Under the pieces are notes generated by a model. The model was not told the DNA's origin. It was given only the letters and a program-made list of their open reading frames with translations, and ran no database searches. A DNA stretch of 64,000 nt from Phycisphaerae bacterium (GTDB lineage Bacteria; Planctomycetota; Phycisphaerae; SM23-33). The DNA is taken from the NCBI GenBank assembly GCA_030745875.1, contig JASLNT010000039.1:1-64000 (forward strand), read 5' to 3'. Shown one piece after another: positions 1 to 64,000 of this stretch (the first letter of the stretch is position 1; every line of letters begins with the position of its first letter). The translations under genes and the position numbers were made by a program.

Positions 1-2
1 GC

Positions 3-116
3 AGCGGGATGCGATGGGACTCACCCAACGCCGAAGGGATGATGGCGTTGGCCGCTCTTGACCAAACTGGCCAGTGGAATGCCTACTGGCTCCTGCAAAA
101 CGCCCTCGCAGCATGA
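3..116 (+). pseudogene. C-terminal fragment of a probable transposase (cut by window edge)
   Basis: Reading frame 3 is open from the window edge to a TGA at 114-116 and encodes about 37 residues, including the motif RWDSPNAEGMMALAAL and a following GQWNAYW. I recall this pattern from the C-terminus of ISKra4-type transposases, but the fragment is too short to place firmly. The rest of the gene lies outside the window, so whether it is intact cannot be judged. Just downstream, CCCCC-GTGCGA-GGGGG (137-152) forms a short hairpin that could be part of the element end or a weak terminator. Nothing else is recognisable up to the sulfatase start at 228. Confidence 0.45.
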
Positions 117-227
117 TGCCAGAAAAACTTCTCACACCCCCGTGCGAGGGGGAAACTGCTTTTAGTTCAATAGGGCGGCTGATAGAATCGTTGTACTAAC
201 TGCAAGAGACCTAAGGAGACCGGATAG

Positions 228-1694
228 ATGATGAACAGACGCGATTTTTTCAAGACTGTCGGATTTGGCGCCGCGGCGACTATGTTGGGAGGCAATCTCC
301 CAGCCGCTCCGGCTGCTTCAAAGCGAAAGCCCAACGTTGTGCTGATACTTGTGGACGATCTGGGCTGGACCGACCTGGGTTGTTTCGGAAGCAAGTACTA
401 CGAGACGCCGAATATCGACAAGCTCGCCGCCGGCGGGATGAAGTTCACCAACGGTTACGCCGCATGCGCCGTCTGCTCGCCCACTCGGGCCGCGGTCATG
501 ACCGGGCGGTATCCCGCGCGGCTGGGCGTTACCGACTGGATCCGCTCGCGCTTCCAGGGCGGGAAGATACCGGCCGACAAGAAGAACCCTTCGGGCTACA
601 CCGGCGGCAGAGACATCCAGTGCCCGAAAAACGCACTCTGGATGGAAAGCGAAGAAATCACCATCGCCGAAGCGCTCAAACCGGCGGGTTACGTTTCCTG
701 CCACATCGGCAAGTGGCATCTCGGCGCCGACGACTGGTATCCCGAGCGACAGGGGTTCGATCAGAATTTCGGCGGGTGCGATTACGGCCAGCCCCCCAGC
801 TACTTCGACCCGTACAAGAACAAACGCCTTGCCAATATCCCCACGCTCAAGCCGCGGAAGGAAGGGGAATATCTAACTGATCGCGAAGGTGACGAGGCCG
901 TCGGTTTCATTCGCGCCAACAAGGACAAACCGTTCTTCCTTTATCTCGCCAACTACGCAGTCCACACGCCGATCCAGGGCAAGAAGAATCTTATCGAGAA
1001 GTATTCCGACAAAACGCCGACCAATCAGAAGAATCCCACGTACGCGGCCATGGTCGAGTCCGTCGACGACTCGGTGGGCAAGGTAATGGCGGTGCTGGAC
1101 GAACTGAAGCTCACAGAAGACACGCTGGTGATATTCAGTTCCGACAATGGCGGGCTGATGGGCCCCACGAATAACAAACCGCTGCGTTCGGGCAAGGGTA
1201 ATCCGTACGAAGGCGGGATTCGCGTACCGTACATTTTCCGCAAGCCCGGGCTGATCAAGGCCGGCAGCGTCTGCGACACGCCGGTGATCAGCGTGGACTT
1301 CATGCCTACGATCTGTGCGACTGTCGGTATCGCCCCGCCGGCTGGACGGGAGATCGACGGTGAAGACCTGACTCCGCTTCTGACCCAGTCGGGCAAGTTG
1401 AAGCGCACGGAGATTTACTGGCATTTCCCACATTTCCGAGGGCGGATCATGCCATACAGCATCATACGCCAGGGCGACTGGAAACTGCTGAAACGCTACG
1501 CCGGCTCGCCGGAGTTCGAACTGTTCAATCTCGCCAAAGATCTCAGCGAGACAAAGGACCTCGCCCCCGACATGCCCGAAAAGGTGAAGGACCTCAACGC
1601 AAAACTCGTCGCCGCGCTGAAGAAGCAGGGCGCCAAGATCCCGCGCCCCAACCCGAATCCCAGACCCGCTGGAAAGAAGAAAAAGAAGAAATAG
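228..1694 (+). CDS. Tat-exported sulfatase (formylglycine type), sulfatase 1
   Basis: Arylsulfatase-family hydrolase that removes sulfate esters, probably from a polysaccharide, outside the cytoplasm. The N-terminus has a twin-arginine signal (NRRDFFK, then a hydrophobic stretch). The metal-binding DD follows near residue 43, and the catalytic motif CSPTR has Cys83 as the residue converted to formylglycine. The family motifs GKWHLG, VHTPIQ and SSDNGG are present. The 488-residue length is normal for the family. An SD AAGGAG lies 9 nt before the first ATG; a second ATG follows immediately. It opens a three-sulfatase operon. The C-terminus ends in a proline/lysine tail with six lysines, which is unusual. 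Substrate cannot be read from sequence. Confidence 0.95.
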   Translation: MMNRRDFFKTVGFGAAATMLGGNLPAAPAASKRKPNVVLILVDDLGWTDLGCFGSKYYETPNIDKLAAGGMKFTNGYAACAVCSPTRAAVMTGRYPARLGVTDWIRSRFQGGKIPADKKNPSGYTGGRDIQCPKNALWMESEEITIAEALKPAGYVSCHIGKWHLGADDWYPERQGFDQNFGGCDYGQPPSYFDPYKNKRLANIPTLKPRKEGEYLTDREGDEAVGFIRANKDKPFFLYLANYAVHTPIQGKKNLIEKYSDKTPTNQKNPTYAAMVESVDDSVGKVMAVLDELKLTEDTLVIFSSDNGGLMGPTNNKPLRSGKGNPYEGGIRVPYIFRKPGLIKAGSVCDTPVISVDFMPTICATVGIAPPAGREIDGEDLTPLLTQSGKLKRTEIYWHFPHFRGRIMPYSIIRQGDWKLLKRYAGSPEFELFNLAKDLSETKDLAPDMPEKVKDLNAKLVAALKKQGAKIPRPNPNPRPAGKKKKKK

Positions 1695-1708
1695 GCAGGA
1701 CCCTCCAA

Positions 1709-3184
1709 ATGAAGAGAAATATCAAGCGTCGCGACTTCCTTAAGACCGCCTCACTGGCCGCCGCCGCTGCGGTCCTGCCCCGCTCAGCATGCGCTGCGGA
1801 CAAACCTTCCCGCCCGAATATCGTTTTCATCAACATGGACGATCTGGGTTGGAAGGACGTCGCGTTCATGGGCTCGAAATTCTACGAGACGCCGAACATC
1901 GACAAGCTGGCGTCGGAGGGAATGATATTTACAAACGCCTACTCCAACGCCGCCAACTGCGCTCCGAGCCGGGCCTGCGTAATGTCCGGGCAATACGGAC
2001 CGCGACACGGGGTGTACACAGTCGCCAGTTCGGCCCGGGGCAACTCCAAGACTCGCAAACTCATCCCAATCAAGAACCGCACCGACCTGCCGGACGACAA
2101 CGTGACACTGGCCGAGGCGCTCAAGCCCGCAGGTTACCGAACCGCGACGATGGGCAAATGGCACCTTGGAAAAGATCCGAAAACCCAAGGTTTCGACGTG
2201 AACGTAGCGGGCGGAACCGCGGGCAGTCCGCGGAGCTACTTCAGCCCATACAGAAATAAAACGCTGAGCGACGGGCCCAAGGGCGAGCACCTTCCCTATC
2301 GCCTGACGACCGAAGCGATCAAATTCGTCGAGGCCAACAAGGCTCGCCCGTTCTTCCTTTATCTCCCGTACTTCTCGGTCCACACGCCGATACAGGCTCC
2401 GAAGGACATCACCGCAAAATACAAAGCAAAGGGCCCCGCAGGCGGGCAGGGCCACGCAACATACGCAGCCATGATCGAAAGCGCCGACACCAACATCGGA
2501 CGCCTGATGAAGAAGATCGACGCACTTGGTCTGCGTGAAAACACGATCGTTGTTTTTACGTCCGACAACGGCGGGATCGTCAAGATTTCCTCCCAGGCTC
2601 CGGCCCGTGCGGGCAAGGGTTCGTATTACGATGGCGGAATTCGCGAACCGCTGATCGTCCGCTGGCCGGCGAAGATTAAAGCGGGCGCCAAATGCGACAC
2701 GCCGGTTATCGGGATCGACTTCTACCCGACCTTCCTCGAGGCGACCGGAGCCAAAAAGCCCGAGGGCAAACTGCTGGACGGCGTGAGCCTTATGCCATTG
2801 CTCACGCAAACCGGCGAGCTGAAGGATCGGGCGTTGTTCTGGCACTTCCCGATCTATCTGCAGAGTTACAGCGGAGCCGACGAAGCGCGCGATCCGCTGT
2901 TCCGCACGCGTCCCGGTTGCGTCGTGCGAGTTGGCGACTGGAAACTGCACGAGTATTTCGAGGACGGCGGGTTGGAGTTGTACAACCTGAAAGACGATCT
3001 CGGCGAGCGGAACAACCTGGCGGGCAAGATGCCCGACAAGACCAAAGAACTCCACGCGATAATGCTCCGCTGGCGGAAAGAGACCAAGGCGCCCGTACCG
3101 ACTGAGAAGAACCCGCAGTACGACCCGAACTACAAACCCGGCGCTGGAAAACCCAAACGCCGCAAAGGAAGAAAGAGCGAATGA
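1709..3184 (+). CDS. Tat-exported sulfatase (formylglycine type), sulfatase 2
   Basis: Second sulfatase of the operon, starting 14 nt after sulfatase 1. It carries a twin-arginine signal (KRRDFLK), the metal-binding MDDLGW, the formylglycine motif CAPSR with Cys84, GKWHLG, VHTPIQ and TSDNGG. The length of 491 residues is typical. Domain order and several motifs match sulfatase 1, so the two may be diverged duplicates. The C-terminus is again basic (KPKRRKGRK). The stop codon overlaps the next start (ATGA), indicating translational coupling with sulfatase 3. The specific sulfated sugar is unknown. Confidence 0.95.
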   Translation: MKRNIKRRDFLKTASLAAAAAVLPRSACAADKPSRPNIVFINMDDLGWKDVAFMGSKFYETPNIDKLASEGMIFTNAYSNAANCAPSRACVMSGQYGPRHGVYTVASSARGNSKTRKLIPIKNRTDLPDDNVTLAEALKPAGYRTATMGKWHLGKDPKTQGFDVNVAGGTAGSPRSYFSPYRNKTLSDGPKGEHLPYRLTTEAIKFVEANKARPFFLYLPYFSVHTPIQAPKDITAKYKAKGPAGGQGHATYAAMIESADTNIGRLMKKIDALGLRENTIVVFTSDNGGIVKISSQAPARAGKGSYYDGGIREPLIVRWPAKIKAGAKCDTPVIGIDFYPTFLEATGAKKPEGKLLDGVSLMPLLTQTGELKDRALFWHFPIYLQSYSGADEARDPLFRTRPGCVVRVGDWKLHEYFEDGGLELYNLKDDLGERNNLAGKMPDKTKELHAIMLRWRKETKAPVPTEKNPQYDPNYKPGAGKPKRRKGRKSE

Positions 3185-4623
3185 GGCGTCGCGAGTTTCT
3201 CAAAACCGCCGGACTGACCGCAGCCGTCGGACTGACAGCAACGAACGCCCCGGCCGCCAAGCCTGCAAAGCAACCGAACATACTTTTCATATTCAGCGAT
3301 CAGCAGCGGTGGGACACCGTCGAATGCTACGGTCGCCCGATTTTCAAGGGCCTGACGCCGAATCTCGACAAGATGGCCGCCGACGGGGTGAGGTTCGCGA
3401 ATTCGTTCACCTGTCAGCCTGTTTGCGGACCGGCCCGCGCCGCTCTGCAGACCGGGAAATACGCATCACAGACCACCTGCCACACTAATGGAATATCCCT
3501 GCCTCGCACCGAGAGGACTCTTGCGCACCTTCTGTCGGCCGCCGGTTACGACGTGGGGTATCTCGGAAAGTGGCATCTCGCCTCAGACACAAAGAAGACC
3601 CCCGGTGTAGCCGCGTTCAATTGTCGCAGCAAGCCCGTACCGCCCGAGAGGCGGGGCGGGTACAAGGATTTCTGGCTGGCGTCGGATGTTCTGGAGTTCA
3701 CCTCGCACGCGTACGACGGGCACATGTTCGACGGAGCCGGACAGAAACGCCTGTTCCCCAGCAACCGATACCGCGTTGACGCCCAGACCGACTGGGCGAT
3801 CGAGTTTCTCCAGTCGCGCAAGGATCAAACCAAACCGTTCTTCCTGTTCGTCTCGTACATAGAACCGCATCACCAGAACGATCACCGCCATTTCGAGGGT
3901 CCGCGCGGATCGAAGGAAAAGTACAAGGACTACCGCATACCGGGCGATCTGGCGGGCACGAAAGGCGACTGGAAGAAGGAGATGCCCGACTATCTCGGTT
4001 GCTGTGCGTCGCTGGACGACAACGTAGGTCGCCTGCGGGCCGAACTGAAACGTCTGGGCATGGATAACAACACCGTGGTGCTCTACACGACCGATCACGC
4101 CTGCCATTTCCGCACGCGGAACGGAGAGTACAAGCGATCCTGCCACGACAATTCCATCCGCACGCCGCTTATCGCCTGCGGGCCGGGCTTTGCGGGAGGG
4201 AAAGTGATCGACCATATGGTCTCGCTTGTCGACCTTACGCCTACTGTCCTGACCGCGGGCGGGGCGAAACCGCCCGACTATCTCCAAGGCCGCCCGCTGC
4301 AGACTCTGGTTGACGGATCGGCGAGGGATTGGCCAGCCGAAGTGTTCGTCCAGATAAGCGAATCCCACACCGGAAGGGCGATACGAACAAAGCGATGGAA
4401 GTATTCGGTCCGCGCCCCAGGCCGACGCAAACCCTCCGGCGGGAGCGAAGTGTACGTTGAGGAGTTTCTATACGACCTCCAGGCCGACCCGCACGAACGC
4501 AACAACCTTGTCGCCGATCCCAAACACGCTGCGGTCCGCGCGAAACTCGCAGCCTCCCTTAAACGCCGCATGGTCGCAGCCGGCGAGAAATCGCCCGCCG
4601 TCAATCCCGCCGCCCAATCATAA
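3181..4623 (+). CDS. Tat-exported sulfatase (formylglycine type), sulfatase 3
   Basis: Third sulfatase, translationally coupled to the second by a 4-nt overlap. It has a twin-arginine signal (MRRREFLK), the metal site SDQQRWD instead of the DDLG form of its neighbours, the catalytic motif CGPAR with Cys82, GKWHLA, and TTDHACHFRTRNGEYK near the second metal site. It therefore belongs to a different sulfatase subgroup from the first two, which suggests that the operon covers more than one sulfate position or linkage. At 480 residues it is full length. Its 3' end overlaps the convergent fucosidase gene by 23 nt. Confidence 0.94.
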   Translation: MRRREFLKTAGLTAAVGLTATNAPAAKPAKQPNILFIFSDQQRWDTVECYGRPIFKGLTPNLDKMAADGVRFANSFTCQPVCGPARAALQTGKYASQTTCHTNGISLPRTERTLAHLLSAAGYDVGYLGKWHLASDTKKTPGVAAFNCRSKPVPPERRGGYKDFWLASDVLEFTSHAYDGHMFDGAGQKRLFPSNRYRVDAQTDWAIEFLQSRKDQTKPFFLFVSYIEPHHQNDHRHFEGPRGSKEKYKDYRIPGDLAGTKGDWKKEMPDYLGCCASLDDNVGRLRAELKRLGMDNNTVVLYTTDHACHFRTRNGEYKRSCHDNSIRTPLIACGPGFAGGKVIDHMVSLVDLTPTVLTAGGAKPPDYLQGRPLQTLVDGSARDWPAEVFVQISESHTGRAIRTKRWKYSVRAPGRRKPSGGSEVYVEEFLYDLQADPHERNNLVADPKHAAVRAKLAASLKRRMVAAGEKSPAVNPAAQS

Positions 4624-6007
4624 AGCACGAGAAGGAGCGGATCTTCGGCGGGGCCTGGGATTTGATTACCCTCAGGCGGACGCTGGAGACCTTCTGCGGT
4701 TTGAAGCGGTGAATCCATTTGTGCCCGATGACCGCGCCTTTGGCTAGCTCGATCCACTTTCCGTCGACGAGGCCCTCGACTGCATGATCGCGAACTCGCT
4801 CACCGCAGGCTATTTGTTCCTGAAGGACTACCTGGTCGATCTCCTGCGGTTTGGCTAGCGGCAGGGCGATGGTCTTTCCGCTCGCATTCGACAGCGAAGC
4901 GACCGGTTTGCTGAACTGCTTGCGCAGCAGCTTTCCGAATTCGATGAGCGACTTGGCGTCGGCGTCGGGGACCGTTCCGTCGGGCTTGACCACCACGCCG
5001 ATCACTAGATTCCCATTACGTCCCACGGAGGTGTAGTACTTCTTCAACAACATCCCGGGCGGGTATACGATCTTGTCCTGTCCGGGCCTGTAGAACCAGT
5101 TGTGACCGCGAAATCCCCGCAGCGGAATGTCTACTATTCCCGGCGACCAACATTGTCCCGCAGGATCGCCCTTGCCCAGCAACCGTTTCCACGTTTTGCT
5201 GTTGTGCGAGAGCTTTCCCGTTTTTCGCCCCGGCATGGTCGCGTAGCAGGGGACTCCGGCATGCCCCTGTTCGTTGCCGATCCATCTGACATCCGACCGC
5301 AGCGAGCTGTGGTAGAATATCCCGTTGGGTTGGTTCTTTTCGAAAATCGGAAGGAGGTTTCCTCCGCCTTCGTCGGGCGTCTTGTTCCCCGCATCAAACC
5401 ACACGTGAAATATCTCACCGTAGTTGCCCGTCAGTTCGGTGAACTGTTTTTCAGCGATCCGATTGTACGTTTCCTGCTCGGGAGAGCCCTTGCCCTTGCC
5501 CCAGTTTACGTAATGTCCCCACACCGTCTGATACACATTGCGATGCGTGCTGAAGAACAGTCCGGGGAGAACTTTGGCCTTTCGACACGAGGTTACGAAA
5601 TCGCCCACCACGTCGCCCTTGCCCCCGCGCCACTTGCTCTGCTTGAGCCCGTAGGGATACGCATCGCTCTGCCATTGCATAAACCCGCTGAAATGAGTGG
5701 CGGTCAGCAGGGCGTACTTCGCTCCCGAGGCGGTCGCCAGCTCCAACCATTTGTCGGTGTCCAGTTTGGCGGGATTGTATTTGTTCGGGTCGACCCGTTT
5801 GCGGTGCGTGTTGTTGGGCGTGTAGATCTCGGCCGCGATCGGCAGATCGAAACAGAACAGCAGCCCGATCTCGCAGTCCTGCCACACCTGCTGGGCCTTG
5901 GACGGGACGGGGATTCTGACCGGGGTCTCCGCCCGTGCGGCGGGAGGCGTTGTCAAAGACGATACGATCAGGATTGCAGCGGCGAGCAGTTCAGTTGTTC
6001 GCGTCAT
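4601..6007 (-). CDS. GH29 alpha-L-fucosidase, secreted
   Basis: A 468-residue protein with a Sec-type signal ending in ARA. It matches glycoside hydrolase family 29: the LLTATHFSGFMQW region, GDVVGDFVTSCRKAKVLPGLFFS, and VWFDAGN, where the Asp in WFD is the family nucleophile. The C-terminal third has a beta-sandwich look ending in a sugar-binding-type SVRLRVI segment. It would release fucose from a polysaccharide or glycoprotein in the periplasm or outside. It starts 4 nt after the DUF1593 gene stop, with the SD AAGGAA inside that junction, so the two are one transcript. Sitting next to three sulfatases, it suggests a sulfated fucan-type substrate (inference). Confidence 0.9.
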   Translation of the reverse strand: MTRTTELLAAAILIVSSLTTPPAARAETPVRIPVPSKAQQVWQDCEIGLLFCFDLPIAAEIYTPNNTHRKRVDPNKYNPAKLDTDKWLELATASGAKYALLTATHFSGFMQWQSDAYPYGLKQSKWRGGKGDVVGDFVTSCRKAKVLPGLFFSTHRNVYQTVWGHYVNWGKGKGSPEQETYNRIAEKQFTELTGNYGEIFHVWFDAGNKTPDEGGGNLLPIFEKNQPNGIFYHSSLRSDVRWIGNEQGHAGVPCYATMPGRKTGKLSHNSKTWKRLLGKGDPAGQCWSPGIVDIPLRGFRGHNWFYRPGQDKIVYPPGMLLKKYYTSVGRNGNLVIGVVVKPDGTVPDADAKSLIEFGKLLRKQFSKPVASLSNASGKTIALPLAKPQEIDQVVLQEQIACGERVRDHAVEGLVDGKWIELAKGAVIGHKWIHRFKPQKVSSVRLRVIKSQAPPKIRSFSCFMIGRRD

Positions 6008-6011
6008 TCAG

Positions 6012-7406
6012 CTATTCCTTGTTTCCTGTGATCGCGATTATCACCCGACGGTAACCGAACAGGCTGGGTTGTCCGGAGTCTCGCAGTTCCAGGATTATGT
6101 GGAGGGTCTTTCCCGGTTCGTTGGGAGCCTTAAAAGCGATCTTGTTGCTGTTCTTGTTGGCGATATTAACGCTGCGGGCGCTTCCGGCTTCGACGTACTG
6201 GAACCATCGATAACTGATCTTGTCGCCATCGGGATCCGAAGAGCCCGCAGCGTTCAGCGTGACGGTGTCTCCGGCGCGTGCGGTGATTGAAACGACGCTC
6301 TTTCCCTTTACTCCGTTGACGACAGCGGCGGGGTGGTGGTTGGCGTCGGAGCGTTTGGGGTTCACGCACCAGTCCATACGGGCGGCGAAATCGTTCTGAT
6401 AGGCCTCCCGCCATCGCCAAACGCTGGCGTGCGGAAGACTGTAGCTCTTACCGTCGACGACAACCGTGTCATCGCTGTTGGTCCAGATCGCCCGCGTTTC
6501 TCCCTCCGGTTTGCTGAGTTTGTAGCGTCCGCCCCAACCGCCGTAATCCGGGCTTACATCGCCCGCAAGACCGTTGTCGATCAGGTTAAGGAAGGACGGT
6601 GTGTCGCCTTCCATTATGTACTTCCATTTGGGATACATCGCCCCGAGCGGGCCGTGTCCGGTGATTACGTTCCTGCTTAACCACTCATTGCTGATCCAGG
6701 CGAAGTAGCGCGGCGGGGCGGCGAACTTGTATCTGCGCTCCCCGGATATCCCGGTCCATGTCGCCTTGCGATACTGTTTGTGCCCCTGGTCGCTTGGCGT
6801 GACCACATAGAAGAGCCTGGGGAACTCCTTGCGCATCCAGGCTCCGCTGTCGTCCTGGTCGCTTATCGTGTAGACGCGTATTTTGGCTACGAATTTGTCG
6901 ACTTCCGTCTTGCTGCGCGTGTTGCGAACTTTCCACAGGGTCTGGGCCAGACAGTTGCTCCCGCCCCAGATGGTGACCCACACCGGGCGTTTGTCGGGTT
7001 TGTCGATGACGGAGATAAGCAGTTTGGAGCCCGCGGAATCCTTGCCCTCGCCCACGCCGCCCATCCCGTAAACCGGCAAGTGTGAACTGGTCACCGACAA
7101 CAGGTGATCGGGCGACGGATAGCGATTGTCGTGTTTGATCAGGTTCGGATAGACCTTCTTATACGCGCGGACCTGGGCCTGGATTTTGTCCGGGCGCGTT
7201 TTCTTTCGCAGCCAGGTGGAGGTTGTGGCGATCATCGCCTCGACTTCATAGTCGCTCGAACTGACGAGGAAGCGCACCAGCGACTCTTCGTCGTCGGGTT
7301 CGTTGGTTATGTCGGTCAGGACGACTGCTCGCGGGCGGGCGGCTCGGGACGGGGCGGGGAACGTTAGAACCACTGCAGCCAGCACGATTGCGAACGCGTG
7401 TTTCAT
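6012..7406 (-). CDS. DUF1593 nucleoside-hydrolase-like secreted protein
   Basis: A 464-residue secreted protein with a signal peptide (cleavage near APSRAA). The core starts with RAVVLTDITNEPDDEESLVR, which has the clustered Asp pattern of the calcium site in nucleoside-hydrolase-fold proteins and marks the DUF1593 family. The C-terminal roughly 90 residues (GDTVTLNAAGSSDPDGDKISYRW) look like a PKD/Ig-like beta domain, as usual for the family. DUF1593 proteins are often found in polysaccharide loci, but their reaction is not established to my knowledge. SD AAAAGGAA precedes the ATG. It is likely cotranscribed with the fucosidase downstream and possibly with the HPPD-like gene upstream (41-nt gap). 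Confidence 0.88.
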   Translation of the reverse strand: MKHAFAIVLAAVVLTFPAPSRAARPRAVVLTDITNEPDDEESLVRFLVSSSDYEVEAMIATTSTWLRKKTRPDKIQAQVRAYKKVYPNLIKHDNRYPSPDHLLSVTSSHLPVYGMGGVGEGKDSAGSKLLISVIDKPDKRPVWVTIWGGSNCLAQTLWKVRNTRSKTEVDKFVAKIRVYTISDQDDSGAWMRKEFPRLFYVVTPSDQGHKQYRKATWTGISGERRYKFAAPPRYFAWISNEWLSRNVITGHGPLGAMYPKWKYIMEGDTPSFLNLIDNGLAGDVSPDYGGWGGRYKLSKPEGETRAIWTNSDDTVVVDGKSYSLPHASVWRWREAYQNDFAARMDWCVNPKRSDANHHPAAVVNGVKGKSVVSITARAGDTVTLNAAGSSDPDGDKISYRWFQYVEAGSARSVNIANKNSNKIAFKAPNEPGKTLHIILELRDSGQPSLFGYRRVIIAITGNKE

Positions 7407-7447
7407 CCGGTATTCCTTTTACGTTGGCCGATGCGGCGATCGACGCG

Positions 7448-8608
7448 TTATTGCTTGTCCGTAGAACCGGTCAGCAGCGTCACGTTTTTCGGTGAGAAGA
7501 ACCCGTCGAAGTCGCCGTAGCGGCGGATGTATTCGTTTACGATAAGCGTGTTTTCCGATGGGGTGGAGAACGTCTGTTTGAGACCTTCTTCCGGCGAGCC
7601 TATCAGCCCGATCAGGAATTCCATTCCCCGCTCCTTCAACCGGGTGAAGGTCTCTTCGATCTGTTCGGTTCGAAACGCCATGTGATGCACGCGCGGCCCG
7701 TAATTGTGCAGGAATTTTTCGGTCGGGCCGGATGTTTCGTCCGATTCGTACGGGCGAATGCCCGACGTGAAGACCAGTGCGAAATCGTCGGCCGATAGTC
7801 GCGATACGTTGGTGATCGAGTTGAACAGTTTCACGTAGATCGAGAATTCGAAGTTGTAGTTCGTGAGCGTCATGAACTCCAGGATCGCCGCGTCGCGATC
7901 CCTGGCAGCCACCCGAACGGCTGCATGGTCCAACTCCTTCACATTCGACAGGCCCGGTTCGCATTGCGATGCGATGTCCGTTTCGAACGGCCGGGCCGAT
8001 CGGCTGCGGTAATCCCGCCCGGGTTCTAACCACTGGACGAATCCGATCGAAACGTCCGTGAACGTTGACGGGATCGTCTGGATGAACAGGTGCGTATCGG
8101 AGGCGACGGGCTCGTCTGTGAGGAACTCAACGCCTCGCCCGCGCTGGATTCTCACGTAACGCTCAAGATCGGTTGTGTTGAACACGAGCGTTTCGAGGCG
8201 AGTGTTGGGCAGGTGTGCGGCGTGGGGATAGTTCGTCGTCGATGGAAACGGATTGTCGCCCTTGCGTGAGCGGATCAGAAAGTCCGCAGAACCGCTCGCC
8301 TTCAGGACCAGCGTTGTAAAACGGTCATCCTCGAATGCGGTATCCAGCTCCATACCGGTGAACCTGAGCAGTTCGGCGGCGGCGGATTCCCGCCGGTCCG
8401 GTTCGGTGTTGATTATCACGCATTCGAGCCCGCCGACCAGCCCTTCGATCCCGTCGGCCTTCCGCTGGGCGATCACCTTCGGGGCCTGGTTAAGCAGGAA
8501 CTCATCGCTATTGCTGAAATCGTAGCATTCATCTCCGCAGCCGGAGCAGACATGCGTTTCGGCCTGTTGATAAACGGCTAGACACTTTTCGCAGATCAAC
8601 TTCCGCAT
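7448..8608 (-). CDS. Zinc-ribbon plus HPPD-like (VOC superfamily) protein
   Basis: I chose the ATG at 8608 rather than the ORF-track start, because MRKLICEKC begins a clear domain and GGAAGAA precedes it. The 386-residue protein opens with CEKC-x11-CSGC-GDEC, a rubredoxin/zinc-ribbon-like knuckle. It continues with two vicinal-oxygen-chelate modules. The second resembles 4-hydroxyphenylpyruvate dioxygenase: ELDH, RVHHMAF and VNEYIRRYGDFDGFF supply the His-His-Glu iron triad in the right order. The substrate-binding stretches differ from true HPPD, so the reaction is unknown. It heads the minus-strand group with DUF1593 and the fucosidase. No signal peptide is seen, so a cytoplasmic location is likely. 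Confidence 0.8.
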   Translation of the reverse strand: MRKLICEKCLAVYQQAETHVCSGCGDECYDFSNSDEFLLNQAPKVIAQRKADGIEGLVGGLECVIINTEPDRRESAAAELLRFTGMELDTAFEDDRFTTLVLKASGSADFLIRSRKGDNPFPSTTNYPHAAHLPNTRLETLVFNTTDLERYVRIQRGRGVEFLTDEPVASDTHLFIQTIPSTFTDVSIGFVQWLEPGRDYRSRSARPFETDIASQCEPGLSNVKELDHAAVRVAARDRDAAILEFMTLTNYNFEFSIYVKLFNSITNVSRLSADDFALVFTSGIRPYESDETSGPTEKFLHNYGPRVHHMAFRTEQIEETFTRLKERGMEFLIGLIGSPEEGLKQTFSTPSENTLIVNEYIRRYGDFDGFFSPKNVTLLTGSTDKQ

Positions 8609-8761
8609 AAGACAATTCTTCCCGTGCTGTTCGAGTAACCGCCAACCGCTGACGGGCAGTATCCCCGCATCACAGGAATCTGTCAATGTCTCGGAGTTGG
8701 GGCGCTATGATGTATTCAACAGTATGTAATCGCCGGAACGGACGGAGGGGAGGTAAAGCGC

Positions 8762-9532
8762 GTGTCGCAGGGTTTGTATGACAGGGCGTTCTTTGATTCG
8801 CAAACGGGCGTCGGGGGTCTCTGTTTCCGGATTGTTTTCACACTTGTCGTCATGATCGGATCTTACGCGCACGCCGATACGGTGAACTACACGCTGGATA
8901 ACGTTATTCTCAGCGACAACAACGCGCAGATGACCGGAAGATTCTCATGGACGTACGATAATATCGACGAATTTGGCGACGGGCGGGGGGCGTTCAGTTA
9001 TTTATACATACCCTTCACATTGCACGACCATACTGACCTGGAGGCCAGCTTCGACGTTGGAAACTCCATCGAAATCACCTTTCCGGGCAACGTTCACGAC
9101 GATGGTGTGGATATAACTCTCTTTCTGGTCGAACCGCTAACGCCTACCGGGTCTGCGTCGGTGGACCTGGTCCGAAGCAAGTTTGAGATCGGCGGGAACG
9201 GGTTTCACGACGGGGTGTTTCTCAGCGGAGTTATCTCGCCAGCCACGTCGGGCGACACCGACGGCGACCATGACGTCGACGATGCGGATTATGGCAACCT
9301 GGTCGCACAGTTCGGCGGGGCCCCGGGCTTCGACGGAGCCGACTTCAATAATGACAACAGGGTCGATCTCCGCGACTTCGCAATCCAGCGCGCCAACTTC
9401 GGTTTTGGCGTTACGTCGGCGCCCGCGTCCGTGACGGTTACAACGGTCCCGGAACCGGTTGCGCTGATACTGACCGCGGGGGGGCTTCCTCTGCTGCTGA
9501 AGCGGCGGCGGTTGCGACTCTGTCGCCAATAG
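8762..9532 (+). CDS. PEP-CTERM surface protein with dockerin-like repeats
   Basis: The start is a GTG preceded by a strong SD (GGAGGGGAGG). The 256-residue protein has a signal segment near residues 20-40 and a beta-rich middle. A dockerin type I pair follows: DTDGDHDVDDADYGNLV and then FNNDNRVDLRDFAIQ, both calcium-loop repeats. The end is VPEPVALILTAGGLPLLLKRRR, a PEP-CTERM sorting signal (motif, hydrophobic helix, basic tail). It is probably exported and anchored or processed at the cell surface by an exosortase system. The partner cohesin, if any, is not in the window. It lies alone between two minus-strand genes. Confidence 0.85.
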   Translation: MSQGLYDRAFFDSQTGVGGLCFRIVFTLVVMIGSYAHADTVNYTLDNVILSDNNAQMTGRFSWTYDNIDEFGDGRGAFSYLYIPFTLHDHTDLEASFDVGNSIEITFPGNVHDDGVDITLFLVEPLTPTGSASVDLVRSKFEIGGNGFHDGVFLSGVISPATSGDTDGDHDVDDADYGNLVAQFGGAPGFDGADFNNDNRVDLRDFAIQRANFGFGVTSAPASVTVTTVPEPVALILTAGGLPLLLKRRRLRLCRQ

Positions 9533-9604
9533 GCGGGCGCGTGAGTCGCTGAGCTGGACGCGCCGTTCTCTGTGTTTCTGTTGTCGAACGCTTCTTTATC
9601 GCGT

Positions 9605-10906
9605 TTACAGGCGCCACGGCTCGCGCATCGCCGTTTCAAGCATGCGGTTGGCCGCCGTATCCTCGGGGAAGGTCTCTTTCTTCGGGTCCCATTTCAGGGC
9701 TTTGCCCAGGTCCATCGCGATATTTCCGATGTGGCTGATCGAACTGCAGCGGTGCCCGACCTCGGCGGGGAAGTACGGGTCCTTCCGCGTCTTGAGGCAG
9801 TCCAGGAAGTTGCGGTGCTCGCCGGCGGTGCAGGTGAACAGGTGCGTCTCTTCAGCGCCGATCTTGCTGGTGAGGATCTTCTTGGAACTGGCTTTCACGG
9901 GCCCGCCGAACCTGTCGTTTCCGACCCAGCCGTCGGAGCCCTCAAACTTCAACCCCGTCCCGCCGCTGTCTACGAACAACTCCACCCCCGAGGCGTAGAC
10001 GTACTTGAGGTGGTAGGTGTGGTACGTGTCGTACAGCCCGCCTTTGTGCTTCTTGCCCGTTCCGGACACGCTGATCGGACCGGTGCGTTCGGTGTTGTTG
10101 GTCCACTGGGCTATGTCGATCTGGTGTGCGCCCCAGTCGGTCAACTGACCTCCGGAGTAGTCCCGCTTCCATCGCCAATGGAAGTGCGCCAGACCGTTGC
10201 GGTAGGGCGCCTTGGGAGCCGGGCCCAGCCACATGTCCCAATCGAAGCCCTTGGGGATCGGTTTGGGTTTCGGGTCGCCTGCGCGTCCGGGTCCTGCGGG
10301 CAACTGCACGCGGATTCGCTGCAGCTTGCCGATCCGACCGTTGCGCACCAGCTCCGACATACGGTGGTAACAGCCCATCGACCGGTCCTCGGTCGACGTC
10401 TGGAAGACCGCCTTGTACCGCTTGACCGCGTCAGCCAGGATCCGACCCTGCGGGATGCTGTAGGTGGGCTTCTCGCAGATGACGTCCTTTCCGGCCTTGA
10501 TCGCCGTCACGCTCATCAGCACGTGCCAGTGGTCCGGCGTAGAGATCATGACCGCGTCCACGTCCTTGCGCGCGATCACTTCGCGCCAGTCAGCGGTGGC
10601 GGGGCACTTGTAGTCGGCTCCGAACTTGCCCTTGACGTGTTTCATCGCCTTGGACAACTGTCGCGGGTCTACGTCGCACAGCGCAACGGGCTGGGCGTCG
10701 GACTGGTTCAGGAACATCCGGAGGTTTCGCCCGATCCCATGGCCGCCGACGCCGATAAAGCCCATCGCCACACGATCGCTGGCTGGCGGGACGGCGCCCT
10801 TGCCCAGCGCCGTCGACGTTATCACGTACGGAACCGCCGCCGTCGCTGCGGCTGTGAGGGAGGCGTTTTTTAGCAGGCTGCGTCGCGTCAGTTCACTTCT
10901 GGCCAT
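9605..10906 (-). CDS. Tat-exported Gfo/Idh/MocA family oxidoreductase
   Basis: I chose the start at 10906 (MARSELTRRSLLK) because it gives a twin-arginine signal and follows GGAGAT; the ORF-track start lies 24 codons upstream. The 433-residue protein has the Rossmann motif GFIGVGGHGIGRN, then STPDHWH and CEKPTYS, the catalytic Lys region of the family. The C-terminal alpha/beta domain contains WRWKRDYSGGQLTDWGAHQ. Family members use NAD(P) to oxidise or epimerise sugars; exported forms are common in Planctomycetota polysaccharide loci. It is divergent from sulfatase 4 across a 229-nt gap, so the two may share regulation. Substrate unknown. Confidence 0.92.
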   Translation of the reverse strand: MARSELTRRSLLKNASLTAAATAAVPYVITSTALGKGAVPPASDRVAMGFIGVGGHGIGRNLRMFLNQSDAQPVALCDVDPRQLSKAMKHVKGKFGADYKCPATADWREVIARKDVDAVMISTPDHWHVLMSVTAIKAGKDVICEKPTYSIPQGRILADAVKRYKAVFQTSTEDRSMGCYHRMSELVRNGRIGKLQRIRVQLPAGPGRAGDPKPKPIPKGFDWDMWLGPAPKAPYRNGLAHFHWRWKRDYSGGQLTDWGAHQIDIAQWTNNTERTGPISVSGTGKKHKGGLYDTYHTYHLKYVYASGVELFVDSGGTGLKFEGSDGWVGNDRFGGPVKASSKKILTSKIGAEETHLFTCTAGEHRNFLDCLKTRKDPYFPAEVGHRCSSISHIGNIAMDLGKALKWDPKKETFPEDTAANRMLETAMREPWRL

Positions 10907-11135
10907 GAGAAGATCTCCATGTTCCGGGTTGTCGGATCGGCGAGTGTGAGAGAATTCTATCACGGTGAGCCTCCGCATGAAAAGATTCCTCGACGGAAAT
11001 CTTCCCGCGCACCATCGTTCGTCACCGTCTCAGGAGGGCGCCGCGGTCGCCTCTCCTTGCGGCCGGGCGACATCAATGGTAGGCTCTGGGCTCCGCCGCC
11101 GCCGCGAACCGTAGTATTAGAGAAGGGAACAACTC

Positions 11136-12650
11136 ATGACATCATCGAAAGATACATTCGGCGTTCCGTGCAATCGTAGAGGTTTTCTCCGCTCGCTCGG
11201 CGTCGGGGCGGCCGCCCTGGCGGTGTCTCGATTGGGCCTGGCGGCCCGACCGGCCAGACGCAACATTATCCTCGTGCTCAGCGACGACCATCGCTACGAC
11301 TTCATGGGGTTCATGCCCGGGGCTCCCGAATTCCTCGAAACCCCCAACATGGACCGGATCGCAAAACAGGGCGCACACATCGCCAACGCTTTCGTCAGCA
11401 CCTCCCTGTGCTCGCCAAGCCGGGCCTCGATCCTCACCGGACAATACATGCACCGCCATCGCGTGGTCGACAACCAGCGACCCGTGCCCAAGGGAACCGT
11501 GTTCTTCCCGACGTACCTGCAAAAAGCCGGATACGAAACCGCATTCGTGGGCAAGTGGCATATGGGGCACGATCACGACCAGCCCCGACCCGGATTCGAT
11601 CACTGGGTCAGCTTCAAGGGGCAGGGCGCCTATTTCGATCCAACGCTCAACATCAACGGAAAGCGAAAATCCTTCAAGGGATACACCACCGATATCCTGA
11701 CCGACCAGGCGCTGAAGTGGCTGGAGGGGCGCAAGGACGACGACAAACCGTTCTACATGGCCCTGTCATTCAAAGCAGTCCACTACCCGTTCCAGCCGGC
11801 CAAACGACACGCCGGGCGATACGCCAAAGCCAAAGTCAAACGCCCCGAGACCATGGGCAACACTCAGCGGAACTACCAGACTCAGCCTCAGTGGGTCCGC
11901 GACCGTCGCTACAGCATTCACGGAATCGACCACATGGAGACCGGCCAGTTCGACAACGATCCGGTCCCGTCGTTCGACGCTCTCTACAAGCAGTATTGCG
12001 AGACAGTCCACGGTTTGGACGAGAACCTCGGGCGTCTCATCAAGCGCCTCGACGACACCGGTCTGAGCAAATCGACGCTCGTGTTGTACATGGGCGATAA
12101 CGGTTTTGAACTGGGCGAGCACGGTTTCTACGATAAGCGCGACGCGTACGAAGAATCGATCCGCGTGCCCATGCTCGCCTACGCACCGGGCCTGATCAAA
12201 CCGGGCTCCGCGGTGACGCCCATGGTGCAGAACATCGACATCGCACCGACGCTGATGGAAGCAGCGGGCGTTCCGGTCCCGAAATCGGCCAAGATGGACG
12301 GGCGATCGTTCCTGCCGCTGCTTCAGGGGCGCAAAACGCCCTGGCGCGACCATATCCTGTACGAGTATCATTGGGAATGGAACTTCCCAGCCACTCCCAC
12401 GCTCTTTGCGATCCGAACCGATCGCTACAAATACATTTTTCACTACGGACTATGGGACCGCGACGCTTTTTACGACCTGAAGACCGATCCGATCGAGCGG
12501 CACAATTTGATCGACACGCCGGCCTATCGCGAGAGGATCGCAGCGCTGAAAAAGCAGTTGTTCGACGAACTGGAGGCCTCGGGCGGTCTGCAGATTCCAG
12601 TCCGCCGCCCCGCAGGCGTCCGCCTTGGCCAGCGGAAGCTCAAGCGGTGA
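11136..12650 (+). CDS. Sulfatase 4 (formylglycine type), exported
   Basis: A 504-residue sulfatase. The N-terminus contains NRRGFLRSLGVGAAALAV, a twin-arginine-like export signal. Metal ligands are in LSDDHRYD, the formylglycine motif is CSPSR with Cys92, then GKWHMG, VHYPFQ and YMGDNGF. The long insert around residues 225-270 and the motif set differ from sulfatases 1-3, so this is another subgroup; it resembles N-acetylglucosamine-6-sulfatase-like enzymes, but I cannot assign the substrate. An AAGGGAA precedes the start. It is a single gene facing away from the Gfo/Idh/MocA gene. Confidence 0.93.
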   Translation: MTSSKDTFGVPCNRRGFLRSLGVGAAALAVSRLGLAARPARRNIILVLSDDHRYDFMGFMPGAPEFLETPNMDRIAKQGAHIANAFVSTSLCSPSRASILTGQYMHRHRVVDNQRPVPKGTVFFPTYLQKAGYETAFVGKWHMGHDHDQPRPGFDHWVSFKGQGAYFDPTLNINGKRKSFKGYTTDILTDQALKWLEGRKDDDKPFYMALSFKAVHYPFQPAKRHAGRYAKAKVKRPETMGNTQRNYQTQPQWVRDRRYSIHGIDHMETGQFDNDPVPSFDALYKQYCETVHGLDENLGRLIKRLDDTGLSKSTLVLYMGDNGFELGEHGFYDKRDAYEESIRVPMLAYAPGLIKPGSAVTPMVQNIDIAPTLMEAAGVPVPKSAKMDGRSFLPLLQGRKTPWRDHILYEYHWEWNFPATPTLFAIRTDRYKYIFHYGLWDRDAFYDLKTDPIERHNLIDTPAYRERIAALKKQLFDELEASGGLQIPVRRPAGVRLGQRKLKR

Positions 12651-12799
12651 ACAAACACGATCAACAGTCGATGGTACTACTCATACCGGCTCGTTTTCCC
12701 GCCGATAAACACCTATAGGCCGAATCGCCCCATAGTGTGGAAGCCCCGTTGCGCCACCGGCGGGATGTTCGGGCGGAAACAAGCGGAGGAAAACGACCT

Positions 12800-13288
12800 G
12801 TGAACTCAAAGAAGACAGTATTTCCGATAGTTAAGGTTCTGACGGTAGTGGTCATTCTGGCGGTCGTGGGGGCTTGTGTAATCCCCCAGTTCCGCTGCAT
12901 CTGCGACATGGGCAATGCGAGGATGTTGAATCTGGTGTCGAACCTGCAGACAATTCGATCACAGTTGGAGCTGTACAGGGAGCATCACAACGGAACCTAT
13001 CCCGTCGACATCGTCCAGGCGCTGACCAGGAAAACCGATATCGACGGGACGATCAACCCCTCGGGCTATTACGGTCCGTATTTGCGTCAGTTCCCGGGCA
13101 ATCCGCTGGTTGTCGACCCCGTCGCCGCCGTAAAGACCACCGGCGCGCCCGGGGAGGGATGGAATTACGACCCCGCTACAGGTGTCTTTCTAGCCAATGA
13201 GGATACACACGTTTGCTACAAGCGTATCCAACCGGTGGACAGGGAGTTGTTATTTGAGGCTCCCCCGAATACCGCCAAGCAGCAGTAG
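12800..13288 (+). CDS. Degenerate pseudopilin / type II secretion G-like protein
   Basis: I chose the GTG at 12800, which follows CGGAGGA by 9 nt; the ORF-track start is upstream without support. The protein (162 residues) has the architecture of a GspG-type pseudopilin: a short basic head, one hydrophobic helix ending in VIPQFR, an amphipathic segment, then a globular part with the GspG-like YYGPYLRQFPGNPL and GWNYDPATGVF. The cleavage region is unusual: KKTVF-PIVK has Val instead of the conserved Gly before the cut and Lys in place of the conserved Glu at position 5. Normal prepilin peptidase processing is therefore doubtful. No secretion genes are adjacent. Confidence 0.8.
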   Translation: MNSKKTVFPIVKVLTVVVILAVVGACVIPQFRCICDMGNARMLNLVSNLQTIRSQLELYREHHNGTYPVDIVQALTRKTDIDGTINPSGYYGPYLRQFPGNPLVVDPVAAVKTTGAPGEGWNYDPATGVFLANEDTHVCYKRIQPVDRELLFEAPPNTAKQQ

Positions 13289-13303
13289 CCCACCCGTCGC
13301 CTG

Positions 13304-13966
13304 CTACGATCCGCTTGGGGCGGATGCGATTCCTTCTTCCCGCCAACACCTGTACACCCCGTCGCTGACCGCTCCAACCACAGCTCCCAGGCAGCCTCCG
13401 CACACCACAAACGAGAGCGTCCCGATCAGGAAAATCCAGGTCTCCTCTTCGCCGACAACCCGTCCGCCCAGCGCCACGCGCATTAAGTACCCTCCGATCA
13501 GCAACATCACCGCCATCCCGATAGACGCACCGACGCGCGACCATTGGCGGTATCTGCGAACGCACATCGCCAGCACCGCCCCGGCGACAACGCCCAAAAC
13601 GATCCCCATGAACCAGATCAGCCCCTCGTGGGTTGGCTGGTTTGACTGCATTACCGGTCTGGTCAAAGAGAGCAGCACCAGCGACCCGCAGGCGCCCAGG
13701 CTTAGTGTGAACGGATAGGAGAAATTCCGCCCGATTCTTGCTCCGCTCAGAAGCCCGCACAATCCCACGAGGCTGGCGCCTAAGGCTCCGACGGTCACCC
13801 CGCATATTATTCCCTGCTTCAGCGCTGCTCGCAAGACCACCCGCCTGAGGATGTCGTCCATAACCGCACAGCCTGCGCAAAACGCAACGAGCAGGGCAAT
13901 TACCCACGCGTAAAAAACAATGCGCGGAGATGTTCGTATGGCGTCTCGATCGCTTTCCGTGTTCAT
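13304..13966 (-). CDS. Hypothetical polytopic membrane protein
   Basis: I set the start at 13966 (MNTESD), preceded by GGGAGG; the ORF-track form adds 36 unlikely residues. The 220-residue protein has about six hydrophobic segments rich in glycine and alanine (for example IALLVAFCAGCAVM and MAVMLLIGGYLM) and short basic loops. I recognise no family. It converges on the pseudopilin gene with a 15-nt gap. Its size, composition and lack of motifs allow only the statement that it is an integral membrane protein. Confidence 0.7.
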   Translation of the reverse strand: MNTESDRDAIRTSPRIVFYAWVIALLVAFCAGCAVMDDILRRVVLRAALKQGIICGVTVGALGASLVGLCGLLSGARIGRNFSYPFTLSLGACGSLVLLSLTRPVMQSNQPTHEGLIWFMGIVLGVVAGAVLAMCVRRYRQWSRVGASIGMAVMLLIGGYLMRVALGGRVVGEEETWIFLIGTLSFVVCGGCLGAVVGAVSDGVYRCWREEGIASAPSGS

Positions 13967-14143
13967 GTTCGCCGCCTCCCGGATCTTCCATCCTCCATAT
14001 ATTTCGACACAAACGCCCCGACCCTTAAACGCTATAACATATCGCGGGCGCCGGTTTCGCCTCCCCCCGTTCATTTGGAGATTGGATAACTGTCGGCGGA
14101 TGGAAAGCGGTCGCCGTCGTTCACGTAATCGTCGGGCCAGCCC

Positions 14144-14551
14144 CTACGTCAAACCGTTGTCGTTGAAGCATTGGCTGTACTTGGTGTCCAGCCCCTTGAT
14201 GTGCTCGTTCAGCCAATCCCTCAGGAACGTTGCAAGCTCCATGTTCAGGACGGCGACGCCCTGGCGAGCTCTGGAGGCGATGTCCGTGACCCTGGTGACC
14301 AGGTCGGCGTGCGCCTTTTTGTGGGCTTCGGCGTGCTCGTAACCGAACTGGTCGAAGTACGCCTCTTCATTGCTGAAATGGGTGGCGGCGTATTGAGCGA
14401 GTCCCTCCAGCAGTTCGGCCAGCGCTTCGGTTCTTTCCTGTCTGCTCAACGCCTCATAGTATCCGTCTATCATCGCGAACAGCGCCTTGTGCTGGTCGTC
14501 AATCTCTGTCACGTTTACGCTGTACTCGTCGGTCCATTCGGCAAATGCCAT
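14144..14551 (-). CDS. Bacteriohemerythrin
   Basis: A 135-residue single-domain hemerythrin, the normal size. The di-iron ligands are all visible: His21 (DDQH), His58 and Glu62 (HFSNEE), His77 and His81 (HAEAHKKAH), His117 (WLNEHI) and Asp122. The protein binds O2 reversibly; in bacteria it serves in oxygen storage, delivery or sensing, often in microaerophiles or anaerobes. There is no attached signalling domain. It stands alone, between a membrane protein and a divergently transcribed glyoxalase-fold gene. Confidence 0.95.
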   Translation of the reverse strand: MAFAEWTDEYSVNVTEIDDQHKALFAMIDGYYEALSRQERTEALAELLEGLAQYAATHFSNEEAYFDQFGYEHAEAHKKAHADLVTRVTDIASRARQGVAVLNMELATFLRDWLNEHIKGLDTKYSQCFNDNGLT

Positions 14552-14825
14552 TGTGCGCTCCTTCGGATGCTATCCGTATGCTCTGTGCCCGTTGGTTTGG
14601 GGATGTATCGGACGATCCGACCTTCCCGGTTGTTAGCATTATAGGCGTCCCGCCGACCGCTATTACGCGCGTTCGGTAAAAAAGCGGTGATTCCGCCGGC
14701 GCTGCTCGGCGGCGTTTCAAATTTCTGCTTACGACTTTTCACCGCACACTGGATATTATATCGTGCTGTGGCGAGCCCGGCTGCGAGGCGGTTGGGCGAT
14801 TTGGCGGATCTACAGGAGAATGGAA

Positions 14826-15245
14826 ATGGCGATTCTTGAAGCTAACTTTAACGGCGTTCAGCATATCGGCGTTCCGGTGACTGACCTGGAGCGTTCCAAG
14901 GCGTTTTACTCCAGGCTTGGGTTCGAGCAGGTTATGCTCAAGTCGTTCGAATACAATGGCGATACGGGCTGGTGCTGCATGATGAAACGCGGGTCGGTGG
15001 TGATGGAAATGTACCAGATGCCGCCCTCTGAACTTGAGGCGATCCGCAATCGCGACAACGGACACATCGATCACGTCAGCTTCGACGTTAACGATATCAA
15101 TCGGGCGTTCAGCGAACTGAAAGACGCCGGATTCACCATCGACGAGGATGCGCCCTTCCATCTGGACTTCTGGGACAACGGATGCGCCTGCTTCAACGTG
15201 ATCGGGCCCGACGGTGAAAGGCTCGAGTTCAGCCAGATACTCTGA
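14826..15245 (+). CDS. VOC-family (glyoxalase/bleomycin-resistance fold) protein
   Basis: The start is placed at ATG 14826 because GGAGA lies 6 nt upstream; the ATG at 14820 touches the SD. The 139-residue product has two beta-alpha-beta-beta-beta modules. The putative metal ligands fall at expected places: QHIGV (His), VVMEMYQ (Glu), HIDHVSF (His) and ERLEFSQ (Glu). It resembles lactoylglutathione lyase-like and dioxygenase-like VOC proteins. The exact substrate cannot be determined. It is cytoplasmic, with no signal peptide, and is not clearly in an operon. Confidence 0.85.
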   Translation: MAILEANFNGVQHIGVPVTDLERSKAFYSRLGFEQVMLKSFEYNGDTGWCCMMKRGSVVMEMYQMPPSELEAIRNRDNGHIDHVSFDVNDINRAFSELKDAGFTIDEDAPFHLDFWDNGCACFNVIGPDGERLEFSQIL

Positions 15246-15446
15246 TTCGGCGAATGATGAATGATGAAACAGCGGGCGTAATTCCGATGAGACAATATGC
15301 CCTTGCCCCCCGCGGTCGAACGAGACCCGATAATTGAGTATTGCGTCTCCCGGATTCCGATCTGATAATGACAGTGGTGAAATGAGGCGGGGCGTAGCTC
15401 GCTTCCCGCTGAACGGTTGCGTGAACGTAGTCTCGAAGGAGATGTT

Positions 15447-16907
15447 ATGCGACGACAGATGAGCGTTTTGGGAGCCCTCTTCATCTGCCTGCTTGGCTGC
15501 GTCGCCGGCGGGTGTGCGCCCCTTACCCCGCCCTTCGACGCAGGCAAGGCGGAGGTCCAGTTGCCGCTGTCGGCGATCGTCCAGCCGGCCGTGTGGGAAT
15601 CGGGCGCCGTGACCGCCGCCTCCCGACAGGGCATGCAAGGTTACTACGCCCCTCAGCCCGAGCAATTGCTGGAGAATCTCGCCAGGCAGCGCGGGACATT
15701 CGCCGTAGTGTCCACCAGCCCCGTGCCCAAAGATCGCCCCAGGCCCGTCTACGTTCGCGCCCGCGTCAAGGCGATGCGCGCCGAGTGGGATATGGGCGAC
15801 AGCCTCGTCGGAGCATTCACGTTTACAGGATGGGTCGGGTATCAATACAGGTTCTACACCGACATCTCAGTTGACGTGGAGGTCTCGGCCAGCAGTGGTG
15901 AAATAGTCTATAAAGCAAGCCACGCCTCGGGGCAAGTCACCCATAAATCCAACTTGTACCAGACAATGGAGGCTACGAAAGTCTTTGTGACCCACGAGTT
16001 CTCCAAGGCCTTCAAGCAATGCCTTCAGAAGATAGAGGCCGACAGCGAAACACTACTGGCGTCACTGGATCAATCCGGCGGGCCCGCGCCGCCGGTCTAT
16101 CGTCCGCCCGCGCGCAAGCCTGTTGGTCCGGTGGCGCAGCGTTGGGCGGTCGTTATCGGCATCAGCGAGTACGCTCACAAGAATAAGAATCTCACGAACC
16201 TGAAGTACGCCCACAGGGACGCCGAGAAGCTCTCTGAGTTCCTGAAATCCAAAGCGGGGGGGAGCTTTCCGGCCTCGAATGTCAAACTCCTGACCAACAG
16301 GCAGGCCACGACCAAGGGAATCCGCGACGGGCTGTTCACCTTCTTGAAGAGGACCGTCAAGGAGGATCTTGTTGTCATTTTCTTCTCCGGTCACGGGACA
16401 CCGGACCCCGACAAGCCCTCCAACCTGTATCTCGTTGCTCACGACAGCGACCCGAACAATATCTCCGCCACGGGTATTCCCATGTGGGACATTGAGACCG
16501 CCCTGAAGAGGACCATCGCCGCCGAGCGCACAATCGTGCTGGCCGACACCTGCCATTCAGCCGGTGTCACCGAGGGTGTCAAGGGCGTGAAGATCGGCGA
16601 GCAGTTCAACAAGTATTTTGCGGCATTGGCTAGAGCCAGGCCCGGACGCGTGATTTTCACCAGTTGCGAGGGATACGAAGTCAGCCGCGAATCCAAGAAA
16701 TGGGGCGGAGGGCACGGTGTGTTCACCTGGGCGCTGCTGGAAGCCCTTAAAGGCAAGGCCGACAAGGACAAGAGCGGTATCGTCACGCTGGGCGAGGTCC
16801 TGGACTACGTGGACATGACCGTGCGTCGCGAGACAGCCAACGAGCAGCATCCCACCAAGACGGGCGTCCAGTTCGACAGGAATCTCCCCATGGGAGTTGT
16901 GAAATGA
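15447..16907 (+). CDS. Caspase-like (peptidase C14) lipoprotein
   Basis: The start at 15447 follows AAGGAGA by 3-4 nt and gives a lipoprotein signal (CVAGGC, acylated Cys23); the ORF-track TTG start is upstream. The first roughly 220 residues are a beta-rich region that looks like lipoproteins with an LPS-assembly-type fold (about residues 100-200). The caspase domain begins at RWAVVIGISEY and has the catalytic dyad His316 (FFSGHG) and Cys369 (ADTCHSAG). Total length is 486 residues. It is a putative cysteine protease held at a membrane facing the periplasm. Its stop overlaps the next start (ATGA), so it is made together with the CsgG-like/DUF4384 protein. Targets are unknown. Confidence 0.9.
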   Translation: MRRQMSVLGALFICLLGCVAGGCAPLTPPFDAGKAEVQLPLSAIVQPAVWESGAVTAASRQGMQGYYAPQPEQLLENLARQRGTFAVVSTSPVPKDRPRPVYVRARVKAMRAEWDMGDSLVGAFTFTGWVGYQYRFYTDISVDVEVSASSGEIVYKASHASGQVTHKSNLYQTMEATKVFVTHEFSKAFKQCLQKIEADSETLLASLDQSGGPAPPVYRPPARKPVGPVAQRWAVVIGISEYAHKNKNLTNLKYAHRDAEKLSEFLKSKAGGSFPASNVKLLTNRQATTKGIRDGLFTFLKRTVKEDLVVIFFSGHGTPDPDKPSNLYLVAHDSDPNNISATGIPMWDIETALKRTIAAERTIVLADTCHSAGVTEGVKGVKIGEQFNKYFAALARARPGRVIFTSCEGYEVSRESKKWGGGHGVFTWALLEALKGKADKDKSGIVTLGEVLDYVDMTVRRETANEQHPTKTGVQFDRNLPMGVVK

Positions 16908-18133
16908 CGCGGGTGGGATTTCTCATCGCCGGCGCGATGCTGCTTCTGGCCGGTTGCACGGATCCGGCGCTGAAACCTGCGCCTCCGATCCCCAAACCCG
17001 CCACCAGGCCCGCTGTTGCGGCGACAACGAGACCCGCCAAGCCCCGCAAGCCCGCGCTGACAGAGCGTCTTGACAAGGCCTGGGCCAGGCTCGCCGAAGA
17101 GTTGGGCAAGGGAGTCGCGGGTAATAAGCGCGTGGCGGTTCTTCCGTTCGCCGATTCCGACGGCGGGGTGACGCGGTTGGGCGGATTGGCTGGGGAAGGC
17201 CTGGAGCGTTGTCTGCTGAAAGCAGGCTCCAGACTTGTCGATCGGGCTCACGTGAACAAGCTGTTGAACGAGATTGACTTCCAGGGGGCGGTCAAGGGCG
17301 ACGCGAAGGCTCTCGGGCGGGCGGGGGAAGTCTCCGGGGCGGATGTCCTGATCTTCGGCAAGACCGTGGACGCCGGGCGGGAGGTGCTCCTGTCGGCCCG
17401 CGTGCTGGACGTGACGGGCAAGGTCGGGACGGTGCTGGCTGCTACGAGCAACGTATCGTTGCCCCGAGCGGATCTCGGTCAACTAATGTGGTATGTCCGG
17501 CGCCCCGCAGCCGAGGGCTCCGGAGGTCAGCTTCCCCCGCTGGCGCTGAGATACGAACTTTTTTCACCGAGTTCCGGACGAGAGGTCCGCCTGGCCGACG
17601 GATCGACAGTTCGCAGCGGGCAGAAATTCAAGATCCGCCTCCAGGCAAACAGCGATTGCTTCGTGTATGTGCTCCTCTACGACAGCGCAGGCGACGCCGG
17701 CGTGCTGTTTCCTCACCGCAAGATCCGGATCGGAAACAAAGTTCGAGGCGCTGTGAGTTACGAAGTGCCCGAAGCCGCCAAGTGGTATTGGTTCGACGAC
17801 AAACCCGGAACCGAGACGTTCTATCTCGTCGCAAGCTACACGCCGATGCGGAGCCTTGATGCGATCGTGGCGAAAATGGAGCAAGTCGGCGGGCGGAGGG
17901 CGCCGCTGGCCCGTTCCGCTCGCAAGGAGATCGACGAGGTTATCGTAAAGGGGATGTCGTCGACAGGTTCAAAGGGTTATCGGCCCAAAGGATACAATAT
18001 CGCAGATCGCGGTGTGGGCGGAGTAGTTGATGTCGGTTTGGGCGGTCCGGCGCGGACGGGCGCAGGCGCTATCGACAACGTAGTCACCGGCCACGCCACT
18101 GTTGTAAAGAAGATCACGCTCCTGCATCGCTGA
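16904..18133 (+). CDS. Lipoprotein with CsgG/FlgO-like and DUF4384 domains
   Basis: A 409-residue lipoprotein (lipobox LLAGC, Cys18) with a proline/threonine-rich linker. Residues about 70-190 resemble the CsgG/FlgO-type fold (KRVAVLPFADSDGG, then SGADVLIFGKTVD). Residues about 210-310 match DUF4384 (RSGQKFKIRLQANSDCFVYVLLYDSAG and VLFPHRKI). DUF4384 commonly accompanies caspase-like proteases, and here it is translationally coupled to one by a 4-nt overlap. The tail is glycine-rich. The pair probably forms a functional unit at the outer membrane or periplasm; whether the second protein forms a pore, binds ligand or inhibits the protease is not known. Confidence 0.85.
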   Translation: MTRVGFLIAGAMLLLAGCTDPALKPAPPIPKPATRPAVAATTRPAKPRKPALTERLDKAWARLAEELGKGVAGNKRVAVLPFADSDGGVTRLGGLAGEGLERCLLKAGSRLVDRAHVNKLLNEIDFQGAVKGDAKALGRAGEVSGADVLIFGKTVDAGREVLLSARVLDVTGKVGTVLAATSNVSLPRADLGQLMWYVRRPAAEGSGGQLPPLALRYELFSPSSGREVRLADGSTVRSGQKFKIRLQANSDCFVYVLLYDSAGDAGVLFPHRKIRIGNKVRGAVSYEVPEAAKWYWFDDKPGTETFYLVASYTPMRSLDAIVAKMEQVGGRRAPLARSARKEIDEVIVKGMSSTGSKGYRPKGYNIADRGVGGVVDVGLGGPARTGAGAIDNVVTGHATVVKKITLLHR

Positions 18134-18229
18134 CGGGGCGGAGCTTTTCTCTGCGTCTTCTTTGCCTGGGTAAATCTCCTGGTGATCTTCGCTCGGGCCG
18201 TTGAGGTTTCACGGACTCTGAAATGCGGT

Positions 18230-21200
18230 TCAGGTTTTGTCGTCCGGAAGCACTTCCATCAGCTTCTTCTCCAGCTCAGCCGTGTTGTAGGGCTTCTGGA
18301 TGAATCCCGCCAGACCTCTTCCGTCGAAACGGCGCGTAGCATCCTGCTCGCTGTATCCGCTGCAAAGAACCACAGTAATGTCCGGTCGGATGCGGCGGAG
18401 TTCGATAAAGGCCTGCTCTCCGTCCATGCGGGGCATGGTCAGATCCAGAAGCACGCAAACGATCGCGTCGGCGTTAGCGCTGAAGATGTCTATGGCCTCC
18501 TGACCGTCGGAGGCGGTCAGGACGTCGAAACCCATTGTGCGGAGTATCTGTTCGGCGACGTCGCGTACGGATTCCTCATCGTCGGCGACCAGGATCGTCC
18601 CCCGCCCGCGCAACGCTCCGGTCTGATCCGCATCGCGTTTCCGGGGCGCGGTCTTGCTGGGGTATGACCCGCCAGCCGGGAGAAGCACCGTGAATGTCGA
18701 ACCGGCGCCGACTTCGCTCTGGACCTTGATTGCGCCTTTATGCCCGCGAACGATGCCCAGGACAGCGGCCATTCCAAGTCCGCGACCGGTGAACTTGGTT
18801 GTGAAGAACGGGTCGAAAACCTTCTCTATGGTCTCGGCGTCCATACCGCAGCCCGTGTCGGAAACTTCGAGATAAACGTACGGTCCTTCGCTCAGCGGTT
18901 GTTCCAGACCGGCGAGCAGGGCGTGGTGAACGTCGTTGAGGCTGGCGCGGTCGCAATCGACCACGCCTGTCGAAAGTCGAATCACGCCGCTCTCGTCGCC
19001 AACAGCCTCCGAAGCGTTGGTGATCAGGTTCATGATGATCTGGCGGATCTGTGCAGCGTCGCAATCGGCGGTCGGCGGATTCTTGGCGAAGTTGTATTTG
19101 AGTTCGACTTTTTTCGAGATCGAAACGTTCAGGAGGTGGGCCATGTCCGCCACGAACTCATTCAGGTTCACCGACTCTACAACAAACCTGCCCTTACCCG
19201 AATAGGCGAGCATCTGTCTGGACAGTTCGGCTGCACGCCTGGAGGCCTTCTCGATTTCCTTGATGTTGTCGCGGGCGATGTCGGGCGTAGACAAATTGCG
19301 CATCGCCATATCCGAATTGCCCAGTATAACCATCAGGAGGTTGTTGAAATCGTGCGCGATCCCGCCGGCCAACACGCCCAGGCTTTCGAGTTTCTGTGCG
19401 TGCTGCACTTGGCGCTCCAGGCTCAGTCGCTGCTCCTCGGCCTGCTTTCGCTTGGTGATGTCAACTCCCAAACCGCCGACATAGCGCTTCCCGGACCCAT
19501 CCTGAAACACGAACTTGCTGTTCAGCCACCACGAAGAACTCCCGTCGGGATTTGTAGCCCGTTCGACAATTTCAATGGTTTGTCCCCTTTTCAGTACTTC
19601 CTGATCGTTGCGATGGAATTCCTCAGCGATTTCGCGAGGCCAGAGTTCGAAATCAGTCTTGCCTTTCCAATCGTTGAAGTCGACCTGGAATTGCTTCTGA
19701 AAGTTGTCGCTCAAGAAGACATGTCTACCGTCTTCATCCTTCATCCAGGCGATAACCGCGCTGTTTTCCAGAAACGACGACAACCGCATTTCGCTTTCCT
19801 GCAACGCCTCCTCAGTCCGCTTGCGCTCTTCGACTTCCCCCTCCAGCTCTCGCGAATACGCCTCCAATCGCGCAATAATCGGCTTGCCGACACGGAAGAA
19901 AAGCGTCGTTCCGACAAGGACAACGAGAAGGGCTACTGTTGCTGCAGACAGACCGGACCTGATGAAAGGCTCGCGAATTTCGGCCATATCCATTTTCGCC
20001 ACGATCCCCAGGTTCAGCGCTGGGACCGGTTCGTAGGCGGCTAGGACTGTTTCGCCCCGATAATCGAGTTCGATAACCGTTCCGGACATCCCCTTGAGCG
20101 CCCTTCGCATAGGTTCGGCGAGATCCGAATCGAAAGGCTCCGGCGCGGGTCGTTCGACAGCGCCGTATCGGTACCTCAGGATGAAGACAATAGAGTCCCC
20201 GTCGCGCCTGGCCAGCATGAACTCCCCGGTTTCTCCAAAACCGTCGTATGGCTCGTAAGCCTTGGCGATCTGCCCCAGCGACTCAGCGGCTGCATCGTTA
20301 TCCGGATCGGCATTCCGCAGCAGTCTGGCCAGGTCGGCGTCATGGCGTGCGACGGCTTCAATGAGGCGGACCTGGCTTTGGGCGGTGACTTGCAGCATCT
20401 CTCGATGCTCCTGGATGTGATGTCGATACAGCACGATCGTCATGACGCCCATGACCGCGGCGCAGGCACCGACCATGATCAGAATCAGGAAAAGCAATCT
20501 CTTTTTCGGGCTCATGGACTTGCCCGTACGTCCCGCTCCGGTCAACAGTATCATTGGAAGGGCGTCCGGTCCGGAGGCGCACACGATGGCGAGCCCCAAC
20601 AGCAGGAACGCCAACGCCGTCGTAAGCGCCATCGGAACCGTGGCGCCGTGACCGTAGAGCAGAGGACTTCCATAAAGATACGCCAGGCAAAACAGCAGGC
20701 TCGTGCCCAGCACCAGGGCGCCCAGACAGCCGGCCCAATGAACCAGGCCAATTCCCCGCCCGGAGGTCCGGCGCGACCGCAGGATGAGGGCAAGGGCGCC
20801 GAGACCCGACAGCAGGAATACGCCTCCGGTGGACGGAGACATCCGGGCGATAGGAATGTTCCCAAGATGCCCGGCAGACGGTACGAGGGCGTCCTCGAAG
20901 TTGAGGTCCATTCCGGTGAAGTGCCCGACGACTTCAAGCCCGCCAAAAATGGAGACCAGCACCGTAAGGGCTCCGAGAACAACGAGACTCGCGCCAGACA
21001 GGGACCGAACAGTCAACGCAGTCAGAATGCCTCCAAGCAAGATGAAGCTGACGGCGGTGCTTGGCGCCATGGGGATGTATCCCTTGCGAACGCTGCCCAG
21101 CAACCCCAGGCCGGGCACGTAACCCATTAGTCCCAACAGGGCAATTACTATAGCTCCGACGGCGGCGAAAACCGAGAGGCGCATTCGGAAAACGCCCCGG

Positions 21201-21301
21201 GCTTGATTCTGATCGGATAGCGCCCGGGTAGGGTCATGTTTCGAGAAGGGACCTCCCCCGGTCTCATGCGGGCCGCGTTCGACATCACGTTGCTGTTTCA
21301 T
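18230..21301 (-). CDS. Membrane-bound hybrid sensor histidine kinase with receiver domain
   Basis: The start at 21301 (MKQQRD) follows an AGAGG stretch; the ORF-track start is 9 codons earlier. The 1023-residue protein has about seven hydrophobic segments in residues 40-270, a further membrane pair bracketing a periplasmic loop (about 280-460), a coiled coil and a PAS domain (about 500-620). Then come HisKA with GIAHDFNNLL (phospho-His near 650), HATPase (SDTGCGMD, GRGLGMAAVLG) and a C-terminal receiver with DDEES, the phospho-Asp in LLDLTMPRMDG and IQKPY. No output DNA-binding domain is seen; the signal is unknown. It converges on the caspase operon. Confidence 0.93.
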   Translation of the reverse strand: MKQQRDVERGPHETGGGPFSKHDPTRALSDQNQARGVFRMRLSVFAAVGAIVIALLGLMGYVPGLGLLGSVRKGYIPMAPSTAVSFILLGGILTALTVRSLSGASLVVLGALTVLVSIFGGLEVVGHFTGMDLNFEDALVPSAGHLGNIPIARMSPSTGGVFLLSGLGALALILRSRRTSGRGIGLVHWAGCLGALVLGTSLLFCLAYLYGSPLLYGHGATVPMALTTALAFLLLGLAIVCASGPDALPMILLTGAGRTGKSMSPKKRLLFLILIMVGACAAVMGVMTIVLYRHHIQEHREMLQVTAQSQVRLIEAVARHDADLARLLRNADPDNDAAAESLGQIAKAYEPYDGFGETGEFMLARRDGDSIVFILRYRYGAVERPAPEPFDSDLAEPMRRALKGMSGTVIELDYRGETVLAAYEPVPALNLGIVAKMDMAEIREPFIRSGLSAATVALLVVLVGTTLFFRVGKPIIARLEAYSRELEGEVEERKRTEEALQESEMRLSSFLENSAVIAWMKDEDGRHVFLSDNFQKQFQVDFNDWKGKTDFELWPREIAEEFHRNDQEVLKRGQTIEIVERATNPDGSSSWWLNSKFVFQDGSGKRYVGGLGVDITKRKQAEEQRLSLERQVQHAQKLESLGVLAGGIAHDFNNLLMVILGNSDMAMRNLSTPDIARDNIKEIEKASRRAAELSRQMLAYSGKGRFVVESVNLNEFVADMAHLLNVSISKKVELKYNFAKNPPTADCDAAQIRQIIMNLITNASEAVGDESGVIRLSTGVVDCDRASLNDVHHALLAGLEQPLSEGPYVYLEVSDTGCGMDAETIEKVFDPFFTTKFTGRGLGMAAVLGIVRGHKGAIKVQSEVGAGSTFTVLLPAGGSYPSKTAPRKRDADQTGALRGRGTILVADDEESVRDVAEQILRTMGFDVLTASDGQEAIDIFSANADAIVCVLLDLTMPRMDGEQAFIELRRIRPDITVVLCSGYSEQDATRRFDGRGLAGFIQKPYNTAELEKKLMEVLPDDKT

Positions 21302-21616
21302 GTTCAACCTCTTCGAGGGATGGTACACGCAGCAAACAGATCCGGACTGATGAGCAAGGTGCGCCCGGATGTATCACCAGGCGACTCACAGCACAGTACA
21401 GTATAGTGTCCGCCGCTTGGTGTCTATCAGGATATTGCAGTTTTTCAACCACAGTTCCGTATCGACGACTGTCGGTGATTTGTACGGTGTGTCTACGGGG
21501 ATTGCTCGGGTGGGGGATTGTCCGGATTCATGCCATTGACCGCGTCGGCCATACTCGTCAAGAACTTCCTAATAATTGTTTGACAAAGATGCACAGATAG
21601 CCTAGTTCTTATGTTC

Positions 21617-21644
21617 TCGATCCGATCCTTCGCGATCGGATCGA
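21617..21644. repeat. Perfect 11-bp inverted repeat (hairpin 1)
   Basis: TCGATCCGATC and its exact complement are separated by a 6-nt loop. It lies 6 nt before hairpin 2 and is followed by AAAACAA. No gene ends nearby, so its role as a terminator is doubtful. Confidence 0.7.
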
Positions 21645-21650
21645 AAACAA

Positions 21651-21683
21651 GGAAGGCTTGGTCCCCCCCCCGCCAAGCCTTCC
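21651..21683. terminator. Perfect 11-bp hairpin with C9 loop (hairpin 2), possible minus-strand terminator
   Basis: GGAAGGCTTGG pairs with CCAAGCCTTCC around a T-C9-G loop. On the minus strand the stem is followed by TTGTTTTC, the form of an intrinsic terminator, but no minus-strand gene reads into it. It could terminate an unannotated RNA. Confidence 0.45.
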
Positions 21684-22142
21684 GCTTTGCGCTCACTCGG
21701 ACACCATGCCCTAGTTACGATCCGTGTTCGACTTCTTCCACCCGATATGCAGCATGCGCGACGGTGAGCAATTCGAGAATCTACGGAACGGGTCGGTGGA
21801 CTGATGCTCGGAAAAGCGAGAATTGCCCTCACCAGCTGTACGCAGTGACGCCGTTTCGGTTCCATTCAGGTCCAGGCGGCCGTGCTCCTCCGAAGCATGA
21901 TAGATCGCCTTCGATTGCATATTGGATTCCCATATCCAAGTACACGACTAGCACCTTGGCGCCTGCCCCTGTTTACAGAGATTGCTTGTGAACAGACGAC
22001 AGGCGGTTTTTGTATTCCGGAGTTTCAGAATTAGCTTTGCAGAAAGCCAACACTAGCTTATCATTACTAGACTTACAGATCGTATAGGCCCTGTATACTC
22101 GGCTTGAAAGGACATATCGTGGCTCCCGGCGACAGGACAAGC

Positions 22143-22892
22143 ATGGGCGGGCAGAACCGCCGCTTTGAGACAACGCACTGGACCGAGATATTCTCCGCTC
22201 GCACACTTGATCAGGCCCGACATCGGGAGGCGATTGGAGTAGTCCTGGCCAGATACTGGAAGCCGATGTACTGCTATATCCGCCGCAAAGGCTATAACAA
22301 CGAAGAGGCAAAGGATATAGTACAGGGCTTCTGTCAGAAGATCGTTCTGGACCGCAGCCTTATACAGCAGGCGGACCCTGAGAGGGGGCGATTCCGCACA
22401 TTCCTTCTGGTATCGCTAAGCCGCTATGCTCTAAACATTCAGCGAGACGGCGCAACCCTTAGGAGATCGCCCACCGGAGCCATGTTCACTCTGGACGATT
22501 CCGCCTCGATGGACATGCCTGAATTGTCTCAAGAACTGACGCCGGATGAGGCGTTCAACTATGCTTGGGCTTCCAAACTCCTCGATGACGTGCTCGCCGC
22601 TGTTGAAACCGAATGTCGCGACAGCGGCAAGGATGTCCACTGGGAGGTTTTTAGTGATCGAACGGTGACGCCGCTGCTAGAGAATACAAAGCCGCCCCCT
22701 CTCTCGGAGCTCTGTGAGAGACATAGCATCCTCGATGAGACGAAGGCCTCCAACATGATTGTTACCGTCAAGCGCCGCTTCCGGGCCGAACTCGCCCGGC
22801 AGGTTCGACTTGCCGTATCCTCCGACGCCGATGTAGATATGGAAATTGCCGACTTGATGAAAATCCTTTCACGCTACGGCGCAAGATTGTAG
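22143..22892 (+). CDS. ECF-type RNA polymerase sigma factor (planctomycete type)
   Basis: The product is about 249 residues from the ATG at 22143 (AGGA 5 nt upstream); a GTG at 22119 behind AAAGGA is an alternative start. Region 2 is visible at ARYWKPMYCYIRRKGYNNEEAKDIVQGFCQKI, the core-binding helix pair. The RFETTHW start is typical of Planctomycetota ECF factors. Region 4 is weaker, near the C-terminus (LCERHSILDETKASNMIVTVKRRF). Such sigma factors are often coupled to Ser/Thr kinases instead of classical anti-sigma factors. A kinase with a zinc-finger head lies 5 kb downstream at the other end of the glycosyltransferase cluster, which makes it a candidate partner (inference). Confidence 0.85.
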   Translation: MGGQNRRFETTHWTEIFSARTLDQARHREAIGVVLARYWKPMYCYIRRKGYNNEEAKDIVQGFCQKIVLDRSLIQQADPERGRFRTFLLVSLSRYALNIQRDGATLRRSPTGAMFTLDDSASMDMPELSQELTPDEAFNYAWASKLLDDVLAAVETECRDSGKDVHWEVFSDRTVTPLLENTKPPPLSELCERHSILDETKASNMIVTVKRRFRAELARQVRLAVSSDADVDMEIADLMKILSRYGARL

Positions 22893-23018
22893 CCAAAAGC
22901 GTGTATATACGTATGTAACATGGAGGCGGGCGGACACGCCGAACTGTATGAAAACAGCTCGTCGCTGAATGGCGTACGGCATATTCAATCTCCTGATCTC
23001 TGGTTCTGGAGCAACACT

Positions 23019-23546
23019 GTGGCAACGAAATCAACATTTGGGCTATGTCCAAAGCTACTTGTGACACTGCTGGACGCTGGCTCGGACGGTGAGGACAACT
23101 GCAGTCAGTTGCCTGCACCTCAGGCCGCCGCGGAGCTCATGCGGCGGCGCCTGGTCAGCCCGCTGCAGATCACGGAACGCTGTGTCGATTCACTACCCGA
23201 CGTTCTGGACAGATCTTGCCCGGAGATGCTGTCCATAAAAGGTTGCCCACTTGGTGAGATACTGCTGGATCCCAACACTCCGCTGGCGATCCTTGAGACG
23301 CTTAAGCAGTATGGTAAGGGTCTCGCAGCTCGATGGGACGAGGGCTCCGAACATGTAGCGGCTGTCACAATCTACTTCGCCGCCATTGCCGCCGCCCTGG
23401 GTTCCCACCGTTGTAAGATTACTACTCGGTCCTACGGGGAACTGGCCGATTCGCTACGGTTGTTGATGGCTGATCGATGGACAACACCTGAACTAGCAGG
23501 GTTATTCGATACCGCCCGAACACTATGTGAGGCGGAAGAACGATGA
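23019..23546 (+). CDS. Hypothetical protein after ECF sigma factor
   Basis: I favour the GTG at 23019, which has GGAG 8 nt upstream and gives MATKSTFGLCPKLLV; the ORF-track ATG at 22920 lacks an SD. The protein has about 175 residues, is mostly helical by composition and is rich in alanine and leucine. It has several cysteines (LCPKL, ERCVDS, RSCPEM, KGCPLG) but no regular zinc pattern and no signal peptide. I recognise no family. Its position directly behind the sigma factor gene suggests a shared transcript and perhaps a regulatory role, but this is only context. Confidence 0.55.
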   Translation: MATKSTFGLCPKLLVTLLDAGSDGEDNCSQLPAPQAAAELMRRRLVSPLQITERCVDSLPDVLDRSCPEMLSIKGCPLGEILLDPNTPLAILETLKQYGKGLAARWDEGSEHVAAVTIYFAAIAAALGSHRCKITTRSYGELADSLRLLMADRWTTPELAGLFDTARTLCEAEER

Positions 23547-23821
23547 ATATGTTGGACGCCGACGCGGCTATGATGCTGTTGTCGCCTCAGCAACGATATT
23601 CAAAAACACTACCGCGTGGGGCTCTGCGGGGGGGAGCCCCATGTGGGGGGGGCGATCAGGACGGTGCAATACAACAAATCTTGATAGAGTATTAGCATAT
23701 CATCTAAACGCACGATGCAGCTTTAAAGGCAACCATGAGCGGGGGGTTGCTATAAGAAGAGAAAAGGTTTAAGTTTTGATTCGTTGGGGGTTCGTTTAAC
23801 CAGGCTGAGAGGACGGTATTG

Positions 23822-25585
23822 ATGAATCTCAAACGCTATCATCCTGACATTACTCGTATTGCAGAATCGCCTTGCGACTATCCCAAGAGTCAATTTTCCG
23901 GCGCCGGCATCGTCATATGCGCCGGTGGGCGAACGTATTTTACGTGTGCTTGGGTCTTGGTAAACCTGCTCCGCCGTCTGGGCTGTAGGCTTCCCATAGA
24001 AGTCTGGTATCGCGGTCCTCACGAAATGAGCGACGTTATGCGACGGACAATTGAATCCGTTGCAGACGTCCATTGCATGAATGCCGCCGAACAGGGCGAT
24101 CGCCGCCAGCTGGACGGCTGGGAGGTCAAACCCTACGCTATTGCTCACAGTAGATTCGAGGAGGTGCTGTTCCTGGACTGCGACAATGTGCCCACGCGCG
24201 ATCCCTCTTGGCTTTTCGAAGAAGACGCATACCGCCGCTTCGGCGCCGTGTTCTGGCCTGATCGTTGGATGGGTGAAGGTGATCCGGACAGCTGTCGCAC
24301 AATCTGGCCCCAGGCATGGGAGGCCTGCGGCGTCGCGAAACGCGACGAGCCGGAGTTCGAGTCCGGCCAGATGGTAATCCACAAGCGCCGCTGCTGGCGA
24401 GCGCTCCAACTGACCATGTTCTTCAACAAACATTCCGACTTCTTCTATCGATGGCTTCTGGGCGACAAGGACACATTCCATATGGCCTGGCGCCGTATCG
24501 GCCAGCCATACGGAATGCCGATGTTCCATCCAATGCAGGACTCGAAAAATGGTCCGGTGCTGTACCAGCATGACTTCCAGGGGCGTCGCTTCCTGCAACA
24601 TCGCAACCAGGACAAATGGAATTACGATGGAGACAATCTCCGGATACCGGCTTTTGCGCATGAAGAGGTCTGCCTGGAATTCCTGCATCGCCTCCGACAG
24701 CGTTGGGACGGTGTGGTGCGTCGATATCCGGATGATTACACCGATATCGAGCAAGACGCTGTCCAGCGGATAGCCGGCCATCGCCTCTTTCAATATGCTG
24801 GCGGTGGTAATTGCCTTCGCCTGATCGAAATGAAGCCAAACTTCAAGGTCGGCTTGGGAAAAAGCCGCTGGGAGACGGCTTGGGACGTTGAGCAACGCAG
24901 CCGGGGAGTCAGCCTTACCTTACACAACGGCAACCGCAAGATGTGCATACTTGACCAGAGTGGACAGGCGACCTGGCGGGGCCGATGCCTGCATTTTGAG
25001 AAATCGCCTATCACAATCGAACCAATCAAACACCTGCCCCCGAAACAACGAACTGTCGCCGAAGAAATCAGAACACTGCTCGGGGAATCTCCCGCATCCG
25101 GCGGGAATGAAATCAAACGCATCGCAGCCGCTGGCCCGTTCCTGTATCGCCGGATCGGTCACGACCGCCGACCAATGGAATTATCTAGCGATCACACAAT
25201 CACCCGTGGTGCAGGCGGTCTTGAGCGATGGTGGTTCCTCAATACTTCCACGGCACCGTTCAAACTTCAAGTTTGGGGAGAGTCAGGGCTTACATGCGAT
25301 CTTGAGCGTCACACAGATGGGATATGGAGGGGCAACTGGCGCATGCACGAGAAAATGCCTGTGGAATTGATCCCCGCGGCCCAAGCGTCAGTCGTTGAAG
25401 ATTCAATCCTCAACAAGGCAGTCTCGGACGACACGAGTGATGCGACTCTGGAACCGTACTATGGCGCAAGCTCGATTGTAACAGCCAATGGCGCCAACGC
25501 TTCCTATTACGGCGACGTCTCCAACTTATCGAATGACAGCCAACACGCTTCCGATTACTATGGAAGCAGTTCTGGTCCGACATAG
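23822..25585 (+). CDS. Alpha-mannosyltransferase-like (GT71-type) glycosyltransferase with repeated C-terminal beta modules
   Basis: The start is ATG 23822, 9 nt after GAGAGG. The first roughly 300 residues resemble GT71/putative mannosyltransferases: RTYFTCAWVLVNLLRRLGC, PIEVWYRG, VLFLDCDNVPTRDP with the DxD metal/nucleotide motif, and ESGQMVIHK. After residue 330 two similar beta-rich modules occur. The first ends WRGRCLHFEKSPITIEPI and the second ends WRGNWRMHEKMPVELIPA, pointing to an internal duplication. The last 45 residues are a low-complexity tail with YYG at 16-17-residue spacing. It would add a sugar to a surface glycan or glycoprotein. It is the first of four transferase genes in one direction. 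Confidence 0.75.
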   Translation: MNLKRYHPDITRIAESPCDYPKSQFSGAGIVICAGGRTYFTCAWVLVNLLRRLGCRLPIEVWYRGPHEMSDVMRRTIESVADVHCMNAAEQGDRRQLDGWEVKPYAIAHSRFEEVLFLDCDNVPTRDPSWLFEEDAYRRFGAVFWPDRWMGEGDPDSCRTIWPQAWEACGVAKRDEPEFESGQMVIHKRRCWRALQLTMFFNKHSDFFYRWLLGDKDTFHMAWRRIGQPYGMPMFHPMQDSKNGPVLYQHDFQGRRFLQHRNQDKWNYDGDNLRIPAFAHEEVCLEFLHRLRQRWDGVVRRYPDDYTDIEQDAVQRIAGHRLFQYAGGGNCLRLIEMKPNFKVGLGKSRWETAWDVEQRSRGVSLTLHNGNRKMCILDQSGQATWRGRCLHFEKSPITIEPIKHLPPKQRTVAEEIRTLLGESPASGGNEIKRIAAAGPFLYRRIGHDRRPMELSSDHTITRGAGGLERWWFLNTSTAPFKLQVWGESGLTCDLERHTDGIWRGNWRMHEKMPVELIPAAQASVVEDSILNKAVSDDTSDATLEPYYGASSIVTANGANASYYGDVSNLSNDSQHASDYYGSSSGPT

Positions 25586-25642
25586 TCCGCTGCTTCACAG
25601 TGTAAGGGAGGCCGATTTGTAGTCGGATTGGGAGCATTTTCT

Positions 25643-26404
25643 ATGGATGTTACGAAACTTGTCTTGGCAATCATGACAGTGGATCGCGATCCGCAGTACG
25701 TACACCAGACGCTCGCAAGTCTGTTCGCGGCTGACCCCCTGATCCACGAGATGTCGTCCATACACCTTATGATTGACGCGAGCGACGCCGATTACTTGCG
25801 GGACTATCGTCATCACCAGAGGCTCTCGTTCCATCCTCTCAGGCAAGCGGAACAGGACCGGATCGCTGATTGGTCTCGCCACCGAAGATTCTGCCGCAAC
25901 TACGTCCGCTGCCTGAGCCTGCCGATTCCCGAAGGCGGAGGCATCTGCGTCTGCGAAGACGACGTTGTCTTTCGTGACATGTTCGTCCAACGCCTTCTGA
26001 CGACGGTGGATGAACTGGAGTCGCATACGGAAGCATCCGATTACTGTCTGGCTCTCTTTACCGACTGCGATTTGGAGCAGGACGCATCCTTCTACCGCGG
26101 ACTCTACTTCTGCAGTTATGCCTGGTCTTTCCGGGGAACGCAGTGCATGTATTATCCGCGCGGCGTGGCCGAGGATATCAGAGGGTATCTCCAAGAGCAC
26201 GGAGTGGACAGGACCGATGACTGCGGCGATCTGCTGATCGGCAAACTGTATGCCGACAGGATGTACGCCAGCCCACGTTCTCTAGTGAACCACATCGGGG
26301 ACGTATCAACGGGCTTGGGAGGCATGCCGCCATCGCCGACTTTTCACCGACCATACGTGCCGATCAGCCGTGACCAGTGGGGCAGTGCATCTGAATCCAT
26401 TTAA
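25643..26404 (+). CDS. Glycosyltransferase-like protein (GT25-like)
   Basis: A 253-residue protein starting at ATG 25643, 9 nt after GGGAG. It has an N-terminal nucleotide-sugar-type fold (LVLAIMTVDRDPQYVHQTLASL) and an acidic CVCEDDVVFRD motif that resembles the EDD/ExD motif of GT25-type transferases and related LPS enzymes. The C-terminal half, with SYAWSFRGTQCMYY and a DLLIGKLYAD segment, fits the acceptor half of such enzymes. Substrate unknown. It is the second transferase in the cluster, 57 nt after the first. Confidence 0.65.
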   Translation: MDVTKLVLAIMTVDRDPQYVHQTLASLFAADPLIHEMSSIHLMIDASDADYLRDYRHHQRLSFHPLRQAEQDRIADWSRHRRFCRNYVRCLSLPIPEGGGICVCEDDVVFRDMFVQRLLTTVDELESHTEASDYCLALFTDCDLEQDASFYRGLYFCSYAWSFRGTQCMYYPRGVAEDIRGYLQEHGVDRTDDCGDLLIGKLYADRMYASPRSLVNHIGDVSTGLGGMPPSPTFHRPYVPISRDQWGSASESI

Positions 26405-26416
26405 CGAGAACGTGTG

Positions 26417-27097
26417 ATGCAACTCATACCAAGAGTGTTTCATCAGATATGGGTCGGGCCTGAGCCATTGCCTGCGACAGCGAAGGACTACGCAGCCTCA
26501 TGGCAAGAGCAACATCCCGACTGGGATATGGAACTGTGGACAGATCAGAACCTGCCTCAGGGGCAGCTCAACCGGGATATCTACGAACACACGGAAAAGC
26601 CGTCACAGAGGGCGGACATTCTGGCGTACGAGGTGCTGAACCAGTTTGGCGGCGTGTACATCGACATCGACTACGAATGTCTCCGGAACATCGAGCCTCT
26701 ACTGGAGGATGTATCGTATTTCCACGGCGAGGAACTCCCCGGACGCCCGGCCTTGGGCATCCTTGGAAGTGTGGCGGGGCATCCCTTCTTGCGCTCGTGC
26801 CAACTGAAGATTCGAGAACGCTGGCCTTGGCGAGCGGGCAAGATACTTGAGGAAACAGGTCCGGATTTCTACAACAGGGCCGTGCAAGCCTATCTGGGCG
26901 AGCACACCCAAGTCCCATACGTTGATTCGCTTTCGGGCAGACAAGCTGGAAGCAAGCTTGCACCCGCTTGCCGATTACCGTTGCATGCGTTCCGGACGTG
27001 GGTTCTGTATCCGTACTACCTTGGCGAAACGTGGGAGCCCCAAGATCATCCGGATGCGTACGCCGTTCATCATTGGCAGAAGAACTGGGAGTTTTGA
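26417..27097 (+). CDS. GT32-type glycosyltransferase (DxD, capsular polysaccharide type)
   Basis: A 226-residue protein. IPRVFHQIWVGPEPLP and WDMELWTDQNLP are hallmarks of the GT32/Och1-like family; RADILAYEVLNQFGGVYIDIDYECLRNI carries the DxD (DID) donor-binding motif. The C-terminal AVHHWQKNW is also typical. It transfers a hexose to a glycan acceptor in capsule, LPS-like or surface-layer glycan synthesis. It lies 12 nt after the preceding gene and 3 nt before the next, so it is clearly in an operon. Confidence 0.88.
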   Translation: MQLIPRVFHQIWVGPEPLPATAKDYAASWQEQHPDWDMELWTDQNLPQGQLNRDIYEHTEKPSQRADILAYEVLNQFGGVYIDIDYECLRNIEPLLEDVSYFHGEELPGRPALGILGSVAGHPFLRSCQLKIRERWPWRAGKILEETGPDFYNRAVQAYLGEHTQVPYVDSLSGRQAGSKLAPACRLPLHAFRTWVLYPYYLGETWEPQDHPDAYAVHHWQKNWEF

Positions 27098-27100
27098 TCC

Positions 27101-28183
27101 ATGGCGACACAGGCATGGCGGGATGGGACAGGCGACATAGACAAGCAATTCAAGTGTCACGAGATGTCGGCTGATCCGCCAAAGGTGCTGATGATCACCA
27201 ACGTTCAGCAGTTGGCCCGGCGTATGGACAAGAGCGTGTACTACCGCAGTCGCGCGCTGTCAGGCCACAGGAACGTGACCGTTACCGGACCTGGGTGCGA
27301 CGCGTTTCACAGAGGCATGCCAGTGCAGGATCTGTTGAATCGATTTGGGCGTCCGGATTTTCTCATCCATGGTCTGGATCTCGGTGCAACGGGGGTACCT
27401 CTGGTCTCCGGTCTGGCGGATCTGGACATTCCAACGGCTATGGAGATTGAGGATCCGTGGGAAGCCCAAGAAGTCCGGCAGCGTTTCCTGCGGGAGAACT
27501 GCTTCGATTACACCTTCCACACCACGCGCCCGCTGGAGGCGGCATACCAAGAGGCATGCCCTAGTACTCGGTTCATCTGGACGCCGGTGGCGGTCCGCAC
27601 TGACATCTTTCGAGACTATGGTATAGAGAAGACAAATGACATTCTATTCTACGGCGCAGTGCGTGACGCCTACCCTCTGCGTGTTAGACTGCTTCGGCTG
27701 CTCGAAGATATGGGCCGATCCGGCGGTTTGCGGGTGAAGATCATTCCGCATCCCGGATACTGGGACGATGGGTATGTGACTCAGGATGCGCACTACGTTG
27801 GCGAGAAACTGGCCCAAGAGATCAACAGATCTTGGATTACCATCGCCACCGGCAGCGTATACGGCTGTCTGTTCGCCAAACACCTTGAGACCGCGGCCGC
27901 CAAGTCATTTGTGGCCGGGAGCTTGCCCGATGCGATACGTCCCTTCTTTGGACGAGGATTCGCTGATCTCGACGCAAAAGAAGATGGCGAGATCGTAGAC
28001 AGGCTCCATGCATTACTGGGCGACAAGGATGAACTCACCGCTCGCACGGAGGAAGGATATCGGCGGATACGCGCCGACTTCTCTGTGGAGGCCTACAGCA
28101 GGAACATGGTTGATCTCATCGACCGTCTTGTCTCGACGGGCAAGCGGAGATCTGGAACGCCCGCCGCTGATGTTTCCAGTTGA
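27101..28183 (+). CDS. GT-B fold glycosyltransferase (GT4/CgeB-like)
   Basis: A 360-residue protein with GGGAG 8 nt before its start. The N-terminal half has KVLMITNVQQLARRMDKSVYYRSRAL. The C-terminal half contains DILFYGAVRDAYPLRVRLL, an ITIATGSVYGCLFAKHLETAAAKSFVAG region and an RRIRADFSVEAYSRNMVDLI ending, in line with GT-B enzymes of the GT1/GT4/CgeB kind, where an acidic residue in the second domain holds the donor sugar. It is the last gene of the four-transferase operon and converges on the Ser/Thr kinase gene with 35 nt between. Confidence 0.75.
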   Translation: MATQAWRDGTGDIDKQFKCHEMSADPPKVLMITNVQQLARRMDKSVYYRSRALSGHRNVTVTGPGCDAFHRGMPVQDLLNRFGRPDFLIHGLDLGATGVPLVSGLADLDIPTAMEIEDPWEAQEVRQRFLRENCFDYTFHTTRPLEAAYQEACPSTRFIWTPVAVRTDIFRDYGIEKTNDILFYGAVRDAYPLRVRLLRLLEDMGRSGGLRVKIIPHPGYWDDGYVTQDAHYVGEKLAQEINRSWITIATGSVYGCLFAKHLETAAAKSFVAGSLPDAIRPFFGRGFADLDAKEDGEIVDRLHALLGDKDELTARTEEGYRRIRADFSVEAYSRNMVDLIDRLVSTGKRRSGTPAADVSS

Positions 28184-28218
28184 TGCTTCTTGTCGCGTCG
28201 ACCGCTGGAGAGACACTG

Positions 28219-30000
28219 CTACTTCGCTGGTTCGAGTCGTCTGATAGCGATATCATCAAAGACGGACGCGGACTCCCAATTACCTAGGCCAAGGGGCTGG
28301 AGAATGGTCCATGGGGGCGGTGTGCCCGTCTTGTGCTTCGCCAGGGAGAGGTTGATTATCCTGGCGTCATCTATCCAAACTGTGATGTTGGTGCGTGTCA
28401 CGCGTAATCGAATGTGGTAACAGCGATTGTCGTCGAACGTCATGAGTCGGGTTGTGGGGTTCTCCTTATCGACAGAGGTAAACCCGTCGACTCGATCCAG
28501 CGCAACAACAGTTCCTTCTACCCCATCTCCCCTGACACCCCCGACGTTCAACAGACAGTACGAGTCGTCAACCGGGAAGACCACGTGGCAAAGACAGCCA
28601 TGTCCACCGGTGCGCATTGCATTCAGCTTGAGTTCGTAATTCGTTCTCGGTAGCGTGAAACCCGTCCAGGAGATGCTCGTACTCCTCTCGCCGGCCTGTT
28701 CCAGCACAATCTGCCCGTCCCGGCCGTAGACCTTGCCGGGTAGATCGCAGGGAGCCTCCGTTAGCACACGCCAGCCTGTCAGCGTCTTGCCGTCGAAGAG
28801 ATTCACCCAAGGGCCGGGAGTGAAGGATTCAACACCGGGCAATACGAACAGGCCCACACACACCCCGATCATCGCCAGAAACAGCAGCGCGGCCAGCAGG
28901 AACGTTTTGGGCCTCCGGCCTACTGCTCGGCCGATGTGTCTGAACACAGTCGCTCCAGAGGACGAGACTCCAGAGTCAGGCACCGCCGGAAAGTCTACTT
29001 TTTCCAGCGCGTCCAAGAGGTCCTCGGCGGTCTGGTAACGGTCTGAAGGTTCCTTCTCAAGAAGACGATGAATAATTCGAGCCAACGATGGAGGCGTCCC
29101 GGGAGACACGTCCGTCAACGGGGCTGGCTTGGCTTCAAGGTGCTTTGCCACCAATTCAGTGCCGATCGCCCCCGTAAAGGGCGGCTGGCCTGTGAATACC
29201 TGGTAGAACATCGCCCCCAGGGAATATAAATCGCAACGTGGATCATATTCCTCGCCCCGAAGGGCCTCCGGAGCCATGTACGCCGGTGTGCCTAACAGGA
29301 ATGTCGGACGTGTGACGTCGAGATCAACGTCGGGCCTTTTGGCCAGACCGAAATCAGCAACCTTGGCCCATCCTCTGGCGGTCAGCAGAATATTCGACGG
29401 TTTTATGTCTCTGTGAAGAACTCCCACTCGATGTGCTTCGGCCAGCCCGCGAGCCACGTGCCTCATAAGCACCAGAGCGCTCGCCGGAGGTAATGGGCCG
29501 TCGCGGTCCAGAATATCGGCTAGGCTTCCACCATCCATATACTCCATAACAATGTAGTGCCACCCGCGATCATGACCTGTGTCGTACACTTCGATAATAT
29601 TCGGGTGACCGGCGGCTGCGGCAGCTTGGGCTTCCCGCGTAAACCTGGCGAGAGAGGATTCGTTCCAGGCGGCGTCACCGGTAAGCACCTTCAAGACCAC
29701 AATGCGATCCATATTCGGCTGCCGGGCGCGGAACACTGTGCCCATTCCCCCTTGCCCCAGGCGACTGATGATTTCAAAACCTCCCAGATCCCGGGGTGGG
29801 CTCACTTCGCTGTCAATTGACGTAGGCTGCTCTCGGCGCCCGCCATCCCGCCGCGAACCTGCATTGGTTACGTCAAGGCGCCATCGCCTCCGACAAGCCT
29901 TGCACTGCCACATGTGATCCGTAACGGCCGCCTGCTGCTGGGGCGTCAATTCGGCCGGCCTTCTTACGGACATCAGTTGCTCTATGTCTCGACAGTCCAT
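28219..30000 (-). CDS. Ser/Thr protein kinase with zinc-finger head and DUF1080 sensor tail
   Basis: I chose ATG 30000 (MDCRDIEQLM), preceded by AGGGGC; an ATG at 30018 is possible. The order in the 593-residue protein is a zf-HC2-like anti-sigma head (DHMWQCKACRRRW), a Hanks-type kinase (GQGGMGTVFRA, VVLKV, HRDIKPSN, DFGLA, APEAL), one membrane helix near residue 370-390, and an outer DUF1080/3-keto-disaccharide hydrolase-like domain (NLFDGKTLTGWRV). The architecture suggests a receptor that senses carbohydrate outside and signals inside. It could act on the ECF sigma factor at 22143 (inference). It is convergent with the glycosyltransferase operon. Confidence 0.88.
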   Translation of the reverse strand: MDCRDIEQLMSVRRPAELTPQQQAAVTDHMWQCKACRRRWRLDVTNAGSRRDGGRREQPTSIDSEVSPPRDLGGFEIISRLGQGGMGTVFRARQPNMDRIVVLKVLTGDAAWNESSLARFTREAQAAAAAGHPNIIEVYDTGHDRGWHYIVMEYMDGGSLADILDRDGPLPPASALVLMRHVARGLAEAHRVGVLHRDIKPSNILLTARGWAKVADFGLAKRPDVDLDVTRPTFLLGTPAYMAPEALRGEEYDPRCDLYSLGAMFYQVFTGQPPFTGAIGTELVAKHLEAKPAPLTDVSPGTPPSLARIIHRLLEKEPSDRYQTAEDLLDALEKVDFPAVPDSGVSSSGATVFRHIGRAVGRRPKTFLLAALLFLAMIGVCVGLFVLPGVESFTPGPWVNLFDGKTLTGWRVLTEAPCDLPGKVYGRDGQIVLEQAGERSTSISWTGFTLPRTNYELKLNAMRTGGHGCLCHVVFPVDDSYCLLNVGGVRGDGVEGTVVALDRVDGFTSVDKENPTTRLMTFDDNRCYHIRLRVTRTNITVWIDDARIINLSLAKHKTGTPPPWTILQPLGLGNWESASVFDDIAIRRLEPAK

Positions 30001-30386
30001 GTCATGCCCCTGGGCCATGTTTGAGCAACGCAATGGCGGCACACCTGAGGGGCTGCTAGCTGCCTGCGTCGTCACCAGTAATCAGCACGAGATCAGTTGC
30101 GTCGTCTAGATCGACTCCTCCGACCAAGCTTCGTTGGACGATTACACTATGCTTTGTTCGAATTCACTAGACCCGATTCATTTGGGAGAATGTCGTCTAT
30201 CCATATTGTTGCACTAGGATTATATGCTGGCGATTCGATCCATGCAATCTTCGACTGCTCTGAACAACAGTCATCGTCCAATGTCTGGTCCATCATTGAA
30301 CTCGGTTCAATCAGCCCTCAAGCCGGACATAGAAGCTCTTTGGATCGGCACTGACCGATAGTCGTCGAATCACAAAATAGCGTTCA
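30001..30386. other. Gene-free interval between kinase and HTH gene
   Basis: I see no ORF with protein-like composition in this interval. It should contain the promoter of the kinase, but no clear hexamer pair stands out. Confidence 0.4.
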
Positions 30387-30920
30387 CTACGGGGGGCTTG
30401 GGGCACCGCGCTGTTGGGCGGAGTTCATCTGTTCATTGCTAGCGTAAATATCTTCGTAGTTTTCGTCCGGGCCGCCGAGTTCTTTCACCACCTGGGTTTT
30501 CAGGTCTTCAGACAGTTCGGTCAGGCTGTTGTACAAGGCGATCGGGTGCAGCGGTTTGGTTTCGTTTTCGTCGTCGGCGGGCGGTTTGGGCGGGTGCTTG
30601 GCGGATTGCTCGGGCAGGGCGAGCATGAACGTTTTCAGCAGGAACTCGCGACATTTGCGCGCGGTCTCACCATCGCCTTCGAGGGCGACTTTGATGTGCT
30701 TTGTCAGGATGGACTTCATCCACTTGGCGGCCATCCTAACTGTTTGCTGGCGGTAACCTTCTACTGTGGCGGCGATTTTGCGCTGGAGGTCGGGGCGTGA
30801 ATGGTTGTTTGCGATCGACCAGACCGTGCGTCGCGATACTCCGGCGCGGGCTGCGATTTCGGAATGGGAAACGTCGCCGGCGGCGATTAGTTCGACGAGT
30901 AGGTCTTCATCGTAGGACAT
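30387..30920 (-). CDS. Helix-turn-helix protein (terminase small-subunit-like)
   Basis: A 177-residue protein with GAGG 7 nt before the start. Residues about 5-40 form a helix-turn-helix (DVSHSEIAARAGVSRRTVWSIANN). It continues with a basic helical stretch and then an acidic, proline-rich tail. The layout resembles phage terminase small subunits of the phBC6A51 kind and homeodomain-like DNA-binding proteins, but no other phage gene is nearby. It lies next to the inverted-repeat element at 30979-31406, so a link to that element is possible but unproven. Confidence 0.7.
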   Translation of the reverse strand: MSYDEDLLVELIAAGDVSHSEIAARAGVSRRTVWSIANNHSRPDLQRKIAATVEGYRQQTVRMAAKWMKSILTKHIKVALEGDGETARKCREFLLKTFMLALPEQSAKHPPKPPADDENETKPLHPIALYNSLTELSEDLKTQVVKELGGPDENYEDIYASNEQMNSAQQRGAPSPP

Positions 30921-30978
30921 GCGGTAACCTCGGGTTTCAGGTTTTGGGTTCTTGGGGTGTGCGATAACGACAACGACG

Positions 30979-31035
30979 TCGCGACTTCGTCGCGAATAGG
31001 TCGACTCGGGCGTCGATCGCTAAACGGGGTGTCGA
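30979..31035 (+). repeat. Left inverted repeat of the 428-bp element
   Basis: It starts with the hairpin TCGCGAC-TTC-GTCGCGA and continues through GTCGACTCGGGCGTCGAT and GCTAAACGGGGTGTCGA. It pairs with 31349-31406. Confidence 0.75.
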
Positions 31036-31348
31036 GACATCAACAGCGGAATCAGCAACACGTTCGATCTTCGGGTTTCAGGTGCTCGTTCCACTAGAAC
31101 CTGGAACGTGAAACAGGGTCCCTTCCTCTTCCATGAACATACTTACTGGCGAATGGGGGGTGGTTTTGGTCACCCCGCGAAAAACTTTTTTGTCCAGAGG
31201 AAATGTGAATCATGCAACAGTATGTACGACAAGTTGTTACGCGATTCGATCGCAAGAAAGAATTTTCAATTTCGACCAACAAAATTTCGAAAAATCTTTT
31301 CGCGCGCAACGAAGACAAGAATGTGTCAAGCGAATATCAAACAAGTAA

Positions 31349-31406
31349 TCGACACTCCGTTTAGCTCATCGACGCCCGAATCGACCTCGTCACGACGAAG
31401 TCGTGA
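31349..31406 (-). repeat. Right inverted repeat of the 428-bp element
   Basis: On the minus strand it reads TCACGAC-TTC-GTCGTGA, then GTCGATTCGGGCGTCGAT and GCTAAACGGAGTGTCGA. It matches the left end except for seven substitutions and one inserted base. Confidence 0.75.
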
Positions 31407-31421
31407 TGCCTAAAACGTCGT

Positions 31422-31478
31422 CCCCAATTGCCAATTGCCCATTCCCAATTGCCCGCCGTTGTGAACCAATTGTGAACC
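31422..31478. repeat. Short CCAATTG and TGTGAACC direct repeats
   Basis: The sequence between the element and the MFS gene end repeats CAATTGCC-type units three times and has TTGTGAACC twice in tandem. It is non-coding; the significance is unclear. Confidence 0.4.
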
Positions 31479-32642
31479 TCAGTCGATCGCGGGCGGTCTC
31501 TTGTAGATCGCCCAGACTGCTGCTGTTATGCATATCCCGAGCACCGGCGCCATCGCCGTCACATATCCTTGTGCAAAGGACCCAGAGGCGGTGTGGATCG
31601 ATTCGCCCGCCAGTCCGGCCAGCGGGCCTATCATCAGGCCCAGACCGATCATCGATTCGTGCCCGCCGCCCGCGTCTACAGAGGCCTCCTTGACGACCAT
31701 CGCGCAGTACATGGCGGACGAATACGACATCCCGGCTGCGAATCCGAACAGCATCTCACCGACGATAACCACAGCGATATTCGAGCCCAGAATCACCATG
31801 AAAAACCCCGCCGGAAGGGCAAGCATCGTAACGCCCAGCCATCTTGCTCGCCCTCGCCATCCCCGCCATAAGCCCAGCGATACGAATGCGGCGAATCGCA
31901 TGACGTCAAGGAGGCCCGAAGTGGCTGGTGCGAGTTGGCGCGAGCATCCGAGTTTCTCGAATATTCGCGGAGCGAGCGGTGCGAACACGAATACCGCTAT
32001 GTAGACCGCGAGCATGATCCATCGGCTGGCGACGAGCAGACCGGTGAGGTGTTCGGGATGCTCGTGTCTGGCGCCGCCGGTTGCGGGCGGAAGGGGCGGG
32101 GCGGGATTGGCTGGCAGGAGAAATGTCATGCCCAGCCCAACCAGCGACATTGCGCCTCCGACAACGAACAGCGCGGTCGGATGGATGCTTATCAGCGGTC
32201 CGGCCGCCGCCAGGGCCAGCGGTACCGCCGCCGCCCAGGTTATGTTGAAGCGACCCATGACCTGTGCGGTCCGTGCGGGGGTGAGTCCGCTGGCGAGAAA
32301 ACCCTCCAGCACCGGCCACTTAGCGCCATTGCCCAGCCCCAGCAGACCCATCGCTACGAACATCACCAGCGGTGAGACGAAGAAATACAACCACACGTGC
32401 ACGCAGACCAGCAGGGCGATAACGATCGTCATCTGGCGCCGCTCACCGATGAGCGACGCGAGCCAATGAGCCCTCCATGCGGCCAGGACGTATCCGGCCC
32501 CGAACGTAAGGGCTAACCAGAGGTTCTCAGCGGAGTCAAACCCCAGCCGCTCCTTGCAGAAGAAGTAGACGCCCCGCTCGTCGAGAATCGTGACGAAACT
32601 CTCGAAGAACGTTATCAGGAGCAGTATTGCGATTCGGTTCAT
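31479..32642 (-). CDS. Major facilitator superfamily transporter
   Basis: A 387-residue integral membrane protein with about 11-12 hydrophobic helices. Features include an N-terminal ERGVYFF segment, a short basic loop GERRQ after TM2-3, GLLGLGNGAKWP in the TM4-5 region and a central charged loop (about residues 185-205) dividing two halves. This is the normal MFS layout and size. The substrate is not evident; a sugar or drug exporter is possible. It is divergent from the small lipoprotein gene. Confidence 0.8.
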   Translation of the reverse strand: MNRIAILLLITFFESFVTILDERGVYFFCKERLGFDSAENLWLALTFGAGYVLAAWRAHWLASLIGERRQMTIVIALLVCVHVWLYFFVSPLVMFVAMGLLGLGNGAKWPVLEGFLASGLTPARTAQVMGRFNITWAAAVPLALAAAGPLISIHPTALFVVGGAMSLVGLGMTFLLPANPAPPLPPATGGARHEHPEHLTGLLVASRWIMLAVYIAVFVFAPLAPRIFEKLGCSRQLAPATSGLLDVMRFAAFVSLGLWRGWRGRARWLGVTMLALPAGFFMVILGSNIAVVIVGEMLFGFAAGMSYSSAMYCAMVVKEASVDAGGGHESMIGLGLMIGPLAGLAGESIHTASGSFAQGYVTAMAPVLGICITAAVWAIYKRPPAID

Positions 32643-32771
32643 TGGGTGTGTCCGTGTTTGGAGGGAGTGTATTGCGGGCTTGTGGGCTGTGCAAGCGCAG
32701 CTTTCCGCTGGCCTGTGGAGCGGTCAGATGGTACGATCCCAATCGACGCCTTATTACACAGGAGAAACACC

Positions 32772-33347
32772 ATGTTCTACGACCAGACGCGGCGGACAAG
32801 AGTGTTGAGACGATTCGGGGCTCTTGCGATATTGATTTCGATGACGGCGGTTCTGGGCGGATGCGATTCCACGCGCCCGTTCGGAGATACTATCCTCGAC
32901 GGTTTGGGGACCGCCGGAAGGGCGACCGTGGGCGGATTGGAAACCGCCGGCCGCGCCACCGTGGGCGGATTGCAGTGGGCCGTCGACGGCGGCGAGACCG
33001 GTATTCGCGGAAGGACGCATGGGACCACCCCGCAACCGTTCGTGCTGGTTACGGGCCTGCGTTTTCCGGGCATCAAGCTCGAAGAACTCCGCGTGCTGTC
33101 GCTGTCGGCCGTTGACGGGAGGGGCAAACCGCTGGGCTGGAAAGAAGGAGCCTGGACCAAGAGCAAGTACGGTCCGGCCCTTACGATAACGGTCGAGCCC
33201 GAACAGACCACCCGTGTTGTCGATATAACCGCGGTGCTGATCTACCGCGGCGGTCGGTGGACGCTGTCTGCAAGATGCGTCGCCTCGCCGTCCGATCCGC
33301 AAGGCGGGCTGTGGACCACCGAACTGCTGACCGTTACCCGACAGTAA
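32772..33347 (+). CDS. Small lipoprotein with tandem glycine-zipper-like repeat
   Basis: The start at ATG 32772 follows GGAG; the ORF-track start is 42 codons too far upstream. The 191-residue product has a lipobox (VLGGC) after one hydrophobic helix. Directly behind it are two near-identical 11-residue repeats (GLGTAGRATVG and GLETAGRATVG), followed by a third partial copy, GLQWAVDG. The rest is a beta-rich domain (YGPALTITVEPEQTTRVVDITAVLIYRGG). I recognise no family. It is probably an envelope lipoprotein. It precedes the sulfatase maturase gene by 91 nt and may share its transcript. Confidence 0.75.
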   Translation: MFYDQTRRTRVLRRFGALAILISMTAVLGGCDSTRPFGDTILDGLGTAGRATVGGLETAGRATVGGLQWAVDGGETGIRGRTHGTTPQPFVLVTGLRFPGIKLEELRVLSLSAVDGRGKPLGWKEGAWTKSKYGPALTITVEPEQTTRVVDITAVLIYRGGRWTLSARCVASPSDPQGGLWTTELLTVTRQ

Positions 33348-33438
33348 ACCCGAAGTTTCCCGTGATTCGATGCGATTTGCGGCGGTTCGGTCGGACAGGC
33401 GTTTAAGCCTGCGACCGACCGCCGGGACTATCCAGACC

Positions 33439-34695
33439 ATGCCCCAAAGCTCCAAACCCGTAAGACCCTTTTCGCTACTCGTAAAGCCCGCCTCGGCGGA
33501 CTGCAACTTGCGGTGCGAGTACTGCTTCTACCTGGACCGGTGCGAACTGTATCCCGACGCGAAAGTGCACCGCATGAGCGACGAGGTGCTTGAGGCGATG
33601 GTGCGAACGTACCTGGCGACCGATCAGCCGCAGCATTCGTTCGGCTGGCAGGGGGGCGAGCCCACGCTGATGGGGCTCGAATTCTTCCAGAAGGCGATCG
33701 GATTTCAGCGTGCTTACGGTAACGCTTCGCGGGCGATCGTCTCCAACGGTCTGCAGACCAACACCACGCTGATAGACGACGATTTCGCGCGGCATCTGGG
33801 GAAGTTCAATTACCTGGTCGGCGTCAGCGTCGACGGGCCTGCGGAAATCCACAATCACTACCGACACAACATCGGCGGCGCCGACACGCACGCGGCGGTG
33901 ATGAAGGGGCTGGCCGCGCTCAAGCGGAATCACGTCGAATACAATATCCTCACGCTGGTCAGCCAGTCGAACGTCGCCCACGCGGCTGAAGTTTACAAGT
34001 ACCTCTGCGGTATGGGCTGCCTCTACCAGCAGTACATCCCGTGCGTCGAGTTCGACTCGGACGGGAATCTGCTTCCGTTTGCGATTTCCGGCGACGAGTG
34101 GGGCGAGTTCATGTGCGAGATATTCGACCAGTGGTATCCCCAGGATACGCGAAAAGTGTCGATCCGCATGTTCGATTCGATCCTGACCAAAATGGTCGAC
34201 GACGTCTACAATGTCTGCCACATGGGCCGCGACTGCCGGCAGTACTTCGTAGTCGAATACAACGGAGACGTCTACCCGTGCGACTTCTTCGTAAAAGAAC
34301 CGCTCAAACTGGGCAATGTGCTTACCGACTCATGGGCCGATCTCCAGGAATGCGACAAGTACCGCAAATTCGGGGCGATGAAACCCCAGTGGCACGAAGA
34401 CTGCGACAACTGCGAGTACCTGAATTTCTGCAGCGGAGACTGCCTGAAACACCGCATCGAACAGCCCGGGGGCAGTCCGCAGACGCTAAGCTCGTTGTGC
34501 TCGGGATGGAAAAAGTTCTACCCGCACACGCTCAAGGCGTTCAGGAAACTCGCTGACGACGTTCGTCGCGAGCGGGCCGATACGCACCGTCAGGCCCAGG
34601 CCGAAGCGACGGGAACAACCGGCCAATCGGTAGGGCGGAACGAACCATGCCCGTGCGGCAGCGGTAAGAAATACAAGAAATGCTGCGGGCGATGA
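33439..34695 (+). CDS. Anaerobic sulfatase-maturating enzyme (radical SAM/SPASM) with SEC-C tail
   Basis: A 418-residue protein from ATG 33439. Cys22, Cys26 and Cys29 (CNLRCEYC) bind the radical-SAM 4Fe-4S cluster; FGWQGGEPTLMG is the SAM-binding glycine-rich motif. The SPASM region has CHMGRDC, YPCDFF and CDNCEYLNFCSGDC for two auxiliary clusters. Family members convert the active-site Cys or Ser of sulfatases to formylglycine without O2. All four sulfatases in this window have Cys at that site and are natural clients. The last roughly 20 residues (EPCPCGSGKKYKKCC) are a SEC-C zinc motif, a less common addition that may recruit substrate or the secretion machinery. Confidence 0.93.
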   Translation: MPQSSKPVRPFSLLVKPASADCNLRCEYCFYLDRCELYPDAKVHRMSDEVLEAMVRTYLATDQPQHSFGWQGGEPTLMGLEFFQKAIGFQRAYGNASRAIVSNGLQTNTTLIDDDFARHLGKFNYLVGVSVDGPAEIHNHYRHNIGGADTHAAVMKGLAALKRNHVEYNILTLVSQSNVAHAAEVYKYLCGMGCLYQQYIPCVEFDSDGNLLPFAISGDEWGEFMCEIFDQWYPQDTRKVSIRMFDSILTKMVDDVYNVCHMGRDCRQYFVVEYNGDVYPCDFFVKEPLKLGNVLTDSWADLQECDKYRKFGAMKPQWHEDCDNCEYLNFCSGDCLKHRIEQPGGSPQTLSSLCSGWKKFYPHTLKAFRKLADDVRRERADTHRQAQAEATGTTGQSVGRNEPCPCGSGKKYKKCCGR

Positions 34696-34711
34696 ATGGA
34701 GCTTGAATCAG

Positions 34712-35146
34712 ATGGCGTTCTATAAGGAAATGACTCTGCGGACCAGTTACATAGGCAAGGGCGCCCACGGAGGCGATCTCCTGGGCGAGATAACCGATTT
34801 CTGCAAGGCCCGCGGGATTACGCTGGGACGGGTCGAAGCGCTCGGGGCCTTGGTGCGGGCGAAGCTCGGATACTACAACCAGAACTCCCGCCGGTACGAA
34901 ACGCTCGAGTTCGACGAACATCTGGAAATCACGAACCTCGTGGGAAACGTGTCGTTAAAGGACTCCCAGCCCATCGTCCACGCGCACGTTACGCTGGCCA
35001 ACGACCGGGGAATCGCTTATGGTGGTCACCTTGTGCCCGGATGCGAGATATTCGCCTGCGAGTTTGTTGTCCAGGCGTTTGACGGACCGCAGCTTAACAG
35101 AGGCTTTGACGAGCAAACGGGCCTGCCGCTTTGGAACGAAGAATAA
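34712..35146 (+). CDS. PPC/DUF296 domain protein
   Basis: A 144-residue protein consisting of one PPC (DUF296) domain: RVEALGALVRAKLGYYNQ, then PIVHAHVTLANDRG and YGGHLVPGCEIFACEFVV, the conserved core with a metal-like His/Cys cluster. Bacterial members are small trimeric proteins of unclear function; plant homologues bind AT-rich DNA. It lies 16 nt after the sulfatase maturase and before a sugar isomerase, so it probably belongs to the same operon. GGAGC lies 10 nt before the ATG chosen. Confidence 0.88.
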   Translation: MAFYKEMTLRTSYIGKGAHGGDLLGEITDFCKARGITLGRVEALGALVRAKLGYYNQNSRRYETLEFDEHLEITNLVGNVSLKDSQPIVHAHVTLANDRGIAYGGHLVPGCEIFACEFVVQAFDGPQLNRGFDEQTGLPLWNEE

Positions 35147-35204
35147 ACTTATGGTGCGCCCCATTCATCGCTCGGGCGCTCCGGATATTGAAAGGATTGA
35201 AGCT

Positions 35205-36050
35205 ATGTCACAAATCTCCGCAGCAGACCGCCTGGGCGTATGCAGCTGGTCGCTCCAACCGTCAACCCCTGCCGAACTGATCGAAAAAGTAAGCGCAATC
35301 GGGATCAAGAAGATCCAGTTGGCGCTGGATCCGCTGGCGACCGACCCGGAGTGGGCTTCAGCGCCGGCGATGCTGGCCGAAGCCGGTGTCGAAATCGCAT
35401 CCGGTATGTTCGGCTGCATCGGCGAGGACTACAGTTCGCTCGACGCGATCCGCGTAACAGGCGGGATCGTGCCCGACGAAACATGGGAAGGCAACTGGAA
35501 GAACATCACCGCCGTAGCCGACATTACCGCCGAGCTGGGCGTCTCGCTGGTTAGCTTTCACGCGGGCTTCCTTCCGGAATCTTCGGGCGATCCGAGCTAC
35601 GCGAAACTCACCGAACGGATCCGCCAGATAGCCCAACTGTTCGCCGGAAAGGGAATCGACCTGGCGTTGGAGACCGGGCAGGAGGACGCCGATACGCTGA
35701 AGGCCTTCCTCGACGACCTCAGCGAGCCGAACGTGGGCGTTAACTTCGACCCGGCCAACATGATCCTGTACGCCAAGGGCGACCCGGTGGCGGCGGTTAA
35801 AACGCTGATGGGCTACCTCAAACAGGTGCACGTCAAGGATGCGTTGCCCACCGATACGCCCGGAACGTGGGGCAGTGAAGAGGTCGTCGGGACCGGAGCG
35901 GTGGACTGGGATGCGTTCCTGGCCGCGTTGGACGAGGGCGGTTTCGACGGCGCCATGTGCATCGAGCGAGAGGCCGGAGACGACCGACCGGGCGACATCG
36001 CAAAAGCACGCGATTTCATCACTACAGCGACCGCGAAGGAGGGCGAATAA
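35205..36050 (+). CDS. Sugar phosphate isomerase/epimerase (xylose-isomerase-like TIM barrel)
   Basis: The start at 35205 follows AAAGGA; the ORF-track start runs through the upstream gene. The 281-residue TIM barrel has the metal ligands of the AP-endonuclease-2/xylose isomerase superfamily: Glu in LETGQE, Asp in NFDPANM, His in VHVKDA and Glu in CIEREAG. It has no signal peptide, so it is cytoplasmic. The stop overlaps the start of the next gene (TAATG), and the pair isomerase/Gfo-Idh-MocA is a common catabolic duo for inositols, keto-sugars or similar compounds. Substrate unknown. Confidence 0.9.
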   Translation: MSQISAADRLGVCSWSLQPSTPAELIEKVSAIGIKKIQLALDPLATDPEWASAPAMLAEAGVEIASGMFGCIGEDYSSLDAIRVTGGIVPDETWEGNWKNITAVADITAELGVSLVSFHAGFLPESSGDPSYAKLTERIRQIAQLFAGKGIDLALETGQEDADTLKAFLDDLSEPNVGVNFDPANMILYAKGDPVAAVKTLMGYLKQVHVKDALPTDTPGTWGSEEVVGTGAVDWDAFLAALDEGGFDGAMCIEREAGDDRPGDIAKARDFITTATAKEGE

Positions 36051-37057
36051 TGATCCGCGTAGGAATCATCGGACTTGGAATGATGGGGCGTTGTCACCTG
36101 GAAGGGTGGGGCAAGGCCCAGGGCGCCGAAGTTGTCGCAGTCGCCGACGCCGACCCGAAACGGGCCGCGGGCGACCTGTCGGGCGGATGGGGCAATATTG
36201 ACGCGGGAACCGAACTGATCGACATGGACCGCGTCACCGGAACCACCGATCCGCACGAGCTTATCGCGATGGCGGATGTTGACGTTGTGGACGTTTGCGT
36301 GCCGACACCGTTCCACGCGGAGCTGGCGATAGCGGCGTTGGAGGCGGGGAAACACGTGGTCTGCGAGAAGCCCATGGCCCGCACCGCCGAAGATGCACGC
36401 CGAATCGCCGCCGCAGCGGCCGCGTCGCCCGGAATGTTCATGCCCGGAATGTGCATAAGATTCTGGCCGCAGTACAAGTGGCTGAAAGACATAGTCGACA
36501 GCGGAGCCTATGGGCGCGTGCTGGGCGCTACGTTCAAGCGAATGGCGTCCATGCCGCCCGGATGGTTCGGCGATTCCGAGATGTCCGGGGGCGCCGCCCT
36601 CGATCTGCATCTGCACGATACGGATTTTGTCCAGTATCTGCTCGGAATGCCTAAAGCTGTCGCCAGTTGCGGATACTCCAAGACCACAGACGGCGTGGAC
36701 CATATCGTAACGCGGTACGTCTATGACGATATTCCCGTCGTGACCGCCGAGGGCGCCTGGTGCATGGACGCCGGTTACGGGTTCAACATGAGCTACATGG
36801 TCAACTTCGAAAACGCCACCGCCGACTTCGACTTCTCCCGCGGCGACGAACCGCTGCTGCTGTCGACCGGCGGGGAGAAGCAGGTTGTCACCTGTGAAGG
36901 CAGCGACGGTTACGAGGGCGAATTGGCGTATTTCGCCGAATGCATCACCGCCGGAACGCCTCCGACGATAGTAACCGCAGAACAAGCCGCCGAGTCGATC
37001 AGAATAGTGGAAGCCGAAATCGCCAGCATCCAATCCGGCGCGCCGGTTAGTCTGTAG
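36050..37057 (+). CDS. Gfo/Idh/MocA family oxidoreductase (cytoplasmic)
   Basis: The start at 36050 overlaps the preceding stop (TAATG), so translation is coupled. The 335-residue protein has the Rossmann motif VGIIGLGMMGRCHLEGW, the catalytic CEKPMA and DLHLHDTDF in the substrate domain. It lacks an export signal, unlike the other two family members in this window. It probably oxidises or reduces a sugar intermediate made by the coupled isomerase. The gene ends 20 nt before a strong intrinsic terminator. Confidence 0.92.
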   Translation: MIRVGIIGLGMMGRCHLEGWGKAQGAEVVAVADADPKRAAGDLSGGWGNIDAGTELIDMDRVTGTTDPHELIAMADVDVVDVCVPTPFHAELAIAALEAGKHVVCEKPMARTAEDARRIAAAAAASPGMFMPGMCIRFWPQYKWLKDIVDSGAYGRVLGATFKRMASMPPGWFGDSEMSGGAALDLHLHDTDFVQYLLGMPKAVASCGYSKTTDGVDHIVTRYVYDDIPVVTAEGAWCMDAGYGFNMSYMVNFENATADFDFSRGDEPLLLSTGGEKQVVTCEGSDGYEGELAYFAECITAGTPPTIVTAEQAAESIRIVEAEIASIQSGAPVSL

Positions 37058-37076
37058 AACCGACCCAAGCCGGTGA

Positions 37077-37112
37077 GCGTCCGGGCGTTTAGCATCGCCC
37101 GGACGCTTTCTT
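37077..37112 (+). terminator. Intrinsic terminator of the maturase/isomerase/oxidoreductase operon
   Basis: GCGTCCGGGCG and its exact complement CGCCCGGACGC form an 11-bp stem with an 8-nt loop, followed by TTTCTT. It sits just after the oxidoreductase stop, and the minus-strand gene ends 24 nt further on. Confidence 0.85.
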
Positions 37113-37135
37113 GCGCCCCTCCGCACACTTCGGGA

Positions 37136-38401
37136 TTAAGGCTCCTTTCCGAGTTCGCTCTTCAGCGAGGCCGCGGTCTGGCCGCTCTGGCCGATCAGCG
37201 GCAGGATTTTCTTCATTGCACGCGTGGTTCGGGCATAGGTGGCGACCGCCGAATCGATCTGCCCGGCGGGGACGGGGAATGACTTGTTCGGATCGATGAG
37301 CCAGACACCGTCGACCAGGACGAGTTCCAGGGGATTGGCAGTGGGCGTGCCCTGGGTCCGCGCCCGATTGCCTTCGACGGTGAACTGGACCGTTCGCCAG
37401 CTGGCGGGATCTCGGATCTTGCGGAATCGTGCAAACCCCGACCAGTCCGGTTGTTGGAGAACGTCTTGTCCGTACGCCTTGACCATTCGATCCCCGACTT
37501 CAGAGGCCGTAACGATATAGTCCACGAACGTGCCGATGGAGTCCTTGAGAGCTCCTTCTCGATGGAACAGAGCGGTCGCGGCAGGGACGTTATTGGCCGC
37601 CACAGCCCGGCGGAAAGACGCCAGCGTCCTTGTGAGTATCTTGCTGGGAGCGAATCCTGAGACCGGCGGCGGATTGACTGAGCGAGGTTTCGTCCGGTTC
37701 GCCAGAGCCACAACCGGAGTCCTATCTCTCAACTTCCGGAGCGGATGAGGCCAGTCGCGGCCGTCCGAGGTGGTGAACGTAACGCGAAATCCCTGATTGC
37801 CCGCCAGGCGAATCAACACGCCGCGCCCCTTGCCCGTGCCCACAACGCCCTGACGATGTTCTTGACGCCAGCGGAACTCAATGCGATTGTCCCCAATCAC
37901 ACGTCCATCCTCGATTACACCGGATCCTGTTTCGGATCCGGGGTGCGTGGTGGTGAATGATCCTGTGACGTTGGCGTCATCCGTTACGTCAAACTGAAGC
38001 GAGGGATGCGTGCCATCCGCACTTCGCCATATCGTGCTGTTTAACAGAACCGCCAACTCGTGCTGAGTTTCCGACAGCTTGCTGACCACAGCGGAACCGC
38101 CGCCGGTCGGATCCGCTGAAGCGCCCCTGTCCCGCAGGACGAACCAGTATAAGGCGGCCCCGCCCGCTACCAGCAGCAACAGGACAATCGCAAGGAGAAC
38201 TCCACGCGCTCCCGAGTTGTCGGCCGATTGGCCTGAAGATTCGATGACATCGACATTGACGAGTTCCGCAACAGGCGGCGCTGTGGTGTTCGGAATCTGA
38301 ATTAACTGATCGCATTCCGTACAGCGAGTCCTCTTGCCCGCATGGTCCTTCGATACACGATACTGCTTGCCGCACTTGGGGCAGGTGAATTGAATTGGCA
38401 T
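37136..38401 (-). CDS. Zinc-ribbon single-pass membrane protein
   Basis: The start at 38401 follows AAGGAG by 6 nt. The 421-residue protein begins with an MJ0042/FmdB-like zinc ribbon (CPKCGKQYRVSKDHAGKRTRCTECD), then a membrane helix near residues 68-90 (GVLLAIVLLLLVAGGAALYW). An external part follows with a beta domain (WRSADGTHPSLQFDVTDDANVTGSFTTT) and a helical domain. The head is typical of Planctomycetota membrane proteins. No enzymatic motif is seen. The beta part repeats FRVTFTTSDGRDW-like strands and may bind a ligand or partner. Confidence 0.75.
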   Translation of the reverse strand: MPIQFTCPKCGKQYRVSKDHAGKRTRCTECDQLIQIPNTTAPPVAELVNVDVIESSGQSADNSGARGVLLAIVLLLLVAGGAALYWFVLRDRGASADPTGGGSAVVSKLSETQHELAVLLNSTIWRSADGTHPSLQFDVTDDANVTGSFTTTHPGSETGSGVIEDGRVIGDNRIEFRWRQEHRQGVVGTGKGRGVLIRLAGNQGFRVTFTTSDGRDWPHPLRKLRDRTPVVALANRTKPRSVNPPPVSGFAPSKILTRTLASFRRAVAANNVPAATALFHREGALKDSIGTFVDYIVTASEVGDRMVKAYGQDVLQQPDWSGFARFRKIRDPASWRTVQFTVEGNRARTQGTPTANPLELVLVDGVWLIDPNKSFPVPAGQIDSAVATYARTTRAMKKILPLIGQSGQTAASLKSELGKEP

Positions 38402-38549
38402 GGCGATCTCCTTGCACCAGGGCTTCCAAATCGACATTTTCCGGATCGCATCTCCCCATCCCGATGAACTCCTATGTGCTTCGGGGGCGGCGTTTCTGCT
38501 CCAGCATCGGGAGATATCAAGATCTCAGTGTACGTGGAAGGAGTTGGTC

Positions 38550-38786
38550 ATGCAACGAATGACAGTGTCTTTTTCACTGTCGACTATACTGATCGGCTGG
38601 AGTGTAATCTCACATGATCCGAACGCCGGTAAGTTGATGAAGCGGATCGGCGCTATTCCGAAGACCATCGAGGCGCGCCAAGCGGTAAACAGTAATAGGG
38701 CGTACGCGGAATCAAGTTGTCAACCAGCCTTCCGGCAGGCTGGTTCCCACGTCTTTTGCCCTTGCGATTGGCTTATCAATCATTGA
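38550..38786 (+). CDS. Possible small ORF, 78 residues
   Basis: ATG 38550 has a strong SD (GGAAGGAG, 6 nt). The predicted peptide starts with a hydrophobic stretch (VSFSLSTILIGWSVIS) that could be a signal or membrane helix. The composition is otherwise unremarkable and no family is seen. A 9-bp hairpin followed by a GTCTTTT tract lies inside the 3' part, which argues that the real transcript may end there. Weak call. Confidence 0.3.
   Translation: MQRMTVSFSLSTILIGWSVISHDPNAGKLMKRIGAIPKTIEARQAVNSNRAYAESSCQPAFRQAGSHVFCPCDWLINH
38722..38745 (+). terminator. Hairpin, possible intrinsic terminator
   Basis: AACCAGCCT and AGGCTGGTT form a perfect 9-bp stem with a 6-nt loop, followed after a few bases by GTCTTTT. 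Confidence 0.4.
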
Positions 38787-38915
38787 CAATACCAGGAAGC
38801 CCCGGGAATTACAGGGCGGACAGGGTACACGTTTCTCGAAATGAGGCGATCGAAAATGATTGAACTACTTCCATTTCTCAAGAAGATTCTGATTACACCA
38901 TGCAAGGAGACGTTC

Positions 38916-40070
38916 ATGTCAAAACTGAATCTGAAGCAACCGATCAAGGGAAACCTGGTTGGAAGGACGGTCTTGTTGCCCCTGCTCCTGTTAGCAATGC
39001 TTCCGGCTGCCAGGCCGGCGCAAGCTGCGTTCTGGTGTCATGATTATACGTTGTACTGCGTATCAAAGCAGATCGCGGGGAAAGGCGTAAACAACAACCG
39101 CACCCATCCGAAGGACTTGATAAAGTATTTGGAGGAAAACGGCTATGTGAAGAAGCTGATCTTCTCATGTGCGTTCACTGAGAAGAGCACGATAGAGGAC
39201 GTAACAGATTTCTGGAAAAAGACAGCGGAGTCTATTGATAAGCAGAAGCTGCTGAAACCGGGGGATGTGATTGTCTGGAACTGGCTGCCCCCGAAAACCG
39301 GGCCAGGGAACGGGCACTCCGGATTTGTTGACGCTGATCGTAAAATCTCGCATTTTATACGACAGGACAAGGATACCTTTGACCCCGGCAAGCCGCCGCC
39401 CCCAAAGAAGGGGGGATTCGCAGGCGGCGGGTTCAGGAAGGGAGAGACATTCGTAGCCTTTGTCGGCCGCAAAAAGAGACCGTCGAGAGCTTCAATTGTT
39501 GTGTACCGAAAACGCTCTAAGGTCAACTACAAGTGGGTGCTCACAAAAGACTCCCCGATACTGAATCGCGACGAGAAGCAGCTGGATAAGTCGAGCGAGG
39601 GGACATTTCGAGATGATCTCAATAACTGGCACAAGAGAAAAGCCACAGTCCAAGAGTCCCTCGTCACGATTCATGAGCAATATTACAGGAGACTGGACAA
39701 GCAATTTGATTGGACGTTTAAGTTCACCATCTCCGGCAAGCCGCCGGCGGAACTCAAGGTGGATGATAATTTTAAAATGGGCATCAAGGCCACAGCCAAA
39801 GGTACAAATAAGCCCAAGAACGACGCCATGAACGTCGCCACAATGGGCGTTAAGGTTCGCGGTGTGCATTTTGCTTGCGATAAACTGAGGGCATCCGGAA
39901 GTTGGAATTCACGCATAACAGTTGGTCGACGCAGATCGAGTGACGCAGTGAATTATAGAATCACGGTGAAAGATTCCCATCCGAAGGTAATCACAATTCT
40001 ATTTCATCTTTTCCAGTATGGTGACGCTATTCGATACGTCTATAAGCGCGTTCCTATCAAGAAAGAGTGA
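38916..40070 (+). CDS. Secreted CHAP/NlpC-P60-like cysteine hydrolase (putative)
   Basis: The start at 38916 follows AAGGAGA by 5 nt; upstream in-frame ATGs lack this. The 384-residue protein has a signal peptide (VLLPLLLLAMLPAARPAQA). The N-terminal domain shows TLYCVSKQIAG (putative catalytic Cys), then LLKPGDVIVWNWLPP and GNGHSGFVD (putative catalytic His), the order and spacing seen in CHAP/NlpC-P60 amidases. A Pro/Gly-rich linker (PPPPKKGGFAGGGF) leads to a basic C-terminal half without a known fold. It may cut peptidoglycan or another amide; planctomycete walls make the target uncertain. Confidence 0.6.
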   Translation: MSKLNLKQPIKGNLVGRTVLLPLLLLAMLPAARPAQAAFWCHDYTLYCVSKQIAGKGVNNNRTHPKDLIKYLEENGYVKKLIFSCAFTEKSTIEDVTDFWKKTAESIDKQKLLKPGDVIVWNWLPPKTGPGNGHSGFVDADRKISHFIRQDKDTFDPGKPPPPKKGGFAGGGFRKGETFVAFVGRKKRPSRASIVVYRKRSKVNYKWVLTKDSPILNRDEKQLDKSSEGTFRDDLNNWHKRKATVQESLVTIHEQYYRRLDKQFDWTFKFTISGKPPAELKVDDNFKMGIKATAKGTNKPKNDAMNVATMGVKVRGVHFACDKLRASGSWNSRITVGRRRSSDAVNYRITVKDSHPKVITILFHLFQYGDAIRYVYKRVPIKKE

Positions 40071-40109
40071 ACCATTGCGACCTACGGGCCGCCCACGATC
40101 GCACGATGA

Positions 40110-41177
<1,068 letters not shown>

Positions 41178-41230
41178 AATATTTCCTTCCTGGTCTTGGG
41201 GGCATTGGGGTCCAGTCTTAATTCCGGAAA

Positions 41231-42868
41231 TCACTTCTTTCTTTCCAGGAATTCCAGAATCAGCTTTTCGCTAACGGCGCCTCCGGCGTTGTGGCCGGCG
41301 TTAACGACTTTGTAGTGAATAACTGCTCCGTCGAGATAACTGAAAATCTCCAGTTTCCCGTCGGTTCGAGTCGGCTTGGTCAGCTTCTTTCCTTTATACC
41401 CCATGTGCTTTGCCCAGAGGAAGATGGATTCTTCAGCGTCAACGAACCGCAGCTTGCCGCCTTTGGCCGGAATGTGCTTTGAAGGTCCGCCTTTGTACGG
41501 GACAAGACTATCGTTAACACCGGAGATGTTCATCAGTCTTTTTCCGGTCATTGGTTTGGCGATGACCTTGTAATTGTTGTCATCACCCTTCACTTTGAAG
41601 TTAGCACCATCATGCTGATAACCGTTCAACGGGCTGACAGCCGAGATGTAATTCCTGATGCCGGCGAGCCTGGTTTCGCAGGCGATCTGATTAACCAACG
41701 CCGCCCCATTGGAATTCCCCATGATGCTTATATTGTCTTTCCGGACATTGTCGTATTTCGAGACATCTTTAACGATCGCTTCGATAAAGCCCAGGTCATC
41801 GGCTTTTGAGCGTTCGGAGACAATATTCCAACTCGCCCGGTAACCGTTGGGGAAAATCATGATGTACTTCTTCGCCAGCATGCAATTGGGCCTGGCGTAT
41901 CTGCGCATCGAACCCTTGGCGCTCCCGCCATTACCATGCAGGAACACGAACACAGGCAACGCTTTCTTCTCGGCGTCGGCTGGAACATTCACAAAATACG
42001 GCCGCTTGTAATCAGTTTCCTGCGACCAGGATTGCGTTATGAAATACTCTCCCGACTGCAGCTGTTTTGCAGAACGCGAGCCGTTCGCTGAAGATGCGTC
42101 AGTTTTTTTTCGGGATTGCGCAAACAGCCAGTCCAGCAGCCCTTCCTGAGCCCAGGCCTTACGGGCGGTTGAGGCGTGATTCGCTCCTTCGAAAATGGTC
42201 GTTCGAACCGAAGTTGATCCCAGCTCCTTGAGCGCCTTGGCCATCTTCGGGATTCCGCCGGCGCGCCGCCGGTCTTTTGTTCCAACCATCGCCCAGATCG
42301 GCAGATCCGTCATGTCTTTGAGTTTGCTGAGATCAGCAATGAAAGCCACCGGGATTATGGCCGCAAACCGCTTGGGCGACGACATCGCCCATTCCCAAAC
42401 ACCCTTGCCGCCCATGCTGTATCCGATGCAGTAAACGCGGTCTTCATCAATGTCGCTATTGGCGGATAGTATGTGGTCCAGCATCTTGCTCAGGGAGGCC
42501 GGATCCCAAAGACTGCGGCTTTGCGGGACCAGGATTTTGGCTTTGTACTTGCGATTGGCGGGTGTCATAACCCATTTGACGTCTCTGTTCACTTTGAAAG
42601 AAGATATGTCGGTCTTCCTGGTTCCTCCCGCCCCGTGAAGGAGAATAATCAGCGGGGTCTTGCCTTCAGGCTTCTGGATCGGGTGAAAGAGCAGGGCCTG
42701 CTTGTTTAGATCCTTGAAGCCGGCCTGGACGCCCGGGGGAAATGTCACAACTTCCAGACGCAGGTTTCCTTGTCTTCCGGACCGGTCCGGTGTCTTACTC
42801 TGCGCTGCTCCAACATCAGCGCTCGCCAGAATTGACAGAGCGGCCAGAAGTAAGGCGGGGACTCTCAT
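41231..42868 (-). CDS. Secreted protein with two tandem alpha/beta hydrolase domains
   Basis: A 545-residue protein with a signal peptide (ALLLAALSILASADVGAA); AAAGGA lies 8 nt before the start. The first domain (about 40-245) has HGAGG (oxyanion), GYSMGGKG (nucleophile Ser) and a final NHAS His. The second (about 275-545) has HGNGG, GNSNGAA (nucleophile Ser) and a NAGHNAGG His. Both match the PHB-depolymerase/feruloyl-esterase-like branch of the fold. A double-headed enzyme is uncommon and suggests deacylation of a complex polysaccharide or polyester (inference). It is upstream of fbaA on the same strand. Confidence 0.85.
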   Translation of the reverse strand: MRVPALLLAALSILASADVGAAQSKTPDRSGRQGNLRLEVVTFPPGVQAGFKDLNKQALLFHPIQKPEGKTPLIILLHGAGGTRKTDISSFKVNRDVKWVMTPANRKYKAKILVPQSRSLWDPASLSKMLDHILSANSDIDEDRVYCIGYSMGGKGVWEWAMSSPKRFAAIIPVAFIADLSKLKDMTDLPIWAMVGTKDRRRAGGIPKMAKALKELGSTSVRTTIFEGANHASTARKAWAQEGLLDWLFAQSRKKTDASSANGSRSAKQLQSGEYFITQSWSQETDYKRPYFVNVPADAEKKALPVFVFLHGNGGSAKGSMRRYARPNCMLAKKYIMIFPNGYRASWNIVSERSKADDLGFIEAIVKDVSKYDNVRKDNISIMGNSNGAALVNQIACETRLAGIRNYISAVSPLNGYQHDGANFKVKGDDNNYKVIAKPMTGKRLMNISGVNDSLVPYKGGPSKHIPAKGGKLRFVDAEESIFLWAKHMGYKGKKLTKPTRTDGKLEIFSYLDGAVIHYKVVNAGHNAGGAVSEKLILEFLERKK

Positions 42869-43059
42869 GGTATTGTCCTTTGCTGGTGACTGATACTAAC
42901 AGGAAGGCGGGTTCACATCCGGAACCTTACTTTATTGCGCCTTTGGCTTGAACGCAACACCGTGCTTGCGTTTTGTCCCCCGATCCCCGGGTTCAGAACT
43001 TATGACAGGGTCGACCCGGGCGCCTCCCACCGCACCCAACGGCGCGTGGCGCGGGTTTG

Positions 43060-43578
43060 CTATTCCAGTCGGAAGCCCAGTGTTTTCAGGAGCTTTTTGC
43101 GGTCCTCCGGGGATTCTTGCATTATGAGTACTCGAAGCGTGTATCCGCCTCGCAGAATACCATTTTCCACGAACATCCAATCGGTAAGTTCTTCGGGCCT
43201 GACGTCCACGATCTGGCCGAATTTGACCTCTTTCGTGCTTACCGGATTGTTGTCGACGGTCCCTCTGAACTTCTCGCCATCGAAGGACACATTCGAAAGC
43301 CATATGTGTTCGCCTTCGGGATCGTCATCGACGAGAAAGCCCCTCTTGACAGTGAAGTTAGTCATGCCCGGGGCGGGCCGGGCCAAGGCTGCGGAGAATT
43401 CCTTCCAGGTAGCCTTGGCCTTGGCGACAGCATCAGTCATGGCCTTTTCATCATACTGGGTTACAAAGTCCGGTTCTCCATCCCGACGGACAACGCCGTC
43501 GTCCTTTCGATCCTCGCAATCGGACGCTGCAACCAGGGCGCAGGTCAATACACACTGCAAGTAACTTCTATATTTCAT
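43060..43578 (-). CDS. DUF2314 domain secreted protein
   Basis: A 172-residue protein preceded by GGGAGAGAGA. It has an N-terminal signal segment (LQCVLTCALVAASDC), possibly a lipoprotein. Its DUF2314 domain (about 55-165) contains HIWLSNVSFDGEKFRGTVDN and DWMFVENGILRGGYTLRVL, the usual conserved core. The function of DUF2314 is unknown to me. It is a single gene; the intervals to its neighbours (191 and 221 nt) show no features. Confidence 0.8.
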   Translation of the reverse strand: MKYRSYLQCVLTCALVAASDCEDRKDDGVVRRDGEPDFVTQYDEKAMTDAVAKAKATWKEFSAALARPAPGMTNFTVKRGFLVDDDPEGEHIWLSNVSFDGEKFRGTVDNNPVSTKEVKFGQIVDVRPEELTDWMFVENGILRGGYTLRVLIMQESPEDRKKLLKTLGFRLE

Positions 43579-43799
43579 TCTCTCTCCCGAACCATGGGGT
43601 GCTCAACTTGTAGTCCACATAATAGCACATGAGTCGCCGAGATGTTACGCTGCGTTGGAAAGTTGGGGCGTAGAGAGTTGAAAGTTTGAACAGGCTTGCT
43701 TATCCTCCAAATCGCCATAGAATTGATGTGAAGGTCGGCGATTGTCGCGGTCCGAGAACTCGAAAACTGTCAGGGGAATCTACGATTAGGAGCCAGGCC

Positions 43800-44747
43800 A
43801 TGGACAACATGAACATGAATCTGTCGCGAAGAACGCTTATTGGCGGTGCGGCGGCTGCGGCTGCAGTGTCGATCATGCCCAGAGGCGGTCATGGTAAATC
43901 ACCGGTTAAGGCGGCGGTCAAGCCCGCGTCGAAACCGAATTCGGTGTTCGGCGGAGTGCAGATCGGCGTGATAACGTACAGCTATCGCAGCGTTCGCGGC
44001 CCGGCGAGCGACATGCTGAAGAACATTACGCAAAGCGGCATCAGTTCGATCGAGCTTATGGGCAACGTCGCCGAGGCGCTGGCTGGGGCGCCCAAGAGTT
44101 CAAAACGCGACCGAAATGCGCTTGCCAAATGGCGCCTGTCGGTTTCGATGGACAAATTCAAAGCCGTGCGCAAAACGTACAACGACGCCGGAGTGAATAT
44201 CCATATCGTCAAGTTCGGAAACATTGGCGCCGGGAACATGTCGAAAGAGGAAATGGAGTATTACTTCAAGGCCGCCAAGGCCCTCGGCGCCAAAGGCATT
44301 ACTCGCGAGTTGTCCGGTGGGGCGGCGAAGCACGCTGGAACGCTGGCTGAGAAGCACCAGATCGCGATAGGAATGCACAATCACACGCAGATGACGCCGA
44401 CGACCTACGATGAAGACTGGTTCACCAAGAACAAGTACATCATGATGAACCTGGACATTGGTCACTACGCGGCGCGGAATAACGAATCGGCGCTGGCGAT
44501 GTTGAAGAAGTATCCCGGTAAGATTCTCAGTCTGCACGTCAAGGACCGCAAGTTCAAGACCAACGGATCGGCCAACATGCCGTTCGGCCAGGGCGACAGT
44601 GCGGTCGCCGAAATACTGCAATACATGAAGAAGACCAAGGCGACGTTCCCGGCTGACATCGAGTTGGAATACCGAGTTCCCAAGGGCTCCGATGCTGTCA
44701 AGGAAGTCACGAAATGCGTCGAGTTCTGCAAGAAGGCGCTGGTGTAG
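43800..44747 (+). CDS. Tat-exported sugar isomerase/epimerase-like TIM barrel protein
   Basis: I chose ATG 43800 (AGGAG 8 nt upstream), which gives a twin-arginine signal (LSRRTLIGGAAAAAAV). The 315-residue protein belongs to the xylose-isomerase-like TIM barrel family. Metal ligands are plausible at GITREL, Asp in LDIGHYA, His in LHVKDRK and Glu in IELEYR. Export of this fold is common in Planctomycetota and differs from the cytoplasmic copy at 35205. Substrate unknown. It stands alone. Confidence 0.87.
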   Translation: MDNMNMNLSRRTLIGGAAAAAAVSIMPRGGHGKSPVKAAVKPASKPNSVFGGVQIGVITYSYRSVRGPASDMLKNITQSGISSIELMGNVAEALAGAPKSSKRDRNALAKWRLSVSMDKFKAVRKTYNDAGVNIHIVKFGNIGAGNMSKEEMEYYFKAAKALGAKGITRELSGGAAKHAGTLAEKHQIAIGMHNHTQMTPTTYDEDWFTKNKYIMMNLDIGHYAARNNESALAMLKKYPGKILSLHVKDRKFKTNGSANMPFGQGDSAVAEILQYMKKTKATFPADIELEYRVPKGSDAVKEVTKCVEFCKKALV

Positions 44748-44907
44748 GATCCCGCATCGCGCCTCTCGAATCTAATGTTTGTTTTAGGTTCGAAGATCCG
44801 GGAATGCATGGCTTGATTACGCCTTTAGCTTGGATGAAATGCGATGTTTGCGTATTGTACTCGTCGAATTGGCGGGGGACGGCCAACGGCGGATGTCGGT
44901 TTGGAGG

Positions 44908-45777
44908 CTAGCGTTCGGGCGGTTCCAAACGCCCCTTTCGATACCGAAGTTCTCCTGCTTCGCTTAGCTTAAGGACGCGTATTATGTGTTTGACGGCGCC
45001 GACGGTGTCGCCCCTGGAATTGGTGCGCCAGGCAACCTTGGCGCAGACTACGTTATCCCCGTAAACGCGAAGCACGACCATTCCGGAATCCTCCTGCGGG
45101 ACCATCCACATGTTCTTTGCAGGGGCCTTCAGCTTTCCAGAGAAGTACATATTCCCACCCAGCGTAAGATACACCATGGCGATCAGCATACAGCCCATGG
45201 CGATTCTATTGGGTGCCGGGAGCGGAACTCCGAACAGGTTGTTTCTGAGGCCATCCTCAGGCTGATCCTGATCTTTGGGTGCAATGCACAGTTTATGGAT
45301 CATCGCTCCTATGACAGCTATTGCGGCGATATTTCCCAGAGCGAAGTACGCGTAGTCCCAGGCGATCTCCCACGCGTGGAATCTGCATTCGGCCCAGATA
45401 AACAAGACAAGAAATGGAACGCAACATCCCAACACCAGTGACACGACGCCGAGCCATTTCACTCCGGTGATACTCGCAAACGTTTTGTAACGCCGTCTTG
45501 CCAAAAGGAGGAGCAGATAAACGGTTCCGAGCAACGTCGCCGCCAGGGCGTACACATAGGTCGTATTGAGCACATGTACGGGCGTGAGTTGAATCAGCCT
45601 CATTGGTATAAGAACATTGACAGCGAAGCCCAATTCATACATGAATGCTCCCCAATAACCCGCTGCAGTAACAATCGCCAACAAGAAAGCCGCTGACAAC
45701 CAGGGTTTGTCGTTTTGTTTCCTGGGGACAGGTGACTCACCGCCGTTGTGATTTGGATCGCTATTGTCGTTTGGCAT
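44908..45777 (-). CDS. Hypothetical polytopic membrane protein with C-terminal soluble domain
   Basis: The start at 45777 (MPNDNS) follows GGGAGC; the ORF-track version adds 28 residues. The 289-residue protein has a polar head, then about five hydrophobic helices (for example AAFLLAIVTAAGYWGAFMY and LGVVSLVLGCCVPFLVLFIWA). It ends in a cytoplasmic or periplasmic tail of about 75 residues (DSGMVVLRVYGDNVVCAKVAWR). No family recognised. The tail is beta-like. The 225 nt to the next gene are featureless. Confidence 0.7.
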   Translation of the reverse strand: MPNDNSDPNHNGGESPVPRKQNDKPWLSAAFLLAIVTAAGYWGAFMYELGFAVNVLIPMRLIQLTPVHVLNTTYVYALAATLLGTVYLLLLLARRRYKTFASITGVKWLGVVSLVLGCCVPFLVLFIWAECRFHAWEIAWDYAYFALGNIAAIAVIGAMIHKLCIAPKDQDQPEDGLRNNLFGVPLPAPNRIAMGCMLIAMVYLTLGGNMYFSGKLKAPAKNMWMVPQEDSGMVVLRVYGDNVVCAKVAWRTNSRGDTVGAVKHIIRVLKLSEAGELRYRKGRLEPPER

Positions 45778-46002
45778 AAATTCAGGCTCCCGAGTTGACA
45801 GATGAAGAAACCCGCATGGACAGACGCCGAAACAGCAAGAATATCGTGTGGTTCTTCCCATTGTCTAGAAAAACAACAGAATTTCGAGGACGCCGCCCTT
45901 GATTGGTTGGGTCTGGGCGCACATCCGTTCAGTGTCACCGCAGTGCCGACAGACACTTCCGCTGCATTTCCGTGCCCCCGATCTTCGGTCTTTACGCCCA
46001 GG

Positions 46003-47373
46003 CTACGTCCAGAGGTCAACTCCGTAGTCTTCCCAACCGTTGCGGACCGGTTCCTTGACGAACTCGTTGAGTTCCTTGCGGTTGGTGACCTTGCAGTTCT
46101 TGGCGTCCCATTCGATCTTCCCACCGAAACGTTCGGCCAGGACGCCGAGCAGGCATGTTTCGGTCAGGCGGGCGGAATACTCGAAGCTTGAACCGGGCTT
46201 GGGACCGCCCTTGATGGCTCGAACCCATTCTGCGTGGGGACTTCCGCCCTTGACGCGATCGTACTTCTGGGGAATCTTGCCCGCTTTCTTGAGCTCTTTG
46301 TATTCCAGCATCGCCGTCTTGTCGGAAATTCGCGGGTTGTTCGATCGTTCGTCCAGGTAGGCGTTGTTCTTGCTGCCGAAGAAGAACGAGCCCTTATCCC
46401 ACTTGCCGCCGTACGACCAGTCCTTGGGCTTCTTGATCGGCGTCCCGCCGTTCTTAATACCGTCGTACCAGTACATCGTGCAGGGCTTCTTGTCGCCGCG
46501 CTTGGCGAACTCCCACTTGACGACGCAACTGTTCGGGATCACGCCCTTGATGTTTTCGTTGATTTCGATCCGCTCGCAACTGATCGCATCGTACAGGTCC
46601 AGGACCCATACCGGGCCGTCGCCGATATGGCAGAACCAGTCGCCGAGCATGCCCGTACCGTAGTCCCAGAAACTACGCCATTTCAGCGGGTGATACGCCG
46701 GGTTGTAAGATGTCTTGGGCGCCGGACCGACCCACAGGTCCCACTTGATATGGTCGGGAGTCTTCTGCGTGGGGTAGGGCAGTGATTTCGGGGCCTTGGC
46801 GAAGTAGTGCGACCCGAGACTGGGACCGGGAAAACCGCAATGGACTTCAGTAACGTCACCGAGAAGTCCGTGCTGGTAGAGCTCGGCCATATCGCGAATA
46901 CCGTTGTAGGTGTGGCCTTGGTTGCCCATGTTGGTGATGAGTTTGGGATACTTCCTGGCGGCCTTCAGCAGCGTGCGCGCCTGCCACAGGTCGTGGGTTA
47001 GAGGCTTCTGGGTGCAGACATGGTATCCGCGGCGCATGGCTTCTATGGTTGCGCCGAAATGGGTATGGTCAGGAGCATTTACGCAGACCGCGTCGATCCC
47101 CTTGCCCATCTTGTCGTACATTTTGCGGTAGTCAGTGAATGTCTTCCCCCCGCCGCGTTTGAGTCTGTTCTCATCAATGTCGCAAACCGCGACGACATTC
47201 TCGCTCCGAACGCCTCCGTAGGCCATCCCGGCGATTCCTCCGTTGCCGACCATGGCGATGTTGAGCTTGCTGTTGGCCGAAGGGCCTGATTTACCGATGC
47301 TGAATTGCGGTGCGACGAAAGCGGCGGTTCCCGCAGCGGCGGCCGATGTTTTCAGAAACTCACGTCTCTTCAT
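46003..47373 (-). CDS. Tat-exported Gfo/Idh/MocA family oxidoreductase
   Basis: Two ATGs stand side by side; the second (47373) has the better 6-nt spacing to AAGGAG. The 456-residue protein has a twin-arginine signal (KRREFLK), a Rossmann region (LNIAMVGNGGIAGMAY), the NAPDHTHFG motif and CTQKPLTHD. In CTQKP, Gln replaces the usual Glu of the EKP motif, while the catalytic Lys is kept. The C-terminal half has the large insertions of the exported subgroup (YGTGMLGDWFCHIGDGP). It is divergent from the TetR-RND operon across 300 nt and could be affected by the same regulator. Confidence 0.92.
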   Translation of the reverse strand: MKRREFLKTSAAAAGTAAFVAPQFSIGKSGPSANSKLNIAMVGNGGIAGMAYGGVRSENVVAVCDIDENRLKRGGGKTFTDYRKMYDKMGKGIDAVCVNAPDHTHFGATIEAMRRGYHVCTQKPLTHDLWQARTLLKAARKYPKLITNMGNQGHTYNGIRDMAELYQHGLLGDVTEVHCGFPGPSLGSHYFAKAPKSLPYPTQKTPDHIKWDLWVGPAPKTSYNPAYHPLKWRSFWDYGTGMLGDWFCHIGDGPVWVLDLYDAISCERIEINENIKGVIPNSCVVKWEFAKRGDKKPCTMYWYDGIKNGGTPIKKPKDWSYGGKWDKGSFFFGSKNNAYLDERSNNPRISDKTAMLEYKELKKAGKIPQKYDRVKGGSPHAEWVRAIKGGPKPGSSFEYSARLTETCLLGVLAERFGGKIEWDAKNCKVTNRKELNEFVKEPVRNGWEDYGVDLWT

Positions 47374-47607
47374 CATATTCTCCTTGGAAGGATGTTAATT
47401 CGGAGGGGCGCGTCGATTCAACAGGCACAATACTCAACTATTCGCTTCTTGTCAAATCATGCGGGGCGTCGGTGAGCTGCACAATCGCGACGATTGTGGG
47501 TGCGCATCTGGATGATTCGCCCGTCAGCAGGCAATATTTGTTTCCATCGCAGTGCGTGGCAGTTACATAACTTAGGGGATATTAGGATATCTGGGAACGT
47601 TTTTTTC

Positions 47608-47643
47608 TTGACGTATTCAAACAAATGTTTAAAACTTTTGTTT
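47608..47643 (+). promoter_or_regulatory. Promoter and overlapping TetR-type operator of the RND operon
   Basis: TTGACG (47608-47613) and TAAAAC (47630-47635), 16 nt apart, look like -35 and -10 boxes. AAACAAATGTTT-A-AAACTTTTGTTT (47619-47643) is a 12-bp inverted repeat with one mismatch. It covers the spacer and the -10 box, as expected for an operator of the regulator encoded 31 nt downstream. Confidence 0.65.
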
Positions 47644-47673
47644 ATTATGTGAATGGAGATTGTTGAGGAAAAA

Positions 47674-48327
47674 ATGCCTTCCCGAGATACTGAAAAATCG
47701 ACGCGTCAGAGGCTGCTTAACGCGGCCGGAGAGTGCTTCGCCGAGCATGGATTTCACGGAACGCCCGTTCGCGAGATTTCCCAGCGCGCCGGAGCCAACG
47801 TGGCGGCGGTGAACTACCATTTCGGCGACAAGTTCAAGCTCTACGAAGCGGTGCTGCTGGAAGCAATCAATTACGCCGAAGACCGCTTCAGCGCGCTGCG
47901 CGACCAGGCCGACACGCTCGAAATCGCCCGGCGGCTGCACGACTTCGTAGGTTCGCTGCTGATGGGCGGTCTGGACCCCGAGAGGCCTGAGTGGCATTGC
48001 AAGCTGTTGTGCATGGAGATGGCCGATCCGGGCCCGGCGGTCGATACGCTGTTCGCCCAATCGATCGGCGGTCGATTCGCCATGCTTAGAGGGATAGTCT
48101 CCGAGTTGCTCTGTCCGCCGGGCGACGAGACGGAAGCAACCCTGTACGCATGCAGCGTTCTCGGTCAGAGTCTGTTCTACCTTCAGAATCGCCACGCGCT
48201 GCCGAAGATCCTCCCGAGTTTCAAACTGGACATTGACGGTCTCGACGCCCTGACGACGCATATTACCGAGTTCTCGCTGGCGGCGATCGAAGGACGCAAT
48301 CGTCGCGCCAACCGATCGGACGGATAA
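47674..48327 (+). CDS. TetR/AcrR family repressor (CerR-like C-terminal domain)
   Basis: The start at ATG 47674 follows GAGGAAA; the ATG at 47653 lies closer to the operator and lacks an SD. The 217-residue protein has an N-terminal HTH (about 18-55: LLNAAGECFAEHGF, VREISQRAGANVAAVNYHFGDK). Its ligand domain resembles the CerR-type DUF1956 regulators that control RND pumps. It is the first gene of the operon, 5 nt before the outer-membrane factor, and probably represses its own promoter until an effector binds. Confidence 0.92.
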   Translation: MPSRDTEKSTRQRLLNAAGECFAEHGFHGTPVREISQRAGANVAAVNYHFGDKFKLYEAVLLEAINYAEDRFSALRDQADTLEIARRLHDFVGSLLMGGLDPERPEWHCKLLCMEMADPGPAVDTLFAQSIGGRFAMLRGIVSELLCPPGDETEATLYACSVLGQSLFYLQNRHALPKILPSFKLDIDGLDALTTHITEFSLAAIEGRNRRANRSDG

Positions 48328-48332
48328 TCGCC

Positions 48333-49787
48333 ATGAACAAACCATTGAAATGGATGCTGACTACGCTGCTTGCGATGAGCCTTGCGTTCTGCGGGTGCCG
48401 GCCGAAGGTTCGTCAATCGGATGTGAATTCGGTGATCGTCACGCCGAAGACGTTTTCGATGTCGGGTGCGGGCAAGACGCCTGACAAGTGGTGGACCGTT
48501 CTTGGCGACGCCGAACTCAACAAACTCATCGATACGGCGCTGCAGGACAATCTCGACCTGATCGCAACATGGGATCGCCTGGCTGAAGCCCGTGCGGCTG
48601 CGGTCAGGGCGGACGCCGGACTTTATCCGTCGCTCACTGGAACCGGCGCGGCGTCGCGCACGCGAACTGAAACTCACAAGGGACCGGGCGGGATCGGCGC
48701 TCCGCTCGGGACGACGTACGCCAGCAGTTTCTCTCTTGGGCTGGCGGCTGCTTATGAGGCGGATTTGTGGGGCAGGGTCCGCTCGACCAGCGATGCCGGC
48801 CGGTTGGACGTACTGGTTTCCCGGGAGGATCTGGACGCTGCTGCAATTACGCTGACCGCTGAAGTCGCCGAAACGTGGTACCGTCTCATTGAGAGTCGCC
48901 GGCAACTTGCGCTCCTGGATTCGCAGATCGAGACGTCGAAGCAGATTCTCGAGCTTGTCGAACTGCGTTTCGGGCTTGGCAAGGTGCCTGCGATCGATCT
49001 GCTCCAGCAGAAACAGCAACTCGAATCGAAACGGGCCGAGAAGGTGCGAACTTACTCGGCGGTGAAGGTGCTTGAACACCAGTTGGCGGTTCTGCTGGGC
49101 AAGGCTCCCGGAGCGTTCAAGGCGGCTGGCGGAGTTCTGCCGAACAAGCTGCCCGATCTGCCGGAAACCGGTTTGTCGGCGGATCTTATTCGCAGGCGTC
49201 CGGACGTTCGCAGCGCTCATTATCGAGTCGCCGCCGCCAACAAGCGCGTCGCAGCCGCAATCGCCGACCGCTTCCCGCGAGTGAGCCTGTCGCTGCAGTC
49301 GAGCACGTCAACCACCAGGGTTCGCGACCTGTTCGACAACTGGTTTGCAACGCTGGCGGCGAATCTTACGGCTCCGATTCTCGACGGAGGTTCGCGAGCG
49401 GCGGAGGTGGATCGCACCAAGGCCGTCGCGTCGCGACAACTGCACGCCTACGCTCAGAAGATACTCAAGGCGATAAAGGAAGTTGAAGACGCGCTGGTTA
49501 GGGAATCTCGCCAGCGCGAGTACATCGACTCGCTGGGCAAGCAGCTTGTGTTTGCGGCCGACGTCATCGCCAAGACCCGCCAGCGCTACGCCAACGGCGA
49601 CAAGGCGGTCGATTACCTTCGGATCCTTGCGGCGCTTGAATCGCACCAACGCCTGGAAAGGACGATCCTGCAGGCCCGGCGCGAGTTGATTGATTTTCGG
49701 ATAGGTCTCTACCGCGCTCTGGCGGGCAACGCAGCCCGCAAAGCCAACACCGCCGGGGAAGCGAACGAACACGAGGTGGAAAAGTGA
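48333..49787 (+). CDS. RND efflux outer-membrane lipoprotein (NodT/TolC family)
   Basis: A 484-residue protein with a lipoprotein signal (SLAFCGC). It shows the two long helical repeats of the TolC/NodT family: WWTVLGDAELNKLIDTALQDNLDL, YEADLWGRVR, then LPETGLSADLIRRRPDVRSAHYRVAAANKRV and the second half. It forms the exit duct of the tripartite pump. The start lies 5 nt after the TetR stop, and the stop overlaps the GTG start of the fusion protein, so the operon is tightly coupled. Confidence 0.95.
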   Translation: MNKPLKWMLTTLLAMSLAFCGCRPKVRQSDVNSVIVTPKTFSMSGAGKTPDKWWTVLGDAELNKLIDTALQDNLDLIATWDRLAEARAAAVRADAGLYPSLTGTGAASRTRTETHKGPGGIGAPLGTTYASSFSLGLAAAYEADLWGRVRSTSDAGRLDVLVSREDLDAAAITLTAEVAETWYRLIESRRQLALLDSQIETSKQILELVELRFGLGKVPAIDLLQQKQQLESKRAEKVRTYSAVKVLEHQLAVLLGKAPGAFKAAGGVLPNKLPDLPETGLSADLIRRRPDVRSAHYRVAAANKRVAAAIADRFPRVSLSLQSSTSTTRVRDLFDNWFATLAANLTAPILDGGSRAAEVDRTKAVASRQLHAYAQKILKAIKEVEDALVRESRQREYIDSLGKQLVFAADVIAKTRQRYANGDKAVDYLRILAALESHQRLERTILQARRELIDFRIGLYRALAGNAARKANTAGEANEHEVEK

Positions 49788-51070
49788 GCAATACACCCCA
49801 CGAAACACCGGACCACAGCGATCGGCCGCGACGAAAGAGAACCGGGATTAACAGAGTGCTCTTTACGCTGCTTGGAATAATACTGCCCATCGCCGTCCTT
49901 GGCGGAGGGATCTGGGTTTGCGTTTATTTCATCCGTACGGCGCCCAAGGCCGAGCAGGAAGCTCCGCTCCGCGAGGCGCAGTTGGTGGACGTGGAGGTCG
50001 TTCGACGGGGCGATCACCAGGTGGTGGTCAAGGCGATGGGCACGGTCGTACCGGCAAAGCGGATAACCCTCCAGCCGCGGGTCAGCGGGCAGCTTACGGA
50101 AGTCAGCGACAAGTTTATTCCGGGCGGGTTGTTTGACAGCGGTGAGACCATCGTCAAAGTCGATTCGGAAGATTACGATCTCGTTGTCAAGCAGCAGGCC
50201 GCAAACGTCGTCAAAGCAAAGCACGACCTGAAGATCGAACAAGGCCAGCAGGTTATCGCCAGACGCGAGTTCGAACTGATAGGCAAGACCACACCCGCCG
50301 GATCGGTCGACAGAGATCTGATACTCAGGAAACCGCAGCTCGAACTGGCTAATGCGTCCGTCAAATCCGCCCAGGCCGCTCTCGACAAGGCGATGCTCGA
50401 CCAGAAACGAACCACGATCACCGCTCCGTTCAACGCAGTTATTCTCGATAAGCAGCAGGTCGATCTCGGCTCGCAGGTCTCGCCCGTTACGCAGATTGCG
50501 ATGCTCGCGAGCACCGATGAATTCTATGTCCTGGCGTCAGTTCCGATCAGCAGCCTCAAGTGGATCGGCCTTTCCGAAAGCCGGAAGCTGCTTGAAGGCT
50601 CCGAAGTGCGGATATTCAACAAGACAAGTTGGGCCAAGGGCGACAAACGCATCGGCCGCATTGTGGGCCTGCTGAGCACGCTGGAGACCGAGGGGCGCCT
50701 GGCTCGCGTGCTGGTGTCGGTCAAAGACCCGCTGTGCCTGAAGCCCCGCGATCCGAAGCTGCCTAGGCTGCCGAAACTGCTGGTGGGCATGTACGTGAGC
50801 CTTGAGGCCGACGGGATCGAAGAGAAGAACGTTATCCGCATCAAGCGCACATCCCTTCGCGACGACAACACGGTTTGGGTGTACCGAAAGGACAACACTC
50901 TGGGCATTCGCAAGGTCCAGGTCGTCCGGCGGGCCCGCGACGAGGTCTACATCGGCGACGGTCTGAAAGACGGCGAGCGAATTGTAACCAGCGATCTGGC
51001 CGTTCGCGTTTCCGGCACGGCGCTGAAGATAGACGCCCCGGTGTCCCAAACGGGAGATGAGCCCAAATGA
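49784..51070 (+). CDS. RND efflux periplasmic adaptor (membrane fusion protein)
   Basis: The GTG start overlaps the previous stop by 4 nt. The 428-residue protein has one N-terminal membrane anchor (about 23-48). A biotinyl-lipoyl-like hairpin follows (VKAMGTVVPAKRITLQPRVSGQLTEV), with a helical hairpin (about 145-200), a beta-barrel part and a C-terminal membrane-proximal domain (GIRKVQVVRRARDEVYIGDGLKDGERIV). It joins the permease to the outer-membrane duct. The stop overlaps the permease start by 4 nt. Confidence 0.95.
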   Translation: MSNTPHETPDHSDRPRRKRTGINRVLFTLLGIILPIAVLGGGIWVCVYFIRTAPKAEQEAPLREAQLVDVEVVRRGDHQVVVKAMGTVVPAKRITLQPRVSGQLTEVSDKFIPGGLFDSGETIVKVDSEDYDLVVKQQAANVVKAKHDLKIEQGQQVIARREFELIGKTTPAGSVDRDLILRKPQLELANASVKSAQAALDKAMLDQKRTTITAPFNAVILDKQQVDLGSQVSPVTQIAMLASTDEFYVLASVPISSLKWIGLSESRKLLEGSEVRIFNKTSWAKGDKRIGRIVGLLSTLETEGRLARVLVSVKDPLCLKPRDPKLPRLPKLLVGMYVSLEADGIEEKNVIRIKRTSLRDDNTVWVYRKDNTLGIRKVQVVRRARDEVYIGDGLKDGERIVTSDLAVRVSGTALKIDAPVSQTGDEPK

Positions 51071-54000
51071 GCGAGAAGACGAGAATAGGGCGTTCTCTGC
51101 AGAGAGGTCCCGTCGCCTGGATGGCGGGCAATTCGGTGGCGTCCAATATGCTCATGCTGGTCCTGCTGATCGGCGGGTTGATCTACGCCTTCAAGATCAA
51201 GAAGGAGTTCTTCCCCGAGTTTGAATTGGATCTGGTCAGCGTGACCGTACCGTATCCCGGCGCCAGCCCCGACGAGGTCGAGCAGGGCATTGTTCTTGCG
51301 ATAGAAGAAGCTGTCCGCGGTCTGGACGGAGTTGAGGACGTCGGCTCGGTCGCCGGTGAAAGTTTCGGCCAGGTGATGATAGAACTGCTCCGCGACGCCG
51401 ATTCCAAGAAAGCCCTCCAGGACGTCAAGCAGGCCGTCGATCGGATCATAACCTTTCCCGAGGAGGCCGAAGAGCCCCAGGTGACGCTGCTGGTGGCGAA
51501 ACATCGTGTGCTGTCGATCGTGATATACGGCGACTTCGACGATGCGACTCTGAGAGCGCTTGCTGAGAAGACACGCGACCGCCTGCTGCAACTGCCCGAG
51601 ATAACGCAGGTCGCCCTGGGAGGCGTCAGACCGCTCGAAGTCAGCGTGGAAGTACCGATGGACACGCTGAGGACCTATAACCTCACGCTGGGGCAGATCG
51701 CCCGGAAGATTCGCGAGACTTCGGTGGAACTGCCCGCCGGAAGCGTGAAGACCGCCGCCGGTGAAATACTCGTCAGAATGAAGGAGCGGAGGGATTTCGG
51801 GCGCGATTTTGCTGACATCCCCATCGTCAGTACGAACGACGGAACCGAAGTGCTGCTGGGCGACATTGCTGAAATCCGCGACGGTTTCGCTGAAACCGAT
51901 ACGTTCGCGACCTACAACGGCAAACCGGCCGTCAGCCTGGAGGTTTACCGTGTCGGACAGCAGTCGGTGCTGGATGTGGCGACAGTAGCGCACAAGTTCG
52001 CGAAGGAATACGCGGCGCAGCTACCCGAGGGAACGGGCGTGACGATTCCTGAGGCAAGCGATCTGTCGGTTATGTATCGCCAGCGAATGGACCTGTTGGC
52101 GAGGAATGCGAAGATCGGCCTGATACTCGTGTTCGTGCTGCTCGGGGTGTTCCTGGAGGCGAGGCTCGCGTTCTGGGTGACGATGGGAATACCGATATCA
52201 TTTCTGGGGACTTTCATCTTCATGCCCATGTTCGGGGTGTCGCTGAATATGATATCCATGTTCGCCTTCCTGATAGCGCTGGGCATAGTCGTTGACGATG
52301 CGATCGTGGTTGGTGAGAACATTTATGAGTATCACCAGAAAGGATACAGCTTCGCAAAGGCAGCCGTCCTCGGAGCTCGCGAAGTTGCGATGCCTGTAAC
52401 CTTCAGTGTTCTAACGAACATAGTTGCGTTCTTCCCGCTCATGTTCGTCCCGGGGATAATGGGCAAGATATTCGTGGTGATACCGCTTGTGGTGATTTCG
52501 GTTTTTACAATCTCGCTGATCGAGAGCGTGTTCATTCTTCCGGCCCACCTGGGGCATCACAAGGACAAGGCCCGGCGGGGCATAGGGCGCGCGATCCATC
52601 AGGCCCAGAGCAGTTTCAGCAACTGGTTTTCGCGTTCGATACGGCGATACTACGGACCGTTGCTGGACGCGTCGCTGCGCCATCGTTACCTGACGGTGTG
52701 TACGGGGCTGGCGGTGCTGGTCGGGACGGTCGGATACGTAATGAGCGGACGTATGGGGCTCGAGATGTTCCCGAAGATCGAGTCGGATGTGGCGACTGTG
52801 ACCGCGGTCCTTCCGTACGGCACGTCCGTGACCAAAACACAGGAGGTCCGGGACTATCTGTTGAAGACCGCCAACGAAGTGATCGACGAGAACGGCGGTG
52901 AGAAGTTGGTCAGCGGGATATACGCGCAAATCGGCGGGATGGCGGGCGCCGATCGCAGCATTGTTCTCAGCAGCGGAGGCTCGACGGGCAACACAGTTGA
53001 GATATCGGTGATGCTGGCGATGCCTGTGGAAAGTCGCCCGATAACAACGGGGCAGTTGACCGATCTATGGCGTGAGCGTACGGGGAAGGTTGCGGGGCTT
53101 GAATCGATTTTCTTCCAGGCGGACAAGGGCGGACCGGGGTCCGGGGCGGCGCTCACTGTGGAACTGAGCCATGGCGACATCAAGACGCTCCAGGCGGCCG
53201 GTGAATCGCTGGCTGAAACGCTGAAACGATTCCCCAAAGTAAGCGACGTCAATGACGGTTTTGAAGAGGGCAAGAAGCAGTTCGACTACAAGCTGCGCCC
53301 CGAGGGCAGGAGCCTGAAGTTGACAACGCTGGACGTCGCCCGCCAGGTGCGCCACTGCTTCTACGGCGCCGAAGCGCTCCGCCAGCAGCGCGGACGCAAC
53401 GAGGTCAAGGTCATGGTCCGCCTGCCCGGGGCCGAACGCGCCTCGCAGCACACTCTTGAGGAGCTTCTCATACGGACGCCCGACCGGATGTATGCGCCGC
53501 TGGACGAGGTCGTAAGCTACAAGACCGATCGTGCGTACACCGCGATCACCCGGCGAAACGGAAGACGAACGATAAGCGTCACCGCAGACGTCACCCCCAG
53601 GAGCCAGGCCGGACGGATACTCGCTTCGCTTCACGACAAGAAGCCTGGGATGATCAGCAAACTCATGAGCGGCATGAAGGCGGGCTACCGGAAGTTCTCA
53701 GGCCAGCCGCCCGAGGCCGTTAAGGTCGATGAGCCCAAACCGCTGGACGTGCTGACCGAGAGATATCCCGGTCTGGTCTATTCGTTCGAGGGCAAGCAGG
53801 CGGATATGAAAGAGAGCATGTCGTCCCTGATGGGCGGGTTCGCCTTTGCTATGTTTGCGATATACGCTGTGCTGGCGATACCGTTCCGGAGCTATGTCCA
53901 GCCGCTGATTATCATGGTCAGCATTCCGTTTGGGATAGTTGGGGCGGTTATCGGGCACGAGATTATGGGTTTCTCTCTGAGTGTAATGAGTATGATGGGG

Positions 54001-54339
54001 CTGGTGGCGCTGGCGGGCGTTGTAGTCAACGATTCGCTGATCCTCATCGAGTTCGCCAACCGCAAGCACAGGGACGGGCTGCCCGCCCACCAGGCGGTGC
54101 ACGAGGCCGGCGTACGGAGATTCCGCCCGATCATGCTGACAACGCTCACGACGTTCGGGGGGCTGGCGCCGATGATCTTCGAGACGTCCCGGCAGGCCAA
54201 GTTCCTTATACCGATGGCGATCTCGCTCGGATACGGGATACTATTCGCGACGGCGATATCTCTCCTGCTCGTACCGAGCCTCTTCCTGGTCGTGGAAGAC
54301 ATACACCGTCTGGCGATGGGCAAATCCCGCCACGACTAG
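51067..54339 (+). CDS. RND-family efflux permease
   Basis: A 1090-residue proton-driven inner-membrane pump. Features are TM1 (NMLMLVLLIGGLIYAF), two large periplasmic loops, and helix 4 with the proton-relay pair in ALGIVVDDAIVVGENIYEY. Helices 7-12 include MGLVALAGVVVNDSLILIEFANR. The length is slightly above the usual 1030-1050, partly from an insert near residue 865-890 (SGMKAGYRKFSGQPPEAV). It is closer to the general AcrB/MdtB-like group than to metal pumps, which carry a charged helix 4. It is the last gene of the operon; substrates are unknown. Confidence 0.95.
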   Translation: MSEKTRIGRSLQRGPVAWMAGNSVASNMLMLVLLIGGLIYAFKIKKEFFPEFELDLVSVTVPYPGASPDEVEQGIVLAIEEAVRGLDGVEDVGSVAGESFGQVMIELLRDADSKKALQDVKQAVDRIITFPEEAEEPQVTLLVAKHRVLSIVIYGDFDDATLRALAEKTRDRLLQLPEITQVALGGVRPLEVSVEVPMDTLRTYNLTLGQIARKIRETSVELPAGSVKTAAGEILVRMKERRDFGRDFADIPIVSTNDGTEVLLGDIAEIRDGFAETDTFATYNGKPAVSLEVYRVGQQSVLDVATVAHKFAKEYAAQLPEGTGVTIPEASDLSVMYRQRMDLLARNAKIGLILVFVLLGVFLEARLAFWVTMGIPISFLGTFIFMPMFGVSLNMISMFAFLIALGIVVDDAIVVGENIYEYHQKGYSFAKAAVLGAREVAMPVTFSVLTNIVAFFPLMFVPGIMGKIFVVIPLVVISVFTISLIESVFILPAHLGHHKDKARRGIGRAIHQAQSSFSNWFSRSIRRYYGPLLDASLRHRYLTVCTGLAVLVGTVGYVMSGRMGLEMFPKIESDVATVTAVLPYGTSVTKTQEVRDYLLKTANEVIDENGGEKLVSGIYAQIGGMAGADRSIVLSSGGSTGNTVEISVMLAMPVESRPITTGQLTDLWRERTGKVAGLESIFFQADKGGPGSGAALTVELSHGDIKTLQAAGESLAETLKRFPKVSDVNDGFEEGKKQFDYKLRPEGRSLKLTTLDVARQVRHCFYGAEALRQQRGRNEVKVMVRLPGAERASQHTLEELLIRTPDRMYAPLDEVVSYKTDRAYTAITRRNGRRTISVTADVTPRSQAGRILASLHDKKPGMISKLMSGMKAGYRKFSGQPPEAVKVDEPKPLDVLTERYPGLVYSFEGKQADMKESMSSLMGGFAFAMFAIYAVLAIPFRSYVQPLIIMVSIPFGIVGAVIGHEIMGFSLSVMSMMGLVALAGVVVNDSLILIEFANRKHRDGLPAHQAVHEAGVRRFRPIMLTTLTTFGGLAPMIFETSRQAKFLIPMAISLGYGILFATAISLLLVPSLFLVVEDIHRLAMGKSRHD

Positions 54340-54390
54340 CGCATCGACGCCTGGTCGGGCCGCCAAGCCGGGAGTATCGCCCCGGCGGGC

Positions 54391-57300
54391 TTACCTTTTC
54401 GGCGGGGCGGTTTCCCGGACCACTGCTCCGTAGCCCTTGGCGCCCTTGGTGTCTTCGCTGAGAATCAGGATCGAGAACTTTGCGACCTGGTCCAGTTCGT
54501 TGGTGTTCAGCGAAGTGTAATCGAATCGGCCTCTCAGGTCGGTGTATCCGTCCTTGTAGAAGCGGATCTGTCCGTTGTTCATCCGGGCGTAGACCTTCAC
54601 GTAAACCTTGGGAAGAGGCTTGCCTGTTTCTGCGTTGGCGATCTTAACCTGCCCGTAATTGCTGATCACCTGCACTGACATCGAATTTGCGAAGTAGGCG
54701 TCGGACTTTCTTACGCCCGCCGCGACGATCTCGACCATAACGTTTTTGGTGGCGTATTTGTCAGGCAGCTTGAAGCTGTGTTTGCCCAGCTTGCCGTCGT
54801 CCACTTTCGGCAGGGCGACTTTGGCGGTCATATTCGGGCGTATCAGCGAGAACTGTCCGCCGTGCTCCTGAACGAAGGGATTGCGGCTGAACAGCAGTTC
54901 GATGTCCATCGGGTAGTAGTTAACCGTGCATTCGGTGAGGTTCTGGTAGTTCAGCGTTACCTGATCGTCAACGATTTTCAGCTCAAAGCCCGGCTGGGAC
55001 GCCGCCAGTTGGGTCTGGGTCTGCGTGCGGTCCTTGTCGTCTATGATCTTGATGTCCTCGCCTTCGAGTTCGTCGAGTTGGGCGGCGACGGCGGCGAACA
55101 GTTTCCGCCAGCGATCCACGCCGTGGTCGGCGTATTTCGTGGCGATAGCCCGCGCGACAGTGGGTTTGTCGTTGAAGAAGTCCATGTAGGCCGTGAAGTA
55201 ATCGTATTGCAGAACGGTCTTGAGCTTCTTGATGTCGACAGCTTTGAAGAACTTGCGGGCTTCTTCGATCCTGTCCTGCAGCAGCATGTAGTAGGTGATC
55301 GCCATTTCGTCATCGTCGTCGAGTTTGGCCCGATAGGCCAGGATGTTCATCAGACGGTGATACTGCTGGCTGAATCGTTCGTTCAGTATCTTGCGTCGTT
55401 GGCTCAGGCGGTGGGCCCGGGCGTTGACCAGGGGAGAGTATTCAAGGTGCTGGTAGTAGTTGCGGACGACCGGGTCGATGTTGACCAGTTCGGATACTAT
55501 GTACGGACCGCACTGGCGAAGGAACGAGTTGCTGTGCTGGAGATACTCGCGAATTACGCCCACGTCGTTGTGGCTGATTCCGTACGACCAGAGCGTGTGA
55601 TGGTAAACGTGTCTCCGGGCCAGCAGCCCGATGATCTTCTGGAAGAAGTTCTTGTCTCCCATCCGCCAGGCGATCTGTTGGAGATCAACCCTTCCGATGT
55701 TTGCATCCTTGAGGAATTTGACGACGTCGTCCTGCGTGCCGTTTTGCGATATCCAGGCCCACGAGGTCTTGTCGATCTTGGTGAGTTTCGCCACGACGTT
55801 CAGCTTCGGGGCCTTGGCGGAGGTTACGAGTCGCCCGTTCTTGGCTACGTGTACGGGGAACTGGTCGAACTTGCCCGTGGCGGGGAAGTAGAAGAAGTAG
55901 TCGGTGGTCTGAGTGCGGTATGGTTGGAGGTCCACGTGGAGGCTCCTGGTCTTCTTCCCGTTCAGGACCGGTATGGCGCCGCGAGGAATCTGCAGAAGAA
56001 TATCGAGCTTCTGGCGCGACGAAGTGGGATTGGTGACCACGACGTGGCAGCCGTATACGACGTACCTGAGGAACTCGTCGGTGACGTATTTGTCGAGTTT
56101 CTCACCGTTGACGTGCTTGTATCGCTCACCGTAACGGTAGAAATTCTGGCTGACGAGAATGGGCACCTTCGGTCCGTCGATCGGTTTGGCTTCCTCGATC
56201 TCCTTGTGGAAGATAATCATGTTTCCGGCGGTTTTGAGGTCGAGGCGCCCGGCGTCTCCGTGCTTGGTCTCGTGCTTTCCGCTTTCAAACGGGATGTCGA
56301 GCACGGCCAGCGCGAACATCATCTCGGGGAAGTTTCGCGTGGCTTCGGCGAGGTTCCTGGATACGAACGCCTTGTTTCCGCCCGCGTCGTGTTTGGCGTA
56401 ATCTCTCCAGAATGCGTTTACGGTGATTAGCGAGGCGTTCTGCGACTCGATGGGCAGATGGTAGTAGTTGTTCTCGGCCCATTCCATCGTCTTGTCGAGT
56501 TTGCGGTACAGCTGTCGGACTTTGTCGCGTTTCCTGTTGTCTTTCGCGTAGTAATCCGCGAACTCACCCGGTCTGGCTGTCGACTGGGGTTTAGCCTTGC
56601 GCATGATGGATTTCTTGCTGGCGGCTATTACGGGTGGTTTCGGCCGTGGGGCTCTGGTTGGTCTCTTCCCGGGGGCCGCCGTGCCGGGCGCCGTCCTGAC
56701 CATTTCCGAGTCGGCTCCCATTGCTTCGGTCAGTTTGTCGCCTATCCCCCGCCCGCGGTAACCCCTCCCGGCCCTGGTCCGTGAGGCCAGGGTCTTTTCG
56801 GCGGCTGCTATCAGACCGAGCGCGTCTCCGGTCTCGAGGCTGGATCCTTTCAGGGCGGTTCTGAACAGGTGGTTGAAGTGTTCGATATTCGGCGGGAGCA
56901 GATCGAACATATCGCCTACGTGGCGTGCGGTGTGGGCTCGCTCGGCCCGAATCCGCTGGGCCAGCAGTATTCGCTCGACCGTGTTAAGCTGCGCGAAGGC
57001 CCAGGGTTTGAGATAGGCGTTGACATTGTCGCCGATCAGCCAGCGATCCATGAACGTCTTGTCCTTCTTGTTTCGCAGATACGGCTGGATGGTCTTCTTG
57101 AAGAAGTCCGGGTCCTTTCGCATAAGGAAGTAGTTAAGCTCGTGGCAGGCGTACTTGGAGTAGAGTTCTCGCTTCTTGTCGGCCTTAAGCTTAGGCCAGC
57201 CCAGGATGAATCCGAATTCCTTGAGTGTGGAGTTTCCGCTCAGGGTAACCTGCAGCCCGTAAACCTTGCTCAGCGTGTCGTATAGTTCCATGGGGCTGGT

Positions 57301-60300
57301 GGCGATGTCGGCCAGCACGAACTTCTCGCCCTTCAGCAGCGACGTGATTCGTTTCTGCTCGGCGAAGTGTTTGGTCGGGTCGAGCGCGACAATCAGATCC
57401 TGCCTGCTGAATTTCGGTCTAGTCTCCGCCAGCGACAGTTCGCGGTAGACCGTGTTTTCCGGATCGACCGCTGCGATGCGGATATGCTGCCTTCCGCCGA
57501 GCGCGTCCAGCGGTATGGTCAGCACGCCGTCCTTGTCCGGTTGGAGGTTCAGCAGCACCGTCGATGCGTCAGCCAGGAAGTTCAGATTCGCGAAGTTCCC
57601 AGCCGGAAGGGCCTTTTCTCCCTTGCCGCCCGTTCCGAAGAAACCCGAAGCCGGTCCGCGTCCGTCGGCTCCGAAAGACGTTCCTCCAGCGGCGACTTGT
57701 ACGCCGGCGTCGGTTTTGCGAATTGCCCACGGATTCAACAGAAGCGCCGGGCGTTTGAGCATGTTGCCCGGGAACTTCACCGCGTATTTGCGGTCGATGA
57801 TGTATCGGTACTCGTCGCCGATATTCCGCCCGGTCAGATAGAGCGAGTCGAGTTTCGAGAGCTTCGCTCCGCCGGGATTGACGTATCCCACCCGCGTGAG
57901 CTGCGAGTAGAGGGGGTATTCGGGCATGTAGCGTGCGGCTAGAACGTGGACGCGAGTGTACTTGCCCGAGTTCGCCAGTCGCACCGTGATATTCTTCTTG
58001 TCGGCCTGGGTGGAGATGATCTGCAGCGGTTTGGCGTTGATGACCTGGAGTTGCCTGATGTCGCCCAGCACGTACCCCTGGTCGATCCTGCCGGCGGTCA
58101 GGCTGATTTTGACGTGCTGCTGTGAGTCTTTGAGCAGCAGATCGTAGTCGCCCGCAGGCAGGTCCTGGATAACCAGCATACCGTCCTTAATGCTCGCCGC
58201 CGCCCGCCGGTCGGACAGATACGTTGAGCCAATGGTCTGCAGCAGGGATACTTCGCCCGCCGCCGCCGAAGTTGCTTTGCCCATGTAGGGCAGATAAAGC
58301 GGTTTGCCCGCCTGCCCGTGGACGACGTCGGCCTGTGTGTGACGGTCGCCCGGGAACCGCCACGTATGGCTCGTTCCCGCTGATCCGCGCGCTGTAATGT
58401 ACGTGATCTCCGGGAGCCCGCCGAGTTGTATCCGCCCGGCGTCGTCGGTTTTCAGCGTGACGTTGACCGCCCGCTTGAAGTCACGGTGTTTTATGGTCAG
58501 ATAGACAGGCTGGTCCATCTTGCGTTCGGCGGTTTTACCGCGCACTTCGAGAATGTACTTGCCCGATACGGTCATCAGGTGGAGGTCCTGGACCTTCTCG
58601 GTGGCGTCCATTCCGTTCAGCGAGAACGACGCTCCGGCCGACAGGTTGTTCTTCTTGGCTTGCGACTTGTTGGCGACTTTGGCGGTCAGCGAGAAGCTGA
58701 TCCGTCTGAGGTTTTCCGCCACGCGGAATTCGGTGGACGTTTCGCGATCTTCAAAGAGTTTGTAATCCTTGAATTTCTTGGTCGACGCCACACCGTCCTG
58801 GTCGACCGTTGTTATCGTAAGCGCCACATCCTCCAGGACCGACAGCGTAACCGGAACACCGTTCACGCGCAGCATCGGACGAACCATTACGTTTGCTTTC
58901 TTCTGCTGGAGGAGAGCCTCCCGGTCGACGTAGATCCCCGCCGTCAGGCGGTAGTTCTCCGAGAGGTGATTGAATGCGTCGAATGAGGTGAAACCCTTGT
59001 GGGCGATGATTATCTTCTGGCGTCGGGGGCTGTTCGAGAACGGAATGGTGATCAGACCGTCTTCGCCAGCGAGGTATTCCTGCCCGCCGAGCAGGATCTT
59101 TGCGCCGTTTAGCTTGCGATTATTCTCGTCGAGGATGGTGAATATCTGTCCTGCGACTGATGTTCGTACGAGGAAACGCAGTTTGCCCTTTCGCACAAGG
59201 AGGCGGCTGTTGCGGCCGTTTCCGATGAAGTCGATGACCCATACGCCCCGTCCGGTGAGCTTGTCGAACGTGAACGGTCTGGCGACGCGATGGAACGGGG
59301 GATTCTTGTATGGAATGACCCTTTCCTCGTTTGCGACCAGTCCGTCCAGGTTGATGTCGGTCGTCACCTGCTTGCCGTACTTGCGGTAGTAATTGTCGGT
59401 GTTTACCTGGTAGACCTTGACGATCAGGGTCTTTACGTTCTTGATGTGCATTCCAAGAGAGACCTTGTCGTTCGGTGCGAAGAAGGTCTTGTTGGTGTAG
59501 GCGAAGTCCAGATCGATACGCTCCCTGAGGGCTTTGATCTGCGAAGGGCTCAGCATCTTCTGCCACTTGGCTGCATCGCCGATGTTATTAACGATCTTTG
59601 TTTCGGCGAAGACGTGCTTCAGATAGCTGTCGAGCAGGTACGTCAGATAGGTGTCGTAGGAGTCGGCTTTGACGAAGAAGTGCATCAGATAGCTTCTGAT
59701 CAACGGTTCATCGTTGCCTACGGTCGGAAGGAGGGTTTGAGTGAAGAAGTTGCTTGCGAGGTTGATTCGATAGCGGCGGTTGATTTCGGAGTTGTAGTAT
59801 TTGTAATTGGCGTACGAAGCGCTGCGGGGCAGCTTTATGTAAGTCATGAAGCGGTCGGCGTCGAACTTGCCCAGAGCACGGTCATGCACGAGCCTGTGGT
59901 GCAGCACGTGGGCCTTCAGCGAATTGAACGCGGGGGTCAGGCGGCTGATGAAGCTCCAGAGGCGGTCCAGATACGCCTGGCGGGCTTTGGCGTCGTGGCG
60001 CCAGTCGACGTCTACGCCGGGGCGAAGCTTGGCCAGGTACGCGTAAACGAATGATGTCTGCTTCAGCAGATCGGGCTTGAGCCTGATGCATTCGTCGAGT
60101 TGGGCAAGCAGCATCTGGTTGTGTATCTTCAGCGAACCGAAACTCCTGGAGTAGCGTTTAGTGCTCAGGTCGTCGACGACGAGTTTCGGCAGGTTTGGAT
60201 AGTCCGGGCGTTTCAAGCGGGCCAGGAGGTAATGGCGGCGGATCTCGTTGAGGTTGGTCGCGATCAGCCAGTCCAAGGCGCGGTCTTCGAATCCGCCCAG

Positions 60301-60765
60301 AGAATCTCCGTTTTGCGCGTAAGCGATCCTGGTAAGAGCTCCCCTGGAGATCAAACCCTCATTGAGCTTCGATTTGAGATTGGTGGTTGTCTGGGCGGTC
60401 TGGCGTCGGTGGTTGAACAGCAGCCCCAAACGGCTCTTGATCAGGCGCAGCGAACCCTGCGGATCGTTCTTGTACTGCAGCAGCGCACGCCGGTTCTCCA
60501 GCATGACCGCGCGCGACGTCCGGCTGCCCTTGTGCTTGTCCAGCCAGGCCTTGAACGTTCTATCGAACTGGGCTTTCTGCCCGGTGTTCTGATAGTGCAG
60601 GCAATGGTAGAAGTAATAATCATCCGTTCCGGGGATAAGCAGCTTAAGGGCTTCGGCTCGATCTTTCGCCAGGGCGAAATCTTCGACGTATCCGATCTGC
60701 CCGGCCGAGCACAGGCTCGAAGCGAGCGATACCATAACTAGCGCGATAGTAAGAGCTTTGGACAT
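54391..60765 (-). CDS. Giant secreted protein with macroglobulin-like beta domains, unknown function
   Basis: The start at 60765 follows AAGGAG. The 2124-residue protein has a signal peptide (LVMVSLASSLCSA). About residues 25-400 are helical, solenoid-like (YYFYHCLHYQNTGQKAQFDRTF). About 400-1150 hold beta domains like macroglobulin MG domains (FFAPNDKVSLGMHIKNVKTL, GRIQLGGLPEITYITARG). About 1150-1950 are helical, with CHELNYFLMRKDPDFFKK and a basic proline-rich linker (about 1390-1430). The end has another beta module (AETGKPLPKVYVKVYARM). The thioester motif GCGEQ of complement/A2M proteins is absent. I cannot name a function; scaffold or envelope assembly roles are possible. Confidence 0.9.
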   Translation of the reverse strand: MSKALTIALVMVSLASSLCSAGQIGYVEDFALAKDRAEALKLLIPGTDDYYFYHCLHYQNTGQKAQFDRTFKAWLDKHKGSRTSRAVMLENRRALLQYKNDPQGSLRLIKSRLGLLFNHRRQTAQTTTNLKSKLNEGLISRGALTRIAYAQNGDSLGGFEDRALDWLIATNLNEIRRHYLLARLKRPDYPNLPKLVVDDLSTKRYSRSFGSLKIHNQMLLAQLDECIRLKPDLLKQTSFVYAYLAKLRPGVDVDWRHDAKARQAYLDRLWSFISRLTPAFNSLKAHVLHHRLVHDRALGKFDADRFMTYIKLPRSASYANYKYYNSEINRRYRINLASNFFTQTLLPTVGNDEPLIRSYLMHFFVKADSYDTYLTYLLDSYLKHVFAETKIVNNIGDAAKWQKMLSPSQIKALRERIDLDFAYTNKTFFAPNDKVSLGMHIKNVKTLIVKVYQVNTDNYYRKYGKQVTTDINLDGLVANEERVIPYKNPPFHRVARPFTFDKLTGRGVWVIDFIGNGRNSRLLVRKGKLRFLVRTSVAGQIFTILDENNRKLNGAKILLGGQEYLAGEDGLITIPFSNSPRRQKIIIAHKGFTSFDAFNHLSENYRLTAGIYVDREALLQQKKANVMVRPMLRVNGVPVTLSVLEDVALTITTVDQDGVASTKKFKDYKLFEDRETSTEFRVAENLRRISFSLTAKVANKSQAKKNNLSAGASFSLNGMDATEKVQDLHLMTVSGKYILEVRGKTAERKMDQPVYLTIKHRDFKRAVNVTLKTDDAGRIQLGGLPEITYITARGSAGTSHTWRFPGDRHTQADVVHGQAGKPLYLPYMGKATSAAAGEVSLLQTIGSTYLSDRRAAASIKDGMLVIQDLPAGDYDLLLKDSQQHVKISLTAGRIDQGYVLGDIRQLQVINAKPLQIISTQADKKNITVRLANSGKYTRVHVLAARYMPEYPLYSQLTRVGYVNPGGAKLSKLDSLYLTGRNIGDEYRYIIDRKYAVKFPGNMLKRPALLLNPWAIRKTDAGVQVAAGGTSFGADGRGPASGFFGTGGKGEKALPAGNFANLNFLADASTVLLNLQPDKDGVLTIPLDALGGRQHIRIAAVDPENTVYRELSLAETRPKFSRQDLIVALDPTKHFAEQKRITSLLKGEKFVLADIATSPMELYDTLSKVYGLQVTLSGNSTLKEFGFILGWPKLKADKKRELYSKYACHELNYFLMRKDPDFFKKTIQPYLRNKKDKTFMDRWLIGDNVNAYLKPWAFAQLNTVERILLAQRIRAERAHTARHVGDMFDLLPPNIEHFNHLFRTALKGSSLETGDALGLIAAAEKTLASRTRAGRGYRGRGIGDKLTEAMGADSEMVRTAPGTAAPGKRPTRAPRPKPPVIAASKKSIMRKAKPQSTARPGEFADYYAKDNRKRDKVRQLYRKLDKTMEWAENNYYHLPIESQNASLITVNAFWRDYAKHDAGGNKAFVSRNLAEATRNFPEMMFALAVLDIPFESGKHETKHGDAGRLDLKTAGNMIIFHKEIEEAKPIDGPKVPILVSQNFYRYGERYKHVNGEKLDKYVTDEFLRYVVYGCHVVVTNPTSSRQKLDILLQIPRGAIPVLNGKKTRSLHVDLQPYRTQTTDYFFYFPATGKFDQFPVHVAKNGRLVTSAKAPKLNVVAKLTKIDKTSWAWISQNGTQDDVVKFLKDANIGRVDLQQIAWRMGDKNFFQKIIGLLARRHVYHHTLWSYGISHNDVGVIREYLQHSNSFLRQCGPYIVSELVNIDPVVRNYYQHLEYSPLVNARAHRLSQRRKILNERFSQQYHRLMNILAYRAKLDDDDEMAITYYMLLQDRIEEARKFFKAVDIKKLKTVLQYDYFTAYMDFFNDKPTVARAIATKYADHGVDRWRKLFAAVAAQLDELEGEDIKIIDDKDRTQTQTQLAASQPGFELKIVDDQVTLNYQNLTECTVNYYPMDIELLFSRNPFVQEHGGQFSLIRPNMTAKVALPKVDDGKLGKHSFKLPDKYATKNVMVEIVAAGVRKSDAYFANSMSVQVISNYGQVKIANAETGKPLPKVYVKVYARMNNGQIRFYKDGYTDLRGRFDYTSLNTNELDQVAKFSILILSEDTKGAKGYGAVVRETAPPKR

Positions 60766-60941
60766 TGCTGTCTCCTTTATTAACACCAATAGTTAATTGG
60801 TTAGATGCGCCTGGGGGCGACAAGTTCCATTCTCGCGGTAAGAAAACCAGTTGCAAGAGAGTTTTTCTTGTCCGGGAATTTGCCCGGTCTATTTCTGAAT
60901 CTTAGCATACAGGTGTCTGAGAGGCTGTTTGGATTGCATCT

Positions 60942-60988
60942 GCGGCGGGCCGGTTTCTCTCCTTTCCCGGCTCGCCGCTCCTTTTTTA
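60942..60988 (+). terminator. Strong intrinsic terminator in the leader of the small ORF
   Basis: GCGGCGGGCCGG pairs with CCGGCTCGCCGC (12 bp, one G-U pair) around a pyrimidine-rich loop, followed by CTTTTTT. It points along the plus strand, but no plus-strand gene lies upstream, and the SD of the next ORF starts 7 nt after the T tract. Confidence 0.7.
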
Positions 60989-61007
60989 TCTTTGGAGGCT
61001 GATGGGT

Positions 61008-61220
61008 ATGAGCGACGCAAACAAACTTCGGTTTTACATCGATCAAGCCATCATGACGCGCGATTATGCGGCGCTGGCGGCGTTTGAGGACCGGTTGGCG
61101 ATGATCGAGGAGTCCGGTTCCGGATTCCGCCAGGACGACGAAGGATCACCTGAGCGGTGCAAGCCTGAACAGGCGACATGGTTCAGTCTGTTCGGCGCCG
61201 AGTCCAAAGTGAATCCGTGA
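61008..61220 (+). CDS. Small hypothetical protein, 70 residues
   Basis: ATG 61008 lies 9 nt after GGAGG (an ATG at 61002 is only 3 nt away). The peptide is mostly helical and acidic (LRFYIDQAIMTRDYAALAAFEDRLAMIEE) with no signal peptide; no family recognised. Its last 75 nt overlap the 3' end of the convergent beta-propeller gene, which lowers confidence. The strong terminator just upstream of its SD suggests that expression may depend on attenuation control. Confidence 0.5.
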   Translation: MSDANKLRFYIDQAIMTRDYAALAAFEDRLAMIEESGSGFRQDDEGSPERCKPEQATWFSLFGAESKVNP

Positions 61221-62246
61221 AGTAGTCACGTAGATCGCCCCGTCCGGCCCGATGGCGAAACTGTCGGGCCAGGCCAGACGCTCGTCGGCGACCACAGTCT
61301 CCAGAACTCTATCGGGGGTCAATCGCCTTATTGCGCTGTCTTCAATCGCCGAAAGATACAAGTTCCCATGTGGTCCGAACATTATCGCATCTGACGCTCC
61401 GCTGGCGCTCACCGGTTCGACTTGTGCGATCAGCTGGTCTTCGGTAAGGCGTTCGTCCCTCAGCCATTTTGTCTTAATCCTGTATAGATTCCGTCCGGTC
61501 AGCGCCTGGTAGTACAGATACTCTCCTTCGGCGTCGAGCGCCAATCCGTCGCAATGGACCTGCGGGCGAACCCCGCCGGGAATCCACTCCTTGCCCGCGA
61601 TGGTCAGCGTGATGTCTTCCGACGCTGTCGAGTGGTGTGTGTCGAGCATGCGTCGGGCCTGCCCGGTCTTAAGGTCCACAACGACAATGGCGCCCACTCC
61701 GGATTCGCTGAGATATGCTGTTTTCAGTTTCGTATCGACGCGTATGTCGTTCAGATAGCTCTTGGGCGGAGCGATTGACCGGTCGAACCGTATTGTTTGG
61801 GCGATTGTGTCTGTTTTCAGATCGACCTTGAGCAGCTTGGGTCCGCCCTTAACCACTCCGGAGAAGTTCGGATTGCCCGGATCCAGAATCCACAGGAAAT
61901 CATCCCGGTCAACGTAGACGCTCTGGACGCACACGAAATGTTCGCCCGGGGGATCCGACGGCGTCCATGCGTTCCATTTCTTGTTTGGATAGGGTATGAT
62001 CTCGCCGTCGGGCGTAATCTCCCCGACTGAGATCGGGACCGAATCGGACCATCGCGGATAGTTAATGAATATTCGCCCTTCTTTTGAGATCGCAACGCCC
62101 GTCCACTGGCTTGTCGAGGCGGCTACCTCGGTGAGCGCCACCCGACCGGGTTCCAGTACGATCGGTCCTGATTTACAGCCGGTCAGCAAGACGCACAGAA
62201 CCGCAGGAGCAACGACCGCCTTCCACTTGAATGATCTGATACTCAT
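61146..62246 (-). CDS. Lipoprotein of the Yellow/major royal jelly protein family
   Basis: I chose ATG 62246, after AGGGAC; it gives a lipobox (LCVLLTGC). The 366-residue protein matches the Yellow/MRJP beta-propeller family: GRIFINYPRWSDSVPISVGE, PYPNKKWNAW, VQSVYVDRDDFLWILDPG, LNDIRVD and HCDGLALDAEGEYLYYQALTGRNLYRI. Bacterial members exist, but their role is unclear; related propellers are lactonases or bind small ligands. The protein should sit in the periplasm, attached to a membrane. It is upstream of the giant protein gene on the same strand with 380 nt between. Confidence 0.88.
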   Translation of the reverse strand: MSIRSFKWKAVVAPAVLCVLLTGCKSGPIVLEPGRVALTEVAASTSQWTGVAISKEGRIFINYPRWSDSVPISVGEITPDGEIIPYPNKKWNAWTPSDPPGEHFVCVQSVYVDRDDFLWILDPGNPNFSGVVKGGPKLLKVDLKTDTIAQTIRFDRSIAPPKSYLNDIRVDTKLKTAYLSESGVGAIVVVDLKTGQARRMLDTHHSTASEDITLTIAGKEWIPGGVRPQVHCDGLALDAEGEYLYYQALTGRNLYRIKTKWLRDERLTEDQLIAQVEPVSASGASDAIMFGPHGNLYLSAIEDSAIRRLTPDRVLETVVADERLAWPDSFAIGPDGAIYVTTSRIHFGLGAEQTEPCRLFRLAPLR

Positions 62247-62462
62247 AACGTGTCCCTGATTCCAAGGTGTTCGATCGAACATAGCACCATTATGCCCCGG
62301 CCCGGGCTTGCAGACAACAGGATTTTATATCGCCTGACGGAGGAAAACTGTTCCCCGTCCAGATGTGGGCCGATATACTATCGGACGTCGCAGAAGACTC
62401 CGTCGCAGCCGTTCCTTAGGCGCGCTGGCGGAACAGTTCCAATCCGGCGTAAAGGACCTGAC

Positions 62463-64000
62463 ATGCGTTCGAACCTTTGTCTTGTGAGGCTGGCGGGGCT
62501 GTTGCTGTCGACCGTTCTGGTTGACTGCTGTATTCCATCCGTCGCCCGGGCGGAAGATTCGCCGCCCGGCAGGCATGTTCTCCTCTTGAATTCCTATCAC
62601 CAGGGATACATCTGGTCGGACAATCTTGTTGGAGGCATACGATCCGCGTTTGATGAATCGGACATGGATGTCGAGTTGAACATCGAGTACATGGACACCA
62701 AATACCATTCTCTGGACGAGGTCATCCCGAATCTCTTGAAACTGTTCCAGTCGAAATGGGTCGGTCACAAGTTCGACGTTCTTATCTGTTCGGACAACCA
62801 CGCTCTGGATTTCCTTCTGAAGGTCCGCGGTGACCTTTTTCCGGATGTTCCGGTCGTGTTTTGCGGCGTCAACAATTACGACGATTCACTCATAGAGGGG
62901 CACGATCCGATAACCGGCGTGGCTGAAGATCTCAGCCAGAAAGAAACGATCGAGTTGATGCTCAGGCTCCATCCGAAGACCAGGAACATAGCTGTCGTCA
63001 GCGACAACACGACCACCGGTCTGGCCAACATGGCCCGTCTGCGGAAAGTCATGGGCGATTTTAAATCGGTGAAGTTCATCGAACTGGAAAACCTGACCAC
63101 TCCGAAGCTCCTGGACGGACTGCGATCCCTGCCAGCCGATACGCTGATCTTCCACAACGCCTTCTACCGTGACTCTCTGGGCAACGAGTACACTGTCGAG
63201 GAAATAACTTCGCTGATTGCGCGGAACTGCGACCTTCCGATCTACTCTACGTGGGATTTCGTTGTCAACAGGAACGTTGTCGGGGGCGTCGTCATCAGCG
63301 GGCGATCACAGGGGCGTCATGCGGCGAATATGGCGCTTCGGATAATGGGGGGGGAATCGGCGGCCGATATCCCGGTGCTGCGAACCAGCCCCAACGTTCC
63401 GATGTTCAGCTACAATCAGTTGGAGCGGCTTGGGATAGGCGAATCCGACCTGCCCGAAGGGAGCATCATCAAGAATCGCCCGTTTTCTTTCTATGAAACG
63501 TACCGCACGCTGATCTGGTCGGTCGTGGGCGTTTTCGCGATGATGCTTCTGGGGATTATCGTCCTGGTGGCGAACATCATTAAGCGGAAGCGCGCCGAGG
63601 TCGCGCTGGTTGCTTCGGAAGCGAGATTCCGCGCGCTGGTCGAACAGGCCGGTGATGCGATATATCTGCATGATTATGACGGGCGGTTGGTGGATGTCAA
63701 CAAGGAGGCCTGCAGATCGCTGGGATATACGCGGGCTGAACTGCTGACCATGTCGGTCTCGGACGTTGACCTGGACTTCACGCTTGAAGACGACGGGCGA
63801 CTGTGGCGCGACCTGAGCGAGAAGGGGCCCGTTGTTGTCGAGAGAATCCTGACACGAAAAGACCGGAGCACCTTTCCCGTAGATTTGTGTTTGGGGTCCA
63901 TAGAACTGGGCGACAAGACGCTCATCCTCACAATGGCTCGAGACATTACCGACCGCAAACAGGCCGAGGAGGAACGCCAAACCCTTCAATCCCAGATACA
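62463..64000 (+). CDS. Sensor kinase with periplasmic substrate-binding head and PAS domain (cut by window end)
   Basis: The reading frame from ATG 62463 stays open to the window end, so the ORF track omitted it. The signal peptide ends near SVARA. Residues about 38-340 resemble the ABC_sub_bind-type periplasmic domain (HVLLLNSYHQGYIWSDNLVGG, DVLICSDNHALDFL, VVFCGVNNYDD, DLPIYSTWDF, VVGGVVISG). A membrane helix follows (SVVGVFAMMLLGIIVLVANII), then a PAS domain (FRALVEQAGDAIYLHDYDGR) ending DITDRKQAEEERQ, where a coiled coil into a histidine kinase core is expected. It probably senses a small solute; the kinase part is outside the window. Confidence 0.85.
   Translation, partial: MRSNLCLVRLAGLLLSTVLVDCCIPSVARAEDSPPGRHVLLLNSYHQGYIWSDNLVGGIRSAFDESDMDVELNIEYMDTKYHSLDEVIPNLLKLFQSKWVGHKFDVLICSDNHALDFLLKVRGDLFPDVPVVFCGVNNYDDSLIEGHDPITGVAEDLSQKETIELMLRLHPKTRNIAVVSDNTTTGLANMARLRKVMGDFKSVKFIELENLTTPKLLDGLRSLPADTLIFHNAFYRDSLGNEYTVEEITSLIARNCDLPIYSTWDFVVNRNVVGGVVISGRSQGRHAANMALRIMGGESAADIPVLRTSPNVPMFSYNQLERLGIGESDLPEGSIIKNRPFSFYETYRTLIWSVVGVFAMMLLGIIVLVANIIKRKRAEVALVASEARFRALVEQAGDAIYLHDYDGRLVDVNKEACRSLGYTRAELLTMSVSDVDLDFTLEDDGRLWRDLSEKGPVVVERILTRKDRSTFPVDLCLGSIELGDKTLILTMARDITDRKQAEEERQTLQSQI

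Follow-up and report, generated by a model that had tools for sequence, protein, structure and literature searches.

The inverted ends of the interval at positions 30979-31406 are two copies of one dispersed double-hairpin repeat. Very probably they are REPs belonging to a single-strand system of the RAYT type (HUH-Y1) that is specific to Planctomycetota, and a doublet of them entered the flanks of the leader of an HTH-protein gene and then multiplied as a passenger on a larger repeat carrying that gene. The window is the whole stretch of 64,000 nt that was analysed; its own genome (G000, 6.2 Mb) consists of 131 contigs (C), and G001 and G002 are congeners. The features are as follows.

30387 to 30920, minus strand: multicopy gene of a 177-aa HTH protein, transcribed away from the element (four genome copies, 84-100%; weak HTH profile matches)
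30454 to 31478 (approximately), no strand assigned: larger repeated unit that takes in most of the HTH gene, the leader with the REP on either side of it, and the right terminus (88-91% in five further places, of which two are truncated by contig ends)
30979 to 31025, plus strand: left REP, with hairpin 1 at 30979-30995, an ATA linker, hairpin 2 at 30999-31018 and the tag GCTAAAC at 31019-31025 (covariance-model match 30979-31032, 76 bits, E-value 2.6 × 10−17)
31036 to 31348, minus strand: AT-rich middle, leader of the HTH gene family (homologues on C78, C84 and C103 of G000 and on C1, C19, C63 and C137 of G001)
31359 to 31406, minus strand: right REP, inverted, with hairpin 1 at 31390-31406, hairpin 2 at 31367-31386 and the tag at 31359-31365, GTTTAGC on the plus strand (covariance-model match 31352-31406 on the minus strand, 59 bits, E-value 1.5 × 10−12)
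31458 to 31477, minus strand: sharp right boundary shared by the copies of the larger repeat, with the minus-strand sequence GTTCACAATTGGTTCACAAC (similarity among the six copies is lost immediately beyond it)

A repeat search in the window paired 31368-31406 with 30979-31017 as arms (39 nt, 87%) and 31349-31365 with 31019-31035 as a second block (17 nt, 94%). The 34 and 16 identities add up to 50 over 56 aligned bases plus two indel columns, which exactly reproduces the 50 of 58 columns counted by hand in the first-pass annotation. At both tips a 7-bp stem carries a 3-nt loop (TTC), as had been described there, and the pair at stem positions 3/15 is G-C in the left tip and A-T in the right. 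The tags of the pair face inward and the hairpin 1 tips outward. A 22-nt end probe with up to three mismatches gave no further match in the window and 0 in 100 shuffles. In its own DNA fold the right-hand copy loses hairpin 2, and single-copy folds were not clearly beyond those of shuffled sequences.

The structure statistics were built on an alignment of 29 copies. The unit is 47-48 nt long and consists of hairpin 1 (TCGCGAC-TTY-GTCGCGA, a 7-bp stem with a TTY loop), an NNA linker, hairpin 2 (GGCCGAC-n5-GTCGGCC, a 7-bp stem with a 5-6-nt loop) and the unpaired tag GCTAAAC. From the single compensatory change at 3/15 it had been proposed that the structure is under selection and not merely a product of recent duplication. 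This view is supported by the genomic copies: over 28 distinct copies the 3/15 pair was G-C in 16, C-G in 6 and A-T in 5, hairpin 2 covaried too (C-G 15, T-A 11), and 97.4% of the cells were paired in the two-hairpin structure, versus 13.8-60% with the partners slid.

With the left end as the query, 41 matches were found in G000. The covariance model (E ≤ 0.01) raised this to 52 copies. With it, the congeners yielded 23 and 44 copies and a genome from another genus of the family 22; two further relatives had 5 and 1 weak copies, and the remaining 25 relatives searched had 0. The genomes are draft MAGs and the copy numbers are lower bounds, because contigs break at exactly these repeats. Thus, both the search of the genome and its relatives for the end and the covariance model built from the copies, which the first-pass annotation had suggested, returned numerous copies with compensated changes; neither a lack of copies nor uncompensated variation, named there as evidence against the element, was seen. 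All but one of 27 copies tested lay outside coding-like frames, compared with 44% coding among random window positions by the same rule.

The middle has a GC content of 44% versus 58% for the window, so its description as AT-rich stands; it is not literally free of ORFs, as short mechanical ones of 71, 74 and 101 aa are present, with no sign of coding. Sequence comparison identifies it as the region upstream of the adjacent HTH gene, which is conserved in this gene family. Homologues of 31112-31331 that carry no REPs were found on C78, C84 and C103 of G000 and at four contig ends of G001, and wherever the surroundings were readable (C78; C63 overlapping C110 in G001) these leaders preceded an HTH gene or what remains of one. 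Because homologous HTH leaders occur without REPs, the REPs would, most simply, have been added secondarily on both sides of a pre-existing leader, and the composite would have multiplied afterwards. HTH homologues are multicopy in G000, G001, G002, G007 and G017, and no viral relatives of the HTH protein were found. In the family the N-terminal domain is conserved and the C-terminus variable, there are several copies per genome, and assemblies break there; one 412-aa frame (G017, C110, 468-1280) contains four tandem HTH-domain matches.

Similarity between the genomic copies of the 428-bp interval runs on outside the hairpin tips: in all six it passes the right tip, and also the left tip where the contig allows. 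All six stop sharply at GTTCACAATTGGTTCACAA (a direct repeat with an 11-bp step), and the same end is found in G001 and on C84 of G000, while the other end of the larger repeat differs among copies. In the window the right end directly adjoins the stop codon of an MFS-transporter ORF (31479-32642). Some HTH-repeat copies in G001 are located 7-28 bp after ORF stop codons and others are not. On C30 (locus L032, 3295-3349) and C18 (locus L033, 358-410) of G000 there is a third REP beyond the HTH gene, and similarity between these copies starts at most 2 bp from its tip.

These boundaries bear on the suggestion that 30979-31406 is a MITE or foldback element, moving as one unit in trans via its 57-bp inverted ends. 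Such an element would account for the presence of the interval in six copies and for a doublet layout equal to that of a RAYT locus minus the gene. Inverted pairs with inward tags also recur in G002, at 76, 88, 336 and 341 bp from start to start and with unrelated interiors; because they do so, REPIN-like doublets exist in the GCTAAAC-tag repeat family. However, movement of the window doublet as a unit was looked for among the copies and none was seen: no copy has the 428-bp unit alone in new surroundings, and the sequence beyond the right tip, and where the contig allows beyond the left, is common to all six. Moreover, lone ends far outnumber pairs among the covariance-model matches, HTH genes elsewhere have the middle at the corresponding upstream position but lack the ends, and the C18 and C30 copies carry the third repeat past the gene. 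We therefore regard the interval as an unlikely MITE. An empty site, the other check suggested for such an element, was not obtained: the two orthologous intergenic regions compared gave none with a clean junction. One of them, between leuD- and pyrF-like ORFs, retains a repeat in all three congeners; the other, an aspartokinase-like upstream region, lacks the repeat in G002 but is too diverged there to align a junction.

A regulatory RNA pair had been offered as the second explanation. In a broader form, the hairpins would be an attenuator, terminator or operator (RNA or DNA) of the HTH gene, and the copies would be kept for this role. The element is indeed directly upstream of the HTH gene (start 30920), and compensatory changes conserve its structure. 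In addition, a tagged hairpin is found at one same site between two ORFs (leuD- and pyrF-like by eye) in all three congeners. In G002 the stem at this site is quite different, GCGGGGC-GTT-GCCCCGC, but CGCTAAAC still follows it, which points either to a constrained rewriting of the stem or to two separate hits on one site. Against such a role, most REP copies are not beside HTH genes, REP-free leaders occur in both G000 and G001, an Rfam scan of the element gave nothing above threshold, and no sigma-70-like or terminator-like site was detected by scanning it. This makes regulation of the HTH gene a very improbable reason for the repeats, although they may have acquired a secondary, co-opted regulatory role.

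The first-pass annotation had also proposed a search for transposases with the same ends, and these were found in the congeners. In G001, a single intact ORF of 179-184 aa lies inside each of two inverted pairs, on C95 (598+/1282−) and on C112 (19831+/20538−); together with C282 and C378 of G002, four loci have inverted REPs with inward tags flanking intact Y1 ORFs of 179-191 aa, and the pairs enclosing these genes are spaced at 666-910 bp. The same protein, 60-79% identical, is present in G000 (C57), G002 (C282, C378), G007 and G012, so that all three congeners are covered. The gene in the window's own genome (C57, 126134-126670) has a recognisable REP upstream only, with a degraded tag.

By its sequence and predicted structure, the flanked enzyme is an HUH-Y1 transposase of the RAYT/TnpA-REP type. 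Pfam Y1_Tnp matched with an E-value of 4.9 × 10−7, above the cut-off in one of two proteins. NCBIfam NF047646 (REP-associated tyrosine transposase) matched with 1.6 × 10−14, at 54 and 51 bits and hence under the cut-off of 80, which in our view governs the naming of a protein and does not define the enzyme type. All 22 proteins compared have an HxH motif (H103, H105) and Y158xxxNP (N162, P163). The best PDB match of the modelled fold (pLDDT 82.5) was 4ER8, the structure of a RAYT in complex with a REP hairpin; IS200/IS605 transposases came next. Its Y---NP signature places the enzyme in class 2 of the scheme for TnpA-Y1 proteins (PMC6006769). The remaining Y1 transposases in G000 (IS200-like of 151-161 aa; long ones of 340-350 aa) do not carry these hairpin ends, nor were such hairpins seen in the flanks of a 42%-identical RAYT relative on C19. 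Four IS200-type genes without these ends are loci L053-L056 (G000 C1, C57, C106 and C4), with frames of 153-181 aa, the C57 copy having an internal TGA.

The idea of a repeat moved in trans by an enzyme with the same ends is thus upheld in its essentials by RAYT genes lying between such ends, although we infer the mobilisation itself. The enzyme type also bears on a further reading, according to which the ends are terminal inverted repeats of a cut-and-paste (DDE) insertion sequence that has lost its transposase gene. Inverted ends around a gene-free middle do resemble a decayed insertion sequence. Nevertheless, the sole transposase between such ends, at four loci, is the Y1 HUH enzyme, and the ends are covarying hairpins that occur mostly as solo copies, which leaves a DDE origin exceedingly improbable.

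A protein-alignment scan of 84,980 species genomes yielded 24 loci. Almost all of the records bear a Planctomycetota title (Phycisphaerae, Sedimentisphaerales); the exceptions were one record titled Nealsonbacteria and one titled only 'uncultured bacterium'. The flanks of these RAYT genes contain perfect or near-perfect hairpins with species-specific stems; GCTAAAC comes immediately after the hairpin and, on either side, points towards the gene. A tagged hairpin was present upstream of 16 and downstream of 15 of 22 RAYTs (0.015 of 22 expected from resampled sequence), and the distal control regions gave three matches all together. Among 24 flanking hairpins, six of eight stem pairs showed two-sided changes, in 35 cells versus 7.5 in shuffles. 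GCTAA was invariant over these hairpins and across species; as they were picked for pairing and tag, this constancy is partly due to selection of the sample, while the stem variety is not. One other RAYT-bearing genome contained 84 hairpin-plus-tag sites with up to two mismatches, against 0 for a reversed control pattern, and five further genomes contained 5-33 sites. The tag resembles an integron attC core site; this candidate was dropped, the matching core being missing at the other end.

Because RAYTs across Planctomycetota are flanked by stem-variable, tag-constant hairpins, the window ends represent a new REP family without the GTAG tag, within an established kind of mobile repeat. The statement that no named family has this end consequently holds in part: the kind has a name, RAYT-system REPs, and no earlier description of the GCTAAAC tag with the double hairpin was found in open full texts, which does not prove its absence from the literature. 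A search of the main text of such papers for the tag, on either strand, in connection with palindromes or REPs returned nothing relevant. On balance we favour a third superfamily of tagged REPs beside GTAG and CGTC, in which a RAYT clade of Planctomycetota (Phycisphaerae and Sedimentisphaerales MAGs) would read the GCTAAAC/GTTTAGC tag, which stays constant although each species has its own stems; in this genus the unit would have gained a second covarying hairpin.

The closest known system is the REPtron with its RAYT and GTAG REPs in E. coli and Stenotrophomonas (PMC8266576, PMC2817692). It likewise has many short extragenic palindromes per genome, an HUH-Y1 gene between inverted copies (Y---NP, nearest fold 4ER8) and an unpaired tag at one hairpin end. 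In contrast, the present tag lies 3' of the hairpin and reads GCTAAAC (5'-GTTTAGC on the opposite strand), not GTAG or GTGG, and in this genus each unit has two hairpins, with a constant tag and species-specific stems. According to the main text of PMC3733652, known REPs have GTAG or CGTC tags; the CGTC-tagged superfamily has no dedicated transposase, unlike the present repeats with their other tag and dedicated RAYT. In the same text, TIRtrons contain a RAYT-like gene (TIRYT) between non-GTAG inverted repeats that form dispersed families, double palindromes are mentioned, and the planctomycete R. baltica is rich in such genes, but the shared motif is GGGGWSAS, and no hairpin-GCTAAAC family was seen in this main text. 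REPINs and BIMEs (PMC3116915, PMC2817692) also consist of two inverted REPs, as do the doublets of 76-88 bp from start to start in G002, whereas the window doublet, 428 bp in extent, encloses a gene leader that probably predates it. Class 3 of the TnpA-Y1 enzymes, from Planctomycetes and Acidobacteria (PMC6006769), is similar in that it includes Y1 enzymes of planctomycetes whose genes are flanked by unusual secondary structures, but it has Y----Q and a CnGA foot instead of Y---NP and GCTAAAC.

By analogy with TnpA-REP of E. coli and Stenotrophomonas, the RAYT would recognise the hairpin and the unpaired tag in single-stranded DNA, cut beside the hairpin and join it elsewhere. In the systems tested, TnpA-REP cuts at a CT beside the hairpin, a choice to which the AG in the GTAG foot contributes (PMC8266576). 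Here, the opposite strand reads 5'-GTTTAGC-hairpin and its AG sits at the position of the GTAG foot, so that it might have a similar role in the choice of CT. Two inverted REPs would have entered the flanks of the HTH leader secondarily, an order of events that we infer, and the composite of HTH gene, leader and REPs would then have spread to at least six places within the larger repeat, which has an end of its own.

The known recognition of REPs by RAYTs rests on the GTAG foot, and a clade with another invariant tag names enzymes to test. In some 15 genomes, the GCTAAAC clade separates in natural data the part that is read as sequence (the tag) from the part that is read as shape (the stem). 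It also accounts for a group of intergenic hairpins in planctomycetes that might else be mistaken for regulatory RNAs.

Some further arrangements of the tag were seen. A second family with a single hairpin and the same tag, GCGGGGC-GTT-GCCCCGC-CGCTAAAC, is present in G002 at loci L119 (C431, about 3420-3580) and L219 (C145), and on C431 its hairpin is nested within a doublet of the first family. In G000, tandem tag repeats (GCTAAACGGGGGT several times) lie beside one REP at locus L042 (C79, near 8600-8709), and locus L046 (C19, 6170-6500) contains four direct-tandem REPs, partly degenerate, with a step of 61-143 bp.
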